From positions 1,911,001-1,975,000 of the forward strand of contig NZ_CP139478.1 of assembly GCF_034259105.1 (NCBI RefSeq): a stretch of DNA of 64,000 nucleotides, written 5' to 3'. Positions 1-64,000 of this stretch are shown one piece after another. Within the stretch, counting starts at the first letter, position 1. Each line of letters opens with the position of its first letter. Below the pieces are notes generated by a model, which did no database searches, was not told the DNA's origin, and saw only the letters and a program-made list of their open reading frames with translations. The position numbers were made by a program, and so were the translations under genes. Source of the stretch: Limosilactobacillus reuteri (GTDB lineage Bacteria; Bacillota; Bacilli; Lactobacillales; Lactobacillaceae).

Positions 1-389
1 GACCCGCAAAAATTGAACAATTAAAAGCAGCTCGTGCTCTTGGTGACTTATCCGAAAATACGGAATATAGTACTGCTAAGCGTGAATTACGTCACCTTGA
101 GAGCAGGCTTCGGTACCTCAATAAACAACTTCAATATGCTGAAATTGTGACCCCCAAGAATGATCACACTATTGATTTAGGGACAACCGTGACAATTGAA
201 TTTGAGGATGACCATGAACAAGAAACTTATCATATTGTGGGAAAGCAGGAAGCTGATCTTGCCAAACAAAAAATCTCCTTTGATTCTCCCTTTGGTCAAG
301 CCCTTCTTCACAAAACAGCTGGGACAACTGTAACTGTTGAAGCTCCACAATCTTCATATAAAGTTAAAATTGTTAAAGTTGAATTATAG
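1..389 (+). CDS. greA: Transcription elongation factor GreA, 5' end outside window
   Basis: This is the last ~129 codons of a GreA/GreB-family factor, which binds the RNA polymerase secondary channel and stimulates cleavage of backtracked transcripts. The reading frame is open from base 3. It shows the end of the N-terminal coiled coil with the family motif GDLSENTEY, which carries the acidic tip residues, followed by the C-terminal FKBP-like domain (TVTIEFEDD through VTVEAPQSSYKVKIVKVEL). The start codon and first ~30 residues lie upstream of the window. Lactobacilli often carry more than one greA paralog, and which one this is cannot be told from the fragment. Confidence 0.93.
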   Translation, partial: PAKIEQLKAARALGDLSENTEYSTAKRELRHLESRLRYLNKQLQYAEIVTPKNDHTIDLGTTVTIEFEDDHEQETYHIVGKQEADLAKQKISFDSPFGQALLHKTAGTTVTVEAPQSSYKVKIVKVEL

Positions 390-516
390 TGTTGATAAGT
401 CATTCGATGTTCCGTAATCCGCTAAAGGAAATTTTTAAATTTATTATTTTCAACGATAGAGTTAATCTTCCGCCCTTTACTTAATCTAAGCGACTGATTA
501 AATAAACTTTAGGGTA

Positions 517-545
517 TTGCATCCCTGATTTTGACCCGGTATACT
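517..545 (+). promoter_or_regulatory. Probable sigma-A promoter for pnuC
   Basis: TTGCAT (517-522) and TATACT (540-545) are separated by 17 bases, about 95 bases upstream of the pnuC start. The remaining leader (546-640) shows no riboswitch that I can recognise. Confidence 0.5.
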
Positions 546-640
546 ATTAAACGTTGCTTTTTTTGCATCCACAATATCTTGTGTTACTAGCCGGTGGTAA
601 CCATAAAATTGTACAACATATAGTAGAGGGAGTTATATTA

Positions 641-1393
641 ATGATTAGCGATTATTTTAAATTTCTTACCCACCAATTAAAGGGCTGGCCACAACAAAAT
701 TATTACCTATTCTTTTTCAGTCTTGGCTGTCAGGTAATGACTTTAGTTAGTGCTCCAATAACGTGGGTAACTGTCATTACATTTATTGGAACCACGCTTG
801 GAGTACTTTGCGTTTTAGCAATCAATGCTGCTAAGTCGGTAAATGGTTTCTTAGGTATTTTATCAGCATTATGTTTCATCATTGCTGGTTTTAGTGCTAA
901 AAATTATTTAAGTATTGCCGAACAAATCGCCTATGTTATTACCCTCGATTTACCAGTATTACTTTCCGCAAATTGGAATGTTAACATGGCATCAAAGATC
1001 CGTAAATTCAATGCTCGTTCATGGACGGTTGCCATCATTGCAACAATTATTGTTTATTTTGTTTCTGGTTATTTAATCGGTCATCTTACTGACGATCCAC
1101 GACCATGGATTGATGCAATAAGCTTTTCCATCAGTCTTTCCGCTGGTGTTATTTGCTTCTTGCGTTTTAACAACCAATATTTCTGGTGGCTTGCATCTGG
1201 TCTTGCACAACTAGTACTCTGGTTTGTTTCTTACAAGCAAGGATCTGCCACTTTAGCAATGGCCGTTAACAGCTCAATTTACCTTATTAATGATGTTCTC
1301 GCCTTTACCATTTCACCATGGTACAACGAACGTGAACGTCAACGTCTCAGTAAGGAAGAAGCAGCCTATGCCAAAGAATTGGGCTTAGAATAA
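641..1393 (+). CDS. pnuC: PnuC-family nicotinamide riboside/NMN transporter
   Basis: A 250-residue polytopic membrane protein with about seven hydrophobic segments. The layout fits PnuC: an N-terminal amphipathic stretch (HQLKGWPQQNYYLFFF), membrane spans, a polar central loop (residues ~125-140) and a basic C-terminus. PnuC proteins take up nicotinamide riboside or related NAD precursors, which fits lactobacilli that cannot make NAD de novo. I chose ATG 641 because a GAGGGAG ribosome site lies just upstream; an in-frame start at 554 has no such site. It is a single gene followed by a hairpin terminator. Substrate assignment is by family only. Confidence 0.8.
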   Translation: MISDYFKFLTHQLKGWPQQNYYLFFFSLGCQVMTLVSAPITWVTVITFIGTTLGVLCVLAINAAKSVNGFLGILSALCFIIAGFSAKNYLSIAEQIAYVITLDLPVLLSANWNVNMASKIRKFNARSWTVAIIATIIVYFVSGYLIGHLTDDPRPWIDAISFSISLSAGVICFLRFNNQYFWWLASGLAQLVLWFVSYKQGSATLAMAVNSSIYLINDVLAFTISPWYNERERQRLSKEEAAYAKELGLE

Positions 1394-1400
1394 ATCTAAA

Positions 1401-1444
1401 AACAGCAAAGAGATTGAAAATTCAGTCAATTTGCTGTTTTTTGT
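1401..1444 (+). terminator. Rho-independent terminator after pnuC
   Basis: AACAGCAAA (1401-1409) pairs with TTTGCTGTT (1430-1438), followed by a T-rich run. It may also serve the decayed gene on the opposite strand. Confidence 0.75.
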
Positions 1445-2086
1445 TTAATATTGTTTATTGTATTCATAAACTAATTCTGGTTCACGACCAGTACGATGAT
1501 AAGCATTTAATGCATCTATCTGTGCCATTTCTTGGGCGTTAAGTTCAAAATCATAAATATCAGCGTTTTGGGCAATTCGCTCTTCATGAACTGACTTGGG
1601 AATAAAAGAAACACCATTCTGGAAATGCCACCGCAGTATAATTTGCGCGGTGGATTTATTATGAGCAGCAGCAATATCTTTTAATGCTGGTTCATTGAGA
1701 ACTGCTCCTCGCCCTAATGGACTTCAGGCTTGCGTTACTATTTGATGTTGAAGATTAAATTCTAATAGTGGTTTTTGTGTTAATAGCGGATGCAACTCAA
1801 TTTGATCAACAACTGGCATTTCATTTGCTTGGGTTACTAAATATTGAAGATGAATCATTTGGTAGTTGCTTACACCAATTGACCTAGTCAGCCCTTCTTT
1901 TTTCATTTCTTCAAAAGCTCGCCAGGTATCAAAAAATGAGCGTTCAATTGGCCAATGAACAAGCAACAAATCAACATAATCCATTTGTAATTTACGTAAG
2001 GATTCTTTGACAGATTCAATAGCCTTATCGTAACCTTGATTTTCTTCTGCCACTTTAGTTGTCACAAAAATATTATCGCGCGTCAT
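1445..2086 (-). pseudogene. Aldo/keto reductase, truncated and with an in-frame stop
   Basis: The minus strand encodes most of an aldo/keto reductase (NADPH-dependent carbonyl reduction). Visible family blocks are FVTTKV, DLLLVHWP, SIGVSNYQ, DQIELHPLL and, after a stop, SPLGRGAVL and IILRWHFQNG...PKS. The TGA at 1724-1726 falls where the family has Trp (A-W-S-P-L-G), so a TGG to TGA change is likely. The protein also lacks its first ~65 residues: homology starts abruptly at MTRDNIFVTTK, next to another decayed gene on the other strand. Both lesions make function very unlikely. Confidence 0.85.
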
Positions 2087-3422
2087 GGTAAGTTCTTTAC
2101 TTTTGTCGGACTTTTGGGTGTTGCAGTCCTTGCCTACGCCTATTATCTTACAATTACGGTTAAGCCGCGGATATCTGCTTTAACAACATTCATGACTGCC
2201 GTCTTCTTAGTTGTATACCTTATTTTTATTGCTGGTAGCATCATTGTCCTTAAATTCCTGCAAAAAAAACAAAGGATATTACTATCGTCCTCGCCACTTT
2301 ATTGCGGTTTCCGGAATGTTACAACGGATGGAACAAAATGGCGCTAGTCTTGCAACGATTTGTTTACTCTGTAGCTCTGTCCTTGTAATTTTATTTACGT
2401 CCTTAACTATGTATGCCGGTATTAATGATACGCTTAATTCTTTTGCCCCACGTGATCTTACAATTATCACCTCGCAGAAACTCACTGCACAACAAGAATC
2501 GACCATCAATTCTGTTGCTAAAAAGCACCACGCTCACCTTAATAAGCCCGTTACCTTTACAACGAGCGCTCCGCAATACGGCTACTGGGAAAATAATCGT
2601 TTCATCAACCAGGGTGATTTACAGGATATGACTAATCAAACTACCAATATGGTCATTACCATGTCAACGGCAACTTATAATCGGATTGCGGATAAACATG
2701 TTAAATTAGCAGCAAATAAGGCTTTGATTTATTCCTCTGCTAAAGAACATCGTGGTACTTTACAGATTGGTTCGCAAAAATACCAAGCTACTCCCATCCA
2801 TGACTTTAACTACTACTTCAATCCAAGTCACGCTATTTATTCACCAATTTTTATAATCACAAATAAACTTCCGGCAAACACTGCCATAATTAACTTCACA
2901 GGAATTAATTATCGCTTAAACGGCAGTAAGAAAGCTCATCTTAACTTTAAAAATGATCTTCAAGCCCAGCTTCACTTGCCAAACCAAGCATATTCTTCCC
3001 GGACAAATCTTCGTAGTCAATTGACCAGTCTTTATGGCGGAATCGTCTTTTTAGGAATTCTCATTAGCTTTGCCCTAGGAATCACGACAACGGTTGTAAT
3101 TTACTTTAAACAAATTACTGAAGGTTATGAAGATCAATATCGCTTTAAGACTATGCAACAAGTTGGATTAAGCGAGAAAGATACAACCAAGAGTATTCAT
3201 AGTCAAGTATTGATGATCTTCATGTTGCCAGTAGTTGGTACAATAATTAATCTTTGCTTTGCGATCCCTGCAATTCGACAAATTCTAATTCAATTTAACT
3301 TCTATAATGTTCGATTGATGGCGATAATTGCCGTATCAATCACTCTTGTCCTTCTATGCCTTTACTTTGCTATTTATGGACTTACTACCAGAATGTACCG
3401 TAAAATCGTTGAGCAAGGTTAA
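2087..3422 (+). pseudogene. FtsX-like ABC transporter permease (BceB type), decayed
   Basis: The plus strand carries the C-terminal two-thirds of an FtsX-type permease of the bacitracin/antimicrobial-peptide export class. Features are membrane spans, the motif YYYRPRHFIAVSGML, a large extracytoplasmic domain (about 2430-3000) and the last three spans. The 5' part is missing, and the frame is broken at an eight-A run (2262-2269): removing one A joins ...KFLQ to KNKGYYYRPRHF in one frame. No partner ATPase gene is left nearby. The remnant begins exactly where the aldo/keto reductase remnant begins on the other strand. Confidence 0.82.
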
Positions 3423-3432
3423 ATACTATAAA

Positions 3433-3461
3433 TTGACATTTCTTATTTTAATGGTTACACT
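3433..3461 (+). promoter_or_regulatory. Sigma-A promoter of the metA-like/cysK operon
   Basis: TTGACA (3433-3438) and TACACT (3456-3461) with a 17-base spacer. It lies ~200 bases upstream of the first large gene, leaving a long leader that contains a small ORF. Confidence 0.7.
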
Positions 3462-3508
3462 TTAATTACTATAAATAAGTACGACCGATAAATGAGGAGA
3501 TGTCGTTC

Positions 3509-3559
3509 ATGATTCTTATTAACACCACCATCATAGAAAAACTTACAAGCTGTTGCTAA
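3509..3559 (+). CDS. Candidate leader peptide ending in Cys-Cys
   Basis: A 16-codon ORF, MILINTTIIEKLTSCC, sits between the promoter and the metA-like gene. It has a good ribosome site (GAGGAG at 3494-3499, nine bases before ATG), and its last two codons before TAA are TGT TGC, both cysteine. It ends at the start of a set of competing hairpin arms. The position upstream of a cysteine/methionine biosynthesis operon suggests a cysteine-sensing attenuation peptide. This is inference: translation and conservation have not been shown. Confidence 0.55.
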   Translation: MILINTTIIEKLTSCC

Positions 3560-3633
3560 ACTGTTTACGACAGATTAAACTGCCTTTATTTAGGCGTGAT
3601 TAATCTATGTTATTGTTTAGTGACAGTTTTTAG
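3556..3633 (+). promoter_or_regulatory. Attenuator-like competing hairpins
   Basis: The hexamer AAACTG occurs at 3558-3563 and 3577-3582. Both copies are complementary to CAGTTT at 3624-3629, which runs into a short T tract. Between them, AGATTAA (3572-3578) pairs with TTAATCT (3600-3606) around an inner GCCT/AGGC stem. The alternatives exclude one another, as expected of an attenuator, but the final T tract is short (TTTTT), so termination strength is uncertain. Confidence 0.45.
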
Positions 3634-3662
3634 TTTGATTTAGATTATATCGAGGTGATTCC

Positions 3663-4490
3663 ATGACGGCAGATCCATTAAGAATAGGAATTCTCAACTT
3701 AATGCATGACAAAGTAGATACTCAACTGCGATTTACAAAAGTACTTTCTGAGGGACCCTACAATGTTGATGTACAATACTTTTACCCTCAAACACACTAT
3801 ACTTCTCGCCCTGTCCCTGACCTTGTTCAAGAGATTTCCCAGCCTTTAGATTTAAAACAAGCTGCTACAATGGATGCTTTTATTATCACTGGCGCCCCAA
3901 TCGAACAACTTACATTTGAAGAAATTACGTATCTTGATGAGATTCATCAACTGATTGACGTATTAGTTGCCAATAACATTCCGCAACTTTACGTGTGCTG
4001 GGGAGCGATGGCGGCTGCTAACTACCTTTATGATATTCCCAAATTTCAATTACCTGAAAAAATTTTTGGAGTCTTCCACAATTATTTGCGCGCGCAAGAC
4101 CCCCTCTTAAAAGGATTACCTGATGGCTTTCTTGCTCCCCATGCTCGTTATGCCGAACTTGATCTTGCCAAGATTATGAAAGATCCCCGATTAGTTATTA
4201 ATGCTGTGACCAAAAATAACTTCCTATTCTCGTTCCGTGCTCGAGAAAAGAACCAATACTTTCTTTTCTCTCATCTTGAATACGGGAAGGATGCCCTTTT
4301 AAAGGAATACTTACGAGAACGGAATGCTAATCCCGGCGTTAAGTATATCAAGCCGCAAAACTACTTTCGCGATCCGCTTCATATGAAAGATCCCAAATTT
4401 AGCTGGGCAACTACCCAACGAGTGTTCTTTGATAATTGGCTTCATTCAGTTGCGGATCACATCGCTACACAACAATTTGTAAAGGAGTAA
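3663..4490 (+). CDS. MetA/HTS-family O-acyltransferase
   Basis: A 275-residue enzyme of the homoserine O-succinyltransferase family (class I glutamine-amidotransferase-like fold). These enzymes acylate homoserine or, in some members, serine. The triad is visible as Cys112 in YVCWGAMAA, and His204 and Glu206 in [16 protein letters not shown] near the N-terminus and FGVFHN are family motifs. It is ~30 residues shorter at the N-terminus than typical MetA. The start ATG 3663 follows GAGGTG. It lies six bases before cysK, so making O-acetylserine for CysK is at least as likely as making acyl-homoserine; the sequence cannot decide between them. The leader suggests cysteine control. Confidence 0.85.
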
Positions 4491-4495
4491 TTAAT

Positions 4496-5419
4496 ATGAC
4501 AGAAATCACAAATTCAATCGTAAATTTAATCGGTAACACTCCGATTGTTAAGTTAAATCGCGTTGTTCCTGAAGATGCAGCAGACGTCTATGTAAAACTT
4601 GAATTCTTTAATCCTGGTGGTTCAATTAAGGATCGGATTGCCCTTGCCATGATTGAAGAGGCAGAAGAAGCCGGTAAATTACAAGCAGGGGGAACAATCG
4701 TTGAACCAACTTCTGGAAACACCGGTGTTGGGTTAGCAATGGTTGCTGCTGCCAAGGGATACCATCTTGTCATCACCATGCCAGAAACAATGAGTGTTGA
4801 ACGTCGGAAACTCATGCAAGGTTATGGAGCCGAACTTATCCTTACTCCTGGTGCTGACGGAATGAAGGGTGCAATTGCAAAAGCAGAAGAACTAGTTAAA
4901 GAAAAAGGCTACTTTATGCCAATGCAATTTAATAATCCAGCAAATCCAGCAATTCACGAAAAAACTACAGGAAAAGAAATTCTTGAAGCATTTGGCGATG
5001 ATATTCCTGACGCCTTTGTTGCTGGTGTTGGGACTGGAGGAACACTTACTGGGGTTGGTCATGCATTGAAAAAAGCTAATCCTAATGTTCAGGTTTATGC
5101 TCTTGAACCAGCAGAATCTCCAGTATTAAAAGAAGGAAAAGGTGGCAAGCACAAGATTCAAGGGATCAGTGCTGGCTTTGTCCCGAAAGTTCTTGATACT
5201 GATGTTTATGACGGAATCCTCGAAGTTAAGAGCGATGACGCAATTGCGATGGCACGTGAAGTCGGTCATCAAGAAGGAATTCTTGTTGGTATCTCGGCTG
5301 GTGCTAATATCAAAGGTGCGATTGAAGTTGCCAAAAAGCTTGGTAAGGGTAAGCAAGTTATTACTGTTGCTCCCGATGGCGGTGACCGTTACCTTTCAAC
5401 AGAATTATTTAATTACTAA
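4496..5419 (+). CDS. cysK: Cysteine synthase A (O-acetylserine sulfhydrylase)
   Basis: A 307-residue PLP enzyme of fold type II that makes L-cysteine from O-acetylserine and sulfide in the cytoplasm. Motifs are the PLP lysine in NPGGSIKDR, the substrate loop EPTSGNTG, the phosphate-binding glycines [10 protein letters not shown] and the C-terminal SAGAN. Length is normal for CysK. ATG 4496 is chosen because AAGGAG overlaps the end of the upstream gene; earlier in-frame codons lie inside that gene. It is the second and last gene of the sulfur operon, followed by a strong terminator. In lactobacilli, CysK-like proteins can also act on homocysteine or cystathionine, so the direction of flux is not fixed by sequence. 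Confidence 0.92.
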
Positions 5420-5450
5420 AAATTTATTGTATTGAAGAATATTATTAACA

Positions 5451-5496
5451 AAAATGACCAAGGCTCACAATTGCTAAACCTTGGTCATTTTTTCAT
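5451..5496. terminator. Bidirectional terminator between cysK and cls
   Basis: AAAATGACCAAGG (5451-5463) pairs with CCTTGGTCATTTT (5479-5491), with A and T runs on both sides. It serves cysK on the plus strand and the cardiolipin synthase gene on the minus strand. Confidence 0.85.
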
Positions 5497-5497
5497 T

Positions 5498-6949
5498 TTA
5501 TAGTATTGGTGAAAGCAAGCGAGAAAAGTATTGCTTGAATTTCCGCCACTTTGACTGATTAGCAAAATACTCAGGAGTAAGTAACGTACTCTTTTTCATA
5601 TCATTTTCAAAATCTTGCTTTAACTGCGCTGTTAGTTTTTCATTGTACGCAAATGCATTGACTTCAAAATTAAGTCTAAAGCTACGGTAATCCATATTTG
5701 CCGAACCAACAGAAGCAATGTTGCTCCCACTAACCATCGTCTTTGAATGAATAAAGCCATTATCGTACTTGTAAACTTTTACCCCATTGTTCACTAAGTA
5801 TTTAGCATAATATTCCGTTGCCCGATAAACAAATGGATGATCAGGCATGCATGGGATCATAATTCGGACGTCTATTCCACTTCTTGCGGCAATTACTAAT
5901 GCTTCCAGCACTGAATCTTCTGGAATAAGGTATGGCGATTGAATATAAACATATTTTCGTGCCGAACTAATAATTGATTCATATCCCCGTCTAATCGAAT
6001 AATTTTCATTATCCGGCCCAGAAGATACGATTTGCATTGGGACCTCATCTGGATCGCCATCTGGTGCAACCAGTTCAAAATTCTTAAATTCTTTTTCAAG
6101 GTCAATTTTCTTTTTATGAGTTTTTCGACAGGTTGTATTCCAGTCCATTGCAAACCGCACTGTCATCATCATCGTTGCTTGTCCGACGACACGGAGGTGG
6201 GTATCACGCCAATAACCAAACTTAGGATCTTCGCCAAGGTATTGATCACCGATATTGAATCCACCAATGTAACCAATCTTGCCATCGATAATAGCTAGTT
6301 TACGGTGAAGATGATAATTTAACCGTGGCGTTTGAAAATAAGCTTTGGCAGCAGCAATAAACGCTTGCGCTTCTCCACCTAATTCTTCTAAATGCTTAAA
6401 AAATTTGAAAGTAGTTCCATGAGACCCACTTAAATCATAGAGAACACGGACTTTTACTCCTCGTGCAGCTGCATCTTCTAAGGCTGCCAACACCCGCTTC
6501 CCTAGATTATCAGCATAAAAGGAATAGTATTCAATATATACATGATCAGTTGCATGATTTATATCGTCAATTAACTTATCAAACTTCTTTTTCCCATCAA
6601 TAAATACGTGAACTTTATTATTAAAGGTTACTACTGAATCATTCAAACTCAAAAAAAGGTTAACCAAATGTTCTTCACTTAATTTTCGTTGCTTTTCAAG
6701 ATATTTAGTCCGTAATTGTTTTTGCTCATCTTGAATACTAAATATCTCATCATGGGATAATTGTCGTCCCACAAAAAGATATAGGATAAATCCAACTACT
6801 GGCAAAATAGTTAAGACTAATAGCCATGCCCAAGTTGATGCAATATCCCGATGACTACGAAAAACAGTCCATACTGCAAAAGCAATGTTAATCAACCATA
6901 GGACTTCAATAATGCGGCGAATAACATCCCATGTCCAAACAATATCCAT
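5498..6949 (-). CDS. cls: Cardiolipin synthase (phospholipase D superfamily)
   Basis: A 483-residue membrane enzyme that condenses two phosphatidylglycerols into cardiolipin. Two N-terminal transmembrane segments with PLDNc-type sequence (residues ~10-60) precede two phospholipase-D catalytic motifs, HRKLAIIDG around residue 220 and HSKTMVSG around residue 400, each with the H-x-K-x4-D/S layout. Length matches bacterial ClsA. It is a single gene, with an AGGGAG ribosome site upstream of ATG 6949 and a shared terminator downstream. Nothing unusual is seen. Confidence 0.93.
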   Translation of the reverse strand: MDIVWTWDVIRRIIEVLWLINIAFAVWTVFRSHRDIASTWAWLLVLTILPVVGFILYLFVGRQLSHDEIFSIQDEQKQLRTKYLEKQRKLSEEHLVNLFLSLNDSVVTFNNKVHVFIDGKKKFDKLIDDINHATDHVYIEYYSFYADNLGKRVLAALEDAAARGVKVRVLYDLSGSHGTTFKFFKHLEELGGEAQAFIAAAKAYFQTPRLNYHLHRKLAIIDGKIGYIGGFNIGDQYLGEDPKFGYWRDTHLRVVGQATMMMTVRFAMDWNTTCRKTHKKKIDLEKEFKNFELVAPDGDPDEVPMQIVSSGPDNENYSIRRGYESIISSARKYVYIQSPYLIPEDSVLEALVIAARSGIDVRIMIPCMPDHPFVYRATEYYAKYLVNNGVKVYKYDNGFIHSKTMVSGSNIASVGSANMDYRSFRLNFEVNAFAYNEKLTAQLKQDFENDMKKSTLLTPEYFANQSKWRKFKQYFSRLLSPIL

Positions 6950-7024
6950 AATTTAATAATCTCCCTAGTAGTATTACTAATTCATTATAGCCATTATTTG
7001 CTTACTTTTCAGCAGGTTCAGAGA

Positions 7025-8185
7025 TTATTTTCGGTAAAAACGACGAAGGGCAAAAGATAAGCCGATCGCTAAAAGTCCGTACACTGCACCTACATAGCCA
7101 AGCATCGTTAAATTAGCAAAGTTAACAGTAGTCGAAGCCGTGAAAGATCCAAGTGAAATTCCAACATTAGCGAAAATCGAAATTAACGATGTTGCTAAAG
7201 CTAATGACTGCGGATATTCTTTTTCCGCTACACTAATAAATACCAGTTGAATAGTTGTTCCATATATAATTACAACGACACAAAGAGCTGCTAGAACAAG
7301 CATTCCCGTGATCTTATTTCCTAATGCAATCCCAAGAATAAGACTTAAGATTGTCATGAGAATAAAGACAAATGGTAATTTGTGAACCCCATTATGACTC
7401 GCAACGATTCCAGCAATTTCATTACCAATAATACTCATTACCCCTAAAAGAAGCAGCAACCAATTTAAACTAGTTAAGCTAAAGCCCATCACAGTAGTAA
7501 TTAGCGGCCGGACATAAGTATAGAAAGTATACTGGAGACTTAAGACAGCCACCGTGATTCCAATCCCTAATAAAACACGGTGATCTTTTAATAGCGCTAA
7601 CTGTTCTAAAATGCTCCCTTTAACTTGAGGTGTATCACGAGGAGTAAGCCAGGCTAACAATGCAAATACAATTAATGTTAATCCCGAAATGATCCAAAAA
7701 CTATCGTGCCAGGAAAGTAACGTTGCGATGGTTGTACCAAGAGGAACCCCAATGACCGACGCAATACTAAAACCTGCGCCGACCCACGCTAGAACCATTG
7801 GCCGCTTGTCCATTGGTGTAATTATACTAACTAGCAAGTTAATTAATGAAATAATGGTTCCAGCAACAGCGGCAGTAATAATTCGCGCAAATAGGAGCCA
7901 GCCAAGTGTTGGTGCCATCGCAGTTAAAGTATTACCAATAAAAAAGACGGTCATTAATAGCATAAGAAGCTTATATCGATTCTAATTGCTAGTTAAGGTA
8001 GTAATAATTGGCGTACTAATCGCATAGACTCCTGCAAAAGCTGTCACCAAAAAACCAACTGTGAAAAGCGGAACATGATAACTTCGTGCAATATCTGATA
8101 AAACGCCCACAACCATAAACTCATTACATCCCAGCATAAATGCAACAAGAATAAAAGTGAACGATCGTAATTTGGCGTGCTTCAC
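7025..8185 (-). pseudogene. MFS efflux transporter with in-frame stop
   Basis: A major-facilitator protein of the AraJ/YdhP drug or sugar efflux group, ~386 residues with 12 predicted spans. GTG 8185 (VKHAKLRSF) is the likely start because AAAGGAGG lies six bases before it. A TAG at 7982-7984 interrupts span 2 (...TLTSN-stop-NRYKLL); both sides are in the same frame and read as one transporter. A CAG to TAG change would explain it. The later part (7025-7963) has internal starts but would lack the first two spans. Probably non-functional. Confidence 0.85.
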
Positions 8186-8286
8186 AATAAACCTCCTTTT
8201 TAAAACAAAAAATTTTCCGGAAAAAGTCAATCCAGAAAATTATAAACGTTTAACAATTAATTTCCAATAGTTTTGAACTATTTAGC

Positions 8287-8790
8287 TTAATAAAGTTGTG
8301 ATTGATAAGCAGCAAAGGTTTTATCATCAAAGCAAACCATCGTTACTTGATCAACATAATTGGCAGTAGGGAGAAAATCTTTAATCGTCTTAATCGCAAT
8401 TTTTGCTGCCCTTTCAAGCGGGAAAGCATATACCCCTGTACTGATAGAAGGAAAAGCAACCGTTCGACATAAATGTTTATCAGCCAACAGCAAACTATTG
8501 TGATAAGAATTGGCTAACAATTGATCTTCATCATTATCACCACCATGCCAAATCGGTCCAGGCGTGTGAATAATAAACTTGGCTGGCAAGTTAAAGCCGC
8601 CAGTTATCCGCGCTTCTCCCGTTGGACATCCATGAAATTTTTCACAGGCGCCATATAACGCTGGGCCAGCTGCTCGATGAATCGCACCATCGACACCACC
8701 CCCACCCATTAAAGTTGTATTAGCGGCATTAACAATTGCATCAACTTTTATTTTGGTAATATCTCCCTTGATTACGTTGATTTGCGGCAT
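8287..8790 (-). CDS. Macro-domain ADP-ribose-binding hydrolase
   Basis: A 167-residue protein made up almost wholly of a macro domain (YmdB/MacroD class), which removes O-acetyl-ADP-ribose or ADP-ribose adducts. Motifs are GDITKIKVDAIVNAANT, the glycine-rich GGGGVDGAIHRAAG and the loop PSISTGVYAFP. Length equals a stand-alone macro protein. Its start overlaps the stop of the upstream regulator gene (TAATG), so the two are translationally coupled. Substrate is not determinable; no ADP-ribosyltransferase gene is seen nearby. Confidence 0.9.
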   Translation of the reverse strand: MPQINVIKGDITKIKVDAIVNAANTTLMGGGGVDGAIHRAAGPALYGACEKFHGCPTGEARITGGFNLPAKFIIHTPGPIWHGGDNDEDQLLANSYHNSLLLADKHLCRTVAFPSISTGVYAFPLERAAKIAIKTIKDFLPTANYVDQVTMVCFDDKTFAAYQSQLY

Positions 8791-9428
8791 TATTTAGCCC
8801 TTCTTTCTTTAAATTGCGGAAATAACCAAATTAATCCTGTAAAAGCAATACTTTTAATTGCAACCACAAAGCCAATCCCAAAATCACGTCCGTTATTATA
8901 GCTATCAGAAATATTGAAACGGTAATCACTTATCTTCATTAATAAGACAGAGATAATAATGAGTGTTATTATCATTCCAACTTTCTCTTGTCCTTTAACT
9001 TTCTTCCAATCACATTTCGATATCAAATAGTAAACATTTAATAATGCTATTCCAACCATAACACCTAAAACAACTCGCCAGATTGAACTAAGAGAAGTAG
9101 TTTTTACTAAGCCAATTGTCTGAAACAAGAAATAAATGCATGCAAGAAAGTTAATAATATATGAAATAGTAAAAGTATTATCTTTCTTAGCATTCATAGT
9201 GTGCTCTTCTTTATAGTTATTTATCATCTCATGATCCTCCCGTAATAAATCATCCAAACTAACATGGTAGAGATCACTTATTTGAACCAACATAAAAATA
9301 TCAGGATAACTTCGACCATTTTCCCAACTAGAAATTGTTTTACGTGAGATCAACAATCGTTCTGCTGCATCCTGCTGAGTCCATTCTTTTTGACGACGAT
9401 ATAATTTCATTTTATCGGCAAATTTCAA
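8790..9428 (-). CDS. XRE-family regulator with membrane domain
   Basis: A 212-residue protein. Residues ~5-60 form a Cro/CI helix-turn-helix (MKLYRRQKEWTQQDAAERL, then SRKTISSWENGRSYPD). Residues ~85-205 hold about four hydrophobic segments. This fusion of DNA-binding head and membrane tail is common in lactobacilli; such proteins are thought to sense the envelope or a small ligand, but the signal is unknown. The stop overlaps the ATG of the macro-domain gene, forming a two-gene unit. A perfect 14-bp palindrome lies ~30 bases upstream of the start. Confidence 0.85.
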   Translation of the reverse strand: MKFADKMKLYRRQKEWTQQDAAERLLISRKTISSWENGRSYPDIFMLVQISDLYHVSLDDLLREDHEMINNYKEEHTMNAKKDNTFTISYIINFLACIYFLFQTIGLVKTTSLSSIWRVVLGVMVGIALLNVYYLISKCDWKKVKGQEKVGMIITLIIISVLLMKISDYRFNISDSYNNGRDFGIGFVVAIKSIAFTGLIWLFPQFKERRAK

Positions 9429-9455
9429 TAAGTTCTCCTACCTTCAATTAAATTT

Positions 9456-9469
9456 ATTTCCCGGGAAAT
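9456..9469. promoter_or_regulatory. Palindrome upstream of the XRE/macro operon
   Basis: ATTTCCCGGGAAAT is a perfect 14-base palindrome 28 bases before the XRE start codon, a plausible autoregulatory operator. The same 14-mer also occurs inside the ABC-F coding region at 26479-26492, which weakens the case. Confidence 0.25.
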
Positions 9470-9530
9470 TAACTATGCTTAAACTTTACCGAAGAAGGCG
9501 ATATTTGTCACGCTAAGAATCATAGCAAAC

Positions 9531-9562
9531 AAAAAGGCTGGAGAAACTTCCAACCTTCTGTA
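9531..9562 (-). terminator. Terminator of pepO
   Basis: On the minus strand AAGG-x-TGGA pairs with TCCA-x-CCTT, and a run of five T residues follows. It lies directly downstream of the pepO stop codon. Confidence 0.7.
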
Positions 9563-9571
9563 AATATTAAA

Positions 9572-11476
9572 TTACCAAATATGAACCCGATCTTCTGGCG
9601 CCCGGTACATTTCATCGCCAGGCTTAATGTCAAATGCTGTGTAGAAGTCATCGAGATTTTCTGCTTGAATATTAGCACGTAATTTTTGCGGTGCATGGAC
9701 ATCAATTGAAAGCAGTAATTGCATGTATTGTTCCGTTGCTTTCATTCGCCAAATAGTTGCCCAGTTAATAAAGAATTCTTGGGCATTGAAGTCAGCTTCA
9801 GTTTTTGCTGCTTCAAGTGCACAACTAAGGCCTCCTGCATCGGCAATATTTTCAGAAACCGTGAGCTTCCCGTTTACCTTTTGCTCAGCAAATGGGATCC
9901 CATCAAATTCTTCAATCATCTTTTGGGCTAATTGCTTAAAGTGTGCAGAATCTTCATCTGTCCACCAGTTATTAAGATTTCCAAACTCATCAAATAATGA
10001 CCCGTTATTGTCAAAGGCGTGGGAAATTTCATGAGCGATTACTGCACCAATTCCACCATAATTTTGGCTGCTGCTTTGTTTCAACGAGTAGAACGGTGCC
10101 TGTAGGATTGCCGCTGGGAATACAATGATATTCTTAAATGGGTGGTAGTAAGCATTGACTGTGGCCGCACTCATTTCCCACCGCATCCGATCAACAGGTT
10201 TATTCCAACGACTGAATAATTCTTTATTAGCCGTCACTGTTAATTGATTTAAGTTTGCAATCAATGATTCTTCTTCATCAACCTTAAATTGATCATAAAG
10301 AGCAGGGATCTTATCTGGATATCCGACTTGAATACCCAGTTTATCAAGCTTAAGAATAGCCTTATCACGGGTATCCTTACTAAGCCATTGGTTATTGGTC
10401 AAGCGTCCCTTATAGACTTTAATCATTTGCTCAACCATGTGGTGAACATCTGCTTTAGCTTGCGGTCCAAAGTACTTCTTCCCATAATAATCACCAGCTA
10501 CTTGGCTAAACATGTCACGTGCAAGATAGAACGCAAATTTACGCTGGCTAACTGGTTTCTTGCTTCCAGAAAGTGCTCGACCATAACGTCCATTGATTTC
10601 ACGCATTTCATCATCAAGGTAACTAGCATTTTCGCGAATGACACGAATTAATGCCCAGTTTTTAAAGAGCTCAAAGTTATCTTGTAAGATCTTGTTCAGG
10701 GCCTTAAAGTATTCCGGTTCTGTCACAATTACCTTTTCCGGTTCTTCCCCAACTAACTGCTTAATTATTGCCGCAATATCAAGTTGGTCAGTCGCACCGG
10801 CTAGTTCTGTAACCGTTTGTGGATTATACATCTTACTATAATCAGCCGCTTCTTCTGCACTCTTTACATTTGGCGCAAGAAGGGCATCGAATTTGATTGC
10901 ATCATCAATAATCTTTTTTGCTTCTTCTTTGCTATACCCCAACTTATCCATCAAGGCTTCCACCATTGAAGACCATAATTGGAGTAATTGATCGTGCTGA
11001 GCCTTCTTTTCTGCTTCATAGTAGCTCTTATCAGGCAAAATAAGCGATGGTGATGAGGCAAATAAAGCATAAACAGTCGCATTCTTCATATCAGCATCAA
11101 TATCAAAACTAATCGGCGAAGGCATCCCTGCTAGAATCCAGTTCTTCCATTGAGATTGGTAATCTTCATATGAATTAAGATTTTCTACACTTGCCAACAT
11201 CCGTTTAAGCGGTTGTGGGCCAACTTTCTTACGCCAATCAAACTTTTTAGCGAGGCGATATAGCTTAATCATCTCATTAAACCGAGAATCATCAGACTTT
11301 TCCTTCCCCGCTGCATAGGCATCAAAGTCATCCATTAGCTGCTTGTCAATCTCATCAACGAGGTCATTGAAGCCCCCAGTAGCTGGCTTATCATCAGGAA
11401 TCTTCGCCGTCTTTAGCCATTCCCCGTTTACTGCTTCGTATAAGTCGTCTTTAATTAATTCGTTATTCACTGCCAT
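9572..11476 (-). CDS. pepO: M13-family endopeptidase PepO
   Basis: A 634-residue zinc endopeptidase of the neprilysin family; lactic acid bacteria use it in the cytoplasm to cut imported oligopeptides. The zinc site is visible as HEISHAFDNNG (HExxH) with the third ligand in ENIADAGGL. The substrate motif NAYYHP, the usual C-terminal DVHAPQKLR...F and the last Trp (residue 634) are present. No signal peptide is seen. AAGGAGG lies eight bases before ATG 11476. Length is normal for PepO, and it is a single gene with its own terminator. Confidence 0.94.
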   Translation of the reverse strand: MAVNNELIKDDLYEAVNGEWLKTAKIPDDKPATGGFNDLVDEIDKQLMDDFDAYAAGKEKSDDSRFNEMIKLYRLAKKFDWRKKVGPQPLKRMLASVENLNSYEDYQSQWKNWILAGMPSPISFDIDADMKNATVYALFASSPSLILPDKSYYEAEKKAQHDQLLQLWSSMVEALMDKLGYSKEEAKKIIDDAIKFDALLAPNVKSAEEAADYSKMYNPQTVTELAGATDQLDIAAIIKQLVGEEPEKVIVTEPEYFKALNKILQDNFELFKNWALIRVIRENASYLDDEMREINGRYGRALSGSKKPVSQRKFAFYLARDMFSQVAGDYYGKKYFGPQAKADVHHMVEQMIKVYKGRLTNNQWLSKDTRDKAILKLDKLGIQVGYPDKIPALYDQFKVDEEESLIANLNQLTVTANKELFSRWNKPVDRMRWEMSAATVNAYYHPFKNIIVFPAAILQAPFYSLKQSSSQNYGGIGAVIAHEISHAFDNNGSLFDEFGNLNNWWTDEDSAHFKQLAQKMIEEFDGIPFAEQKVNGKLTVSENIADAGGLSCALEAAKTEADFNAQEFFINWATIWRMKATEQYMQLLLSIDVHAPQKLRANIQAENLDDFYTAFDIKPGDEMYRAPEDRVHIW

Positions 11477-11549
11477 GTGCAGGGCCTCCTTAAAAGGTTA
11501 CATTACTTACTATTATACTATGCCTACTAGAAATTCACGTAAATTTGCT

Positions 11550-11843
11550 TCAATCTAAAAAAGGACTTAATAAAGTTTTCCGTGCACTTTCTGAAAACCA
11601 TGAGTCATGTTGCATCATTAATTGATTTACTTCCTGGTAACTACTTAAGTCAACCTTGCCCTTAATTAATCCAGCAATTTGGAGTTGCCGAGCAAATTGA
11701 ACATCTGCGGACTGGAGAACATTTCGAAAGATCGGCTGCTCATCTGGATCCCACCGTTTATTAAGAAGACCAATTGCTCGCTCATATTCCTTGCTATGGG
11801 TAAGTACCTTTTGCATAGCCTGTGGATTTAAAATTGTCGTCAT
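11550..11843 (-). CDS. Uncharacterised protein at the end of the MoxR/VWA operon
   Basis: A 97-residue soluble, mostly helical protein that I do not recognise. It starts three bases after the stop of the VWA-like gene, behind GAGGG; TTG 11846 is an alternative start one codon earlier. It has no signal peptide, cysteines or metal motif. The tight spacing says it works with the MoxR ATPase and VWA protein, perhaps as an adaptor or substrate, but that is only inference from position. Confidence 0.7.
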   Translation of the reverse strand: MTTILNPQAMQKVLTHSKEYERAIGLLNKRWDPDEQPIFRNVLQSADVQFARQLQIAGLIKGKVDLSSYQEVNQLMMQHDSWFSESARKTLLSPFLD

Positions 11844-11846
11844 CAA

Positions 11847-13139
11847 TTATTCCCTCATTTCTAATACTCTTCCCGGTGGCTCTTTTACTGATAATTGATT
11901 AGCCTTTGCCATCATTAGCCAATAAACATTTTGATAATGATAATTATTGATTCTTTCCTCTCCCCACCCATCAGTAATAATGATAATTACACGATTTCGT
12001 TTAGTTAGGTGGTGCTGATGGAGATAGTCAAAAATACACTGAAAACTTGTACCCCCGCCACCTGTTCGTCTAAAATCAAGTTTTTTACCATCGTGTAGTT
12101 TTTGTTTGGCCGTCACCCGAGCATCAAACGAATAAACGTTAGCTGTCAGCTTCGTTTTCTTAAGCATCTTTTCAAGTGTCATTAGTGTTTGAACTATTTC
12201 TTGATCGGTAACTGATCCAGAATTATCAACAAAAATGTCAACAGCCGGATCCAATCTCGTAACTTTGCCAGGCAAATCCATTCGTAATGGTTGCCGACGA
12301 TTAAAGCGAGCATGCGAATTAACTTGCCCGCGTGCAATCAACCCAAACTGATGCCTAAGAACCTGCCGCCAATCGACTATTCTGGTTTGGTGAGCTTTTT
12401 GCAACTGTGCTTTTACATTTCCTGGTAATAAACCGCGATCTCGTTGCGGGGTTTGCCTCCAGGAACGATTCAAAATCTGCTTAATATTCGCTAAGCGCAC
12501 GACCTGATTGCTGATCTGCTGACTTGTCTTAGATTCCTGCCAGCCGTTATGAGTATCAGCTGTTTTAACCTCATCTGCCGTTGCATTTTCCTCTTGTTTG
12601 CCACCATTCAATTTAAGACCTGGCTGATGTAATTTTTCTTGCTGTTCAGCATGCAGCTGTTCTAATATATTGAGATAATCCTGCGAATCTAATTTTGGCA
12701 TTAGTTTTTGACGAAGAACTTTCTCCAATTGGCTAAGGGTTACTGTTCCCTGGGGCGGCTCAGTTAAATACTGGTTTACCGCTACATCGGTTGCAATCTG
12801 GACTAAATCTTGATGAGGATAAGAAGCATAACGTAATGGATGCATCCAGATAAGATGAAGGGCTTCATGTTCTAATAAGCTTTGAAGTTCATCATTACGA
12901 ACGTTCGCTAGCTTTTCTGGATTCATAACCAGTACAAGGCGATTGTCTTCCCACTTCAATCCCATCATTGCGGGTAACTGTAAATCATTCTCGCGTGGAA
13001 GTTGTAATAACACTTCTCCGAAAAGGCGCTGTTTTTGAAGGATGCTAATAATTGCCTCCCTAATCCGTTGTGCAGATGTCACATGGCTATTACCACCACC
13101 TTTTTGTCGTAACCGTGCCAGGATGTCACCTAAACTCAT
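11847..13139 (-). CDS. VWA-like protein with N-terminal metallopeptidase-like domain (DUF2201 type)
   Basis: A 430-residue protein. The N-terminal half carries a zincin-like motif, LEHEALHLIWMHPLRY (HEALH, residues ~90-100). A polar linker (~160-210) follows, then a C-terminal von Willebrand A-like domain with a metal-binding DNSGSVTDQE and ITDGWGEE. This layout matches DUF2201/VWA-like proteins found beside MoxR ATPases. The start overlaps the MoxR stop by four bases. Such pairs are thought to act as chaperone-like insertase or metal-loading systems, but this branch has no known substrate. The last residues are charged (EPPGRVLEMRE). Confidence 0.85.
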   Translation of the reverse strand: MSLGDILARLRQKGGGNSHVTSAQRIREAIISILQKQRLFGEVLLQLPRENDLQLPAMMGLKWEDNRLVLVMNPEKLANVRNDELQSLLEHEALHLIWMHPLRYASYPHQDLVQIATDVAVNQYLTEPPQGTVTLSQLEKVLRQKLMPKLDSQDYLNILEQLHAEQQEKLHQPGLKLNGGKQEENATADEVKTADTHNGWQESKTSQQISNQVVRLANIKQILNRSWRQTPQRDRGLLPGNVKAQLQKAHQTRIVDWRQVLRHQFGLIARGQVNSHARFNRRQPLRMDLPGKVTRLDPAVDIFVDNSGSVTDQEIVQTLMTLEKMLKKTKLTANVYSFDARVTAKQKLHDGKKLDFRRTGGGGTSFQCIFDYLHQHHLTKRNRVIIIITDGWGEERINNYHYQNVYWLMMAKANQLSVKEPPGRVLEMRE

Positions 13140-14281
13140 CGATTATCACCACGCGTCGCAACCTCCGCGAAATATTGATATAGTTGCGCTACAGAGCCTT
13201 GGGGATGTTTGATGGCTTGTTCATACATTACTTGCAAGAGGTCAACGAAATCTTCACCAACCGTTTGAACAATTGCATACTGACCATCCTCACTAACTAA
13301 TTGGAGATACTTAATAAATAGAGCTGCCTCTTCTTCAGATGCCAGCTTAGGACTTAGCCATGACCGTAATACTTGAATTTTAGTTGCTTCATCAGCATTT
13401 TCAAACTGTTTCTTGCCATCTTTAGCGTCTTTCAGGGTCGCTACGGTAAGCTCTTGACCCTGTGCAAGGACAAACTGAGCAAAGGCTACCCCTACTTCGT
13501 CACCTAAGTCACCACTAAATATATCAGCACCAAGTTCTTTTTGCGTTTTCTGATCTAACGCCTGTAATTGGTCAAGATTGCGGGAAACTCTTTCCCAAGC
13601 ACGTGGCGTGGGCGCCAAATCTTCATTATTTGGATCAATAACTAATAACTGTTCAGGGTATTGCGTAAGATAGGCGGAAACAAGGTTATTAATTCCAGCA
13701 GCCTTGGCCCATTTTAACCATTCAGTCGTCGAACTCGTCATCACTAAACGAACTGTCCGATCTTTAATTGCAGCATCCCCAGTCGCAACACCATATTCAC
13801 GATCAGTAAAGCCTGTCATCGTAGAATCAGGATTCTCCGCAATAATGATCTGCACCGTGGAAGGCAACCGCAAAGAATTAATCTTTCGTTGAAGGACCAG
13901 GTTCATTAATTCACTTTGAACCGCTTGCGTTCCACGATTAAATTCATCTAAAAACCAAATAATCGATTGATTAGGATGGGCCTCGGCATACTTAATAATG
14001 CTGATCAAAGTTTCAGAGTAACCAAATTGCACATTTGCAAGGCGGCCGTAATTTTTCGTTTCAACAAAGGATTCACTGGTCAATGGGGGAACTGGAATTG
14101 CAAGGTCTCCTTTTTCACTTAAGCTGACAACCGTAGTAAATAATGCTGCATTCAAATTAGTAGCAATTTCACGAACCAAAGCAGATTTACCGATCCCCGC
14201 ATCCCCGACAATATTCGGAACATTACCCGCATCAAGAACAACAGGGATTGCCGTTAATAGTTGTTGATAAGTTAGCGCCAT
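13136..14281 (-). CDS. MoxR-type AAA ATPase
   Basis: A 381-residue AAA+ ATPase. The Walker A motif is GDAGIGKSALV (residues ~24-34), and Walker B is IIWFLDEFNRG (~105). A sensor-1 region IIIAENPD and an arginine-rich segment around ERVSRNLDQ follow. The C-terminal third is helical. ATG 14281 lies three bases after the stop of the DNA glycosylase gene, and the end overlaps the VWA gene by four bases, so mpg, MoxR, VWA and the 97-residue gene form one operon. It probably remodels a partner presented by the VWA protein. Confidence 0.9.
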   Translation of the reverse strand: MALTYQQLLTAIPVVLDAGNVPNIVGDAGIGKSALVREIATNLNAALFTTVVSLSEKGDLAIPVPPLTSESFVETKNYGRLANVQFGYSETLISIIKYAEAHPNQSIIWFLDEFNRGTQAVQSELMNLVLQRKINSLRLPSTVQIIIAENPDSTMTGFTDREYGVATGDAAIKDRTVRLVMTSSTTEWLKWAKAAGINNLVSAYLTQYPEQLLVIDPNNEDLAPTPRAWERVSRNLDQLQALDQKTQKELGADIFSGDLGDEVGVAFAQFVLAQGQELTVATLKDAKDGKKQFENADEATKIQVLRSWLSPKLASEEEAALFIKYLQLVSEDGQYAIVQTVGEDFVDLLQVMYEQAIKHPQGSVAQLYQYFAEVATRGDNR

Positions 14282-14284
14282 TAT

Positions 14285-14917
14285 TTACCCCTTCCAGCCA
14301 TGACATTCCAGATCCATGTCTTGTTTTTTCACGTTTGATACATAGGGATTGCCTTTTACATAAAAGCGACGTGGACTTAACCCGTCCTTTCCCTTTAAAT
14401 TAACTCCAATCCGCGCAGAAATAGCGATTTCTCCAGGAATTTTATAATTATGTAAATCAACCGTTAGTGGACTTGTTTCCATGGGCTGCCCATCTAAGTC
14501 TCGTGAATGAATTCCAAGAGCTTGTACTAATTTACCGGGACCGTTAGTAATATTTACCCCTGCCATTTGCCGATTTTCGATCATTTTATCGATGTTTAGC
14601 GCCGGTTCTATTCCGCGAAGTAAAATTCCTTGAGGTTCCTCTGCATCCTGAACCACAATATCAAAACAATAATGTCCACGGATTTGGTATAGGTAAATAT
14701 TCCCGGGCATCCCATACAAAGATTCTGAGTAGCCAGTGCGTCGTCCGTTAAAAGCATGCGATGCAGAATCTTTTTCTCCTAAATATGCTTCTGTTTCAAC
14801 AATGTAACCACCAATGATCCCATTTTCAGTTTGGTATTTTACTAGTTTCCCTAAAAGATCCTTCGCAATTTCGACTGTAGGCCGTCCAGTAAAAAATTGT
14901 TGATATTTTGTTAGCAT
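14285..14917 (-). CDS. mpg: DNA-3-methyladenine glycosylase, AAG family
   Basis: A 210-residue base-excision repair glycosylase of the mammalian-AAG fold, which removes alkylated purines. Motifs are DLLGKLV, IVETEAYLGEKDSASHAFNGRR (catalytic Glu), YGMPGNIYLYQIRGHYCFDIV and NGPGKLVQALGI. ATG 14917 follows AGGAGG; an in-frame codon 12 residues earlier has no ribosome site. It heads the operon with MoxR and the VWA protein, an unusual neighbourhood for a repair enzyme. Confidence 0.92.
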   Translation of the reverse strand: MLTKYQQFFTGRPTVEIAKDLLGKLVKYQTENGIIGGYIVETEAYLGEKDSASHAFNGRRTGYSESLYGMPGNIYLYQIRGHYCFDIVVQDAEEPQGILLRGIEPALNIDKMIENRQMAGVNITNGPGKLVQALGIHSRDLDGQPMETSPLTVDLHNYKIPGEIAISARIGVNLKGKDGLSPRRFYVKGNPYVSNVKKQDMDLECHGWKG

Positions 14918-14976
14918 ATTTATTTTCCTCCTAAAAAGAACTATCCTAAACATAACACTAATTAAAGGAGATCGGC

Positions 14977-15351
14977 ATGATGGAACTAAAAATTGAACGA
15001 ATTTATACTAAACCTGTTGATTTAAATGGTTATCGTATCCTTGTTGACCGCATTTGGCCACGCGGGATTTCAAAAGAAAATGCACATCTTGATAAGTGGC
15101 TCAAAGAAGTCGGACCCAGTACCGAGCTGCGGAAATGGTTTGGTCATGATGTCGCTCGCTATCCAGAATTCAAAGAGCGTTATCTAGCAGAATTAACCAA
15201 CAATCCTGTTTACTATAATTCATTAAAGGCAATTGTCCAAAGTCAGTTGCCAAGCCAAAACGTTATTCTCCTTTACGGGGCAAAAGATGAAGAACATAAT
15301 CAAGCAGTTATTCTTGCTGCCAAACTTCGAAAAGATTTACAACTAATATAA
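14977..15351 (+). CDS. DUF488-family protein
   Basis: A 124-residue protein of the DUF488 family, transcribed divergently from mpg. Family features are the start motif IERIYTKPVDLNGYRILVDR, WPRGISKE, FGHDVARYPEFKERY and the C-terminal VILLYGAKDEEHNQAVIL. DUF488 proteins are small cytoplasmic proteins of unproven function. ATG 14977 has AAAGGAGA upstream; a second ATG one codon later is possible. An IS30 element sits 45 bases after its stop. Confidence 0.88.
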   Translation: MMELKIERIYTKPVDLNGYRILVDRIWPRGISKENAHLDKWLKEVGPSTELRKWFGHDVARYPEFKERYLAELTNNPVYYNSLKAIVQSQLPSQNVILLYGAKDEEHNQAVILAAKLRKDLQLI

Positions 15352-15396
15352 ATCAATAATTTTGTATTTTTTAGGAATAATTTGTTTTATAATAAT

Positions 15397-16450
15397 GGCA
15401 GATTGCAAGAAATAACTTGAACGAATTTAGTGACGTAGATTAATCAAGAAGATCTCGATTGGTGTGTGCCAGTTAAGACATTTAAGTGGTCGGGAATTCA
15501 GATACCAATTGATTTGAACCAGCTGGCGATCGCTCAGCTCTTCAATGGCTTGTCCCTTGGGAATAAACCGTCGCAAAACTCGATTACGGTTCTCATTACT
15601 ACCGCGTTCGTGCGGTGAATAGGCATGGGCAAAGTAAACCTGAGTACCCGTTAGCTGTTCAATTGCCTGATAGTTAGCGAACTCTTTCCCATGATCCACG
15701 GTAAGCGTCTTGAGCTTGTCTTGAAGTTGACTAGCTAGTTCAAGTACGGCTTGAGTCATGGACTGACTGTCGCGACCATGGAGCCGTTTAACAATTGTCA
15801 GGCGACTCTTACGCTCCACAAAAGTCGCCACAGCTTGACCTTTACGTTTGCCAGAAAGTACGGTATCAGCTTCAAAGTGGCCGAATTCTTGGCGAGTTTC
15901 GACTTTATGAGGACGCTCCTCAATGGAGCGGCCGTGACTGAACGTACCACGCTTTTCTTTAGCACGATGACGACGAATTCCATGATCAGGCAAATCGGGT
16001 AACTGTACATCAAGCCATCCTTGATCAATCCAGTTATAGACCGTCTTGTAGGCAATCCCAACTACATGGGCAACTTGTTCAGGGGACCACTTCTGGACTT
16101 GAATCTTTTCCTCAATCAAGTGCTTAAGGCTTTTAGTGAGTGAAGACTTCCGCCCCCGTTGACTAACCTTGCGTTCAAAGTCAGTTTGCGCTAGTTCAGC
16201 TTGATACCCACTATTTAGCCGGTGAAGTTCGTTAAAGATGGTGGTCTTACTAAAGCCTAAGTAGTTAGCGATGTATCGCAAGGAACGTCCTTCATTATGA
16301 AGCGTTTCAATGACAACACGGTTCTGGAATGATAAAATAGTGGTGCTCATCAAGGTCCTTCTTTCTAATGGATTGTGTGGTAACACCATTAAAGACCTTG
16401 ATGGGTTTTTCTGTCCACTTAAATGTTCAACTTAAATTTTACAATCTGCC
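15397..16450. mobile_element. IS30-family insertion sequence, type A copy 1
   Basis: A 1054-bp element bounded by imperfect 26-bp inverted repeats that share GGCAGATTG at the tips and TTGAAC at the inner ends. It is flanked by a 4-bp direct repeat, TAAT (15393-15396 and 16451-16454). An identical-length copy with the same encoded protein lies at 44378-45431 in the opposite orientation, and a diverged relative at 54280-55334. Two protein-identical copies imply recent transposition. Confidence 0.92.
15427..16350 (-). CDS. IS30-family transposase (type A)
   Basis: A 307-residue DDE transposase. Residues ~1-60 form helix-turn-helix segments (SLRYIANYLGFSKTTIFNEL). The catalytic core shows FEADTVLSGK (first Asp), LTVDHGKEF (second Asp) and ERGSNENRNR (Glu). 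ATG 16350 follows AGAAGG; upstream in-frame codons lie in the terminal repeat region. The same protein is encoded by the copy at 44.4 kb. Confidence 0.93.
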   Translation of the reverse strand: MSTTILSFQNRVVIETLHNEGRSLRYIANYLGFSKTTIFNELHRLNSGYQAELAQTDFERKVSQRGRKSSLTKSLKHLIEEKIQVQKWSPEQVAHVVGIAYKTVYNWIDQGWLDVQLPDLPDHGIRRHRAKEKRGTFSHGRSIEERPHKVETRQEFGHFEADTVLSGKRKGQAVATFVERKSRLTIVKRLHGRDSQSMTQAVLELASQLQDKLKTLTVDHGKEFANYQAIEQLTGTQVYFAHAYSPHERGSNENRNRVLRRFIPKGQAIEELSDRQLVQINWYLNSRPLKCLNWHTPIEIFLINLRH

Positions 16451-16643
16451 TAATATATGAGGATTTTATTCATAATTCTCTAGTACCCATTATTTCACTG
16501 ACTTAGTTATATAAAAAACTTTTGAAAGTAGCACTATCTTAAGGGTTTTTATAAGCTTTTTTAGTAACTTTTTCTAATCGTGCAATTAGAATTATGGGTA
16601 TCAATAACCCCCTAGTTTCATTTTGAAACAATTATCTGATAAG

Positions 16644-16692
16644 GTGGAAGTCTATTATTGAAGTGGTAAGTAGACTTCTACTTTATATTTTT
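16644..16692. terminator. Hairpin downstream of the 57-residue gene
   Basis: TGGAAGTCTA (16645-16654) pairs with TAGACTTCTA (16671-16680) and lies just beyond the stop of the minus-strand operon. The rest of 16451-16699 is AT-rich, with short hairpins but no gene that I can see. Confidence 0.45.
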
Positions 16693-16699
16693 AAATCAA

Positions 16700-16873
16700 T
16701 TATTTATCAGCCCAACTACGACCATCAAGCTCACCAGCGGCACTGCTTAGACGTTGTGCTTGTCTAAGCATTAACTGATCTAATGCCCGGTAAAAGGCTT
16801 GATCTTCATATGTTGGGCTATTTTTTATTAATTTTGTTAGTTCTTCATGTGCCCATTGTTGATTCTCATTCAT
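16700..16873 (-). CDS. Small uncharacterised protein (57 residues)
   Basis: An ORF of 57 residues starting at ATG 16873, with GAGGATG at the ribosome site, three bases after the stop of the flavodoxin-like gene. The product is soluble and acidic at the N-terminus (MNENQQWAHEELTKLI), with a helical middle and the tail GELDGRSWADK. I do not recognise it. Tight spacing makes it the third gene of the oxidoreductase operon. Confidence 0.6.
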   Translation of the reverse strand: MNENQQWAHEELTKLIKNSPTYEDQAFYRALDQLMLRQAQRLSSAAGELDGRSWADK

Positions 16874-16875
16874 TT

Positions 16876-17559
16876 TTAGTCATCCTCTTTTTCTCGCAGC
16901 CAGCCGATAGAAGTGTGTAAATCATCTAGCTCTTCTTGTTGGTCTTGTAAAAATGATAACAATTGTTCTAATTTTGCTTGTTGAAGAGGATCTAACTCGC
17001 GAGCGATTTTGGCATTAAGGCGACCGATAAACCATTGTGTCTCGTCACTAAAATGCAAGAATTTATCTAAGGTCAAATATTGCTGATAGTGGATAAATAA
17101 TGACTGTCGCTCTTCTTCACTCTGTTGAGCAAATTGATAGATCGGTAATGGTGGCAAATACTTCATCCCCATTGCATGCGCCAAAGCCTGATATGGTCGT
17201 AAAATTTCAGCAATTGTATATCCTTGACTAGCGCCTGGTTGAAAGGCAGAGGCTGAATGAGCAACCGTCGTAACAATCCCCAATTCACGGCCCTTTAGCA
17301 AATAGCTACTTGTAAGTTGTGAATTCCATACCTCATCAAGCCATTGCTTTAAGATCGCTGGCGCACTATACCAATACAGCGGAAATTGAAAAATAATTCG
17401 GGTTGCCGATTTAAGTAATTCCTGCTCTTGCGAAATATCAAAAGGTGTTTTTAATTCATGCCACATAACGTTATTTTCATTATCAGCGGCTGCCTTTAAA
17501 AACGATTCAGTCGATGAATTTGCAAGTTGAGGGTGAGCCACTATCACCAGTGTTTTCAT
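16876..17559 (-). CDS. Flavodoxin-like NAD(P)H oxidoreductase (KefF/MdaB type)
   Basis: A 227-residue protein with a flavodoxin-like fold. The N-terminal strand and FMN/FAD phosphate loop read MKTLVIVAHPQLANSSTESFL, and FQFPLYWYSAPAILKQWLDEVW is the typical quinone reductase motif. The C-terminal ~60 residues are an extra helical, acidic extension (LLSFLQDQQEELDDLH). ATG 17559 is preferred because AAAGGAG lies eight bases upstream; GTG 17568 falls inside that site. Family members reduce quinones or related electrophiles. It sits between two small unknown genes. Confidence 0.85.
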   Translation of the reverse strand: MKTLVIVAHPQLANSSTESFLKAAADNENNVMWHELKTPFDISQEQELLKSATRIIFQFPLYWYSAPAILKQWLDEVWNSQLTSSYLLKGRELGIVTTVAHSASAFQPGASQGYTIAEILRPYQALAHAMGMKYLPPLPIYQFAQQSEEERQSLFIHYQQYLTLDKFLHFSDETQWFIGRLNAKIARELDPLQQAKLEQLLSFLQDQQEELDDLHTSIGWLREKEDD

Positions 17560-17564
17560 CAATT

Positions 17565-17885
17565 TCACTCCTTTAATTCTGCAAGACCTTGTTTCAGAAC
17601 ATCTTCTGTAACATCGACAGTTAAAAATCGTTGCAGCGGCGTTTCGCTATGACGATCCTTAAAAGCCATTGGTTCTGCTTTTAGAATTACAACAGTCAAG
17701 TTATTTTCCGTCAGCATTAACTGACCTGGATGATTAAATTTCCCCTTAGTATGTTTTCCAGTCCGCCAAGTATGTAATTTTGCCTCGCCATTCTGGTCAA
17801 ACTTTAACTGGTACTTTCCACTAGCATCTGTTTCGACGGGAATTCCGGTAAACTTTTGAACATCATACTTATCTTTTTTACTCAT
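17565..17885 (-). CDS. Uncharacterised soluble protein (106 residues)
   Basis: A 106-residue protein rich in short beta-type segments (TDASGKYQLKFDQNGEAKLHTW), with no signal peptide or membrane span. ATG 17885 has a ribosome site AGAAGGATAT. The stop overlaps the ribosome site of the oxidoreductase gene, so the two are coupled. I do not recognise a family. Confidence 0.65.
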   Translation of the reverse strand: MSKKDKYDVQKFTGIPVETDASGKYQLKFDQNGEAKLHTWRTGKHTKGKFNHPGQLMLTENNLTVVILKAEPMAFKDRHSETPLQRFLTVDVTEDVLKQGLAELKE

Positions 17886-17915
17886 AATATATCCTTCTTA
17901 GTAATTAATCTAATT

Positions 17916-18878
17916 TTACGGTTCAGCTTTTAATTGGTCCGCATAGGTATTAACCTCATCCTGTTGGTCTTCACTTGTGTAGTAATTATTTATCAAATTC
18001 GTAACAGTGGTATGCGTAGTAGTCATTGGTACCCCTGCCACACTTTGATTTTCAGTTGGTTCAATCATTTTAATTGTGACATCATTGCCTTTACGTTTAA
18101 ACCAAATATAGCTAGTCGGATCACCCTGTGTTGTTACATATTGATAATCCGCAACTTCACCATAACCATAATGTGTTCCATAATACATTTCACCATTTTG
18201 AACTCCATCCTTAAACCAATCAGAGTTCTTTAACAATGCAACTAATGTTCCTAGCTGCTGAGTCGTTAATCCGTCCTTATCCGTAAGTGTAACTTTACCA
18301 CGCATATCAATAATTTGGGTATTTTTTGCCACTTTCAAAACACGATTAACTTCCCCATGAGTTTTGGCATACGTCACCATTTCAGCAAGTGTTACGCCTG
18401 TTTTGCGAATACCGTTACTACTGTTCGCATAGTAAACCCTATTCCCGACGATTGTATAGTAGGTTAAATTTAAACGATCACCATCTTCATCGCTTGCTGA
18501 AGTTAATTTAATAGTATATAAAATTTTGGCGTCCTTAGGATAAGTTTTAGCAGAAGGTCCCTCTCCCCAAGGCACTGCTTCTTTATCATAAATCTTAACC
18601 GTTGCTCCCTGATCATTGTTTTCCATATCAGCAGAATAATCGTAATCATTTGCTCCTGGCATATGCGCATCACGATAATACAACACGAGAGCAGCAGTTT
18701 GCTCAGGCGTTAATCGTTCAGCGTTTAGTGCTGCATCATCCCTTGCTTGTTGTGTACTTGATAAAGAACTAGTTATACTACTAGTTGATGATCTATTAGT
18801 ACTTGAGGATGTTCTCCCACAAGCTACCATGACCATCATCGTCAATGAAAGCATCAAAATTAGTGCTATTTTTCTCAT
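17916..18878 (-). CDS. Predicted lipoprotein of unknown function
   Basis: A 320-residue secreted protein. It has a lipoprotein signal (MRKIALILMLSLTMMVMVACG) with lipobox VMVAC-G, so diacylglyceryl modification at Cys is expected, then a Ser/Thr-rich linker (residues ~22-45) typical of lactobacillus surface lipoproteins. The C-terminal part has no motif I recognise. ATG 18878 follows GGGGAG; an upstream in-frame codon lacks a ribosome site. It is a single gene anchored outside the membrane. Confidence 0.8.
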   Translation of the reverse strand: MRKIALILMLSLTMMVMVACGRTSSSTNRSSTSSITSSLSSTQQARDDAALNAERLTPEQTAALVLYYRDAHMPGANDYDYSADMENNDQGATVKIYDKEAVPWGEGPSAKTYPKDAKILYTIKLTSASDEDGDRLNLTYYTIVGNRVYYANSSNGIRKTGVTLAEMVTYAKTHGEVNRVLKVAKNTQIIDMRGKVTLTDKDGLTTQQLGTLVALLKNSDWFKDGVQNGEMYYGTHYGYGEVADYQYVTTQGDPTSYIWFKRKGNDVTIKMIEPTENQSVAGVPMTTTHTTVTNLINNYYTSEDQQDEVNTYADQLKAEP

Positions 18879-18982
18879 AAAGATACTCCCCACAGATCTT
18901 ATACTTAGATCTTTATTATACCTTAATCTTTAGGGGTTACCTAAAAAGCCTCCATAATTGATTTGGAGACTTTCTTCTCATT

Positions 18983-19534
18983 TTATTCAGCAAAATAAGC
19001 CTTGATTTCCTTGTCTGACAAGTCAAACTTTCCTTTTATTTCTTTTTTGATTGTTGTTTCACCAATATTCAGCTCTCTCATTGCCAAAATAGATGTTTTA
19101 ATTATTGTCTGCTGATTTTCGTGTAGTTTTTGTTCTCTTTCTTGAATTAGCTGTTCTTTTTCTTTGAGTCGTTCCTGACCTTCTTTAATTTCACGTTTGC
19201 CTTCTAGGAGTTCCCGTTTGCCTTTCTGGAGCTCAAGTTTGCCATCCCGTATTTTACGTTCACCCTCACGAATCTTTTTCTCGCGCATTTCTTGATCCAT
19301 TTCATATACTGAACGTCGCATGTATTCCGACCTCCATTTCCGATTCCGCTTTACAACTGCTATTCTCTCCTTTAATTTTACGACAAGCGGATCGGTCGCT
19401 TCAACTTTTCGTTGGGCAATATCGTGGAGGTCAGCTACTTGCATCTCAATATCATAATCAAGCATCACTTTGTTGAAGATATAGTCATCGGCTAAGCCCG
19501 CCATCTCCCACTTTTTGCGCAAGAATTCATTCAT
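18983..19534 (-). CDS. Coiled-coil protein resembling an internally deleted Rpn/PD-(D/E)XK ORF
   Basis: A 183-residue protein. The first ~25 residues (LADDYIFNKVML) resemble the start of Rpn-family recombination-promoting nucleases. The segment KRNRKWRSEYMRR resembles their C-terminal region, but the ~150-residue nuclease core expected in between is missing. Residues ~85-140 are near-perfect heptads (IREGERK, IRDGKLE, LQKGKRE, LLEGKRE, IKEGQER), a long charged coiled coil. It is either a deletion derivative or a separate coiled-coil protein. The Rpn link is tentative. Confidence 0.55.
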   Translation of the reverse strand: MNEFLRKKWEMAGLADDYIFNKVMLDYDIEMQVADLHDIAQRKVEATDPLVVKLKERIAVVKRNRKWRSEYMRRSVYEMDQEMREKKIREGERKIRDGKLELQKGKRELLEGKREIKEGQERLKEKEQLIQEREQKLHENQQTIIKTSILAMRELNIGETTIKKEIKGKFDLSDKEIKAYFAE

Positions 19535-19760
19535 CCTTATATCCCCCCGTTAAATAGTTCTATAAAGATATATACGTAAAAGGCAAAGATTTGCACTTTT
19601 CTACTCAATATTTTTCCAATGTATCATTAATGCATATTAATAATGCTTTATCTTTTGGCTATGGATAAGATTCGACTATAATAGATAGTGAAAAGTAAAT
19701 CTTCTTTATTAGGTATTATCTATGGTATGTGTAGATAGGATGTTGAAAGGAAGTAATACT

Positions 19761-20045
19761 ATGTTCGACGTTATCTTTTGGATTCTTGCAATCTGGTTTG
19801 TAGTAAACGTTGTATGGATGTGGTTTGCCCTTAACAATCAAATTCTACAAAAGACATTCGCATGGATTAATGTATGTGCTATCGTAATTGGTTTTTGGGT
19901 ATACTACGGCATGACACACGACGGCAACGTACTTAATGGCTGGTTCCTTACGATGAATTGGGTCAACATTGCAATTGCTGCTATCCAATTCTACTTTGGT
20001 TATCGTGAAAATAACGTTACCCACAACGGTCACACAACCGCATGA
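19761..20045 (+). CDS. Small membrane protein (94 residues)
   Basis: A 94-residue protein with three hydrophobic segments (residues ~2-25, ~30-50, ~60-82) and a short polar tail with two His. ATG 19761 is chosen because AAAGGAAG lies seven bases upstream. It is unknown but probably real, given the clean ribosome site, typical codon use and the terminator directly after it. It is a single gene. Confidence 0.65.
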   Translation: MFDVIFWILAIWFVVNVVWMWFALNNQILQKTFAWINVCAIVIGFWVYYGMTHDGNVLNGWFLTMNWVNIAIAAIQFYFGYRENNVTHNGHTTA

Positions 20046-20066
20046 TTGATTTACTTTTCAATTACA

Positions 20067-20097
20067 GAGCTATGGCCTAGGGTCATGGTTCTTTTTT
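20067..20097 (+). terminator. Terminator after the small membrane protein
   Basis: GAGCTATGGCC (20067-20077) pairs with GGTCATGGTTC (20081-20091), with some G-T pairs, and TTTTTT follows. A second hairpin, CTGGTATGGA/TCCATGCCAG, lies at about 20121-20147. Confidence 0.7.
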
Positions 20098-20236
20098 AGT
20101 TTAAAAAATCGGGTATACACTTTCTGGTATGGATGGAGATTCCATGCCAGATTTTCTATACAAAAAAAGAGGACATTTGCTGTCCCCTCGTTATACAATC
20201 AATTCACCACAAAAATCATGAAAGAAGGTTAAACAA

Positions 20237-20428
20237 ATGTCCCATAACAATTCTATCCTAAACATTCTTAGAATTAAAGATAAAAATATTAAAATTATTT
20301 CTGTTGAAGAAGCTGAACATTCATCAAGCGTTACGTCCTCGACAATATCAATCTTTTTTTGGGGGGCATCAACGAAAAACGTTGCGGTAAATTTACGACA
20401 AACCTGCTTAAAAGTTAGGTTTCCATAG
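20237..20428 (+). pseudogene. Possible 5' remnant of an ISL3-type transposase
   Basis: The plus strand reads MSHNNSILNILRIKDKNIK, which resembles the first residues of ISL3-family transposases, after a ribosome site (GAAGG). Similarity stops after ~30 residues and no catalytic domain follows. The minus strand of ~20320-20460 is also open and reads YGNLTFKQVCRKFTATFFV, which I do not recognise. A minus-strand hairpin followed by seven T residues lies at 20165-20192. The whole stretch 20100-20640 looks like mobile-element debris. Confidence 0.35.
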
Positions 20429-20641
20429 CTCGAATAATCAATTATCTTTTCTACTCCACTTACATGAAACTCCTTAACAGCCGCAAGTCGTTAAACTAAT
20501 ATGTTAATTTTTTAACGCTTTCCTAGCAGTTGAAGGTTGAAGTTTGGCATTAGAGTTTATCAAGGTTTACTCAAATTATAAGCCCTGTACGCTACCGCAT
20601 TCACAAGTTCCTCTAGCTGAGTCCTGCAAATCATATCCACC

Positions 20642-21721
20642 CTACTTCTTCCCAAACAAAGCTGCAATCTTTGCCGCTACTTCGGGATCAAGATTATCGG
20701 CAAGCGTACTTTCATTTGATTTTTGTTCATTTTGCTGATTGGTGATCGTTTGCTTAAGGTCATCAATGACTGCTTGTTCACCAACTTCAATCGGATTAAC
20801 CGTTAATCGGCCACCTGCTGCATCAGCATGACCGCCACCATTAAAGTATTTTTCAGCAAATTTAGCCACATCTAACTTTCCGTTGCTTCGAAGTGACACG
20901 CTAACCGGACTGACTACCAAGGCCGCGTCAACTTCTGGATGTTGCACTAATAATTCGTGGGCAATCTCAGACTTATAGTCACTTGCATATACGACACCAA
21001 ATTTATGATCATCGATATCTGTAATTAAAACATCTTTCAAATGACTTTTAAGGTATTTTGCCCGCCGTTCGTTTAGGGTCCGAATTAACAGCCGATTTTC
21101 TTTCTGATATTGTTGCCAGCTGGTATTAAAAACATTTTGAACAAACTCTTCCGAATCTTGGAGAGGATAAAACCAAAAGAGTTGATCAAGATTATCGGCA
21201 TCAGTTCGTTCCTGCTCATTCATTTCTGGATCATTTTGCCAATCCCAAGTATCATATGCCCAAATTAATTCCACAAGATAAGCAAGGTCTGTTTGCCGTT
21301 GTTCATCAACCTTTGCAAAAGCCGATTGTTGTTTTAACCAATCCCATACCAAGCTTGTGGCACTTGGGTTAACTGTTGGATCAGCAGGTACGATACTATT
21401 GGCCGCATACTTTTGTCGTAGTTCCGCTTCACTTTCATGATGGTCAAAGACAAGCCAATGATTAGCGAACCGTTCATTCAATAGTTTGAATGTATAATCG
21501 CTATCCGGCGTCATGTCCATGATATAAACATCTGTAAATCGCCCTACTTCCGCTGTTTGCATCCATCGACTTAATTCTTCATCGATTCGTCCAGCGCCAC
21601 AGTTTGTCATCTCAAATTCTGCATCTTCAAACATTACTGGTTGTAGTGTTTTTAATAATAATGGAGCCCCGAATCCATCTAAATCATTGTGGGAAAATAA
21701 TTTTATTAACCGTTGTGCCAT
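20642..21721 (-). CDS. DHH-family phosphoesterase (NrnB-like)
   Basis: A 359-residue DHH/DHHA1 phosphoesterase. The metal-binding motifs are FSHNDLDGFG (residues ~8-17), MDMTPD and VFDHHESE. The C-terminal DHHA1 substrate motif is GGGHADAAGG. The HNDLDG start resembles Bacillus NrnB, which degrades nano-RNA or cyclic-dinucleotide products from the 3' end. ATG 21721 follows GAGGATC; a TTG five codons upstream falls before that site. It is a single gene, divergent from the DUF2325 gene. The exact substrate is not fixed by sequence. Confidence 0.88.
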   Translation of the reverse strand: MAQRLIKLFSHNDLDGFGAPLLLKTLQPVMFEDAEFEMTNCGAGRIDEELSRWMQTAEVGRFTDVYIMDMTPDSDYTFKLLNERFANHWLVFDHHESEAELRQKYAANSIVPADPTVNPSATSLVWDWLKQQSAFAKVDEQRQTDLAYLVELIWAYDTWDWQNDPEMNEQERTDADNLDQLFWFYPLQDSEEFVQNVFNTSWQQYQKENRLLIRTLNERRAKYLKSHLKDVLITDIDDHKFGVVYASDYKSEIAHELLVQHPEVDAALVVSPVSVSLRSNGKLDVAKFAEKYFNGGGHADAAGGRLTVNPIEVGEQAVIDDLKQTITNQQNEQKSNESTLADNLDPEVAAKIAALFGKK

Positions 21722-21856
21722 TTTCGATCCTCGCAATTCTGATTTTGTTTCTTATTATACCGTAGAAAATCGGCTAAACCACACTTAATTACTGACATCG
21801 CACTAACGAACTGCTATCATTGAAATTAGTAACTTATTTTAAGAAAGGAAAATAAT

Positions 21857-23092
21857 ATGGAAGTTTATGATTATCGTCAAGAATTAATTGACCTCTTAAA
21901 TAATACCGCTGATGATCCGCAAAGCTTACTGCAGACACAGCGGAGTCTTACCACCATTCTTAATATTTTAAATCATTATCAAAAAAGCAAACCCGTTAAA
22001 CAAAATGCACCACGGTTTGTTCAACGCAAAATTCAATCGTCAAACGAGTTACCTCCGCAAGCACGCAAAACATTGAAGTCACTGCTTACTGGACCAGCGA
22101 ATGACGAAGAAAAATCAACATCAATGGTAAAACCTGTTGCATCTTCTTCAGTTGAAGCACCAAAAGAAATCACCGAAGAAGAACGCCTAGCAGCAGACAA
22201 TCGTTATTTGGTACACCGGAAATTAAGCGGCGCCGAGATTAACCACCGTTATTATCCAGAAGCAATTCTGCATGCATTACCATTTCCTGTTGAGGATGGG
22301 GATATTGCTCAACTAGACTATGAACAAAAAGTCCGTGGTCTTCCAGTTATTCGGCGGATCACCGGTGACCACCTTAGCGATTACACCCCTGAAAAAGTCA
22401 ATGTGATTGAATATGGTGAATTAAAACGTGTCCCCGGTTCTGATGTCCTTCAACTGAGTAAAACAATTAAAGGTAATTCAATCGTTGACGAAGCGCCAGA
22501 GAATACCATCGTAATTGATCCCTTTAAGTACCCGGGTCGTGATATTAAGCCTGGAATGGTTATTGATTTTGCCTACTATGATCGAGGAAATGGCTTAACT
22601 GATGCCAAAGATGGCGCAATTCGCTGGATCCATGAAAAGCAAGATTATGACACAACCAAGCAACCAGCTAAACCAAAAGTTGTTAAAAAGCCTGCTAATC
22701 CTCGTCATGATTATGAAAAGAAACTTGATTATGACCTCCATCAACGAAAGGTACTTGTTATTACCGGAATCCGCAGCAAGGTTAAAGGCCTTAAACCAGT
22801 CGTCGATAAACACCACGGTCTGTTCCGCGGATTAGATGCCTCGGCAGAAGAAAAAGTTTCTAGCAGTAAACTAAAACGTGAAATTCGGGATGCGGACTTT
22901 GTGATTGTCTGCATCGATGCAATTCACCATCGAATTAGTCAACTCGCCAACCATCACGCTAAACGATATGAGAAGCCACTCGCCATTGCAAATGTTACTT
23001 CTAATACTGCTGTTGAGCGAGCCATTGCCCGGGCATTAAATGGTGATCCTGCATACGCCGAAAGCAGCGAAGATTTGAAAAATTATAAATAA
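21857..23092 (+). CDS. DUF2325-domain protein with long N-terminal extension
   Basis: A 411-residue cytoplasmic protein. The C-terminal ~95 residues (from KVLVITGIRSK through KPLAIAN) fit DUF2325, a Rossmann-like domain of unknown function. The first ~300 residues include a helical head (residues 1-50), a Ser/Pro-rich linker (~95-125) and an unrecognised beta-rich middle. ATG 21857 follows AAGGAAAA. It lies just before the brnQ T-box but has its own promoter region. Function unknown. Confidence 0.7.
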   Translation: MEVYDYRQELIDLLNNTADDPQSLLQTQRSLTTILNILNHYQKSKPVKQNAPRFVQRKIQSSNELPPQARKTLKSLLTGPANDEEKSTSMVKPVASSSVEAPKEITEEERLAADNRYLVHRKLSGAEINHRYYPEAILHALPFPVEDGDIAQLDYEQKVRGLPVIRRITGDHLSDYTPEKVNVIEYGELKRVPGSDVLQLSKTIKGNSIVDEAPENTIVIDPFKYPGRDIKPGMVIDFAYYDRGNGLTDAKDGAIRWIHEKQDYDTTKQPAKPKVVKKPANPRHDYEKKLDYDLHQRKVLVITGIRSKVKGLKPVVDKHHGLFRGLDASAEEKVSSSKLKREIRDADFVIVCIDAIHHRISQLANHHAKRYEKPLAIANVTSNTAVERAIARALNGDPAYAESSEDLKNYK

Positions 23093-23165
23093 TTTTTAAT
23101 TTACTGTTGACTTTTATGAGAAATCAGTTAGTATTAATAACAACAATTTAATTATTCGATCGCAA

Positions 23166-23425
23166 TGAGAAAGAAGAGTATGTTAGACGATAGCTTCAGC
23201 GAGTCTCGTTTGGTGTGAGGAGACAGTTTTAACTCTAACTGAAAATCACTTTCGAGTCTACAGCTTAAATACCAGTAAGCTGTAGTGGTTACACCCATTA
23301 TCGTGTCAGCGTATCGCCATTACGGCCGTACGTGTGAGGTATTGTTAGCAATAGCAGTACAATGATAGGGTGGTACCACGCTCAGCGTCCCTTAGCCAGT
23401 TTGGCTAAGGGACTTTTTTGTTGGG
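23166..23425 (+). promoter_or_regulatory. T-box leader, isoleucine specifier
   Basis: A tRNA-sensing T-box riboswitch controlling brnQ. A candidate promoter (TTGACT at 23107) precedes it. The specifier loop, between stems GTTAGA/TCTAAC and GAAAG/CTTTC, reads TGAAAATCA with codon ATC (Ile) at 23245-23247. The T-box core AGGGTGGTACCACG is at 23367-23380. The TGGT bulge matches tRNAs with A73, as expected for tRNA-Ile. The terminator GTCCCTTAGCC/GGCTAAGGGAC followed by TTTTTT ends at ~23420. Uncharged tRNA-Ile should allow readthrough. Confidence 0.9.
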
Positions 23426-23446
23426 ATCAGATTAGGAGGAGAAAAC

Positions 23447-24832
23447 ATGCAAGATTTAACATCGCGCAAGTTAACATTTAAAAACTATTTAGTTGTTGCA
23501 TCATTGCTTTTCGGTTTATTCTTTGGGGCCGGAAACTTGATTTTCCCGTTACACCTTGGTCAATTAGCTGGTAGTCATTGGGGACCAGCTGCAGTTGGCT
23601 TTCTGATTACTGGAGTTCTTTTACCACTTCTATCAGTTCTCGCCGTTGCTGTTACGCGTGCAGAAGGGGTCTTTGATATCGGTCGTCCACTTGGCGTCGG
23701 TTTTGCCTTAGTATTCATGGTTCTTATCCACGCTACGATCGGTCCATTATTCGGTACACCACGGACTGCTACTGTTTCATTCACAGTTGGGCTTGCCCCA
23801 TTCGTTGATAAACAATATCAATCCCTTGCCTTGCTATTATTCTCAGCTTTATTCTTCGGGGCAGCCTTCCTCTTCTCATACCGGGAAAATGATATCCTAG
23901 CTAATATCGGAAAAGTATTAAATCCCGTCTTCTTAGCCCTTTTATTCCTTGTCTTTGTTGTTGGTTTCGCTCGTCCGCTTGGTAACCCTGCTACCGCACC
24001 TACAACTAGCGCTTATGTTCACGGCGCGCTCACTAACGGGTTCCTTGAAGGATACAACACTATGGATGCTCTTGCCGGTCTTGCATTTGGGGTAACAGTG
24101 GTAACCGCCGTTCGTTCTATGGGACAACGGTCAGCAAAAGATGTATCCAAAGTTGTTGCAAAAGCTGGTGTCCTCTCAATGGGTGCCGTTGCTTTTATCT
24201 ACTTATTACTAATCCTTCTTGGCACAATGTCTCTTGGTCGTTTCAAGGTTTCCCCAGATGGTGGAGTTGCCTTTAACCAATTAGTTAATGCTTATGCCGG
24301 TGCATTCGGACAAGTTGTATTAGCATTCTTGTTAACTGTCACTTGTTTAACGACGGCTGTTGGTTTAGTTGCTGCTTTTGCTCAAGACTTCCATAAGCAC
24401 TTTCCAAAAGTTAGCTACCATGCATGGCTTGCCCTCAGTTGTCTCGCCTCTTTCCTTACTGCTAATTTTGGCTTAGATCAAATCATCGCTTGGTCAACGC
24501 CAATGTTAATGTTCCTTTACCCATTATCAATGGTGCTTATCCTTTTATCTGTGACATTACCACTCTTTAACCGTGATGGCGTTGTCTACTTCTTCGTGGT
24601 CCTTTTCACCGTTGTACCAGCTCTCGGTGATATGGTTGTTGCTTTCCCAGCGGTTGTTAGCCAAAGTTCATTTGGTTTATCTGTTGCCGCTTTGCGAAAT
24701 AACTTACCACTTGCAAGTATGGGATTATCCTGGCTTGTTCCAGCACTTGTCGGCTTAGTCCTTGGTCTCTTAGTTCACTGGTACCGTCATCAACGGGTTG
24801 CTTCCACCAGTATGCAAAGCGAAGTACATTAA
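23447..24832 (+). CDS. brnQ: Branched-chain amino acid:cation symporter BrnQ
   Basis: A 461-residue carrier with ~12 transmembrane segments that imports Leu, Ile and Val with Na+ or H+. Family motifs include LLFGLFFGAGNLIFPLHLGQ near the N-terminus and GPLFGTPRTATVSF around residue 105. AGGAGG lies just before ATG 23447. Regulation is through the Ile T-box leader upstream, which ties uptake to isoleucine starvation. It is a single gene with a bidirectional terminator after it. Confidence 0.95.
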   Translation: MQDLTSRKLTFKNYLVVASLLFGLFFGAGNLIFPLHLGQLAGSHWGPAAVGFLITGVLLPLLSVLAVAVTRAEGVFDIGRPLGVGFALVFMVLIHATIGPLFGTPRTATVSFTVGLAPFVDKQYQSLALLLFSALFFGAAFLFSYRENDILANIGKVLNPVFLALLFLVFVVGFARPLGNPATAPTTSAYVHGALTNGFLEGYNTMDALAGLAFGVTVVTAVRSMGQRSAKDVSKVVAKAGVLSMGAVAFIYLLLILLGTMSLGRFKVSPDGGVAFNQLVNAYAGAFGQVVLAFLLTVTCLTTAVGLVAAFAQDFHKHFPKVSYHAWLALSCLASFLTANFGLDQIIAWSTPMLMFLYPLSMVLILLSVTLPLFNRDGVVYFFVVLFTVVPALGDMVVAFPAVVSQSSFGLSVAALRNNLPLASMGLSWLVPALVGLVLGLLVHWYRHQRVASTSMQSEVH

Positions 24833-24850
24833 TAAGTGTTTTATAGGTTA

Positions 24851-24900
24851 AAAAAGCGTGAGAAATAGCTCATTACAAGAGTCGTTTCTCACGCTTTTAA
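24851..24900. terminator. Bidirectional terminator after brnQ
   Basis: AAAAGCGTGAGAAA pairs with TTTCTCACGCTTTT over 14 bases. It lies between convergent brnQ and the decayed glucosaminidase gene. Confidence 0.85.
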
Positions 24901-24904
24901 ATTA

Positions 24905-25498
24905 TTATTTAACATTATCGTATTGAGCAAGATTAAACTTCATAATCGCATAGATCAGCTTGCTGGCATAATCTGGATCGGTTGCGTAACCATTCCGCTG
25001 TAATTCGTAAGCTGCCTGTTAATAAGTTTTCGCTGTTTGTACCCCATGGAAACGTGCATGATTATCAGCAGTTCCATTTACAATGAGCAATGTGTGCGCA
25101 TTAATTGAATCAGCCCAGCTATTGTAAACCGTAAAGTATTGTTTTACTTGAACATTTTTACCACGAATATTTTCGGTAGTATACATTTGAACCTTTTCGT
25201 CGTCACTATTAGCCTTAATTCCAAATAAGTTATTGTATTTATTTGCTAACCGGCTCCGACCCCAGTTAGATTCAAGTCCTGCTTGTGCAATCGTAATGCT
25301 AGCCGGGATATGATATTTCTTCTGTTCACGTTGAGCAGCTGGTGCAATCTGACGAACAAATTCATTGACGGTTATATCTGGTGGGTGAGTCTCACGTTGA
25401 ATTTGAGGAGATTCGTGGATAATAATCGCCACAATCCCAAATAAAATAATCAAAAACGCAAGCACACTTCCACAAATGATTTTTGTTCCTTTTTTCAT
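24905..25498 (-). pseudogene. Glucosaminidase-domain peptidoglycan hydrolase with in-frame stop
   Basis: The minus strand encodes a secreted N-acetylglucosaminidase (LytF/FlgJ-like, GH73). An N-terminal anchor segment (residues ~5-28) is followed by the domain with AQAGLESNWGRSRLA (catalytic Glu), YNNLFGIKA and FTVYNSWADSI. A TAA at 25019-25021 interrupts it near the end; the same frame continues QAAYELQRNGYATDPDYASKL to a second stop at 24905. A CAA to TAA change explains it. The truncated product keeps the catalytic Glu but loses the last ~37 residues, so residual activity is possible though unlikely. Confidence 0.85.
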
Positions 25499-25574
25499 GA
25501 TGTGTCTTTCCTTTTTATGAATTTGACGCTATTATAACCACTTCACCATGAGAAAGCGAGAATTTACAATGATC

Positions 25575-26354
25575 TTATTTACTTTTAAGCTCATTTTTAT
25601 AGTTATTAAAGTATTTACTATCACTCATCTTCAATTTAGGAAAGCTCTTGATTAGTCGGCGATGGTTCCAGCTTAGTTGCTTACCAGCTCCCTCTTTGTT
25701 TAGATGTTGAGCAAAGTGCCGTTGCCAATCTTGAAGGTGATCTTTAATTGCCACTTTATCCTTAGGAGCCGCTTTTTCAAGTCGATTCAGCAGTTTCTTT
25801 CGATAAGCGGCTGCTCGTTCATCCCATTGCTGAGTTGTAATATGGAATTTTTCCACACTAATAACGCTGAGGATAGTGTCAGTTCCCATCACGAGGACAA
25901 TAATTAAGGCAAGCATCCCGTGAGTCCATGATTCTTCCCAGTTAATAATCCGCTGAATAACTGGCTGAACAAACTTAACCAGCAAGACAACGCCAATCCC
26001 CCAGAAAAATGAAATTTGGGGAGCAACTCTTCCTTGAATGTTTCCTTTTAGATGCGAATAGTTCCATAACTTCATATGAAAAAGTTTTTCGAGCAGCCAA
26101 CTTGCTACATATTCAAAGATTGAAGCCACAATAAAACCTACTACAAATAGCAGAAAAATATTCTCTTGGAACGGATAGGTAGTAATCAAGATCGTCGTAA
26201 CAGCAAATCCATACACCGGACAATAAGGGCCAAATAAGAATCCACGGTAGGCAAAATGATGGTCCTTAATTGAACAGTAACAAGTTTCCCATAGCCAGCC
26301 AATAAATGAATAGGTAAAAAATAAGACAATGATTTCAGAAATTGAATAGGGCAC
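25575..26354 (-). CDS. Membrane protein of the ABC_trans_CmpB family
   Basis: A 259-residue protein with about six transmembrane segments and a basic C-terminal tail. FFTYSFIGWLWETCYCSI, YRGFLFGPYCPVYGFAV and the later WNYSHLKGNIQGRV are the family signature (often labelled putative ABC transporter permease). Despite the label, no ATPase partner is adjacent, and the function is unknown. GTG 26354 is the start, with AAAGGAGG eight bases upstream. Confidence 0.82.
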   Translation of the reverse strand: MPYSISEIIVLFFTYSFIGWLWETCYCSIKDHHFAYRGFLFGPYCPVYGFAVTTILITTYPFQENIFLLFVVGFIVASIFEYVASWLLEKLFHMKLWNYSHLKGNIQGRVAPQISFFWGIGVVLLVKFVQPVIQRIINWEESWTHGMLALIIVLVMGTDTILSVISVEKFHITTQQWDERAAAYRKKLLNRLEKAAPKDKVAIKDHLQDWQRHFAQHLNKEGAGKQLSWNHRRLIKSFPKLKMSDSKYFNNYKNELKSK

Positions 26355-26394
26355 TCGTTTCCCCTCCTTTTTGAATTCATTGTCTCATATATTT

Positions 26395-27936
26395 CTATTT
26401 CAAGCTAAGTTTTTCAACGTTAAGGATCTTATCAAGCCATCCTTCAAAGAATCCTTGTTCGTGACTAACTAAAATTAAATTTCCCGGGAAATCTTGCAGA
26501 GCTTTCTTCAAACCTTCCTTAGTTTCATCATCCAGGTGATTTGTCGGTTCGTCCATGATGAGGAAATTACATGGGGTTAATTCAAGGATTGCCAATTTAA
26601 CTTTTGTCTGCTCTCCCCCAGACAAAAGGTTCATTTCCTTCATCGTGTTGGCGGCGTTAATCCCTGCCCGCGCCAACTTTGTCCGAATCGTCCGTGGCTG
26701 CATCGTTGGGAACATATTTTGAATTGTTTGCAGTGGTGTAAGAGTTGGGTCATCCCATCCCAAATCTTGATCAAAGTAATTTATCCGGGCCGATGGGGAG
26801 AAGGTTGCTGTTCCGCCCAACGCTGGAATTTTCTTTAAAATTGATTTAATCAAAGTCGACTTACCAACCCCGTTAAATCCGGTGAACAATAATTTTTCAC
26901 CCATTGTCATTGAGAAAGTTACCGGTGCCAGTAGTGGTCGATTGTAACCAACTGACAATTTTTCTACCCGCAGCGCATTCGCTGATCCGGTATTTTCATA
27001 CGGAAAATGGAAAGTTGCTTTTAAATTATCTTCGGGTGGATCAATCTTTTTCATCCGCGCAAGCATTTTTTCCCGTGACTTAGCCATAGTCGATTTTGAA
27101 CCAGCTTTGTTTTTCCGAATAAACCGTTGCGCCTTTTCAATCACTACTTGCTGCTTCTCATATTCCCGCTCTTGGGCTTCCTTGCGCTCTTCCTTTTGGC
27201 GCATCGCTTGCTGGAAGCTTCCCCGGTACTTAGTGATTTTGCCAAATGATACATCACAGATGGTATTCGTGACTTGTTCAAGGAAGTCATAGTCATGCGA
27301 GATAATCATTGCGGCACCATCAAAATCATTAAGATAGTCAATCAGCCATTCAATATGGGCCGTATCAAGGTAGTTCGTCGGTTCGTCTAGTAAAATGACA
27401 TCTGGCTTTTCTAGTAACATCTTCGCCAGGATTATCTTTGACCGCTGTCCCCCGCTCATCTCAGAGACAACATGATCCTTACCAATATCAGTTAATCCTA
27501 AACCGTTCATTACCCGCTCTACTTCCGTTTCAATTTCATAGAAGTTATTAGCATCGAGTTTTTCTTGAATTCGGCCTGCTTTGGTGAGGAGCTCATCATC
27601 CATCTTTTCTGCATAATCCGCATAAAGCTTATTCATCTGGTCATTAAGTTGATAAAGTTCCGTGAAAGCAGTATGAAGGAAGTCAATCAAGGTCATCCCC
27701 GCTGGAATATCAACGTACTGGTCTAAATAGCCAATCTTGACTCCTTTTTGCCATTTGATAGTGCCATCGACCGGGAGGGTTTTCCCGATCAGAATCTTAA
27801 TCAAGGTACTCTTCCCGGCACCATTTTGCCCGACAATTCCCATGTGTTCGTGCTTTTCTAGTTGAAAGCTGGCATCTTCATAGAGCTTTTTATCGGCATA
27901 GCTCATTGTCAAGCCTTCAACATCTAATACTGCCAT
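26395..27936 (-). CDS. ABC-F family ATPase
   Basis: A 513-residue protein with two ABC domains and no membrane span, typical of ABC-F translation factors that act at the ribosomal E site. Domain 1 has GQNGAGKST, MSGGQRSKIILAK and LLDEPTNYLD. The linker (~240-310) is basic and helical. Domain 2 has GFNGVGKST, LLSGGEQTKVKLA and LIMDEPTNHLD. Length and layout resemble YbiT/EttA-type members rather than long antibiotic-resistance members. GGAGAG lies just before ATG 27936. It is a single gene. Confidence 0.92.
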   Translation of the reverse strand: MAVLDVEGLTMSYADKKLYEDASFQLEKHEHMGIVGQNGAGKSTLIKILIGKTLPVDGTIKWQKGVKIGYLDQYVDIPAGMTLIDFLHTAFTELYQLNDQMNKLYADYAEKMDDELLTKAGRIQEKLDANNFYEIETEVERVMNGLGLTDIGKDHVVSEMSGGQRSKIILAKMLLEKPDVILLDEPTNYLDTAHIEWLIDYLNDFDGAAMIISHDYDFLEQVTNTICDVSFGKITKYRGSFQQAMRQKEERKEAQEREYEKQQVVIEKAQRFIRKNKAGSKSTMAKSREKMLARMKKIDPPEDNLKATFHFPYENTGSANALRVEKLSVGYNRPLLAPVTFSMTMGEKLLFTGFNGVGKSTLIKSILKKIPALGGTATFSPSARINYFDQDLGWDDPTLTPLQTIQNMFPTMQPRTIRTKLARAGINAANTMKEMNLLSGGEQTKVKLAILELTPCNFLIMDEPTNHLDDETKEGLKKALQDFPGNLILVSHEQGFFEGWLDKILNVEKLSLK

Positions 27937-28135
27937 TCTATTCTCTCCTCTTTTTCTTACTTATTACGAGCCAAAACTGCTATCCATACTATCATATTTT
28001 AGGTACGAGCTTCAATTTATTGGGATAATTACAATAATGTCACGTGTCTGTCGTCTCTTTGTCATAAAATTGTCGTTGTCATCGTCACTAAAAATAAGTA
28101 TTCTAGGATAAAAATTACTAAGGCAGGGAAAATCC

Positions 28136-28204
28136 ATGATTAACAATCAAATCAAAAAGCTAAGAATTGAAAAAGGATTATCACAGGTTATTACAACAAT
28201 TTAA
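28136..28204 (+). pseudogene. Beheaded XRE helix-turn-helix remnant
   Basis: A 22-codon ORF, MINNQIKKLRIEKGLSQ followed by five unrelated residues and a stop. The first 17 residues are the start of a Cro/CI HTH domain, so this is the 5' stub of a regulator whose rest has been deleted. It lies in the long upstream region (27937-28354) of the NlpC/P60 gene, which otherwise holds an AAGATAT/ATATCTT hairpin (~28231-28250) and no gene. Confidence 0.5.
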
Positions 28205-28354
28205 CAATTATGTAACAACCGCCACCCTTAAGATATTTTTCATATCTTCTTCACAATATCATCATATAGTAAAAGAGTGCACAAATTAGTTGCATGCATA
28301 AAAGAAAAACAAATAATAATTCAGGAGTGAATAATTATCGCTAAGAAAAAAACA

Positions 28355-29380
28355 ATGTCAAAAGTCCTTGCTGCTGCTTTAGGTGCTGCTGGTGCATTAG
28401 CTGTTGCTAACACTGCAAGTGCTGACACACAAGTTCAAGTACAATCAGGAGATACAGTATGGGGATTCGCTCAACAATACGCTACTACTGTTGATTCAAT
28501 TTCTACTGCTAACCAATTAGCTGACCCTAACGTAATTTACGTTGGTCAACAATTAGTTATTCCATCTTCTGCTATCAGTACTGCTTCTGCTGCCGCAACT
28601 GTTGCTGCACCTACTGCAACTGATAACGCTACTGCTAGTCAAGCAGCCGTTGAAACTACTGAAACAACTGCTGCATCAACTACACCAGCTGTTTCTACCA
28701 CAAACGCAAGCAACGTAGCCGACCAAGCACAACCAACAACAGTCGTATCTGCTTCTGATAACAACACTGCTGCTCAAGTTAGTGTTGCATCCCAAGCTCC
28801 AGCCCAAGTAAGTGCTGCTTCTGCTACTATTAACGTTGCTCAAACTAGTGCTGCAAATACTAACAACAACGTTACTACTCTAGCGGCTACTACTAACACT
28901 GCAGCTCCAACACAAACTACATACGCTGCTACTGAAGCAGTTGCTACTCCACAAAGCAACACTACTGTTCAAAGTACTGCTGCTGTAACTGCTACTCCAG
29001 CAACTTCAACTGCCGCTGGCCAAGGTAATGGTTCTACTGCTAATGCGGTTGCCGTTGCTCAAGCACAAATTGGTACTCCATATGTTTGGGGTGGTAACCA
29101 ACCAGGCGGATTTGACTGCTCAGGATTAGTTCAATATGCATATGGTCTTGGTTCAAACTACCGGACTACTTACCAACAAACTAACCTTGGTACTCACCAA
29201 TACGATATCCAAAACGCTCAAAATGGTGACCTTTACTTCTGGGGTCCAGATAGTGCTCCTTACCACGTTGCAATCGCTACTGGTAATGGTGGTTACATCC
29301 AAGCTCCTACACCAGGTCAAAACGTTCAAACTGGTAACATCAACTACTACACTCCTAGTTTCTACATCAGCATGAACTAA
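28355..29380 (+). CDS. Secreted LysM-NlpC/P60 peptidoglycan hydrolase
   Basis: A 341-residue exported protein. It has a signal peptide (cleavage near TASA-DT), one LysM domain (residues ~26-71: VQSGDTVWGFAQQY through GQQLVIP), a long Ala/Thr/Ser/Gln-rich linker (~75-225) and a C-terminal NlpC/P60 endopeptidase with catalytic Cys in PGGFDCSGLV and His in PYHVAI. It probably cuts cell-wall stem peptides. The first ATG is 28355, but the only good ribosome site (AGGAG at 28323-28327) is 27 bases away, and the codon at the right distance is ATC 28337 (ATC GCT AAG AAA AAA ACA ATG). A non-AUG start or a mutated ATG is therefore possible. Confidence 0.88.
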   Translation: MSKVLAAALGAAGALAVANTASADTQVQVQSGDTVWGFAQQYATTVDSISTANQLADPNVIYVGQQLVIPSSAISTASAAATVAAPTATDNATASQAAVETTETTAASTTPAVSTTNASNVADQAQPTTVVSASDNNTAAQVSVASQAPAQVSAASATINVAQTSAANTNNNVTTLAATTNTAAPTQTTYAATEAVATPQSNTTVQSTAAVTATPATSTAAGQGNGSTANAVAVAQAQIGTPYVWGGNQPGGFDCSGLVQYAYGLGSNYRTTYQQTNLGTHQYDIQNAQNGDLYFWGPDSAPYHVAIATGNGGYIQAPTPGQNVQTGNINYYTPSFYISMN

Positions 29381-29401
29381 GATACGAGTAGTATGATTAT
29401 T

Positions 29402-29441
29402 GAGTAAGATAGAGGATTCTCTTCTACCTTACTCTTTTTTC
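29402..29441 (+). terminator. Terminator after the NlpC/P60 gene
   Basis: GAGTAAG (29402-29408) pairs with CTTACTC (29428-29434), with an inner AGAGGATTCTCT, and TTTTTT follows. Confidence 0.8.
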
Positions 29442-29463
29442 TTAGCAAATTTTAATAATTATA

Positions 29464-29492
29464 TTGACAGTTTTATTATCATTAGTTATACT
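29464..29492 (+). promoter_or_regulatory. Consensus sigma-A promoter of the Trp transporter operon
   Basis: TTGACA (29464-29469) and TATACT (29487-29492) with exactly 17 bases between. The transcript start would fall near 29499, ~255 bases before trpX. Confidence 0.85.
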
Positions 29493-29525
29493 TAACAACA
29501 ATCAATTATGTAAGGAGTAAGTATA

Positions 29526-29576
29526 ATGAACGTATATCAAACTATCAACGTTAATACTCGTTGGCAAAGCCGGTAG
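29526..29576 (+). CDS. Candidate Trp leader peptide
   Basis: A 16-codon ORF, MNVYQTINVNTRWQSR, with AAGGAG eight bases before ATG and a single Trp codon (TGG at 29562-29564) near the end. The stop codon TAG lies directly before a strong hairpin, and the last codons overlap a GCCGG arm that can pair downstream. The position between promoter and tandem terminators of a tryptophan-uptake operon suggests ribosome-mediated attenuation. Translation has not been shown. Confidence 0.6.
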   Translation: MNVYQTINVNTRWQSR

Positions 29577-29731
29577 TTCAGGTTGTTTCGTCATGGATGC
29601 GACCTGAAGAACAGATTGCATCTGTGCCGGCTGAGTTTGATGTTCATTTCAGTCCGCATGGATCCACATGCGGACTTTTATTTTGTCTTTCAAAAAGCGG
29701 GGGTCCGTCATGTGGGCTCTCGTTTTTTTAT
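29569..29731 (+). promoter_or_regulatory. Leader structures with two terminators before trpX
   Basis: GCCGG (29569-29573, inside the leader ORF) can pair with CCGGC (29627-29631), enclosing stems TTCAGGT/ACCTGAA (29577-29583/29602-29608) and ACAGAT/ATCTGT (29611-29616/29620-29625). Terminator 1 is AGTCCGCATG/CATGCGGACT (29651-29676), then TTTATTTT. Terminator 2 spans 29692-29729, a ~15-bp helix with G-T pairs ending in seven T residues. Confidence 0.7.
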
Positions 29732-29754
29732 TATTTTGTGAGGTGAGATTTTAG

Positions 29755-30750
29755 ATGAAAAGAATGTATAGTTTAATTGCAATTATTATCGCTTTCCTTT
29801 GTTTCGCATTCTTTAGAGAAAACAATGGATTCGTAACTAAGCAACGAATTCCAAAAGTTGGTGTATTAACCTTGATGCACCACCCAGCGTTAGATGAAAT
29901 TTACAAAGGATACGTCGATGAATTAGCAAAGGAAGGTTACCACAACGGTAAGAATATCAAGATTGAGTATCAAAACGCGAATGGTGACCAAAGTAATCTT
30001 AAAACAATGGCTTCAAAGCTCGTTGATGATAACTCAACTGTTCTTTTTGGAATTACGACTCCTGCTGCTCAAGCATTAGCTAATTCTACTACCAAAACAC
30101 CAATTGTACTTGGCGCTGTTACTGATCCAAAAGCAGCTGGCCTAGTTAAAAATAATCAACACCCTGGCGGCAATATCACCGGAGTATCTGACCAAGCACC
30201 AATTCACGAACAACTCAATTTGATCAAGCAATTCATGCCGCGAATGAAAACACTGGGAGTCATCTATACTTCAAGTGATGCTTCAGCAGTAGCTGGTTAC
30301 CACCAAATCAAACGTGAATGTCGCAAGATGAATATTAACTTAAAGGCCTATTCAATTGCCAACAGTAACGACTTAAATCAGGTCTCCGAACAAATGCTTA
30401 GTCAGGTTGATGCAGTAATTGTACCAACAGATAATACGATCGCTGGGGCAATGCAAACCTTAGTTAAGAATGCCGATGCCGCTAACAAACCAGTCTTCCC
30501 AGCAACTGACACAATGGTTAAACAAGGTGGCGTTGCAACTTACAGTGTTAACCAGCGTGCTCTAGGTGTCCAAGGCGCAAAGATGACGGTCGCAATCCTC
30601 AAAGGCAAGTCAAAGCCAGCTGATACCCCAATTAAATACATGAAGCATGGGACTCCTGTTCTCAACATTAAGCAGGCTCGAAAACTTAATTTACAAATTC
30701 CCGCTCAATTTGAAAGGGATGCAGAAGCGAAAGGAGAGATTTACAAATGA
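29755..30750 (+). CDS. trpX: Tryptophan ABC transporter substrate-binding protein
   Basis: A 331-residue protein of the ABC_sub_bind family (TrpX type). An N-terminal hydrophobic segment (residues ~5-20) without a lipobox Cys anchors or exports it; the rest is the two-lobed binding domain (VGVLTLMHHPALDEIYKGY, ITTPAAQALAN, LGAVTDPKAAGLV, GVIYTSSDASAV). It is the first gene of a three-gene operon, and the permease start overlaps its stop. The tryptophan assignment rests on family and on the Trp-codon leader, not on binding-site proof. Confidence 0.82.
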   Translation: MKRMYSLIAIIIAFLCFAFFRENNGFVTKQRIPKVGVLTLMHHPALDEIYKGYVDELAKEGYHNGKNIKIEYQNANGDQSNLKTMASKLVDDNSTVLFGITTPAAQALANSTTKTPIVLGAVTDPKAAGLVKNNQHPGGNITGVSDQAPIHEQLNLIKQFMPRMKTLGVIYTSSDASAVAGYHQIKRECRKMNINLKAYSIANSNDLNQVSEQMLSQVDAVIVPTDNTIAGAMQTLVKNADAANKPVFPATDTMVKQGGVATYSVNQRALGVQGAKMTVAILKGKSKPADTPIKYMKHGTPVLNIKQARKLNLQIPAQFERDAEAKGEIYK

Positions 30751-31646
30751 ATCTAATCGTATCGTCAATCGGTCAAGGACTATTATGGGCTTTACTTGGT
30801 CTTGGTCTTTACCTGACTTTTAGAATTCTTGATTTTGCTGATATGACTGTTGAAGGGACTTTCCCTCTTGGTGCTGCCAGTGCTGTTGCTGCAATCACAC
30901 ATGGCATTAATCCCTTTTTGGCAACTTTAATTGCGATTGGTGCGGGAATGCTCGCCGGCTTGATCACCGGGTTGCTCTACACTAAAGGAAAAATCCCAAG
31001 TTTATTAGCCGGAATTTTAACGATGACTGCCGCCTACTCTGTTAACCTCCGCATTATGGGTAAATCAAACGTTTCATTGCTTGGCCAAAAGACACTTTTT
31101 AGTGGGGAATTCATGCGAAGTCTGCCCCAATACTTTGATAGTGTCTTCTTGGGAATAGTTACGATTGCAATTATTACCGTAATCCTAGTCTTCTTCCTTT
31201 CAACTGACTATGGACAGGCTTTCATCGCGACTGGTGATAATCCTGTAATGGCCAAATCATTTGGGATTCATACCGACACAATGGTCATCATCGGCCTAAT
31301 GGTGTCAAACGGAATCGTTGGCCTTTGTGGGGCATTGATTGCTCAAAACAATGGGTATGCTGATATTAATATGGGAATTGGGACGATTGTTATCGCCCTT
31401 GCCTCAATCATTATTGGTGAAATAGCCTTTGGTGAATTAACGCTTAACCAGCGACTTGTAGCCGTTACTCTTGGTAGTATCATTTACCGAATCATCTTAC
31501 TTGCCGTGCTACAACTTGGTTTCTCTGCCAACGACCTCAACCTTATCTCCTCCGTTGTTCTTGCAATCTGCATGATGTTGCCACAACTTGAAGAACGCAT
31601 TCACCTAAAAAAGCCAATTTTGAAAGGAGTCCGGCCTCATGAATAA
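30747..31646 (+). CDS. trpY: ABC transporter permease (TrpY type)
   Basis: A 299-residue integral membrane permease of the branched-chain/LivH superfamily with ~8-9 spans. It starts with SSIGQGLLWALLGLGLYLTFRILDFADMTVEG, the usual opening of this family, and carries the conserved GTLYTKGKIPSLLAGILT-like region. It overlaps trpX by four bases and trpZ by eight, so the three are co-translated. It forms the membrane channel for the presumed tryptophan importer. Confidence 0.85.
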   Translation: MNLIVSSIGQGLLWALLGLGLYLTFRILDFADMTVEGTFPLGAASAVAAITHGINPFLATLIAIGAGMLAGLITGLLYTKGKIPSLLAGILTMTAAYSVNLRIMGKSNVSLLGQKTLFSGEFMRSLPQYFDSVFLGIVTIAIITVILVFFLSTDYGQAFIATGDNPVMAKSFGIHTDTMVIIGLMVSNGIVGLCGALIAQNNGYADINMGIGTIVIALASIIIGEIAFGELTLNQRLVAVTLGSIIYRIILLAVLQLGFSANDLNLISSVVLAICMMLPQLEERIHLKKPILKGVRPHE

Positions 31647-32403
31647 ACCTATTTTAGAATTGCAAGGCGTCAAAACCATTGTTAATAAGGGCACATCTAG
31701 TGAAACGACTATTCTTAAGGGCTTAAACCTTAAAATTAATGAGGGAGACTTCATTACAATCGTTGGAACGAATGGTGCCGGTAAATCGACTCTTTTTAAT
31801 GTCATTGGTGGAAACCTGCACGCTGACGAAGGAAAAATTTTGCATAATGGACAAGATATTACCAATACGACAGAAGAACAGCGAACAGCTTTCCTATCCC
31901 GTGTTTTTCAAGATCCAAAATTGGGAACGGCTGCGCGAATGACAGTTGCTGAAAATATGTTGTTAGCAACTAAGCGGGGTGAGCGTCGCCATCTTATTCC
32001 TCGGAAGCTCAAAAGTAACATGGAACGTTTCACCAAGCTAGCTACAACAATGAATAACGGCCTCGAAAATCGTATGAATACAGCCACCGGCGCCCTTTCA
32101 GGAGGACAACGGCAAGCATTAAGTTTTTTAATGGCAACAATCAAACGACCTGATATTATTTTGCTGGATGAACACACTGCTGCTCTTGACCCGCACACAA
32201 GTCTAAATTTATTACACGCTACTAATGAACGGATCACTAAAGATCATTTAACCGCTCTAATGATTACCCATAACCTTGAAGATGCCTTAGAGTATGGGAA
32301 TCGTCTACTCGTGCTTAAAGATGGTGAAATCAAAGCAGATGTTAATGCAGAGCAACGAAAATCGCTTACCCCTGAGAAACTTTATACTTATTTTGAAGAT
32401 TAG
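31639..32403 (+). CDS. trpZ: ABC transporter ATP-binding protein (TrpZ type)
   Basis: A 254-residue ATPase. Motifs are Walker A GTNGAGKST (residues ~45-53), signature GALSGGQRQAL (~150), Walker B DIILLDEHTAALD and the H-loop ITHNLEDAL. The DEHTAALD form is typical of this importer subfamily. ATG 31639 overlaps the permease gene by eight bases. It is the last gene of the operon; no clear terminator separates it from the cadD promoter. Confidence 0.88.
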   Translation: MNKPILELQGVKTIVNKGTSSETTILKGLNLKINEGDFITIVGTNGAGKSTLFNVIGGNLHADEGKILHNGQDITNTTEEQRTAFLSRVFQDPKLGTAARMTVAENMLLATKRGERRHLIPRKLKSNMERFTKLATTMNNGLENRMNTATGALSGGQRQALSFLMATIKRPDIILLDEHTAALDPHTSLNLLHATNERITKDHLTALMITHNLEDALEYGNRLLVLKDGEIKADVNAEQRKSLTPEKLYTYFED

Positions 32404-32404
32404 T

Positions 32405-32445
32405 TTGACTATATACCACTTTCGATATATATTAAGTATATCGAA
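32405..32445 (+). promoter_or_regulatory. cadD promoter with overlapping operator palindrome
   Basis: TTGACT (32405-32410) and TATATT (32428-32433) are 17 bases apart. The -10 lies inside a palindrome, TTCGATATA (32421-32429) and TATATCGAA (32437-32445), well placed for steric repression. The ArsR-type protein at 34.2 kb is the likely binder. Confidence 0.65.
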
Positions 32446-32468
32446 TTTGATATATAGGAGACCTAATT

Positions 32469-33032
32469 ATGAATTGGTGGATTATTTTTATCACATTTCT
32501 TGCCGTAAACCTCGATTTCTTTTTTATTTTAATCTTTTTACTCGAAAGGTATAACCTTCGTGATGCAATCATTGGCTATCTTGGCGCCCTTCTTGTTCTG
32601 GTTACCATCAGCTTTTTACTAGGAAAAACACTCGCCATTTTCCTCCCTGAATGGATTTTGGGAATACTGGGGATTCTGCCAATTTACATGGCTCTCCATG
32701 ACAACGATGAAGATCCAACTCATACCAAAAAGCATGGTCCAATTATTACCACCTTAATAACCTATCTGGCAGTCTGCACTGGTTGCAACCTCTCAATTTT
32801 CTTACCAATTTTAACGAATCTTACCTTCCAACAATTTACTCAGGCACTTCTTTTTATTGCAGTCCTTTCAATTGCGATTGTGATTCTCATTAAAGGAATT
32901 GGTAATATTCCACTAATCAAGCAAACAATGCAACGTTATAGCGAAAGCTTAATGAAAGTCATTTATATCGGTGTTGGTTGTTATGTTTTTGGGGATAGTG
33001 GATTAATTACCCACCTTATCCACCTTCTTTAG
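32469..33032 (+). CDS. cadD: CadD-family cadmium resistance transporter
   Basis: A 187-residue membrane protein with ~5-6 spans, of the CadD family (Staphylococcus-type cadmium resistance, LysE-like fold). Motifs include an N-terminal FITFLAVNLDFFFIL, the loop GILPIYMALHD and VCTGCNLSIFLPI with Cys residues. It probably exports Cd2+ or related metals. TAGGAG lies upstream of ATG 32469. In related bacteria cadD is directly followed by its ArsR/CadX regulator; here an IS30 element separates them. Confidence 0.87.
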   Translation: MNWWIIFITFLAVNLDFFFILIFLLERYNLRDAIIGYLGALLVLVTISFLLGKTLAIFLPEWILGILGILPIYMALHDNDEDPTHTKKHGPIITTLITYLAVCTGCNLSIFLPILTNLTFQQFTQALLFIAVLSIAIVILIKGIGNIPLIKQTMQRYSESLMKVIYIGVGCYVFGDSGLITHLIHLL

Positions 33033-33047
33033 TTTGGTATCCCGAAA

Positions 33048-34106
33048 TGTCAATTTAAGTTAGAAAGAAAATAGTTGCTCATCAGTGACGTAAGACATGA
33101 ATACTTCATATGGAGTTCGATAGCCTAGTGATTTACGGGGCAGGTTATTTCGCTTACTCATCAGTTGGGTTACCAATTCATCAGGAAGATTGCGGAAATC
33201 TAGCTGTTTCGTTAAGCCATCCCGGCGTAAAAGACCGTTGTTGTTTTCGTTCAGCCCTCGTTGATTGGGAGCACCAACCTCGGCAAAGTAAGTGTGAAGG
33301 TCAAATTGATTGGCAATCTCGCGCCAGCCGGCGAATTCTTTTCCGTTGTCAAAGGTAATCGATTTGAAGAAGTGCCGCGGGAATTTCCGAAGCCACTGAC
33401 TTAAGTGTTGGTTAATCGCATCAGCCGTCTTTTCGTGCACATTGAGTACAATTTCGACCTTCGATTGGCGTTCGGTCAGGGTCATTACCGCCCCTTGGTG
33501 CTTTTTGCCTTGGACGGTATCAGCTTCAAGGTGCCCAAATTCAGTGGCATAGTGCGGAAAGTCCTTGGCACGCTCGTGAATACTTCGCCCCAATTGGCCA
33601 GCCTTCCCACGGCGCTCGACATAGCCATTCGGGTGCCGCTTACCTCGCATCGGCAAGGAACGGACATCGAAGCCGAACTGGCCACGTTCAAACATCCGGT
33701 AAAGAGTTCGCCGGTTACAACTAATTGGGCGCTCAGCGCGCCCAATAATGGTATCAGGCGTCCACCCCTGGGCAATTTTGTCGTTGATATAAGTGAGTTC
33801 AGCCAGTGACAACTGAGTACGTTTTCGGCCACAACGTTGCTTATTGCGCATATAGTGATCTTGATAATCAGCAATTGAGGCACCGGTTTCCAGGTAACGA
33901 TAAACGCGATAAACGGTTTCGGCGCAACGGTTGATCATTTGGGCCACTCGGTACGCTTTAAGCTTTTGCACGAAAGAATGGGCGATGATTGTCAGCTCGT
34001 TTGTGGTAAGATGGGTGTAAGTCATTTGTGGTTTCCTTTCTTTTGTTTAGGGGTATTCAAAAGTCTACCACAAATGGCTTTTCTATTTTTCTAACTTAAT
34101 TTTACA
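33048..34106. mobile_element. IS30-family insertion sequence, type B
   Basis: A ~1059-bp element with imperfect inverted repeats sharing TTAAGTTAGAAA near both tips. Ends are placed at TGTCAATTT (left) and AATTTTACA (right), with an uncertainty of 1-2 bases. No convincing target repeat is visible beyond AA. Its coding region is clearly richer in G+C than the neighbours, pointing to import from another species. Confidence 0.85.
33060..34025 (-). CDS. IS30-family transposase (type B)
   Basis: A 321-residue DDE transposase, only distantly related to the type A proteins in this window. An N-terminal HTH (LTTNELTIIAHSFVQKLKAYRVAQMINR) is followed by the core with FGHLEADTVQGKK, SITFDNGKEF and GLNENNNGLLRR. 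The gene is intact and has a higher G+C content than the genes around it. ATG 34025 lies near the right end of the element. Confidence 0.92.
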   Translation of the reverse strand: MTYTHLTTNELTIIAHSFVQKLKAYRVAQMINRCAETVYRVYRYLETGASIADYQDHYMRNKQRCGRKRTQLSLAELTYINDKIAQGWTPDTIIGRAERPISCNRRTLYRMFERGQFGFDVRSLPMRGKRHPNGYVERRGKAGQLGRSIHERAKDFPHYATEFGHLEADTVQGKKHQGAVMTLTERQSKVEIVLNVHEKTADAINQHLSQWLRKFPRHFFKSITFDNGKEFAGWREIANQFDLHTYFAEVGAPNQRGLNENNNGLLRRDGLTKQLDFRNLPDELVTQLMSKRNNLPRKSLGYRTPYEVFMSYVTDEQLFSF

Positions 34107-34155
34107 AACGGCGTATAATAATTACTAAACCGATTAAAAGGAGGAGCAGCAACCA

Positions 34156-34488
34156 TTGTCTTCCACACAAGCCTTTATTGATGAAGCTGCTAAAATTTAT
34201 AAAGTCCTAAGCAATAGTACGCGTTTAAACATCTTATATTATCTTCGGCACTATGACGGTGAAGCTGATGTTAAAACAATCGTTAATGATCTTCATCTTG
34301 CACAACCGATCGTCTCAAAACAGCTCGGTATTTTATATCGTTATCAGTTAGTCATTCGCCATAAAGAAGGGACACGCGTTTACTATGCTTTAGATGATCC
34401 TCATGTTATTGAAATGATTGATGACATGCTAAAACACGTTAAACACGAAATAAAGGGCGAACCACATCCTCGAAATTTATATAAATAA
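34156..34488 (+). CDS. ArsR/SmtB-family metal-responsive repressor
   Basis: A 110-residue winged-helix protein of the ArsR family (CadC/CadX type). The recognition helix lies in VKTIVNDLHLAQPIVSKQLGILYRYQLV, and the wing in RHKEGTRVYYALDD. No clear cysteine metal site is present; acidic and His residues at the C-terminus (DPHVIEMIDDMLKHVKHEIKGE) resemble the alpha-5 site used by CzrA/SmtB for Zn or Co. TTG 34156 is the likely start behind GGAGGAG. It should repress cadD; the IS30 between them may have cut co-transcription. Confidence 0.85.
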   Translation: MSSTQAFIDEAAKIYKVLSNSTRLNILYYLRHYDGEADVKTIVNDLHLAQPIVSKQLGILYRYQLVIRHKEGTRVYYALDDPHVIEMIDDMLKHVKHEIKGEPHPRNLYK

Positions 34489-34539
34489 AGAGTGAACAGG
34501 AAACAATCAACAAAGATTATTCTCTATTCACTCTTTTTG
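34487..34539. terminator. Terminator after the ArsR gene
   Basis: AAAGAGTGAA (34487-34496) pairs with TTCACTCTTT (34527-34536). It overlaps the ArsR stop codon and also faces the surface-protein remnant on the other strand. Confidence 0.75.
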
Positions 34540-34546
34540 TTATTAA

Positions 34547-34730
34547 TTATTTTTCACTCTTCCGTTTTCCAAAACCAAAGAGACTAGCAAAGGCAGTTAC
34601 AAGACCTAAACCAATAACTACTGTTGAATTTTGATTACCAGTTTGAGGACGCTTATTATTTGGTTCTTCATCTTTAGTATATTTGACAACATACTAAAGG
34701 TTTTCGCCGCCAGAATTAATTGCTTTTGTT
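34547..34730 (-). pseudogene. C-terminal stub of a sortase-anchored surface protein
   Basis: The minus strand encodes NSGGENL-stop-YVVKYTKDEEPNNK, then RPQTG, a hydrophobic span (TVVIGLGLVTAFASLFGF) and the basic tail GKRKSEK. This is a cell-wall sorting signal whose LPQTG has become RPQTG, and an in-frame TAG (34694-34696) lies upstream. No N-terminal part is present. The rest of 34731-34845 shows nothing coding. Confidence 0.7.
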
Positions 34731-34845
34731 AGCTACAGTTAACCATTTTAAACTTTTGTACAAAAAATTAATGAAATAATCAATCTTTCACTTTATAGCT
34801 TGACTAGCGTAGAATGATTAGCAGATTGTTAAAAGGAGATTTAAA

Positions 34846-36168
34846 ATGGACGAGCTATTTGAACATTCTTCAATCAAGCGAGCATACTTTACGCTGGCTT
34901 TACCTGTTGTGTTAAGCATGGCTGTAACCTTGATTTATAACATGGTTGATACTTTTTTCGTGGCTAAAACCGGAAACCCCAATTTAGTTGCCGGCGTTTC
35001 CCAGGGAGCACCGATTTTTACGTTAATGATTGCTCTTGGGGATATCTTTGGTCTTGGCGGAAGCTCAGTTATTTCTCGCTTATTTGGTGAGCACCGTGAT
35101 AAATTAGCACGTTTTGTCAGTGGCTATTGCTTCTATGCACCGATTATTTGTGGAATCATCGTAACTGCAATAATGATTATCTTTCAAACACCAATTTTAC
35201 ATTTATTGGGTGCTTCTCCTGCCACTTGGAAATATGCACGTGAATATTACTTGGTGATCGCTTGGGGTGCGGTTTTCATCATTTTTGGCCTTTCACCAAC
35301 TAATATTTTACGAACAGAAGGGCTGGCCATTCAGTCGATGATCGCTAGTATGGTAGGGACTGGAATTAATATTGTCTTAAATCCGATCTTTATTTTCACG
35401 TGTGGGCTCGGCGCTGCTGGTTCCGCACTAGCCACTGTAACAAGTGCTGTTATTGGCGATATTTTAATGATTTATTATTTGGAAACAAAGAGTAAAAAGC
35501 TGACGACTTCAATTCATGAAACAAAAATCGGCTGGAAACTCCAATTTGAAATCTACGCTATCGGAATCCCGGCCTCGGTTACTAACATTATGGCAACGTT
35601 TGCGGTTGCGTTAACTAATCGTTACTTGATTGTTCATGGCGCGGATAGTGTAGCTGCCATGGGGATTGCGATGAAAGCAAATATGATCATTAATATGGTA
35701 ATGGTTGGTTTTGCATTTGGCGCGCAACCCTTGATCGGATATGTATATGGCGCTAAAGACGAGCAGCGATTTAACAAAGTTGTCAAATTTGATATTCAAG
35801 TCGTTGCTAGTCTTGCCTTAATTCTCACTATTATTCTTTTCATTTTTGCTCCCCAGGTTATTCGTATTTTCATGAATGATTCCCAAATAGTAAAAGAAGG
35901 GGCCTTGATGCTACGTTGGCTATCAATTTCGACAACTCTTGCTGGTATCATTCTTGTTTTTACAACCATGTTCCAATCAATGTGAAAAGCAACTCCTGCA
36001 TTTTGGCTCTCATTCTGTCGTCAGGGATTGATTTTCGGAGTAGTGATTAGTGTTTCCGCAAAATTATTTGGTTATACTGGAATTATTGCTGCTCAAGCTA
36101 TTTCTGATTGCTTAACCTTTGTTCTGGCGCTCATTTTCTTCTATTGTTATCGTCCCCATTTTAAATAA
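34846..36168 (+). pseudogene. MATE-family efflux transporter with in-frame stop
   Basis: A multidrug/toxin extrusion carrier of 440 codons (~12 spans) beginning MDELFEHSSIKRAYFTLALPVVLSM. TGA at 35983-35985 follows FQSM, where relatives continue FQSxWKA, so TGG to TGA is likely. The same frame continues KATPAFWLSFCRQG to TAA 36166. The truncated 379-residue form lacks the last two spans. AAAGGAG lies before ATG 34846. Probably inactive. Confidence 0.87.
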
Positions 36169-36185
36169 AATAGATTTAGACAGAT

Positions 36186-36234
36186 AAAAAAAGCCTCTAC
36201 CGTTCAAATTTTTCAAACGTTAGAAGCTTTTTTA
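36186..36234. terminator. Bidirectional terminator between the MATE gene and trxA
   Basis: AAAAAAGC and GCTTTTTT flank imperfectly paired arms TCTAxCGTT/AACGxTAGA. It serves both convergent units. Confidence 0.8.
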
Positions 36235-36236
36235 AT

Positions 36237-36554
36237 TTATTCAGTTATTTTTCGTTCAAAATAATGAGCTAGTTTAGCCTCTGGATAATATCCAGTTACC
36301 TTTTCTTTCGCCTGTCCATCCCTAAAAATGACCAGACTTGGGACACTCATTACTTTATACCGTTGTGCAATTTCTTGATTTCCATCAACATTCATCCGCA
36401 CAAACTTGATTTTATCGCCGTATTGTTTTTCAAGCTTCTGCATAGCTGGTTCCATCATTTTACATGGACCACACCATGGTGCCCAAAAATCAACAACCGT
36501 CATTGAGCCTTGAACATCCTTATCAAAGGTCTCAGCTGTTGCATCAATTGCCAT
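36237..36554 (-). CDS. trxA: Thioredoxin
   Basis: A 105-residue thioredoxin with the redox site WAPWCGPC (residues ~26-33) and the cis-Pro loop VMSVPSLVIF. It reduces cytoplasmic disulfides. It follows the TerC-family gene by one base, so the two are coupled. It is probably a secondary thioredoxin, since the main lactobacillus trxA usually stands with uvrC/mutS genes; that is inference only. Confidence 0.93.
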   Translation of the reverse strand: MAIDATAETFDKDVQGSMTVVDFWAPWCGPCKMMEPAMQKLEKQYGDKIKFVRMNVDGNQEIAQRYKVMSVPSLVIFRDGQAKEKVTGYYPEAKLAHYFERKITE

Positions 36555-36555
36555 T

Positions 36556-37311
36556 TTATTCTACCTTCTTTTTCTGTGATCTACGTATAAAGTGAATAAT
36601 AATCGTTACCGCAAAAACAAGCAAGATAAAACTACCGAAAATCCCTGATGGAATCTCGATGTCAATTGCAGGAATCGTTAAGAAAAGTTTAATAGCAATC
36701 ACAAAGATTAAGATATATGCCATCGGTTCTAACTCAGGAACTTTGCGCATCAGTTTCATAATAACTTCAGCAATTCCTCGCATACATGCAATCCCAATCA
36801 GACCACCGATTAAAACAATAACCGGATTATTAGAGACAGCTAATGACGCCAAAACAGAATCAATGGAGAAAATAATATCCATAAATTCGATCTGTAAAAC
36901 AACTGTCCAAAAAAGCTTTCGTCCAGTTAAACGCGTTTTACCTTCACGGGTCTTTCGCATTGCTCGCTTACCAAAGAACTTATTATGAAAGTAACGATAG
37001 ACAAGGTAAATTAAGTAAGCAGCTCCAATAACTTTGATTTCCCAAAAGTTAATGAGATATACTCCGATTCCAATAATTAAGAACCGAAAAACATAAGAAC
37101 CCCAAATACCATAGAAAAGTGATTCTTCTTGTTCTTTTAACGTTGGTAATACACGTGTCTGAGCCGCTAACACAACAGCATTATCAACTGACAGTAAACA
37201 TTCAATCATAACCAACGAAAAGATGATTAACCAATCCTGTCCTGATGTAACGACTGTTGCCCAGTTATGTGGATCAAAAAATGGTCCATACAACTTCTCT
37301 AAAAGTGACAA
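36556..37311 (-). CDS. TerC-family membrane protein (YkoY type)
   Basis: A 251-residue membrane protein with ~7 spans and the TerC acidic motifs MIECLLSVDNAVVLA and QIEFMDIIFSIDSVLA. Members of this branch take part in metal (Mn) export or metallation of secreted proteins. It lies between rluA and trxA on the same strand with short gaps (18 bases and 1 base). No yybP-ykoY manganese riboswitch is present upstream; the gap is too short. Confidence 0.88.
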   Translation of the reverse strand: MSLLEKLYGPFFDPHNWATVVTSGQDWLIIFSLVMIECLLSVDNAVVLAAQTRVLPTLKEQEESLFYGIWGSYVFRFLIIGIGVYLINFWEIKVIGAAYLIYLVYRYFHNKFFGKRAMRKTREGKTRLTGRKLFWTVVLQIEFMDIIFSIDSVLASLAVSNNPVIVLIGGLIGIACMRGIAEVIMKLMRKVPELEPMAYILIFVIAIKLFLTIPAIDIEIPSGIFGSFILLVFAVTIIIHFIRRSQKKKVE

Positions 37312-37329
37312 TTAATGTCCTCCCTTAAT

Positions 37330-38250
37330 TTAAATTTGCTTTTTAGCTAAGTTATATTTTACCAAATAATTTTCAAAATACGACGGTAATGGCGCACTAA
37401 TATTTAAAGATTTCATTACGAAGGGTAATATGAGTTTTTGCGACACTCCATGAAGCAGCATCCCCTCTGTTGAAGAAGTATTATAAAGCGGATCGCCAAC
37501 AATCGGATGACCACTATGCGCCAAATGAACCCTGAGTTGGTGTGTACGACCAGTTACTAAGCGAAGTTTCACCAAAGAATGTTCACGATTACTTGCCAGT
37601 GTATCATAATAGGTCAAAGCCGGCTGCGCGTTTTGCCCATTTACTTGATGAAGATGGGGATTCACCGGATTACGTCCAATTGCCCAATCTAGTTTTCCAC
37701 TCTGGGCCATTTCTCCCTCTACTACCGCCAAATATTGTCGGTGGATTTGTCCATCACTAATTAATCGGTTAAGGATTGGGACAACAATTGGATTCTTAGC
37801 AACAACTACTGCACCACTCGTTTGTAAATCTATCCGATGGACCATATAAGCATTATTTTGACTATGCGCTAAATAGCCTGCGACATCATTCATTAATGTC
37901 CCTGTTTCGCCATGATAATTAGGGTGTGTTTTTTTTCCCCGCGGTTTATTTACCACTAATAAATCGCGATTCTCATAGAGAACCTCTAAGTGTGATTGTG
38001 AAGACGGAATATAATCATTTGCGGTAGGGGTCCGAATTTCATCACCACAAAATAGCAACTTAATATTATCGTTTCTTCCCACCAGTTCATTCATTGACCG
38101 ATATTCACCATTAACAAGCACTGTCCGCCTAATTCGTAAATAGTGAATTAGCCGACTAGGAAGCAGCCATTGATCATGCAACAACTTGCGTAATGGTTTC
38201 GCCACCTGGTCATCAGTTAATTTTTCATTAATTTGCCACCGATACTTCAT
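37330..38250 (-). CDS. RluA-family pseudouridine synthase
   Basis: A 306-residue RNA-modifying enzyme. The N-terminal ~80 residues form an S4-like RNA-binding part (RLIHYLRIRRTVLVNGEY). The catalytic motif is MVHRIDLQTSGAVVVAKN (Asp in HRIDxxTSG), and the C-terminal motif VTGRTHQLRVHLAHSGHPIVGDPLY is typical of RluA/RluD. ATG 38250 follows GAGAGGTG; a GTG three codons upstream lies inside that site. The target uridine (rRNA or tRNA) cannot be read from sequence. Confidence 0.9.
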   Translation of the reverse strand: MKYRWQINEKLTDDQVAKPLRKLLHDQWLLPSRLIHYLRIRRTVLVNGEYRSMNELVGRNDNIKLLFCGDEIRTPTANDYIPSSQSHLEVLYENRDLLVVNKPRGKKTHPNYHGETGTLMNDVAGYLAHSQNNAYMVHRIDLQTSGAVVVAKNPIVVPILNRLISDGQIHRQYLAVVEGEMAQSGKLDWAIGRNPVNPHLHQVNGQNAQPALTYYDTLASNREHSLVKLRLVTGRTHQLRVHLAHSGHPIVGDPLYNTSSTEGMLLHGVSQKLILPFVMKSLNISAPLPSYFENYLVKYNLAKKQI

Positions 38251-38396
38251 TTTACTCACCTCTCTTTCGCCTAAATTCTGATAAGATTATTTTACTGTAT
38301 TTCCCAGGAAATATTTAGAATATTTTTAAGTCGGTTTACTTTTATCCGATAATAGTGTTGAATAGAGTATGAGTAAATTTAAGGGGATGGGTACTG

Positions 38397-39314
38397 ATGT
38401 TAACAATAGAACAAATTAATGATCATAGTAAATGGATAAGTATATTCGAACCTCTTCCCCATGAACGATTAGATTTAATTGAAAAATACGAGGTTACTCA
38501 AGAATTGCTTGATTACGCAATTGACCCCTACGAAAAAGCCCGGGTTGAAATTGATCCAGATGCAGGAGTTACATTATTAATTTTCGATGTCTATGTGCCA
38601 ACTCATGCTGTGACGGCTCCACAGACCGCACCAATTGGCATCATGCTAACCGCTAATAATATCATTACTTTTACAAATGCAAAAACTAACTTTGTAAATG
38701 GAATCATCGCTAATCAGCTGCAATTATTAAAGAAACACGGTGAAAATGACGATAAATTAAATTTAGTCTTTCCTATTCTTTATCGCCTTTCGACTGATTA
38801 CTTTGGCCCCCTTCGTAGTGCAGATCAACAGCGACAAGAAATTCAACGAAACCTTCAACTACGAACGGGCCGCCAAGCCATTACCCAATTTACGGAAATT
38901 GAAACTGGACTAGTTTATATTCTTACCTCGCTCAAAGGGAATGTTTCCCTACTTGAAGAATTTAAACGCCGCTTTGGTAACCACATTACTACGAAGCAAT
39001 ATAATGACCTTGATGATGTAATTGTCGAAGCACAGCAAGGTCTAGAGATGGCACAGATGACTTCAGATGTTTCTGCCCGTGTCTCTAACGCTTATAGCAA
39101 GGTTCTTGATAGTGACCTAAACCAAACGATGAAATACCTAACCATTTATTCAATTGTTCTCTCAATTCCAACAATTGTATCTGGCTTTTATGGTGAAAAC
39201 GTCAAACTTCCCCTCGCAAACGGAGACTATTCATGGGTTTTTACAATCTTCATTACTATTGTCCTAATGTTGGCATGTGTCATCTTTCTTATTAATCGTC
39301 ATTGGTGGAAATAA
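38397..39314 (+). CDS. CorA-family divalent metal transporter, GEN instead of GMN
   Basis: A 305-residue protein with a large cytoplasmic N-terminal domain and two C-terminal transmembrane segments (residues ~245-268 and ~280-300), as in CorA Mg2+ channels. The loop between them reads FYGENVKLP, where almost all CorA proteins have YGMN. The Gly and Asn of the selectivity filter are kept but Met is replaced by Glu. ATG 38397 follows AAGGGGAT. It is a single gene with a long hairpin right after the stop. Confidence 0.88.
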   Translation: MLTIEQINDHSKWISIFEPLPHERLDLIEKYEVTQELLDYAIDPYEKARVEIDPDAGVTLLIFDVYVPTHAVTAPQTAPIGIMLTANNIITFTNAKTNFVNGIIANQLQLLKKHGENDDKLNLVFPILYRLSTDYFGPLRSADQQRQEIQRNLQLRTGRQAITQFTEIETGLVYILTSLKGNVSLLEEFKRRFGNHITTKQYNDLDDVIVEAQQGLEMAQMTSDVSARVSNAYSKVLDSDLNQTMKYLTIYSIVLSIPTIVSGFYGENVKLPLANGDYSWVFTIFITIVLMLACVIFLINRHWWK

Positions 39315-39322
39315 AATAGTGA

Positions 39323-39434
39323 GTGAAAATTAACCTTCTCGACAAGGCGGTGGGCTAAGGATAGAACGGTGATTAGCACGGTACAGACTGATTATCGTTC
39401 GGACTTAGCCTCGAGCCTTGTGGTTAATTTCCAC
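39323..39434 (+). repeat. Long nested hairpin after corA
   Basis: About 110 bases fold into one long interrupted hairpin: GTGxAAATTAACC (39323-39335) with GGTTAATTTxCAC, CAAGGC (39343-39348) with GCCTTG (39415-39420), GGCTAAG (39353-39359) with CTTAGCC (39404-39410), and GAACG (39364-39368) with CGTTC (39396-39400). It has no open frame and no T run. Confidence 0.7.
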
Positions 39435-39457
39435 GATATCTTGACTAATCGTAGGAA

Positions 39458-39500
39458 AGAGGCTGAGAAAAAAACGGAGTTTTTTCTCAGCCTCTATTTT
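39458..39500. terminator. Strong bidirectional terminator between corA and the dipeptidase
   Basis: A perfect 16-bp stem (39458-39473 with 39480-39495) with six A and six T residues inside the arms and a six-base loop. Confidence 0.88.
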
Positions 39501-40932
39501 ATAAGTTATCGCCACGTTCAAATTGGAACTTAGAATTTAACAACGCTTCATGTAAAAGCTGGTTAATCAATTCATGCGTTTCATTCAGAATATGATTAGC
39601 GGTTTTCATATTTTGTTCAGTTAGATAGTTAATTAAATTAGCCGAATTTTGGATCTGAGCTGTTTTTGTAATTGTATCTACTCGTCCTACGCCATAGCTT
39701 TGACACCGATCTCGGAAATTATTTACTTCATTGATAAATTCATGATAGCGTGGTTCTACAATTACTTCTAACAATTTATTTAACCAATAAGCACTCTTAT
39801 CCGGCTGAGCATCGTCAGTAGCATACTTATATTTTGCCGGAGTATCACTAATATTTGTAAAGAACGGAACATAAGGGCTATAGCAATAAAAGCCAAAATT
39901 AATCCATTGAATAGCAGCATATTGTGCTGGTACGTCATTCCGAATTTGCAAAATACACGAGCTTTGATTACGATCAAGTGCAATTGAACGGAATTTTCGC
40001 TGTTCCTCTGGTGTTCCAGAAGCATAAGTTCCCATTGGATCATAAGGAGTACCGTTATAATGCGATGAGAGGAAGTACTCTACATCCTCAACGGCAATTT
40101 TCTTTTCTGCATGTTGAACAAATGGAATTTTTTGGCTGGTAGGCTCCTGTTTTAAGGATGGAGTAAAGAGCTTTTGACCATACCAAGAACGAGGGGTGTT
40201 GTAGTAGGCATCTGCCTCATCTTGTGTGCCAAAAATATTCCGGAAATTAAACGTTTGTGGATTAGGATTTAAATGATATTTTTCAACAAAATCTTTAATT
40301 TGCGGCGCATACATGAAGCTATCGTGATCGTTAAAGTCGACCTCTTCGATACACATAATGTTCGGTGCAATTGCATAAGCATCATCAGGAATCCGCTGGG
40401 CAACCCATTGATGACCTCCACCGGTCTCAAAATACCAGACTTCATCCTTATCGCTAAAAGCAATTCCGTTACTTTCACCAGTACCGTATTTTTCAATTAG
40501 GGAACCAAGACGTTGAACTCCTTCGCGGGCGGACTTAATAAATGGTAGGACGAGATAAACCATTGAATCTTCATTAATTCCGTTTTCTACTAACGGATCA
40601 TGACCAAGCACCCTGGCATTTGTCATTTCGGTTTCTGTCGCACTCATTGCAACATTATATTCATTAATGCCTTGCTCATCCCAGCGTCCTTCATCAGGTA
40701 CGCCATTGGGAGTTGCCGTATAACGGCATCCCTGTCCCTTCATCTCAACAGTTAACCCATTATATTTTGAAACATAATGTTCACCGGTGTAATCCTTGGC
40801 AGGAAATACTTTGAATGTCTTAGGATTGACTCCATCTTCTGCATCCTCATCACGTGCAATAATTGTTGAACCATCAATCGTCGCATTCTTTCCAACAAGC
40901 ATTGCCGTACAACTACTCATTAGCTTTTGCAT
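39499..40932 (-). CDS. pepD: C69-family dipeptidase (PepD type)
   Basis: A 477-residue N-terminal-nucleophile hydrolase. The start MSSCTAMLVGKNATIDGSTIIARDED is the family signature; the Cys after SS becomes the nucleophile on processing. Length and later blocks (YNVAMSATETE, ESGxxG-like region, WYGQKLF) fit lactobacillus PepD dipeptidases, which act on a wide range of dipeptides in the cytoplasm. ATG 40932 has GGAAGGAAG upstream; ATG 40920 directly before SSC is also possible. It is a single gene. Confidence 0.9.
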   Translation of the reverse strand: MQKLMSSCTAMLVGKNATIDGSTIIARDEDAEDGVNPKTFKVFPAKDYTGEHYVSKYNGLTVEMKGQGCRYTATPNGVPDEGRWDEQGINEYNVAMSATETEMTNARVLGHDPLVENGINEDSMVYLVLPFIKSAREGVQRLGSLIEKYGTGESNGIAFSDKDEVWYFETGGGHQWVAQRIPDDAYAIAPNIMCIEEVDFNDHDSFMYAPQIKDFVEKYHLNPNPQTFNFRNIFGTQDEADAYYNTPRSWYGQKLFTPSLKQEPTSQKIPFVQHAEKKIAVEDVEYFLSSHYNGTPYDPMGTYASGTPEEQRKFRSIALDRNQSSCILQIRNDVPAQYAAIQWINFGFYCYSPYVPFFTNISDTPAKYKYATDDAQPDKSAYWLNKLLEVIVEPRYHEFINEVNNFRDRCQSYGVGRVDTITKTAQIQNSANLINYLTEQNMKTANHILNETHELINQLLHEALLNSKFQFERGDNL

Positions 40933-41050
40933 AATATACGCTTCCTTCCACAGTAGTTACTGTACCTTCTAATAATACCACTATCTGGAATTAACTGGAT
41001 TATAAAGAAAAAGCTGAACGTTAATCACACAAGCCAATCTAAAATATCAT

Positions 41051-41086
41051 TAATACCGAACAAGCCATTGAAAATGTTCGGTATTA
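41051..41086. promoter_or_regulatory. PurR-type operator (inverted PurBoxes)
   Basis: TAATACCGAACA (41051-41062) and TGTTCGGTATTA (41075-41086) are perfect inverted arms. The central CGAA and TTCG are 16 bases apart, the known geometry of Bacillus PurR boxes. No T run follows, so it is not a terminator. It lies ~30 bases before the guanine riboswitch of pbuX. Confidence 0.65.
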
Positions 41087-41111
41087 GTGCTAGGATAACT
41101 ACATCAAATAA

Positions 41112-41270
41112 ATAGCCTATATAATACCGAAATATGGTCGGTTAGTCTCTACCTAAAGCCGTAAACTTTAGACTATAAGCACTTCTTAAAAACTGACACT
41201 GTCTGTTTTTAACTTCAAGCTTTTAAAAATCGGTAGAGAGGCTGAATTTTCAGTCTCTTATTTTTATTTA
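41112..41270 (+). promoter_or_regulatory. Guanine-class purine riboswitch with terminator
   Basis: The aptamer consensus is clear: TATATAAT, ATATGG, GTCTCTACC, CCGTAAA and AGACTATAAG, within 41115-41181. The pyrimidine at the specificity position (GACTAT) is C, so guanine or xanthine is expected. TCTCTACC (41146-41153) in the aptamer is exactly complementary to GGTAGAGA (41232-41239), which is the 5' part of terminator AGAGGCTGA/TCAGTCTCT (41237-41258) with a T-rich run. Ligand binding should therefore turn transcription off. Confidence 0.92.
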
Positions 41271-41298
41271 GGCGTGTTAATTTTTGGGGAGGTATATT

Positions 41299-42627
41299 TT
41301 GAAAGAACCTGTTTCATCTATTCAAGCACCTAGTCGTCACACTAAAATCGATTTCACTCGTCAATGGCAAAATTTTGTCCTTGGTTTCCAGCACTTACTT
41401 GCAATGTATTCTGGGGACGTTCTTGTTCCGCTATTAATTGGACATTACTTACATTTCTCCACGCTTCAAATGACTTACCTAGTCTCGATCGATATTTTCA
41501 TGTGTGGTGTCGCAACCCTCTTACAATTAAAGCGAACACCATTAACTGGAATCGGCTTGCCTGTTGTCCTCGGTTGCGCAGTTCAAGCTGTTACTCCCCT
41601 CGAAACAATTGGTGGAAAGCTAGGAATCACTTATATGTATGGGGCCATTATTGCAGCCGGGATCTTTGTTTTCCTAATTGCTGGCTTTTTTGCCCGCTTA
41701 AAAAAGTTTTTTCCACCGGTCGTTACTGGATCTTTAATAACTATTATTGGATTTACCCTTGTTCCAGTAGGTTTCCAAGACCTAGGAGGAGGTACGCCAA
41801 CTGCTGCTTCATTTGGTGATCCCGCTAACCTCCTTATCGGCTTTCTAACAATTGCCATCATTCTGTTATTCAATGCCTTTGCTCGTGGCTTTATGAAATC
41901 AATCGCCATTTTACTAGGAATTTTAATTTCTTCTTTCATTGCAGGCGCATTAGGCTTTGTCTCTCTTAAACCGGTTAGTGAAGCTGCTTGGTTCCACGCT
42001 CCGCAATTATTCTTCTTTGGCGTTCCACGTTTTGATATGAGTGCCATGATCACAATGATTCTTGTTTCGCTCACGACAATGATTGAGTCAACCGGTGTTT
42101 TCTTTGCCCTTAGCGACATTACTGGCCGTCAATTAACAACCAACGACTTAGAACGTGGATACCGCGCTGAAGGTATTGCTGCAATTTTAGGCGGACTTTT
42201 TAATACCTTCCCTTATTCTACTTTCTCTGAAAATGTGGGTGTTCTTAAAATGTCTGGAGTGAAAAGTCGTCAACCCGTTTACTATGCCGCCTTTTTACTC
42301 TTATTGCTTGGTCTTTTACCTAAAGTCGGCGCTCTCGCAACGGTTATTCCAGAACCTGTCCTTGGTGGTGCAATGATTGTGATGTTTGGGATGGTCGGTG
42401 TTCAAGGAGTTCAAATTCTCCATAAAGTTGATTTCTCTAACAATGCCAACCTTCTTACTGCATCTGTTTCAATTGGACTAGGATTAGGGATTACCATGTA
42501 TCCGCAACTGTTCCAGCATATGCCAACTGAATTTCAAATCATCCTGGGTAACGGGATTGTCGTCACCAGTCTTTCAGCCGTTCTTCTTAATCTGTTATTT
42601 AATCACCGGTGGGCTAATCATAATTAA
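41299..42627 (+). CDS. pbuX: Xanthine/uracil-type nucleobase permease (PbuX)
   Basis: A 442-residue nucleobase:cation symporter-2 carrier with ~12-14 spans. Motifs include FVLGFQHLLAMYSGDVLVP at the start, GLPVVLGCAVQAVTPL, and the signature SLTTMIESTGVFFALSD plus NTFPYSTFSENVGVL. TTG 41299 is the start, with GGGGAGG six bases upstream; the earlier TTG is part of that site. Regulation by a guanine riboswitch and a PurR-type operator supports xanthine or guanine rather than uracil. Confidence 0.92.
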   Translation: MKEPVSSIQAPSRHTKIDFTRQWQNFVLGFQHLLAMYSGDVLVPLLIGHYLHFSTLQMTYLVSIDIFMCGVATLLQLKRTPLTGIGLPVVLGCAVQAVTPLETIGGKLGITYMYGAIIAAGIFVFLIAGFFARLKKFFPPVVTGSLITIIGFTLVPVGFQDLGGGTPTAASFGDPANLLIGFLTIAIILLFNAFARGFMKSIAILLGILISSFIAGALGFVSLKPVSEAAWFHAPQLFFFGVPRFDMSAMITMILVSLTTMIESTGVFFALSDITGRQLTTNDLERGYRAEGIAAILGGLFNTFPYSTFSENVGVLKMSGVKSRQPVYYAAFLLLLLGLLPKVGALATVIPEPVLGGAMIVMFGMVGVQGVQILHKVDFSNNANLLTASVSIGLGLGITMYPQLFQHMPTEFQIILGNGIVVTSLSAVLLNLLFNHRWANHN

Positions 42628-42652
42628 TTCTCATTCTTTTTTAATTTAGTTG

Positions 42653-42915
42653 TTGACATTCAAATCTCAGCACGATATTATAATTTCAACAATTATCGTT
42701 TCAGTAGAACCTTCGTTGGGCGTAAGAGAGCCGGTGGTTAGGTGCGAACCGGTCAGGCGAAGTGTTTCGAATTATCACGTGATCTGAATTGTCCGGCCAT
42801 ATTCAGTGCCGTTACCACCTGATATGAGTGCGCATAAAATCAAGATGCGTAGGTGGGTGGTACCGCGATTAAAATAATCGTCCCGTTGATACTTTTATCA
42901 ACGGGACTTTTTTTA
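42653..42915 (+). promoter_or_regulatory. Promoter and T-box leader, tyrosine specifier
   Basis: TTGACA (42653-42658) and TATTAT (42676-42681) with a 17-base spacer precede a T-box RNA. The specifier loop lies between GAACCTTCG/CGAAGTGTTT and ATTATCGT/ACGTGAT. It reads CGAATTATC, which aligned with the Ile T-box loop (TGAAAATCA) gives codon TAT (Tyr) at 42773-42775. The core GGGTGGTACCGCG is at 42855-42867; TGGT fits A73, as in tRNA-Tyr. Terminator GTCCCGTTGAT/ATCAACGGGAC ends in seven T. The offset ATC reading is a weaker alternative. Confidence 0.85.
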
Positions 42916-42939
42916 TTTCTTTTCTAAGGAGGAACAACG

Positions 42940-44349
42940 ATGAAGAGTATTCGTTTCAAAGAGGCCGCAACCCTCTTACTTATCATGCTAATAATTTTAG
43001 GGACTGCCGTGATTAGGTTTGGCTTGTCACCACAGATCCCCGTCCTATTTGTCATTGCTTTACTTATTTTTTGGGTTAAGCTTCGTGGTGCTAGTTGGGA
43101 CGAGATTCATAAGGGTATCCAAGAAGGAATCGGTACCGCAATCATCCCCATCTTTATCTTTATCCTTATTGGCGCATTAATCGCTGTTTGGATTCAAGCT
43201 GGAGTCATCCCTACAATTATGATTGTCGGCTTCAAACTGATTAGCAGTCAATTTTTTGTTCCATCAACATTTATTGTCTGCTCTTTAGTCGGTCTATCCA
43301 TTGGTAGTGGTTTTACAACTATTTCGACAATCGGAATTGCCTTATTTGGAATGGGAGTTGCGCTTAATGCTAATCCTGCGCTGGTAGCGGGTGCGATCAT
43401 TTCGGGAGCCGTTTTTGGTGATAAAATGTCGCCGCTCTCTGATTCAACTAATCTTGCCTCCGCAATTGCAGGTAGTGACCTTTTCGCCCATATTAAGAAT
43501 ATGATGTGGTCAACGATTCCTTCTTTTATCGTTTCGCTAATTCTATTCTGGTTCTTTGGTAATTCCAGTTCTCATATCAGCGCCGGTAAGATCGCCCACA
43601 CAATGGCTATCCTTAATCAACAATTTATGATTTCATGGTGGGCCCTACTACCAATCGCCTTAATGTTTATCTGTGCATGGCGTCATATTCCAGCTATTCC
43701 AACCTTATTTATCAATATCATCGTTACAGTAGTCATGATCTTCTTCCAAAAGCCAGGAATCTCTCTTCAATCCCTCGCCAAATTAATTAGTGATGGCTTC
43801 GTTGCTCACACTAGCGATGCAACTGTTAATACGCTACTTACCCGTGGTGGGATTAGCAGTATGATGGGAACAGTTTCCCTGATCATTGTTACCCTTTCGC
43901 TTGGGGGAATTTTGATGAAGTTTAACATTGTTCAGTCAGCAATGAAGCCGCTTATTGACCACCTTCATAAGCCTGGCAGCCTTATTACTGTTACAATTCT
44001 TTCGGGTATTGGAATCAATCTTTTTGTTGGGGAGCAATACCTTTCCGTTATTCTTCCAGGTAAGGCATTTAAGGGTGCATTTGATAAAATGGGTCTTTCA
44101 CCATTAGCCCTTAGTCGTGTCCTTGAAGATGGCGGAAGCGTTATCAATTACTTAATCCCATGGGGAGTTGCCGGATCATTCGCCGCCTCAACCCTTGGTG
44201 TACCAGTCCTTCACTTCCTACCATTCGCTTTCTTTAGTCTGTTTTCACCAGTCTTCTCAATTTTAAGTGGAGTTACGGGGATTGGTTTGAAGTGGCAAAA
44301 AGGAAAGCAACGCAATACTACAAATGAAAATCAAATAAAGGAAGCTTAA
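42940..44349 (+). CDS. NhaC-family transporter, probably for tyrosine
   Basis: A 469-residue carrier with ~11-12 spans of the NhaC Na+/H+ antiporter family. Motifs are FILIGALIAVWIQAGVIPT, FGDKMSPLSDSTNLA and the C-terminal PWGVAGSFAASTLGV. NhaC-like genes under Tyr T-boxes (for example yheL in Bacillus) have been proposed to move tyrosine, and the T-box upstream supports that. AAGGAGGA precedes ATG 42940. The gene ended in a bidirectional terminator that is now split by an IS30 copy. Confidence 0.85.
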   Translation: MKSIRFKEAATLLLIMLIILGTAVIRFGLSPQIPVLFVIALLIFWVKLRGASWDEIHKGIQEGIGTAIIPIFIFILIGALIAVWIQAGVIPTIMIVGFKLISSQFFVPSTFIVCSLVGLSIGSGFTTISTIGIALFGMGVALNANPALVAGAIISGAVFGDKMSPLSDSTNLASAIAGSDLFAHIKNMMWSTIPSFIVSLILFWFFGNSSSHISAGKIAHTMAILNQQFMISWWALLPIALMFICAWRHIPAIPTLFINIIVTVVMIFFQKPGISLQSLAKLISDGFVAHTSDATVNTLLTRGGISSMMGTVSLIIVTLSLGGILMKFNIVQSAMKPLIDHLHKPGSLITVTILSGIGINLFVGEQYLSVILPGKAFKGAFDKMGLSPLALSRVLEDGGSVINYLIPWGVAGSFAASTLGVPVLHFLPFAFFSLFSPVFSILSGVTGIGLKWQKGKQRNTTNENQIKEA

Positions 44350-44377
44350 AAAAAATCTGGGTTTGAGAATTTCTTTT

Positions 44378-45431
44378 GGCAGATTGTAAAATTTAAGTTG
44401 AACATTTAAGTGGACAGAAAAACCCATCAAGGTCTTTAATGGTGTTACCACACAATCCATTAGAAAGAAGGACCTTGATGAGCACCACTATTTTATCATT
44501 CCAGAACCGTGTTGTCATTGAAACGCTTCATAATGAAGGACGTTCCTTGCGATACATCGCTAACTACTTAGGCTTTAGTAAGACCACCATCTTTAACGAA
44601 CTTCACCGGCTAAATAGTGGGTATCAAGCTGAACTAGCGCAAACTGACTTTGAACGCAAGGTTAGTCAACGGGGGCGGAAGTCTTCACTCACTAAAAGCC
44701 TTAAGCACTTGATTGAGGAAAAGATTCAAGTCCAGAAGTGGTCCCCTGAACAAGTTGCCCATGTAGTTGGGATTGCCTACAAGACGGTCTATAACTGGAT
44801 TGATCAAGGATGGCTTGATGTACAGTTACCCGATTTGCCTGATCATGGAATTCGTCGTCATCGTGCTAAAGAAAAGCGTGGTACGTTCAGTCACGGCCGC
44901 TCCATTGAGGAGCGTCCTCATAAAGTCGAAACTCGCCAAGAATTCGGCCACTTTGAAGCTGATACCGTACTTTCTGGCAAACGTAAAGGTCAAGCTGTGG
45001 CGACTTTTGTGGAGCGTAAGAGTCGCCTGACAATTGTTAAACGGCTCCATGGTCGCGACAGTCAGTCCATGACTCAAGCCGTACTTGAACTAGCTAGTCA
45101 ACTTCAAGACAAGCTCAAGACGCTTACCGTGGATCATGGGAAAGAGTTCGCTAACTATCAGGCAATTGAACAGCTAACGGGTACTCAGGTTTACTTTGCC
45201 CATGCCTATTCACCGCACGAACGCGGTAGTAATGAGAACCGTAATCGAGTTTTGCGACGGTTTATTCCCAAGGGACAAGCCATTGAAGAGCTGAGCGATC
45301 GCCAGCTGGTTCAAATCAATTGGTATCTGAATTCCCGACCACTTAAATGTCTTAACTGGCACACACCAATCGAGATCTTCTTGATTAATCTACGTCACTA
45401 AATTCGTTCAAGTTATTTCTTGCAATCTGCC
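44378..45431. mobile_element. IS30-family insertion sequence, type A copy 2, inside a terminator loop
   Basis: 1054 bp, the same length and encoded protein as the copy at 15397-16450, in opposite orientation. It is flanked by a 4-bp repeat TTTT (44374-44377 and 45432-45435). The flanks TCTGGGT (44356-44362, after an A run) and ACCCAGA (45436-45442, before CTTTTTT) are the two arms of one bidirectional terminator, so the element landed in its loop. Confidence 0.92.
44478..45401 (+). CDS. IS30-family transposase (type A, copy 2)
   Basis: A 307-residue DDE transposase identical in sequence to the product at 15427-16350. ATG 44478 follows AGAAGG. The DDE residues are in FEADTV, TVDHGKEF and SNENRNR. 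Intact. Confidence 0.93.
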   Translation: MSTTILSFQNRVVIETLHNEGRSLRYIANYLGFSKTTIFNELHRLNSGYQAELAQTDFERKVSQRGRKSSLTKSLKHLIEEKIQVQKWSPEQVAHVVGIAYKTVYNWIDQGWLDVQLPDLPDHGIRRHRAKEKRGTFSHGRSIEERPHKVETRQEFGHFEADTVLSGKRKGQAVATFVERKSRLTIVKRLHGRDSQSMTQAVLELASQLQDKLKTLTVDHGKEFANYQAIEQLTGTQVYFAHAYSPHERGSNENRNRVLRRFIPKGQAIEELSDRQLVQINWYLNSRPLKCLNWHTPIEIFLINLRH

Positions 45432-45450
45432 TTTTACCCAGACTTTTTTA

Positions 45451-47006
45451 TTATCCTGCAATTAATACTTCTGTTACCAACAATCCACCACCAAAGATTA
45501 AAACAAAGACAACTACCGGCCACACGAAACGCAGCCAATGGGAATATCGCATATCAAGCATTTGCAAAGTTGCCATTACTAATCCAGTTGGTGCTAAGAA
45601 TAACATTGCATATTGCCCAAATTGATATGCAGTAACAACCGTATATCGTGGAATATGAACCGTATCAGCTAGTGGAGCTAAAATTGGCATTGCTAGCACT
45701 GCTAAACCAGATGATGATGGAACGATAGAGCCTAAGACAAAGAATACCAACATCATCACAATAATGAAAAATGATCCGTTCATATGCGCAACCATTTTTG
45801 AAGAAGCATAGAGAATTGTATCAGAAATATAGCCATCATTAAGCACTTTATTAATTCCCCGTGCCAAACCAATAATTAATGACACACCGACTAAGCTAGC
45901 TGCTCCATCAGAAAAAGCTGTTGTAGTCTTATATTCGCCTAAACCGTCTTGGCGCCCGAAACAAGTTAAAAACATAATAATAATAGCAATTGTTAAGAAA
46001 GCTGATGCCATATTAGGAAAGGCCCATCCTTTGGCCATTACTCACCAAATCATAATTGGGAAAGCACAAGCAAATAAAATTAAAATAATTTTCTTTTTTA
46101 AAGTAAACCGCTGATCTTTTTCTTCGCTAGTAGTCATTCCCCCCACATTTGATCAAATTTGTCCCGGTCATCATAGGAATAGGAAAACTGTGGATTCTGT
46201 TGTACTTTGCGTGCATACCAATGCAAGTAAAATAATAAACAAGTAACTGCAATAACCAAACCAAAAATTCGTCCTGCCATTCCTTGCGTAAAAGTTGTCC
46301 CAGCAGCATTTGACGCAATTACAACTGAAAACGGATTGATTACTGAAAATGTTGTTCCAAGCGAACTTGCTAAGAAACTAGCCCCAACACAAACAATTGA
46401 ATCATAACCCATCGCAATAAAAACTGGGGCTAAGATTGGATAAAAGGCAACCGCTTCTTCTTCAATCCCACATAGGGTTCCGCCAAGTGCTAGTAAAACT
46501 GTTACGAGGAACACTAAAATAAATTCTTTCCCCTTAGTTTTGGTAGATAGCGCGGCTAGCCCAGATTCAAAGGCTCCACTTGCTTTAACAACACCAATCA
46601 AACCACCTAAGACTAAGATAAAAATCATAATATCAACTGATTCTATCGTACCATCGACTATACTAGAGAAAATATCGCTGATCGAAGCAGGATGCTGTTC
46701 AAGCCGCTTATAAGTTCCCGGTACTGAAATTGGCTTATTGATTGCACCAGATTTAAACTGGTCGACATCAATCTGAATGTGCAATTTATCTAATGTTGCC
46801 TGTGTTGCCGGATAACTAATTTTTTCTCCAGTTGGTTGTGTTACTTGGAGATGATCATTGACATATGCTAGCTTAGAATAGCTTCCCGCTGGAACAATCC
46901 AAGTCAACATTACTGCAATCACCGTTAGAAAGAATAAAATTGTAAATGCACCTGGCATCTTTAATTTAAACCGATGCTTTTTCCCTGCTGTTGCTTCTCC
47001 CATCAT
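45451..47006 (-). pseudogene. YfcC-family transporter, frameshifted and with an in-frame stop
   Basis: A ~515-codon carrier of the YfcC/ArgR-linked family (putative basic amino acid or C4 antiporter, ~12 spans). The N-terminal part (46134-47006) is followed by a lost base in a six-C run (46139-46144): one extra base joins QMWG to GMTTSEEKDQRF in frame. A TGA (46042-46044) then interrupts before VMAKGWAFPN. The C-terminal part ends at TAA 45451. Two independent lesions. The likely start is ATG 47006 (or 47003) behind GGAG. Confidence 0.85.
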
Positions 47007-47111
47007 CCTCACTCCTTAAGTCTTCTTTCTCCCTTCTATTAATTTTAGCAAGCGTTTTCAACAAACTTCGTAATAAGTCAGATTAATTCAACAAATGCAT
47101 ATTTATTGTTT

Positions 47112-47291
47112 AAAAAGGACTGTGACATAAGTTAAGTTACTTTCATAAAAAGCAAATACGCAGTACAACAATGGCCTCTAACGTCCGGCAAAACCGAACG
47201 TTAGAGGCCTATTGTTGCTTGCGGGGGCTCCCAGAGGCTAGCTTCGCGTCGAAAAACGAAGTCACAAGTGACTTCTGTCTCGCTCCCTTTT
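47112..47291 (-). repeat. Structured intergenic repeat, copy 1
   Basis: A ~180-bp unit nearly identical to 51901-52075 (inverted relative to it). On the minus strand it begins AAAAGGGAGCGAGACAGAAG ~25 bases after the stop of the PGAM gene. It contains GAAGTCACTTGTGACTTC and a long hairpin with arms around GGCCTCTAACG/CGTTAGAGGCC, and ends in GTCACAGTCCTTTT. The remaining bases up to the YfcC start (47007-47111) show nothing else. Confidence 0.85.
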
Positions 47292-47316
47292 AGTATCTTC
47301 ACCTTTATTACTTAGG

Positions 47317-47970
47317 CTACTTATTATATTCAACAATTTCCATATCATTATCAGTCAACGTTGCGCGCGTCAGACTTCCATTTGCCGGGCGCTCAGTTAC
47401 ATCATACTTTCCATGACCAAAACGTTCTACTAAGCTTAAAACAGTATTTCCATGACTTACCCATAAAACATTGGCATCGTCAGGTAAATCAGCGTTACGA
47501 ATTAATTCAATCCCTTTGTCCATTCGTTGCCAGTACTCTTCATTGTTTTCGGCATCATGAAATGGATCAGCATCCTTTAACCAGTCTTTGGCTTGGCCGA
47601 TGGAATATGCGGTTACAATTTCACGGAAGTTCTTAAAGCCATGAGGGGCACCCGCATTGTACCAAGCAAGATCCATATTCGTTCCTTCATATGATCCATA
47701 AAACTCTTCCCGAAAATAAGGAGCGGTGACTGGGTGAGCTACAGAATTAGCGTTATTAAGATTTAAAATCACTTGTGCTGTTTCCATGGCTCGGGAAAGG
47801 TCACTACAAAAGGCACCATCAAAGTGAATATTCTGCAACTTCTCCCCAGCTACCTTTGCATCTTCTTTCCCCTTCATAGTTAGTGGAGAATTACTCCAAC
47901 CTTGCAATTTATTGTAAATATTAAAGAAAGTCTGTCCATGGCGAACAAGATAAATATTCAATTTAGTCAT
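47317..47970 (-). CDS. Histidine phosphatase (phosphoglycerate-mutase-like)
   Basis: A 217-residue protein of the histidine phosphatase superfamily. LVRHGQTFFNIYNKLQGWSNSPLT holds the phosphorylated His, CSDLSRAMETAQ the second motif, and WVSHGNTVLSLVERF the second His. Sequence and length fit broad-specificity phosphatases rather than glycolytic GpmA. The start at 47970 lies behind a GGAGGGA ribosome site. The structured repeat follows the stop. Confidence 0.9.
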   Translation of the reverse strand: MTKLNIYLVRHGQTFFNIYNKLQGWSNSPLTMKGKEDAKVAGEKLQNIHFDGAFCSDLSRAMETAQVILNLNNANSVAHPVTAPYFREEFYGSYEGTNMDLAWYNAGAPHGFKNFREIVTAYSIGQAKDWLKDADPFHDAENNEEYWQRMDKGIELIRNADLPDDANVLWVSHGNTVLSLVERFGHGKYDVTERPANGSLTRATLTDNDMEIVEYNK

Positions 47971-48101
47971 AACAATCCCTCCATAATTTTATTGTACCGC
48001 TTACAAGTCCTTAAAACTATTTAAGAATTAACTTTGAGCTTTAAACACATATTCTTCATATTCTCCACGTAGACTAAAAAATACAGGAGGAAGGAATTAT
48101 T

Positions 48102-48365
48102 ATGAAGCTTAGAGACACGAGTCAACCAAATATTGTTGCTGCTAAGATTATTAATGTTACTCCGAAAAATGTTACCGTAATTACTGAAGAAGGCCACCTG
48201 CTCAAGATTCCATTAACTAAACAATATCGGGAAGATAAAACTTTACGCGCATCATTAGTTGATATTTTGAAAGCAGGGATATGGATTCCAGTAAATAAAA
48301 AGCTTAAAAAATTATTTAGTTACGACTGGCTTTCTGTTCCTGCCTTGGTCCCAGCAAAGAATTAA
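48102..48365 (+). CDS. Uncharacterised protein (87 residues)
   Basis: An 87-residue basic protein with an N-terminal beta-rich half (IVAAKIINVTPKNVTVITEEGHLLKIPLT) and a basic C-terminal half. It has a strong ribosome site (AGGAGGAAGG) and no signal peptide. I do not recognise it. It lies upstream of ltaS on the same strand but ~125 bases apart, so it is probably a separate transcript. Confidence 0.65.
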   Translation: MKLRDTSQPNIVAAKIINVTPKNVTVITEEGHLLKIPLTKQYREDKTLRASLVDILKAGIWIPVNKKLKKLFSYDWLSVPALVPAKN

Positions 48366-48490
48366 GTTTCTTCAATGATTTCCATAAAAGGGATGTTTTA
48401 TAGTAATCTATGATAAAATAATTCTTGATTTGTCGAAATTGGACTTCGATAATCTAGAACAAACCATATTGATTGCGAGGAACATTCCTA

Positions 48491-50620
48491 ATGAAAAAAT
48501 TAAGCAAATTTGTGGATACTAGGATTGGTTTTTTCACCCTCCTAGTTATCCTTTTTTGGTTAAAGACCCTGTTTGCTTACTTTACTGACTTTAAGCTTGG
48601 TGTTACGGGAATTTTTCAATACCTTATTTTAATTTTTAACCCGTTAGCAACCACCTTTTTTATTTACAGTTTAGCATTCTACTTTAAGCGTTCACGGTTC
48701 TTCTACCCAGTTATTATGGGTCTAGACATTGCGAACACATTATTACTTTATTTAAACGTCATCTATTATCGTGAATTTACCGATTTTATGACAATTGCTA
48801 CGATGACAGGTTATTCAAAAGTTAATCAAGGTTTAAGTGGTAGTTCACTTGCCCTCACTAACTTTCATGATGTCTTTTACTGGTTAGATATCGTCGTAAT
48901 TCTTATTTTAATGCTCTGTAAAGTTATCAAATTTGATCCCCGAGCAATTGGAACACGGTTAGCATTCGCATTTAGCTCCGTTGGTCTTGTCTTATTTGGG
49001 GTTAATTTATCTTTTGCGGAAATGAGTCGTCCTCAATTACTTGGCCGGACATTTGATCGTTCTTACATTGTAAAATATCTTGGAATTGATACTTTTACTG
49101 GCTATGATTTAGTAAAATCGCAACATATCAATAACATGCGACAGAGTGCTACTAAACCTGAACTACTGAAAGTTAAGAAATTTACTGATAAGCACTACGC
49201 TCCAGCTAATCCACAAATGTATGGAATTGCTAAAGGACGTAACGTGATTATCATCCACCTTGAAAGTTTCCAACAATTTTTGATTAACAAGAAGATCAAC
49301 GGGCAAGAAGTTACCCCATTCCTTAACTCGCTTTATAATGGCAAGGATACCTACTCGTTTGATAATTTCTTCCATCAAGTCGGTCAAGGTAAAACCAGTG
49401 ATGCGGAAAACCTTTTAGAGACTAGTACATTTGGCTTGCCACAAGGATCTTTATTTGCCACACTCGGAAGCGATAATACCTTCCAAGGCGCTCCAGCTAT
49501 TCTTAATCAACGTGCCGGTTACACGAGTGCTGTTTTCCACGGAAATGTCGCTAGTTTCTGGAACCGCAATAATGTATACAAGAATTTAGGTTATCAGTAC
49601 TTCTTTGATGCTAGTTATTACGATACTTCTGGCGACAAGGCTACCGGATATGGACTTAAAGATAAGTTATTATTCAAAAACTCGATCAAGTATCTCCAAA
49701 GTTTACAGCAGCCATTCTACGCTAAATATATCACTGTTACTAACCACTTCCCTTACACGCTTGATGATGAGGATAAAGATCCAAACTTCCAAACAACTAA
49801 TACCGGGGATAGTAACGTCGATAATTACTTTGTAACAGCTCATTATCTTGATCAATCAATTCAAGAATTCTTTAATTATCTCCAAAAGACTGGGCTTGAC
49901 AAGAAATCAATCATAATGATCTATGGTGACCATTATGGGATTTCAAATAGTGAGAATACTTCCTTAGCAAGTGTTCTGGGAAAGAGTGCCGATGATTGGA
50001 CAGACTTCGATAACGCTCAACTTCAACGTGTGCCGCTAATGTTTGTCATCCCTGGTACGGGTCACGGAAAAGTTTATCATACCTATGGTGGGGAAGTTGA
50101 TGTTCTTCCAACCCTCCTTCACTTATTAGGAATTAGCAGTAAACGCTACATTCAATTCGGAACCGATCTCTTTTCTAGCAAGCATAATCAAGTGGTTGCC
50201 TTCCGTAATCGGGATTTTGTTACGCCAACTTATACTAGTGTGGGCGGAACAATTTACAATAATAAAACTGGTAAAGAAGCTAAACTTACCAAAAAGCAGC
50301 AAGAGAAGTTAAAGAAAGATCAAGATTTTGTAAATGAGGAATTAACCCTTTCTGATTCGCTAAACGAAAAAAATCTCTTGCGGTTCTACCATCCAAAAGG
50401 GTTTAAAAATGTTGACCCAGCTGATTACAATTATTCAAATGGTCTAAAACGAGCACAGCAAATTGAGAAGAAGAAAGGAATTAAATCAACAAGTATTTAC
50501 TCAGAAAATGGAGATCGTTCAACTGTAGATGACTACAGCACTGACGCCCCTGAGCAAAATCATTCTTCCACTGATTCCAACCGTATTAAGATCACTAACC
50601 CAGACGCTAATAATAAGTAG
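48491..50620 (+). CDS. ltaS: Lipoteichoic acid synthase family protein
   Basis: A 709-residue membrane enzyme that polymerises glycerol-phosphate from phosphatidylglycerol. Five N-terminal spans (residues ~12-215) are followed by an extracellular sulfatase-like domain: HLESFQQFLIN (metal Glu), LLETSTFGLPQGS with the catalytic Thr region, YKNLGYQYFFDASYYD, TVTNHFPY and IYGDHYGIS. The Ser/Asp-rich tail (~670-709) is typical. ATG 48491 follows GAGGAAC; an upstream TTG lacks a site. A terminator follows. Confidence 0.93.
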   Translation: MKKLSKFVDTRIGFFTLLVILFWLKTLFAYFTDFKLGVTGIFQYLILIFNPLATTFFIYSLAFYFKRSRFFYPVIMGLDIANTLLLYLNVIYYREFTDFMTIATMTGYSKVNQGLSGSSLALTNFHDVFYWLDIVVILILMLCKVIKFDPRAIGTRLAFAFSSVGLVLFGVNLSFAEMSRPQLLGRTFDRSYIVKYLGIDTFTGYDLVKSQHINNMRQSATKPELLKVKKFTDKHYAPANPQMYGIAKGRNVIIIHLESFQQFLINKKINGQEVTPFLNSLYNGKDTYSFDNFFHQVGQGKTSDAENLLETSTFGLPQGSLFATLGSDNTFQGAPAILNQRAGYTSAVFHGNVASFWNRNNVYKNLGYQYFFDASYYDTSGDKATGYGLKDKLLFKNSIKYLQSLQQPFYAKYITVTNHFPYTLDDEDKDPNFQTTNTGDSNVDNYFVTAHYLDQSIQEFFNYLQKTGLDKKSIIMIYGDHYGISNSENTSLASVLGKSADDWTDFDNAQLQRVPLMFVIPGTGHGKVYHTYGGEVDVLPTLLHLLGISSKRYIQFGTDLFSSKHNQVVAFRNRDFVTPTYTSVGGTIYNNKTGKEAKLTKKQQEKLKKDQDFVNEELTLSDSLNEKNLLRFYHPKGFKNVDPADYNYSNGLKRAQQIEKKKGIKSTSIYSENGDRSTVDDYSTDAPEQNHSSTDSNRIKITNPDANNK

Positions 50621-50641
50621 TAAAGGTACAAAATAGAATAG

Positions 50642-50686
50642 TAGAGTCTAGCAGAGCACTGTGTTCTACCTAGGCTCTATTTTTTA
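50642..50686 (+). terminator. Terminator after ltaS
   Basis: TAGAGTCTAG (50642-50651) pairs with CTAGGCTCTA (50670-50679), followed by six T residues. Confidence 0.8.
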
Positions 50687-50777
50687 AGTTTAAGCTAATT
50701 TCAGTCATCTAAACTTTCTCTCCATTAATAAAAGTGATATTGTTAATCTGTACACAAAGAATAATGGAGGGATTTTT

Positions 50778-51899
50778 ATGGTTGAAGAATTTGGCTCACC
50801 ATCATCTTACATTCAAGGTAAAGGTGTTCTTTTTGAAAGTGATAAGTATCTTAAAAACTTTGGCACAAAGCCATTATTATTGGCTGGCGAAACAGTCTAT
50901 AAAATTGTAGGTAAGCGTTTTGAACAGTATCTTCAAGAAAACGGTTATGATGTCACCCGTGTTCAATTTAATGGTGAATCATCCACTAACGAAGTAAACC
51001 GGGTCACAGAAATTGGTAAAGAAAATAATGTAACCGTCGTTTATGGTCTTGGTGGTGGTAAAACAGTTGATACTGCCAAAGCGATTGCCGATAATCTCCA
51101 TCTACCAGTTGTAATTATGCCAACGTTGGCTTCTAATGATGCTCCCTGTTCACGCCTTTCGGTAATCTATACTGATGACGGTGTATTTGACCATTATCGT
51201 TTCTACAACCAAAATCCTGACTTGGTCTTAGTTGATACACAAGTTATCGCTAATGGTCCTGTTCGGATGCTAATTTCTGGAATTGCTGATGCTTTAGCTA
51301 CCAATGTTGAAGCACAAGCAGTTGCCAAAGCTAATAGCGATACAATGCTAGGTGAAAAACAAACCCTTGTTGGAAATGCAATTGCTCAAAAATGTGAAGA
51401 AACATTATTTAATTACTCGCACCTAGCTGTAGCTGATGCAGAAGCCCATGTCGTTACACCAGCATTTTCTAATATTGTTGAAGCAAATACGCTAATGAGC
51501 GGTCTCGGTTTTGAAAGTGGTGGTCTATCTGGTGCCCACGCTATTCATGATGGCTTAACAATTTTAGAAGAGACTCATGATTTAACACACGGTGAAAAGG
51601 TCGCATACGGTACCTTAACACAATTAATGTTGGAAGGCGCTGACCAGGAACGTTATAACAAGTACTTCCAATTTATTCTTTCTTTAGGTCTACCAACTAC
51701 TCTTGCTGATCTACATTTAGAAAATGTCACTGATGAAGAATTACTCAATGCTGGAAAAGCCGCCTGTTCAGAACAAGACACCATGGATCGTTTGCCATTT
51801 AAGGTAACACCAGATGACGTGGCTCAAGCATTACGAGCAGTTGATGCATATACTAAACAATATTTAAATAGTCACCATTGTCATCATAGCCAGATGTAA
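50778..51899 (+). CDS. gldA: Glycerol dehydrogenase
   Basis: A 373-residue iron/zinc-type alcohol dehydrogenase of the GldA group, oxidising glycerol to dihydroxyacetone with NAD+. Motifs are YGLGGGKTVDTAKAIAD (NAD binding), MPTLASNDAPCSRLSVIY, and the metal ligands in SGIADALAT, SGLSGAHAIHDGLT and LTHGEKVAYG. The C-terminus carries a short His/Cys tail (SHHCHHSQM). AATGGAGGG precedes ATG 50778. The structured repeat begins one base after the stop codon. Confidence 0.93.
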   Translation: MVEEFGSPSSYIQGKGVLFESDKYLKNFGTKPLLLAGETVYKIVGKRFEQYLQENGYDVTRVQFNGESSTNEVNRVTEIGKENNVTVVYGLGGGKTVDTAKAIADNLHLPVVIMPTLASNDAPCSRLSVIYTDDGVFDHYRFYNQNPDLVLVDTQVIANGPVRMLISGIADALATNVEAQAVAKANSDTMLGEKQTLVGNAIAQKCEETLFNYSHLAVADAEAHVVTPAFSNIVEANTLMSGLGFESGGLSGAHAIHDGLTILEETHDLTHGEKVAYGTLTQLMLEGADQERYNKYFQFILSLGLPTTLADLHLENVTDEELLNAGKAACSEQDTMDRLPFKVTPDDVAQALRAVDAYTKQYLNSHHCHHSQM

Positions 51900-51900
51900 T

Positions 51901-52075
51901 AAAAGGGAGCGAGACAGAAGTCACTTGTGACTTCGTTTTTCGACGCGAAGCTAGCCTCTGGGAGCCCCCGCAAGCAACAATGGCCTCTAACGTTCGGTTT
52001 CGCCGGACGTTAGAGGCCATTGTTGTACTGCGTATTTGCTTTTTATGAAAGCAACTTATGTCACAGTCCTTTTTT
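51901..52075 (+). repeat. Structured intergenic repeat, copy 2
   Basis: Begins AAAAGGGAGCGAGACAGAAG directly after the gldA stop. It contains the palindrome GAAGTCAC-TT-GTGACTTC, then a ~23-bp hairpin (CAACAATGGCCTCTAACGT... with ...ACGTTAGAGGCCATTGTTG) with one G-T pair, and ends GTCACAGTCCTTTTTT. The ends share AAAAGG and a GACAxAAGT motif in inverted order, like weak terminal repeats. It is nearly identical to 47112-47291. Confidence 0.85.
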
Positions 52076-52928
52076 ATTTACCCCATAAGAAATTAATTAA
52101 TGCCTTATCAACTTGAGTATTATTATGAAGTTTCGAATGTTGAGCATCTTTTCCTGTTATTTTTAGAACACGGTATGACTTCGCCCGAGCAGCCACTAGA
52201 TACTTAAGTGACAATGATGATGCATTATCAACAGTACCGTCTGAATGATTACCAACATCACCAATAATATTAAGAACTGCTACTTGACCTTTGGGATAAG
52301 TTTGCCGGACTTCTGTCATTTGACGATATGTGGCATTCATTTCATTTGGCTTTCCGTCTTTATTTAATTTCATTCCAATTGGTTGCCGGATAGCAGCAGG
52401 TACCTGTTTAAAATTCAATCCTGCAAAATGACCTGCGATATCAACCTGTTTTTGTAATTGAGGCATATTCTGATTTTTACCGTTTTGCAACATATAGTAA
52501 ATAATCGAAATATTTCCCAGGGAATGACCAACCATATTAATCTTAGTTATGCGATAGCGTTTCTGTAATGCCTTTACAACATTTGTCGCATATTCGCCAT
52601 GCTTATTAAAATCTAACTGCCTATTGTTATCATAATTTACCTCAACAATTGGATTGATGGCCCCTTTATGCATTGAACCATGAAGGGTAACTTTCCCGTT
52701 ATTAGCAACATCAGCTCGCAGGACTGTGCTCGTTACCCCGGCTTTTTTAGCAGCATTTACCATGTGTTCTTCTGCATGATAACTACTGCCTCCACCATGG
52801 AAAAATAGCGTTGGCGTTGTTGATTGCACATACTTACTATGTTTTTGCTGATGCCAAACTGCCCCACCAATTATTGCCAGGATAACAATTACTATCACTA
52901 CACCAATTTCAATATGGCTTTTTTTCAT
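52074..52928 (-). CDS. DUF915-type alpha/beta hydrolase
   Basis: A 284-residue protein with an N-terminal signal anchor (residues ~7-25) and an extracytoplasmic alpha/beta-hydrolase domain. LFFHGGGSSYHAEEHMV is the oxyanion region, NMVGHSLGNISIIYYML the nucleophile elbow (Ser in GHSLG), and DAQHSKLHNN carries the likely catalytic His. It fits the DUF915/cell-surface hydrolase group of lactobacilli, whose substrates are unknown. ATG 52928 has GGGTGAAATT upstream. It is a single gene. Confidence 0.87.
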   Translation of the reverse strand: MKKSHIEIGVVIVIVILAIIGGAVWHQQKHSKYVQSTTPTLFFHGGGSSYHAEEHMVNAAKKAGVTSTVLRADVANNGKVTLHGSMHKGAINPIVEVNYDNNRQLDFNKHGEYATNVVKALQKRYRITKINMVGHSLGNISIIYYMLQNGKNQNMPQLQKQVDIAGHFAGLNFKQVPAAIRQPIGMKLNKDGKPNEMNATYRQMTEVRQTYPKGQVAVLNIIGDVGNHSDGTVDNASSLSLKYLVAARAKSYRVLKITGKDAQHSKLHNNTQVDKALINFLWGK

Positions 52929-52995
52929 AATTTCACCCGCTTTTTTGTTTACTTAGATTATAAGTCTAAGAACAATAATGCATTCAAAACTTATT

Positions 52996-54207
52996 TTAAT
53001 GCAGGAGACGTTGCCAAAAGTTTCCACGGCGAACATCATTAGCACTATATAGAGAGTAAGTTAATGGTTCCCCATTAAGCGTTTCTAACTGATCACTCGT
53101 TATCCTTAAACTGCCGACACGTTCACCTTTCCAAATAGGTGCTTCTAATTTTTTCTTTTTATATTGTGTTCCAATTGTATAGTCCGTTTTTGTATCATAC
53201 GGACTCCAAATAGTTACTTGTTGTGGCGTGAGTTTCATTGTTTTTTCAACACCATTAGCTACTTTACGTGTTGTTACTGATGATGGAACTTTTATTTTTT
53301 GTAAATGGTCCTCTGTTTTAAGGATCTTATATAAATTCTGAGTAGCCTTAAATCGGTTGTCTTTATTGCTCCCTTTTGAATGTAAGATAACAGTAATGAT
53401 ACGGTGTCCCTGATACTTACCTGTACTTGCAAAACAAGCTCCCGCACTGTCAGAAGTCCCCGTCTTCAAGCCATCAATCGTTACCCCTTTTACAGCGTAC
53501 TGTTCTCCCGGTAACATCTTATTAAGATTTTTTTCAGTCTTAACTTGATCTTTCGCTATTTGAAATTTCACTTCTTTTTGTGCTGTAATTTGTAAAAGTT
53601 CTGGATAATGCTTTACAAAGTATTGCGATAAAATGGCAACATCCCGTGCACTCATCGTATTAGCAGCATTGTTAGGAAGATCAGCTAACTTAAAACTTTT
53701 CATATCTCCATTGTCTAATCCGACTGAATTAACAATATTTGTCTTAGTCATTCCAATTTTTTTGGCTTTTTGCATCATTTTAAGATTAAATTCATCGGTT
53801 CCATCCCCGGTAGCAGTTGCAAGTGCGACGGTTGCTCCATCAGCTGACTTTACAAGGGCTGCATTGATTAATGTCCGAACTGAATAAGATTGACCAGATT
53901 TTAGTCCGATTGAAGAATAAGCAGCATCATTAGAAATAGCCGCAATTTCAGGAGTTATTTTCACTTGAGTATCCCATGAAAGTTGCTTCTGTTGGATTTC
54001 ATCTTCAATTACCAAAATAGTTAATAATTTTGTAATTGAAGCCACTGGAAGAGCCTTATCTACATTTTGCTTATAGATAATTTACCCTGTTGAAGCATCA
54101 GCCATGATCGCTGCAGAAGCATCAATTCGATTATTTGCTAATACGGATTGACTTCCCACCATTAGCATCATGAATAGAGATAAAATAAAAACTGTCAATT
54201 TTTTCAT
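52996..54207 (-). pseudogene. D-alanyl-D-alanine carboxypeptidase (DacA/PBP5 type) with early stop
   Basis: A secreted penicillin-binding carboxypeptidase that trims pentapeptides. The signal peptide begins at ATG 54207 behind GGAG. Then MADASTG is followed by TAA (54082-54084) and, in the same frame, IIYKQNVDKALPVASITKLL. The catalytic SITK, the KSAD(G) motif and LKTGTSDSAG are all after the stop. CAA to TAA is the likely change. A GTG at 54045 could restart translation but the product would lack a signal peptide, so it would stay in the cytoplasm. Confidence 0.88.
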
Positions 54208-54279
54208 AAAATCTATTCTCCTATTTTCTCCAAGTACGGTAAGATAAACTTAATAATAAATAATAAAGGAATTCATTAT

Positions 54280-55334
54280 GGCAGATTGCAAGAAATAACT
54301 TGAACAAAGTTAGTGACGCAGATTACGCAAAAAGATCTCAATTGGTGTGCGCCAGTTTAAACATTTGAGTGGCCTGGAGTTCAAATACCAGTTAATTTGA
54401 ATTAACTCATCATCAGTGATTTCCTCAATCGGTTGACCTTTGGGGATAAAGCGTCGTAGTACTCGGTTGCGATTCTCATTACTGCCCCGTTCATGTGGAG
54501 AATAAGCATGCGCAAAGTAGAGGGGAATCCTGGCCTGCTCTTCAATTAGCTTGTAGTTAGCGAATTCTTTCCCATGGTCAACAGTAAGGGTCTTGAGATT
54601 ATCTTCTAACTGGTTAGCTAATTCTAAAATGGCCTTGGTCATTGAGGTACTATCTCGTCCCTGAAGCCGTTTAACGATGGTAAGACGACTCTTACGCTCG
54701 ACAAACGTAGCTATTGCTTGACCTTTACGCTTTCCAGATAAAACTGTATCTGCTTCAAAGTGACCTGAGGTATGACGGTCAATAACTTCAGCGGGACGAT
54801 CTTCAATGGAACGTCCATGGCTAAAAGTCCCACGGGTTTCTATGGCTCGTCGGCGGCGAATTCCATGGTCAGGTAAATCAGCCACGCCAATATCCAATAC
54901 TCCTTGATCAATCCAGTTGTAGATGGTCTTGTAGGCGATTCTAACTACATGAGCCACTTGTTCAATCGACCATTTTTGGATCTTAATCTTTTCTTCAATT
55001 AATCGCTTGAGGTTAGTCGTTAAGATGGTTTTACGCCCACGATGACTAAGTTTAGCTTCATGATCAGCTTGAGCTTTAACTGCGTGATATTCACCAGTCA
55101 AACGATGAACCTCATTAAAGATCGTGGTTTTACTGAAGCCAAGGTAATCAGCGATGTATTTAAGGGAGCGGTTTTCATAACGAAGAGTTTCGATGACAAC
55201 ACGGTCTTCAAATGATAAAATAGTGGTGCCCATAAAGGTCCTTCTTTCTAATGGAATGTTGTGGTGACACCATTAAAGACCTTTATGGGTTTTTATGTCC
55301 ACTAATATGTTCAACTTAAATTTTACAATCTACC
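54280..55334. mobile_element. IS30-family insertion sequence, type A relative
   Basis: A 1055-bp relative of the 15.4 and 44.4 kb copies with diverged protein but matching ends (left GGCAGATTG; right tip GGTAGATTG, one mismatch). It is flanked by a 4-bp repeat TTAT (54276-54279 and 55335-55338). It lies between the ribosome site AAAGGA (54266-54271) and the ATG (55337) of the next gene. Confidence 0.9.
54310..55233 (-). CDS. IS30-family transposase (type A relative)
   Basis: A 307-residue DDE transposase that is similar to but clearly diverged from the other type A proteins (MGTTILSFEDRVVIETLRYEN at the start). The DDE residues lie in FEADTVLSGK, LTVDHGKEF and RGSNENRNR. ATG 55233 follows AGAAGG. 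Intact. Confidence 0.92.
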   Translation of the reverse strand: MGTTILSFEDRVVIETLRYENRSLKYIADYLGFSKTTIFNEVHRLTGEYHAVKAQADHEAKLSHRGRKTILTTNLKRLIEEKIKIQKWSIEQVAHVVRIAYKTIYNWIDQGVLDIGVADLPDHGIRRRRAIETRGTFSHGRSIEDRPAEVIDRHTSGHFEADTVLSGKRKGQAIATFVERKSRLTIVKRLQGRDSTSMTKAILELANQLEDNLKTLTVDHGKEFANYKLIEEQARIPLYFAHAYSPHERGSNENRNRVLRRFIPKGQPIEEITDDELIQINWYLNSRPLKCLNWRTPIEIFLRNLRH

Positions 55335-55336
55335 TT

Positions 55337-55900
55337 ATGAATAAAGAACTTAAATCTCTGCTTTTCATCTCAACTGGCCTATTCCTTATTTTTGTTCTAA
55401 TTTTTAATCTTTATACATATAATGCTGCTAGATTTATTCCCCAAGCTAGCAAAACAAGTCAAATTCTTAACCAAAATCGACTTAGTGCCCCTAATATCTA
55501 CCGTTCCTCTGAAAATTGGGCATACCCTAAGATCGATAACGCTCCTATTGAATTGGTCGCCATCAAACAAGCAAAAAGAATTCTAGTTATTAACACAAAT
55601 AAGCGACAAGTTATTTACATCATCCACGCACAAATTAACTTACCAGCACAAAAAAATTCTTTTCGCTTACTTCATGCTCGGGGGCAGCAAATTTATCACA
55701 TTAATGGTTCCCAGCAAGCCATCGCTAAGAACTGGTTAGGAGTTAATGATGGGAACTACATTGAAACCCCCGTTACAGATATGAATAATCATCAGGTCCC
55801 ACGCAATCTACGAAAAGCACCCAAAATTGAAAACACTATCCAGGTGTCAACCCCCGATGCTAAATGGCTTCAAACTTTTTGCCTGAAAATACACCCTTAA
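55337..55900 (+). CDS. Membrane-anchored L,D-transpeptidase-like protein lacking the catalytic residues
   Basis: A 187-residue protein with an N-terminal anchor (residues ~7-27) and a domain that can be aligned with the intact L,D-transpeptidase at 56119-56775: SSENWAYPKI matches SSETVPYPDL, GNYIETPV matches GEYLFHSV, and IENTIQVSTPDAKW matches SHGCIRLSVPDAQW. In this alignment the catalytic His becomes Thr144, His of SHGC becomes Glu165, Cys becomes Thr167 and Arg becomes Gln169, so it cannot act as a transpeptidase. An IS30 element separates ATG 55337 from its original ribosome site; an in-frame ATG at 55295 inside the IS end could be used instead. It is followed by a 66-codon membrane gene. 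Confidence 0.7.
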   Translation: MNKELKSLLFISTGLFLIFVLIFNLYTYNAARFIPQASKTSQILNQNRLSAPNIYRSSENWAYPKIDNAPIELVAIKQAKRILVINTNKRQVIYIIHAQINLPAQKNSFRLLHARGQQIYHINGSQQAIAKNWLGVNDGNYIETPVTDMNNHQVPRNLRKAPKIENTIQVSTPDAKWLQTFCLKIHP

Positions 55901-55921
55901 TAGTTAAGGAGGACTATTAAT

Positions 55922-56122
55922 ATGATTTCACGCCTAAAATATGGACGGTTTTTTAATCGCTTACTTGGAAGTAATCTTATTTTGCTAATTATAATTAGCT
56001 TTTATAATCTTCTTACATACTTCATCCCATTAAGCCAAATTTCAATCACTCAAATAATTTTCTTCTTTCTAATAATTGATCTACTCTTGTCTATCTTTAA
56101 GATTTTAGCGCTACACAATTAG
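55922..56122 (+). CDS. Small membrane protein (66 residues)
   Basis: A 66-residue protein with two hydrophobic segments (SNLILLIIISFYNLLTYFI and IIFFFLIIDLLLSIFKILAL) and a basic N-terminus. A strong ribosome site (AAGGAGG) lies eight bases before ATG, 21 bases after the stop of the transpeptidase-like gene. Its stop overlaps the convergent transpeptidase gene by four bases. It is probably a partner of the upstream protein; unknown family. Confidence 0.65.
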   Translation: MISRLKYGRFFNRLLGSNLILLIIISFYNLLTYFIPLSQISITQIIFFFLIIDLLLSIFKILALHN

Positions 56123-56775
56123 CCGACAATCTCAATCTTAGTACCGACTGGCAAATTCTTTTCCATCCATTGTGCGTCCGGCACTGAAAGCCGAATACAC
56201 CCGTGAGAGCCCTGTGTTTTTCCAAGTTTAGCAGCTTCTTGTTCATTATATTTTCCATCTGCTTTAGTCGGAACACTATGAAACAAGTATTCTCCATGAT
56301 TCTTCCAAGAAACGTAGTAATTAGCTCCTTCTTTCAACGATTGATTAAAAAAGCTATCTCCTCGCTCTTGTTGAGCATAAAATGTTCCTGTCGGGGTCAC
56401 GCTTTTCAGCTTACCAGTTTTTGGATCCTTTTTATAAATTCCACCTGTGCTATACATTGTATAAATGACCTTTGAACCATCATACAAATATGTCCGATTA
56501 TTTTTTAAGTCAACTTTAATCCAAAGGTCCTTCACTTTATTCAAATCTGGATACGGAACTGTTTCCGAGGACTTATGCCAATCAATTGGGGTTCTCATAT
56601 GACTTTCACTATTATCGATTTCCTTTTCTTGTGTTGGCTTTTCTTTTACTTGCGATTCAACTACTGCTTTTTGGGGATGTGCATTTGAAGCAGCATGTAA
56701 TTCTGGACCAATTGCAATTATTGCTACTAATAAGCAAAATATTCCATAAATCCAATGCTTTACTCGTAAGTTCAA
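56119..56775 (-). CDS. L,D-transpeptidase (YkuD domain)
   Basis: A 218-residue protein with an N-terminal signal anchor (residues ~8-24), a Lys/Glu-rich linker (~30-60) and a YkuD domain (~85-218). Catalytic residues are intact: His166 in GEYLFHSV, and His191-Gly-Cys193 with Arg195 in GSHGCIRLS. It may make 3-3 cross-links or attach proteins or polymers to peptidoglycan. TTG 56775 is the start, with AGGAG eight bases upstream. It is convergent with the 66-residue gene, overlapping by four bases. Confidence 0.9.
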   Translation of the reverse strand: MNLRVKHWIYGIFCLLVAIIAIGPELHAASNAHPQKAVVESQVKEKPTQEKEIDNSESHMRTPIDWHKSSETVPYPDLNKVKDLWIKVDLKNNRTYLYDGSKVIYTMYSTGGIYKKDPKTGKLKSVTPTGTFYAQQERGDSFFNQSLKEGANYYVSWKNHGEYLFHSVPTKADGKYNEQEAAKLGKTQGSHGCIRLSVPDAQWMEKNLPVGTKIEIVG

Positions 56776-56865
56776 ATTAATTTCTCCTTTACAGATAATT
56801 CAAAACATCACTATTATAATTATAGGGAATTTTTTATTCAATATACTTTAAAAAAGGTGTACAAA

Positions 56866-56946
56866 ATGCGAGATAATCTTAAAGTTTCATACTTAACTGC
56901 TATCTTTTTCTTTATTGTTGCTATCATTTATGCAAATCTTGCGTAA
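56866..56946 (+). CDS. Tiny membrane peptide (26 residues)
   Basis: A 26-codon ORF with a polar start (MRDNLKVSY) and one hydrophobic span (TAIFFFIVAIIYANLA), behind AAAAGGTG. It is followed 19 bases later by another small membrane ORF. Size makes it uncertain, but the ribosome site and tandem position support it. Confidence 0.45.
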   Translation: MRDNLKVSYLTAIFFFIVAIIYANLA

Positions 56947-56965
56947 TAATCGTGAGGATTCTACT

Positions 56966-57121
56966 ATGACATCATTTTTTTCATTCATATCAAATATTTG
57001 GTCTTATACCATCAGTCATAAATGGTCAAAGGATATTTTACGAGCTAACATCCTTTTTATTCTTTTAGTTATTATTTATGATCTTTTTCACTTTTCATTA
57101 AAAAGGTGGATTATAGAATGA
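56966..57121 (+). CDS. Tiny membrane protein (51 residues)
   Basis: A 51-codon ORF with GTGAGGA before ATG 56966. It has a polar, aromatic head (MTSFFSFISNIWSYTISHKW), one span (ANILFILLVIIYDLFHF) and a basic tail (SLKRWIIE). An IS30 element begins at the last base of its stop codon, so the original C-terminus may differ by a few residues. Unknown family. Confidence 0.5.
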   Translation: MTSFFSFISNIWSYTISHKWSKDILRANILFILLVIIYDLFHFSLKRWIIE

Positions 57122-58367
57122 AGTTAGCCACCCAGTTGGTGGTAAATAAAAAACGCCATTCGGCGTGACATCAGGTATCATATTAAGTGAACCAAACCTA
57201 TATGAAAGGATGTCCGTCAAATGACGCACTTAAATGATACCATGTCTACTAGTTTATTGACTACTCATAAAAAGAATGCTCATCTTACTAAAGAAGAACG
57301 TGTGATGATTGCGACTTTAAAGTCGCAAGGACTTTCCAATCGCGCAATTGGTCGCCAATTAGGAGTTAATCATCAAACAATTAATAACGAGCTCAACCGT
57401 GGTACGGTCCGCCAACTTCGTCGTCAAAAATCTAATGGTAAGATTTACGAATATTCTTACTACATCTATAGTTATGAAGCTGGTCAGGCCACATATCTTG
57501 AACATCACCGCCATTCTGGTCGTCGTCGCTTATATTATTCTTCAAAGCAATTTTTACGATTAGCTGATCAGCTAATGCTTGGTGAGTTTGACGACCACCA
57601 TTACTCCCCACAAGCGGTTATTTATAAGGCTCGAGATTTAATGAATGATGGCACCCTGATCCCAAAGTCGGTTGTAACTTTATATCAATGGATTAATGAG
57701 GGTGTGCTTCGTACGTCCAATTTAGACCTCTTTGAAAAACCTAAACGTAAGCATCATCGAACTCATCCGCAAGCTAAAAGGTGCTTAGGGCCTAATATTG
57801 CTCAACGACCTCAAACTGCGGACCAACGGTCCGAAATTGGCCATTGGGAACTAGATACAGTTCAGGGACAGAAAAACGGTAATGACAGTGTTGTACTAGT
57901 AATGACTGATCGCCTTTCACGAGTTAATATCACAAGTAAAATTGCTGGTAAAACTGCGCATGCAGTAAATCAGTTCTTTATAAATTTACGCCAGAAAATG
58001 GGCACAGATGCTTACTATCGCATCTTTAAGACAATAACCTCTGACAACGGTTCAGAATTTAGTGAGTTAACACAAGTTCACGATCATGTTTTCTATGCTG
58101 ATCCGTATTCCCCTTGGGAACGTGGATCCAATGAGATCAATAACCGGTTTCTCCGCAAGGAGATTACCAAAGGTGAAGCTATAAATAACTATAGTAGTGC
58201 TCAGATCATAGCGACTAATGATTGGATGAATCACTATCCACGAGCTATGTTTAATGGACATTCGTCAATGGATATCTATCGTAAGGCCTTCTACCAAGAG
58301 ATATCACAGCTCCATCAACCAATAATCAATTGGTCAGTATTATTTATTTGAGTCCAGTGGCTAACTT
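57121..58367. mobile_element. IS30-family insertion sequence, type C
   Basis: A ~1247-bp element with perfect 11-bp tips AAGTTAGCCAC (57121-57131) and GTGGCTAACTT (58357-58367). The left end also holds the short palindromes CCACCCAGTTGGTGG and ACGCCATTCGGCGT. No clear target repeat is seen. It lies between tiny membrane-protein ORFs. Confidence 0.82.
57221..58351 (+). CDS. IS30-family transposase (type C)
   Basis: A 376-residue transposase, longer than the type A and B proteins. The HTH region KEERVMIATLKSQGLSNRAI is followed by GRQLGVNHQTINNEL. The DDE residues lie in GHWELDTVQG, TITSDNGSEF and ERGSNEINNRF. AAAGGATG lies upstream of ATG 57221; MSTSLL (57242) is an alternative start. Intact. 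Confidence 0.92.
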   Translation: MTHLNDTMSTSLLTTHKKNAHLTKEERVMIATLKSQGLSNRAIGRQLGVNHQTINNELNRGTVRQLRRQKSNGKIYEYSYYIYSYEAGQATYLEHHRHSGRRRLYYSSKQFLRLADQLMLGEFDDHHYSPQAVIYKARDLMNDGTLIPKSVVTLYQWINEGVLRTSNLDLFEKPKRKHHRTHPQAKRCLGPNIAQRPQTADQRSEIGHWELDTVQGQKNGNDSVVLVMTDRLSRVNITSKIAGKTAHAVNQFFINLRQKMGTDAYYRIFKTITSDNGSEFSELTQVHDHVFYADPYSPWERGSNEINNRFLRKEITKGEAINNYSSAQIIATNDWMNHYPRAMFNGHSSMDIYRKAFYQEISQLHQPIINWSVLFI

Positions 58368-58371
58368 ATTC

Positions 58372-58500
58372 TTGAAATTTAGGTTTTCATTAAAAATAAT
58401 TAGTTGGCGGATCTTTTTCAAAGTATTTCTGCTGTTAAATATTTGTTTGTTTTTTAAGTTTCTTTTAGATGGCATTGATCGCTATTTAAGAACACGGTAA
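58372..58500 (+). CDS. Small hydrophobic ORF beside the IS30 end
   Basis: A 42-codon frame from TTG 58372, starting FRFSLKIISWRIFFKVFLLL and ending DGIDRYLRTR, with one span and basic flanks like the small proteins at 55.9 and 57.0 kb. It has no ribosome site of its own since the IS30 end is directly upstream, so it is probably a fragment or a gene cut off from its start. The rest up to 58583 shows an ACACGG/CCGTGC inverted repeat and no gene. Confidence 0.35.
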   Translation: MKFRFSLKIISWRIFFKVFLLLNICLFFKFLLDGIDRYLRTR

Positions 58501-58583
58501 CTTTATAAATTCTTTATTGAGTTATTAATTTTCCGTGCTAAGATAGGAACGTAATTATTTATTTTCGATTTGAAGAAGGTACA

Positions 58584-59972
58584 ATGCATTCATATATTAA
58601 ATACTGGATAGCAGGAATAGGAGCATTATTAATTATAATGATTGCGGGGATGACTGTTCACCAGAAAAATCATTTCAATAAAAACGTAACCATCAATAAT
58701 GTTGCCGTTGGGGGATTAACAGCCAAGTAAGCTTTTGAGAAGGTAAAGGGGACCTCAGGAGTAACCAAGGTATACGTTGACAATAAGCTAGTTTACCAAA
58801 CTAAATCAATGAAGGCTAACTTTAGTAATAATGATGAACAAAAATTTAATCAAGCACTGAAAAAGCAGTTTACATTTTTCCCATCTCATAAAGCAACAAA
58901 CTTATCAATAAAGCCAGATAATTTTGATCAAGATTCGCTTAATATTGCTAAAAACAAATTAACTAACAAAGTACAGCAACTTAACACAGGTCGTAAAGCT
59001 CCCGTTGATGCTTACGCGGTCTACCAAAATGAGAAAGTTTCGATAGTTCCTGCAGTTAAGGGTAATAAATATGATTTACAAAATGCTGTTAATCAACTAA
59101 ATAATCAAGCAGGAAGTACTAAAATTAATATTACTTTACATAAGGAACAGCCAATTGCGGCAAATAGCAAAACCGTTAAGAACGAGGAAAAACAGTTAAA
59201 TAAGTTAAAAGGGAAGAAAGTTACTTACCTTGTTCAAAATGAAAAGTATAGTCTCACTACCAATCAAATTATTACCCGGGCAACTTATCAAAATGGCAAG
59301 TATCATTTCGACACTACGGCCTTAAATAAACAAGTAAAGAAAATCAATGAAAAACATGCAACTCTTGATAAACCATTTAAATTTAAAACTCATTCTGGAG
59401 CAGAAATTACCACTACAGCTAATGGTTCTTCCTATGGTTAAAAAATTAGCGAGAAAAAAGCTGGCAATTCATTAACTAAAGCAATTATCGATGGTCGCCA
59501 AGAAGTTGATGGGGAGCACGATATTGAAGGAAAAGGCTATGACACTGCTGGACTCGGCTACAATGTTACATCCAATAATGGTATCGGCGACACTTATGCT
59601 GAGGTTTCATTAGCTGACCAACGAGCTTATTTCTACAAAGATGGTAAATGTGTCCTTGAAACAGATATCGTTAGTGGAACTAATAATGAAGGCAACAAAA
59701 CGCCAAAGGGAGTCTGGTATATCATGTACCAACAAAGTCCTTCTGTTCTCCGTGGGCAAAATGACGATTGATCAAGTTATGCAAGTAAAGTTAATTATTG
59801 GTCACCGTTTACTTTAACAGGATGTGGCTTCCACGATGCAAGTTGGCGTCACAATTGGTCCAAGACTGCTTACCTAAACGATGGTTCGCACGGTTGTATT
59901 AATATGCAACCAAGCGTGGCTGGTCAAGCCTTCCATGATTTAAAGCAAAATGAACCTGTTATTATTTATTAA
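58584..59972 (+). pseudogene. L,D-transpeptidase with peptidoglycan-binding repeats, three in-frame stops
   Basis: 463 codons in one frame. Order: signal anchor (residues ~8-25), the start of a PG_binding_4-type region (VTINNVAVGGLTA), a long Lys/Asn-rich region, a second such region, and a C-terminal YkuD domain with DGSHGCINMQP (catalytic Cys present). Stops lie at TAA 58728, TAA 59439 and TGA 59769; the last replaces the Trp expected in NDDWSSY. The middle part (58809-59441) is open but could not make an active enzyme. Clear decay of a second L,D-transpeptidase. Confidence 0.88.
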
Positions 59973-59978
59973 TACTCT

Positions 59979-60016
59979 AAGAGGTTGGGAACCCCCAGCC
60001 TCTTCATTATTTTAAA
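59979..60016 (+). terminator. Terminator after the L,D-transpeptidase pseudogene
   Basis: AAGAGGTTGGG pairs with CCCAGCCTCTT (one G-C/T-G adjustment), followed by CATTATTTT. Confidence 0.65.
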
Positions 60017-60169
60017 AGAACACCTAACCAGACTGTGATGAAAAACTCGCAAGCTAGCTTACTTTTTATTCTCTTAATTAATATATACGTAAAAAATTCT
60101 CCTTTGCACCTCATAATTCTAAAATAGTGGTACAGTAAAAATGTATCTTAACCTTAGGAGGCTTAGATT

Positions 60170-60808
60170 ATGACTGATAAAATTGTTACTGCAGAAGAAA
60201 TGCGACATTACGATTCTTACACCATTAATACAATTGGTATCCCCTCCCTTGTGTTAATGGAACGGGCTGCTCTAGCCGTTCGCGATGAAATTTTACATGC
60301 TTTTCCGATCGCGCTAAAAGATGTGGTAGTAGTAGCTGGTAGTGGAAACAATGGCGGGGATGGAATAGCCATTGCACGCTTGCTTCATATTGCAGGTGTC
60401 CATGTAACAATCCTCAATATAGGTAATCCTAAGCATGCATCTGCTGAACATCAAACACAAGAAAAGATCGCGCACTATTATCAAATTCCTGAAACTTCTG
60501 ATCTCGCTGTCCTTAATAAGGCAACATTAATTGTCGATGCCATGTTTGGAATCGGAATCGATCGCGCAGTAAAAGGAGCTTATGCCGACGCGATTAATGC
60601 GATCAATAACACTGATGCGGTTGTCGTTGCAGTAGATATGCCATCAGGAGTTAATACTGATACTGGAGAAGTAATGGGGACTGCTGTCAAAGCTACCACA
60701 ACCGTAACTTTTGCCTATAATAAGGTCGGCTTAACCAAAAATGACGGAAAAGATTACGCAGGAAATGTTGTCGTTGCAAATGATATGGGAACCTATGCAA
60801 TAGACTGA
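60170..60808 (+). CDS. nnrE: NAD(P)H-hydrate epimerase
   Basis: A 212-residue YjeF N-terminal-domain protein that epimerises damaged NAD(P)H hydrates so that a dehydratase can repair them. Motifs are VAGSGNNGGDGIAIARLL, VDAMFGIGIDR and VAVDMPSGVNTDTGE. The fused C-terminal kinase/dehydratase domain found in some bacteria is absent, so the dehydratase must be elsewhere. ATTTAGGAGG-like sequence (TTAGGAGG) precedes ATG 60170. Confidence 0.92.
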   Translation: MTDKIVTAEEMRHYDSYTINTIGIPSLVLMERAALAVRDEILHAFPIALKDVVVVAGSGNNGGDGIAIARLLHIAGVHVTILNIGNPKHASAEHQTQEKIAHYYQIPETSDLAVLNKATLIVDAMFGIGIDRAVKGAYADAINAINNTDAVVVAVDMPSGVNTDTGEVMGTAVKATTTVTFAYNKVGLTKNDGKDYAGNVVVANDMGTYAID

Positions 60809-60911
60809 TTGGAATATTATTTACCGAGCCGTTTTACTATTAATCGCTGAATATTAAGATTATTATAATAAGTGACGAACGTTTCAGTGAACTAATTTGG
60901 AGGTAAATAAT

Positions 60912-61406
60912 ATGTCAGAGTTAACAACCAAATTATTTATAGATGTTAAAAATTTTGAAAAATACCAATCAATGTTAAAGTGCCAAGTACACATTGAAGA
61001 AGAACGTCATGGTGATTATTGCTTACCAGGTTTTCCTGATCGTCACAATTTCCACCGTCTTCTCCGGATTTTACGTAAACATGATGACGGTTTAACTAGC
61101 AAACAACTAATTTACGACTTCGATTACCGGCCAAGTGACCTTGAAGATGCTACCAAGGCATTAGTAACAAACAATTTGGCAACTACCACCCCAATTAACG
61201 AGGAAGACTATAAAATTCGACTTAACACTGAGGGTATCGAAGTTGCTGATAATTTGCTAAAGCGTCGTGACAAGATTGCTGAAGCTGCTTACCACACATT
61301 GAGTGAAAATGAACAACGAGAATTAGACCGGCTCGTAAATAAGCTAACTGAGGATTATGCGAACCGCGACGTAAATTACAACGCCCTTGGCAACATTTGC
61401 CGTTAA
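60912..61406 (+). CDS. MarR-like winged-helix regulator
   Basis: A 164-residue protein. Residues ~45-120 form a winged helix of MarR type (RHNFHRLLRILRKHDDGLTSKQLIYDFDYRPSDLEDATKALV), and the C-terminus is helical (DKIAEAAYHTLSENEQRELDRLVNKL), a common MarR dimerisation ending. ATG 60912 follows GGAGGTAA; an earlier in-frame codon overlaps that site. Target genes are unknown; it may act on nnrE or on itself. Confidence 0.75.
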   Translation: MSELTTKLFIDVKNFEKYQSMLKCQVHIEEERHGDYCLPGFPDRHNFHRLLRILRKHDDGLTSKQLIYDFDYRPSDLEDATKALVTNNLATTTPINEEDYKIRLNTEGIEVADNLLKRRDKIAEAAYHTLSENEQRELDRLVNKLTEDYANRDVNYNALGNICR

Positions 61407-61420
61407 AATAATATCCAATC

Positions 61421-61475
61421 AAAAAAAGCTGCGACTAAGAGAATTTGCTATGTTCTCTTAGCCGCTGCTTTTTTA
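61421..61475. terminator. Bidirectional terminator between the MarR-like gene and hisS
   Basis: AAAAAAGC and GCTTTTTT flank the arms CTAAGAGAA/TTCTCTTAG (with outer GCG/CGC). It ends both convergent units. Confidence 0.85.
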
Positions 61476-61526
61476 ATGGCATCAAGCCTTATCAGAAAGG
61501 CACTTTCCCGCTTGCGTTTATTTTAG

Positions 61527-62804
61527 TTATTTCAAATATTCTGCCGGATTTGCTACAAAATCGCTAACTTTAATAGTTGTTGCATCCTTAGTAGCAGCAT
61601 TCTTTAGTTGGAAAGTTCCTTCTTCAACTTCACGAGCACCAAACACTGCAAAGTACTTCGCGTTACGACGGAAAGCTTCTTTGATCTGCTTACCAACTTT
61701 TACCCCGCTGTAATCTTTGTCAGCCACAATTCCTTGCTGACGAATTTTACTGAGGACTTCAAATGCCATTTCATCTCCTTGCTGATCTGCACTAGCAAAG
61801 AAGACGTCTAATTGGTCTTGAGGAGCAAATACAGGATTTTCTTCTTGGAGTAAGAGCATTAATCGTTCAACACCCATTCCGAAGCCAATTCCACCTTCTT
61901 CAGGGCCACCAAGCTGGCTAATCAAACCATTATAACGGCCTCCTGCACAAACAGTCGTGTACCCACCACCAAATACTGGTGAGTCTGACATAATTTCAAA
62001 AATAGTATGGTTATAGTAATCTAGTCCCCGCACCATATTGGTATCAATTTCAAAATCAATTCCTAATTTATTTAATAAGGCCTGCACTTCGTCAAAGTAA
62101 GCTTGTGACTCTTCATCAAGGTAATCAAGAATTGATGGAGCTTCTGCAACAATCTTCTTATCACCTTCATCTTTACTATCAAGTACACGCAATGGATTCT
62201 TATATAAACGTTCTTGAGAGTCTTTACTCAATTCATCATAGTGAGGCTTTAAGTAGTTAATTAATGCTTCACGGTAGTCTTCACGAACTTTCTTATCCCC
62301 AAGAGTATTAATAACCAATTTAACATTTGGCACCCCAAACTTCTTAAAGAGAGCCATTGCCATTGAAATAACTTCCACATCAATCTGTGGTGACTCATTG
62401 TTTAATGCTTCAACCCCAATTTGGTGAAATTCACGTTGCCGCCCTGATTGTGGTCGTTCATACCGGAACATTGGCCCCATGTAATAAACTTTATAAGGTT
62501 TAGGATATTCTGGACCATAGAGCTTATTTTCTACGTAAGCCCGTACTACTCCAGCTGTTCCCTCTGGACGTAATGCAATATGCCGATCACCCTTATCATG
62601 GAAATCGTACATTTCTTTTTCAACAATATCTGAAGTATCGCCCACATTCCGTGAAAAAACATGGTAGTCTTCAAACATCGGTGTTCGAATTCCACGGTAT
62701 CCAAACTGTTTAAAAACTTCGCGCGCATTTTGTTCTACTTTTTCCCAAATGCTTGTAGTTCCTGGTAAGATATCTGCAGTTCCCTTTGGCTTTTGATAAT
62801 CCAT
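61527..62804 (-). CDS. hisS: Histidyl-tRNA synthetase
   Basis: A 425-residue class II aminoacyl-tRNA synthetase. Motif 1 lies around KVEQNAREVFKQFGYRGIRTP, motif 2 in FRYERPQSGRQREFHQIGVE, and the histidine-specific signatures are LDYYNHTIFEI and CAGGRYNGLISQLGG. The anticodon-binding domain is at ~325-425. ATG 62804 has AAAGGGGAAAC upstream. aspS, a usual partner, does not follow. Expression is under a T-box leader with a His specifier. Confidence 0.95.
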   Translation of the reverse strand: MDYQKPKGTADILPGTTSIWEKVEQNAREVFKQFGYRGIRTPMFEDYHVFSRNVGDTSDIVEKEMYDFHDKGDRHIALRPEGTAGVVRAYVENKLYGPEYPKPYKVYYMGPMFRYERPQSGRQREFHQIGVEALNNESPQIDVEVISMAMALFKKFGVPNVKLVINTLGDKKVREDYREALINYLKPHYDELSKDSQERLYKNPLRVLDSKDEGDKKIVAEAPSILDYLDEESQAYFDEVQALLNKLGIDFEIDTNMVRGLDYYNHTIFEIMSDSPVFGGGYTTVCAGGRYNGLISQLGGPEEGGIGFGMGVERLMLLLQEENPVFAPQDQLDVFFASADQQGDEMAFEVLSKIRQQGIVADKDYSGVKVGKQIKEAFRRNAKYFAVFGAREVEEGTFQLKNAATKDATTIKVSDFVANPAEYLK

Positions 62805-62835
62805 ATGTTTCCCCTTTCATTACGTATAAAAACAA

Positions 62836-63072
62836 AAGCCCTCTAAGACTTTAACAGCCTTAGAGGGCGATATTCATCACTGTTCCACCTCTATTTTACA
62901 GTAACCTCACAGTCACTGCCTCATGGAGTTGCGTTAACTCCTGATGATAACGGAATCACCGGAACAGACTACTAAAATTCATCCTTTCAGCTAGTAGAGG
63001 TGGATCATGTCTGCTCCCAGCTCTCAGCTCAACTGGGTCTCTGTCAATTACACAGGCACTTTGTTTCTACGT
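62836..63072 (-). promoter_or_regulatory. T-box leader, histidine specifier
   Basis: On the minus strand the lower stem GTAGA/TCTAC and upper stem (GTG-CTG with CAG-CAT) enclose a loop GATCCACC with codon CAC (His) at 63002-63000. The T-box core AGAGGTGGAACAGTG lies at 62892-62878. Terminator GCCCTCTAAG/CTTAGAGGGC is followed by TTTTGTTTTT. The core bulge is TGGA, not the TGGG expected for a tRNA with C73. Confidence 0.85.
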
Positions 63073-63183
63073 CAATGCTTTTATAATACATTAGTGATTT
63101 TACCATAGCTTATAGATTTTGGGTATCATTTATCCAAATTAGTATCTGTCAAGTTTTCATAGGTAGCCTTTAAATATACAGTT

Positions 63184-64000
63184 TTAGTGGGTTAGTGCCT
63201 TAAAAAGTTGTCCCATTGGTCTACTTGTGGCCGTGTTAATCGGAATTATTCCTTGTACTGCTCCAATTGACGGCTTTGTCGGTGCTTTTCTTAGAAACTC
63301 TCCAGTTCGAATATGTATTTCCTGTAATAGGCTGGTTTGAGCCACTCGAGGAAGAACTGTTAATTGTTCTAGGATCGTATTTAAACTAGCTTGCAGTTCA
63401 CCATTCATTCGGGCTTCAATTAAACCAATCATGGCCTTAGCCCCCTGCTCAGTCCACGACTTGCCCTGTTTCTTCATCCGGTAAGTAAAAGCCCGGTGAG
63501 AACTTTCGACTGAACCGATTAAATGAATATCCTTAAATCCACGCATTTGTGGCGAGAGGATGTACCGCCAATTTCGCTGTAGATATTTTCTTAAACGCAT
63601 TAGGTCGTCTGCTTGTTTTTCTGTTAAGTTTTGTGATTCATAAGTATCTAAAATTATCGTTAGCTCTGCTTGATCATGATGGCGAACCGCTTTAATTGCT
63701 CGCATAGCTAATTCGTTGTGATGACCTAAAGTATGTTCAATTTTCTGTAAGCAATGATAGCGGTCGAGAAAGTATTCACCATGTGCACCTTGAGGAACTA
63801 GACTTAATAGCTTAGCTGGTTCGTAACCTGGGCCAGCGTCACTGGCCAAAAAGATCGTTTGACCGGCAAGCTTATAATGGCGGTCTAAATAATCACTTAG
63901 TCGTGCTTCAAGCCGTCCTTGGTGCCCAACACTGAGAAAGTCATGCCGATTAATGATTTGATTAGCTACTCGCTCATAAACCCGATAATGGTGCACAAGA
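63184..64000 (-). CDS. ISLre2/UPF0236-family transposase, 5' end outside window
   Basis: The C-terminal ~270 residues of an ISLre2-type (UPF0236) transposase. Blocks include HHYRVYERVANQIINRHDFL, FLASDAGPGYEPAKLL, FLDRYHCLQKIEHTL and GSVESSHRAFTYRMKKQGKSW, with likely catalytic Asp and Glu. The frame runs off the right edge. It ends at TGA/TAA 63184. Downstream of it, 63073-63183 is non-coding and may hold the terminal repeat. Confidence 0.85.
   Translation of the reverse strand, partial: LVHHYRVYERVANQIINRHDFLSVGHQGRLEARLSDYLDRHYKLAGQTIFLASDAGPGYEPAKLLSLVPQGAHGEYFLDRYHCLQKIEHTLGHHNELAMRAIKAVRHHDQAELTIILDTYESQNLTEKQADDLMRLRKYLQRNWRYILSPQMRGFKDIHLIGSVESSHRAFTYRMKKQGKSWTEQGAKAMIGLIEARMNGELQASLNTILEQLTVLPRVAQTSLLQEIHIRTGEFLRKAPTKPSIGAVQGIIPINTATSRPMGQLFKALTH

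Follow-up and report, generated by a model that had tools for sequence, protein, structure and literature searches.

A catalytically dead L,D-transpeptidase and its small membrane partner in the genus Limosilactobacillus

Among genomes of the genus Limosilactobacillus, a family of proteins homologous to the YkuD-type L,D-transpeptidases (LDTs) displays the pattern of a pseudoenzyme, in that the catalytic residues have been lost while the fold is kept under selection. The gene for this protein, here the dead LDT, is accompanied by that of a small predicted membrane protein, smp1. With a likelihood a little short of even, the two are read here as a pair of genes encoding a non-catalytic membrane unit within the cell-wall module of Limosilactobacillus, one that would tune L,D-transpeptidation. 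The analysis began from the window, i.e. the whole stretch of 64,000 nucleotides of Limosilactobacillus reuteri DNA, and was extended to other genomes of the genus and beyond.

The locus in the window

The features of the locus, in window coordinates, are as follows.

52996-54207, minus strand: D-Ala-D-Ala carboxypeptidase gene, divergent from the dead LDT gene, with a TAG at codon 42
54281-55334, minus strand: IS30-like insertion element of 1,054 bp, with a transposase ORF at 54310-55233
55337-55900, plus strand: dead YkuD-fold protein (dead LDT), 187 aa, with an N-terminal membrane helix, a linker and a YkuD domain without catalytic Cys and His
55922-56122, plus strand: smp1, a predicted two-helix membrane protein of 66 aa that partners the dead LDT, with an intact frame in the window
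56119-56775, minus strand: short active YkuD L,D-transpeptidase, 218 aa, with a TTG start and the SHGCIR motif, convergent, frame intact
56966-58497, plus strand: smp2, a second small membrane protein, in pieces (56966-57103 and 58378-58497) separated by an IS30-like element
58584-59972, plus strand: large L,D-transpeptidase gene with three in-frame stops

An earlier, sequence-only reading had recognized the ORFs for the dead protein, the 66-residue protein and the YkuD enzyme, and both their positions and the tail-to-tail layout were confirmed. Among these three core proteins, only the 218-aa active LDT was matched by Pfam (YkuD, 67.9 bits against a cut-off of 23.4), and the two PF03734 matches in the strain's own genome are this short active LDT and the broken large LDT.

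Homology and fold of the dead LDT

Direct BLASTP comparison of the dead and active window proteins gave a short, weak match (E 4e-4), and an alignment of the pair by eye, on which the likeness had first been proposed, could by itself have been due to chance; the likeness stands as homology by profile. In the HMM-HMM comparison that had been suggested, the dead-family profile strongly matched 20 active LDTs (hhalign probability 99.6, E 3.8e-24, 143 columns), and the same profile found 18 SHGC-bearing LDTs (L113-L130, i.e. 17 of other genera and one of Limosilactobacillus) at E values from 7.2e-23 to 1.2e-19. Because the family profile matches active LDTs in this way, the doubt over a chance resemblance is removed. 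The dead protein is modelled with a YkuD fold behind one predicted membrane helix, with modest Foldseek TM-scores of 0.38-0.48 (by query length), and a fold unrelated to YkuD did not emerge from the predicted model. Profile and fold together rule out chance as the source of the resemblance, and sequence and model agree with the pseudoenzyme of YkuD fold that had been proposed.

The positions that the dead family has in common with LDTs are SSE..YP, Y, G and S..DA.W. Most residues that never vary in the dead YkuD domain are also conserved among active LDTs and therefore may be structural. Neither the dead protein nor smp1 reached the cut-off of any Pfam or NCBIfam family, and the 34 dead members between them matched 12 families at E<=1, PF03734 not being among these. 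Searched against PDB sequences, the dead profile gave seven hits, all to pore-forming haemolysins (best E 0.59), which were taken as chance.

Loss of the catalytic residues

In a single alignment of 34 dead sequences with 20 active LDTs, the catalytic Cys and both catalytic His are kept in all 20 active enzymes. Among the dead sequences, the Cys position is occupied by Thr in 32, Ser in one and Ala in one (Cys in 0/34), His is found at the HGC-His position in 0/34, and a two-residue gap covers the LFH-His position in 34/34. Three carriers left out of this alignment (L051, L069 and L072) are likewise without SHGC. The alignment sets SHGCIR of the active LDT opposite IENTIQ of the dead protein, just as had been read by eye; the companion claim, that the His of LFHS is replaced by Thr, was not upheld, the gap lying there and the Thr at the Cys position. 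The best-conserved His elsewhere in the dead family, at alignment column 123, is present in 28/34 and is not invariant. On this alignment, the dead protein lacks the catalytic residues expected of an L,D-transpeptidase enzyme. Compared with YkuD-family LDTs (PF03734; e.g. Bacillus subtilis YkuD and LdtMt1), the dead family is alike in fold, by model and profile, and in the shared positions given above, but differs in having no catalytic Cys or His, in the gapped LFH-His, in its lack of Pfam recognition and in its constant small membrane partner.

Distribution and evolution of the dead form

The dead form occurs in 28 of 50 Limosilactobacillus genomes (E <= 2.2e-21; loci L045-L072), and the named carriers (12 loci) include L. 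balticus, L. agrestis, L. caviae, L. rudii, L. caccae, L. pontis, L. timonensis and one L. reuteri strain. The dead form is thus kept across the genus, and the survey rules out the prospect, raised earlier, that homologs retain Cys and His and that the residues were lost in this strain only. Among the 22 non-carriers, the first dead profile finds nothing in eight, and its best match in the other 14 keeps the Cys, within SHGC in 12 and within SPGC in two (G077 and G197). A variant motif, SPGCVC in place of SHGCIR/SHGCVR, in which the Cys is kept and the His is replaced by Pro, was seen at L172 (G077), L174 (G197) and L177 (G320); it is unlinked to the dead-LDT pair, with no smp1-like neighbour evident in the stretches examined at these three loci. 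In a wider family search, the dead profile found a match in 253 of 397 genomes, and the 18 inspected among the matches lying outside the dead set all have SHGC; another genus may still harbour a dead form.

In a tree, 33 distinct dead rows are separated from 66 others with 100/100 support and a branch length of 2.19, with the caveats that long branches meet inside the dead group and that a spurious fragment (gen_L089_1) is among the non-dead rows; the dead family appears to have had one origin. For the dead gene, 14 of the 17 chosen pairs give a dN/dS of 0.08-0.28, two close pairs give 0.52 and 0.71, and one pair is undefined; for the active LDT gene, 13 of the 14 defined pairs give 0.03-0.18 and the remaining one 0.62. 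On these codon comparisons, the dead gene is clearly under constraint, smp1 less so. The frames of the dead gene are open in nearly all carriers, with a single in-frame stop in L069 and an unusual start in L072. Two L. reuteri-like clusters of dead LDTs, P0013 and P0014, are shortened by a changed frame and have 24 member sequences together, against 488 in the full-length cluster P0004. The frame change in P0013 and P0014 (the latter named L. reuteri) lies near an A-rich tract, nearly identical relatives being full length, and may reflect strain-level loss, phase variation or sequencing error.

The small membrane partner smp1

A recognizable smp1 follows the dead gene in 28/28 carriers, including L069, L070 and L071, where no active LDT lies beside the pair; its start codon is other than a plain ATG in L064, L066 and L072. 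An smp1 profile built from 20 sequences, with 8 of the 28 carriers outside it, detected exactly the same 28 of 50 genomes as the dead gene (E <= 1.4e-9), giving a Fisher p of 1.1e-14 for co-occurrence over the 50 genomes, uncorrected for kinship. No dead gene without smp1 was found in the 50 Limosilactobacillus genomes, and the 66-residue membrane protein, first noted as a companion in one strain, is a constant one in the genomes searched. Weaker matches to the smp1 profile, in G301 (1.5e-4), G177 (0.047) and G329 (0.13), lie at the smp2 position beside an active LDT, and the homology between smp1 and smp2 is weak (hhalign probability 48.7, E 1.8e-4).

A gap of 23-24 bases separates the carboxypeptidase gene from the active LDT gene at L092, L093, L095 and L096, where the dead gene and smp1 are both absent, and in G311 (L102) an smp2-like ORF lies between the same two genes. 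Because the active-LDT tree places these five pair-less loci within the carriers, joint loss of the dead gene and smp1 is favoured in these genomes, the alternative being an insertion of the pair elsewhere. The dN/dS of smp1 ranges from 0.05 to 1.22 (13 of 17 pairs defined) and exceeds 0.4 in most, which argues for weak constraint on the partner, the frame being short and dS noisy. The structure model of smp1 is weak (pLDDT 69.3, pTM 0.38), and Asn24 in its helix is invariant.

Genomic neighbourhood

In L. balticus, L. rudii, L. caccae, L. pontis and L. timonensis, the genes are ordered carboxypeptidase (minus), dead LDT (plus), smp1 (plus), active LDT (minus) and smp2 (plus), and a large LDT-like ORF comes next in 4/5 of these loci; both the carboxypeptidase gene and the large LDT gene, the third of its kind, are part of the locus. 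Pfam confirmed Peptidase_S11 in 3/3 carboxypeptidases tested, that of the L. balticus relative having both Peptidase_S11 and PBP5_C, and YkuD in 2/2 large LDTs tested, that of L. balticus L033 being a 461-aa protein with YkuD and PG_binding_4. In relatives, smp2 is 80-90 aa long; this small two-helix protein, which faintly resembles smp1, is encoded next to the active LDT and divergent from it even in genomes without the dead LDT.

An active LDT ORF is present within the examined stretch of 25/28 carriers. The pair is not beside the active LDT in G215, G301 and G306, being on a different contig in G215 and, in G301, separated by more than 700 kb from the best match to an active LDT. The constant unit is the dead LDT with smp1, not the dead LDT facing an active one. 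In G324 (L053), the active LDT behind smp1 shares the orientation of the dead LDT, unlike in most loci and perhaps through a local inversion, and in G130 (L072) it is on the same strand as the pair. Across 22 of the 28 carrier loci, distances between dead proteins correlate with those between active proteins (r 0.896, 0/2000 permutations as high), which is what vertical inheritance alone predicts.

Decay of the locus in this strain

The insertion element in front of the dead gene, which we take to be of the IS30 type, separates the ATG from a conserved AAAGG ribosome-binding site (54265-54269) and is flanked by TTATG repeats (54276-54280 and 55335-55339); in Pfam, its transposase is over the cut-off for HTH_38 and just under it for rve. 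Compared with L. balticus L033, the dead gene of the window has two extra T in a T run, and the frameshifted protein ends in LQTFCLKIHP, with seven altered residues from codon 181 on. The 187 residues first reported are thus the true length of the window ORF but a frameshifted one, close relatives having 193 aa and the C-terminus LQTLPENTPLIVKEDY.

Genes of the module are broken in 4/6 cases, against 7/48 of the other window genes matched in the relative G323 (Fisher p 0.012; 3/5 against 6/47, p 0.031, without the large LDT and an edge transposase), the 14 of 68 G323 ORFs without a match being left out of the comparison; the large LDT counterpart in G323 is likewise in pieces. These counts are suggestive only of a decay selective for the cell-wall module in this strain. 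Wider gene decay in the genome is seen at 7028-8230, 24908-25498 and 34846-36165, where the genes have one in-frame stop each relative to G323. Given the stops, IS30-like elements and frameshift in the module, and with other window genes broken too, the window shows in decay a unit that other genomes keep intact, and the unit is probably non-working in this strain.

Proposed role of the dead LDT and smp1

A membrane-held dead LDT with a small partner beside wall enzymes would most simply be a non-catalytic regulator or scaffold. Carboxypeptidases produce the tetrapeptide stems that are the substrate of LDTs, and the carboxypeptidase of the locus would make this substrate. The YkuD domain of the dead LDT may still bind either an LDT ligand (the peptidoglycan stem peptide) or an LDT, smp1 would hold it in the membrane, with Asn24 as a candidate contact, and the pair would tune the place or strength of L,D-transpeptidation beside the carboxypeptidase, in a mode resembling that of degenerate LytM proteins that tune amidases. 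In Escherichia coli, carboxypeptidases have been reported to regulate an LDT via substrate availability (PMC12729407). Non-enzymatic roles of an LDT have been discussed from an engineered inactive mutant (PMC12548408). Pseudoenzyme control of wall enzymes is known from EnvC, NlpD and ActS, which likewise have a wall-enzyme fold without catalytic residues and act in a mode like that proposed here, but their fold is unrelated, their targets are E. coli amidases, and regulation has been shown for them and is only proposed for the dead LDT (PMC8360153). The further claim, that a stand-alone pseudo-LDT and its two-helix partner jointly control L,D-transpeptidation as a Gram-positive counterpart to the degenerate LytM activators, is more doubtful. 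The absence of the pair from 22/50 genomes of the genus counts against the favoured explanation, as do the weak constraint on smp1 and its weak model, the modest TM-scores, the possibly structural nature of most invariant residues and the three genomes where the pair is away from the active LDT.

As had been supposed of such a system, no description of a stand-alone dead LDT was found in the open-access literature searched, but a Cys-less YkuD domain is known as the second YkuD domain (QLGKIR) of Pseudomonas aeruginosa LdtPae1, where it is a presumed duplicate fused behind the active domain, whereas the dead LDT is a separate gene product with its own membrane helix and partner (PMC10434034). 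The authors of that work speculate that the Cys-less domain binds peptidoglycan (PMC10434034), and the dead LDT could similarly do no more than bind peptidoglycan from its membrane tether, regulating nothing, with smp1 serving its assembly or stability; such an anchor, rather unlikely overall, would fit the retained fold and structural residues but leaves the usual site beside LDT and carboxypeptidase genes unexplained. A role of the pair outside L,D-transpeptidation, with its location due to old synteny, is distinctly unlikely. The three genomes in which the pair and the active LDT are separated, and a presumably MerR-like regulator ORF adjoining the pair in L070, speak for such a role, but the domain itself has the LDT fold and an active LDT ORF accompanies nearly all carriers.

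More improbable still is a new chemistry, in which another residue of the YkuD fold, e.g. the Thr prevalent at the Cys position, serves as nucleophile, as is reported of a Legionella YafK/YkuD-superfamily protein that uses Ser rather than the canonical Cys for beta-lactam turnover (PMC13400389); the Ala and Ser of two members at that position, the lack of His at either former catalytic position and the variability of the best other His all stand against it. Proteins of the YafK/DpaA type and Lpg1514 are likewise YkuD-superfamily members with departed functions, but, as described, they keep the canonical Cys and are enzymatic, unlike the dead LDT (PMC13400389). That the dead gene is a functionless pseudogene, as the insertion and frameshift in the window, the frame-changed clusters and the L069 stop might imply, is barely credible given the constraint across species, the open frames in nearly all carriers and the great excess of full-length members in P0004.

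Significance

The control of L,D-transpeptidases is little understood, and a 2014 review of lactic acid bacteria states that 3-3 crosslinks were undescribed in them (PMC4155827). With the dead LDT and smp1 as a conserved, genetically simple pair in a tractable genus, LDT control becomes directly testable, and strict co-occurrence with the dead LDT gives smp1, unnamed in the libraries searched, its first functional context. The retention of a dead LDT together with a tiny membrane protein in many members of the genus suggests that this LDT has given up chemistry to regulate or scaffold the crosslinking of the wall.
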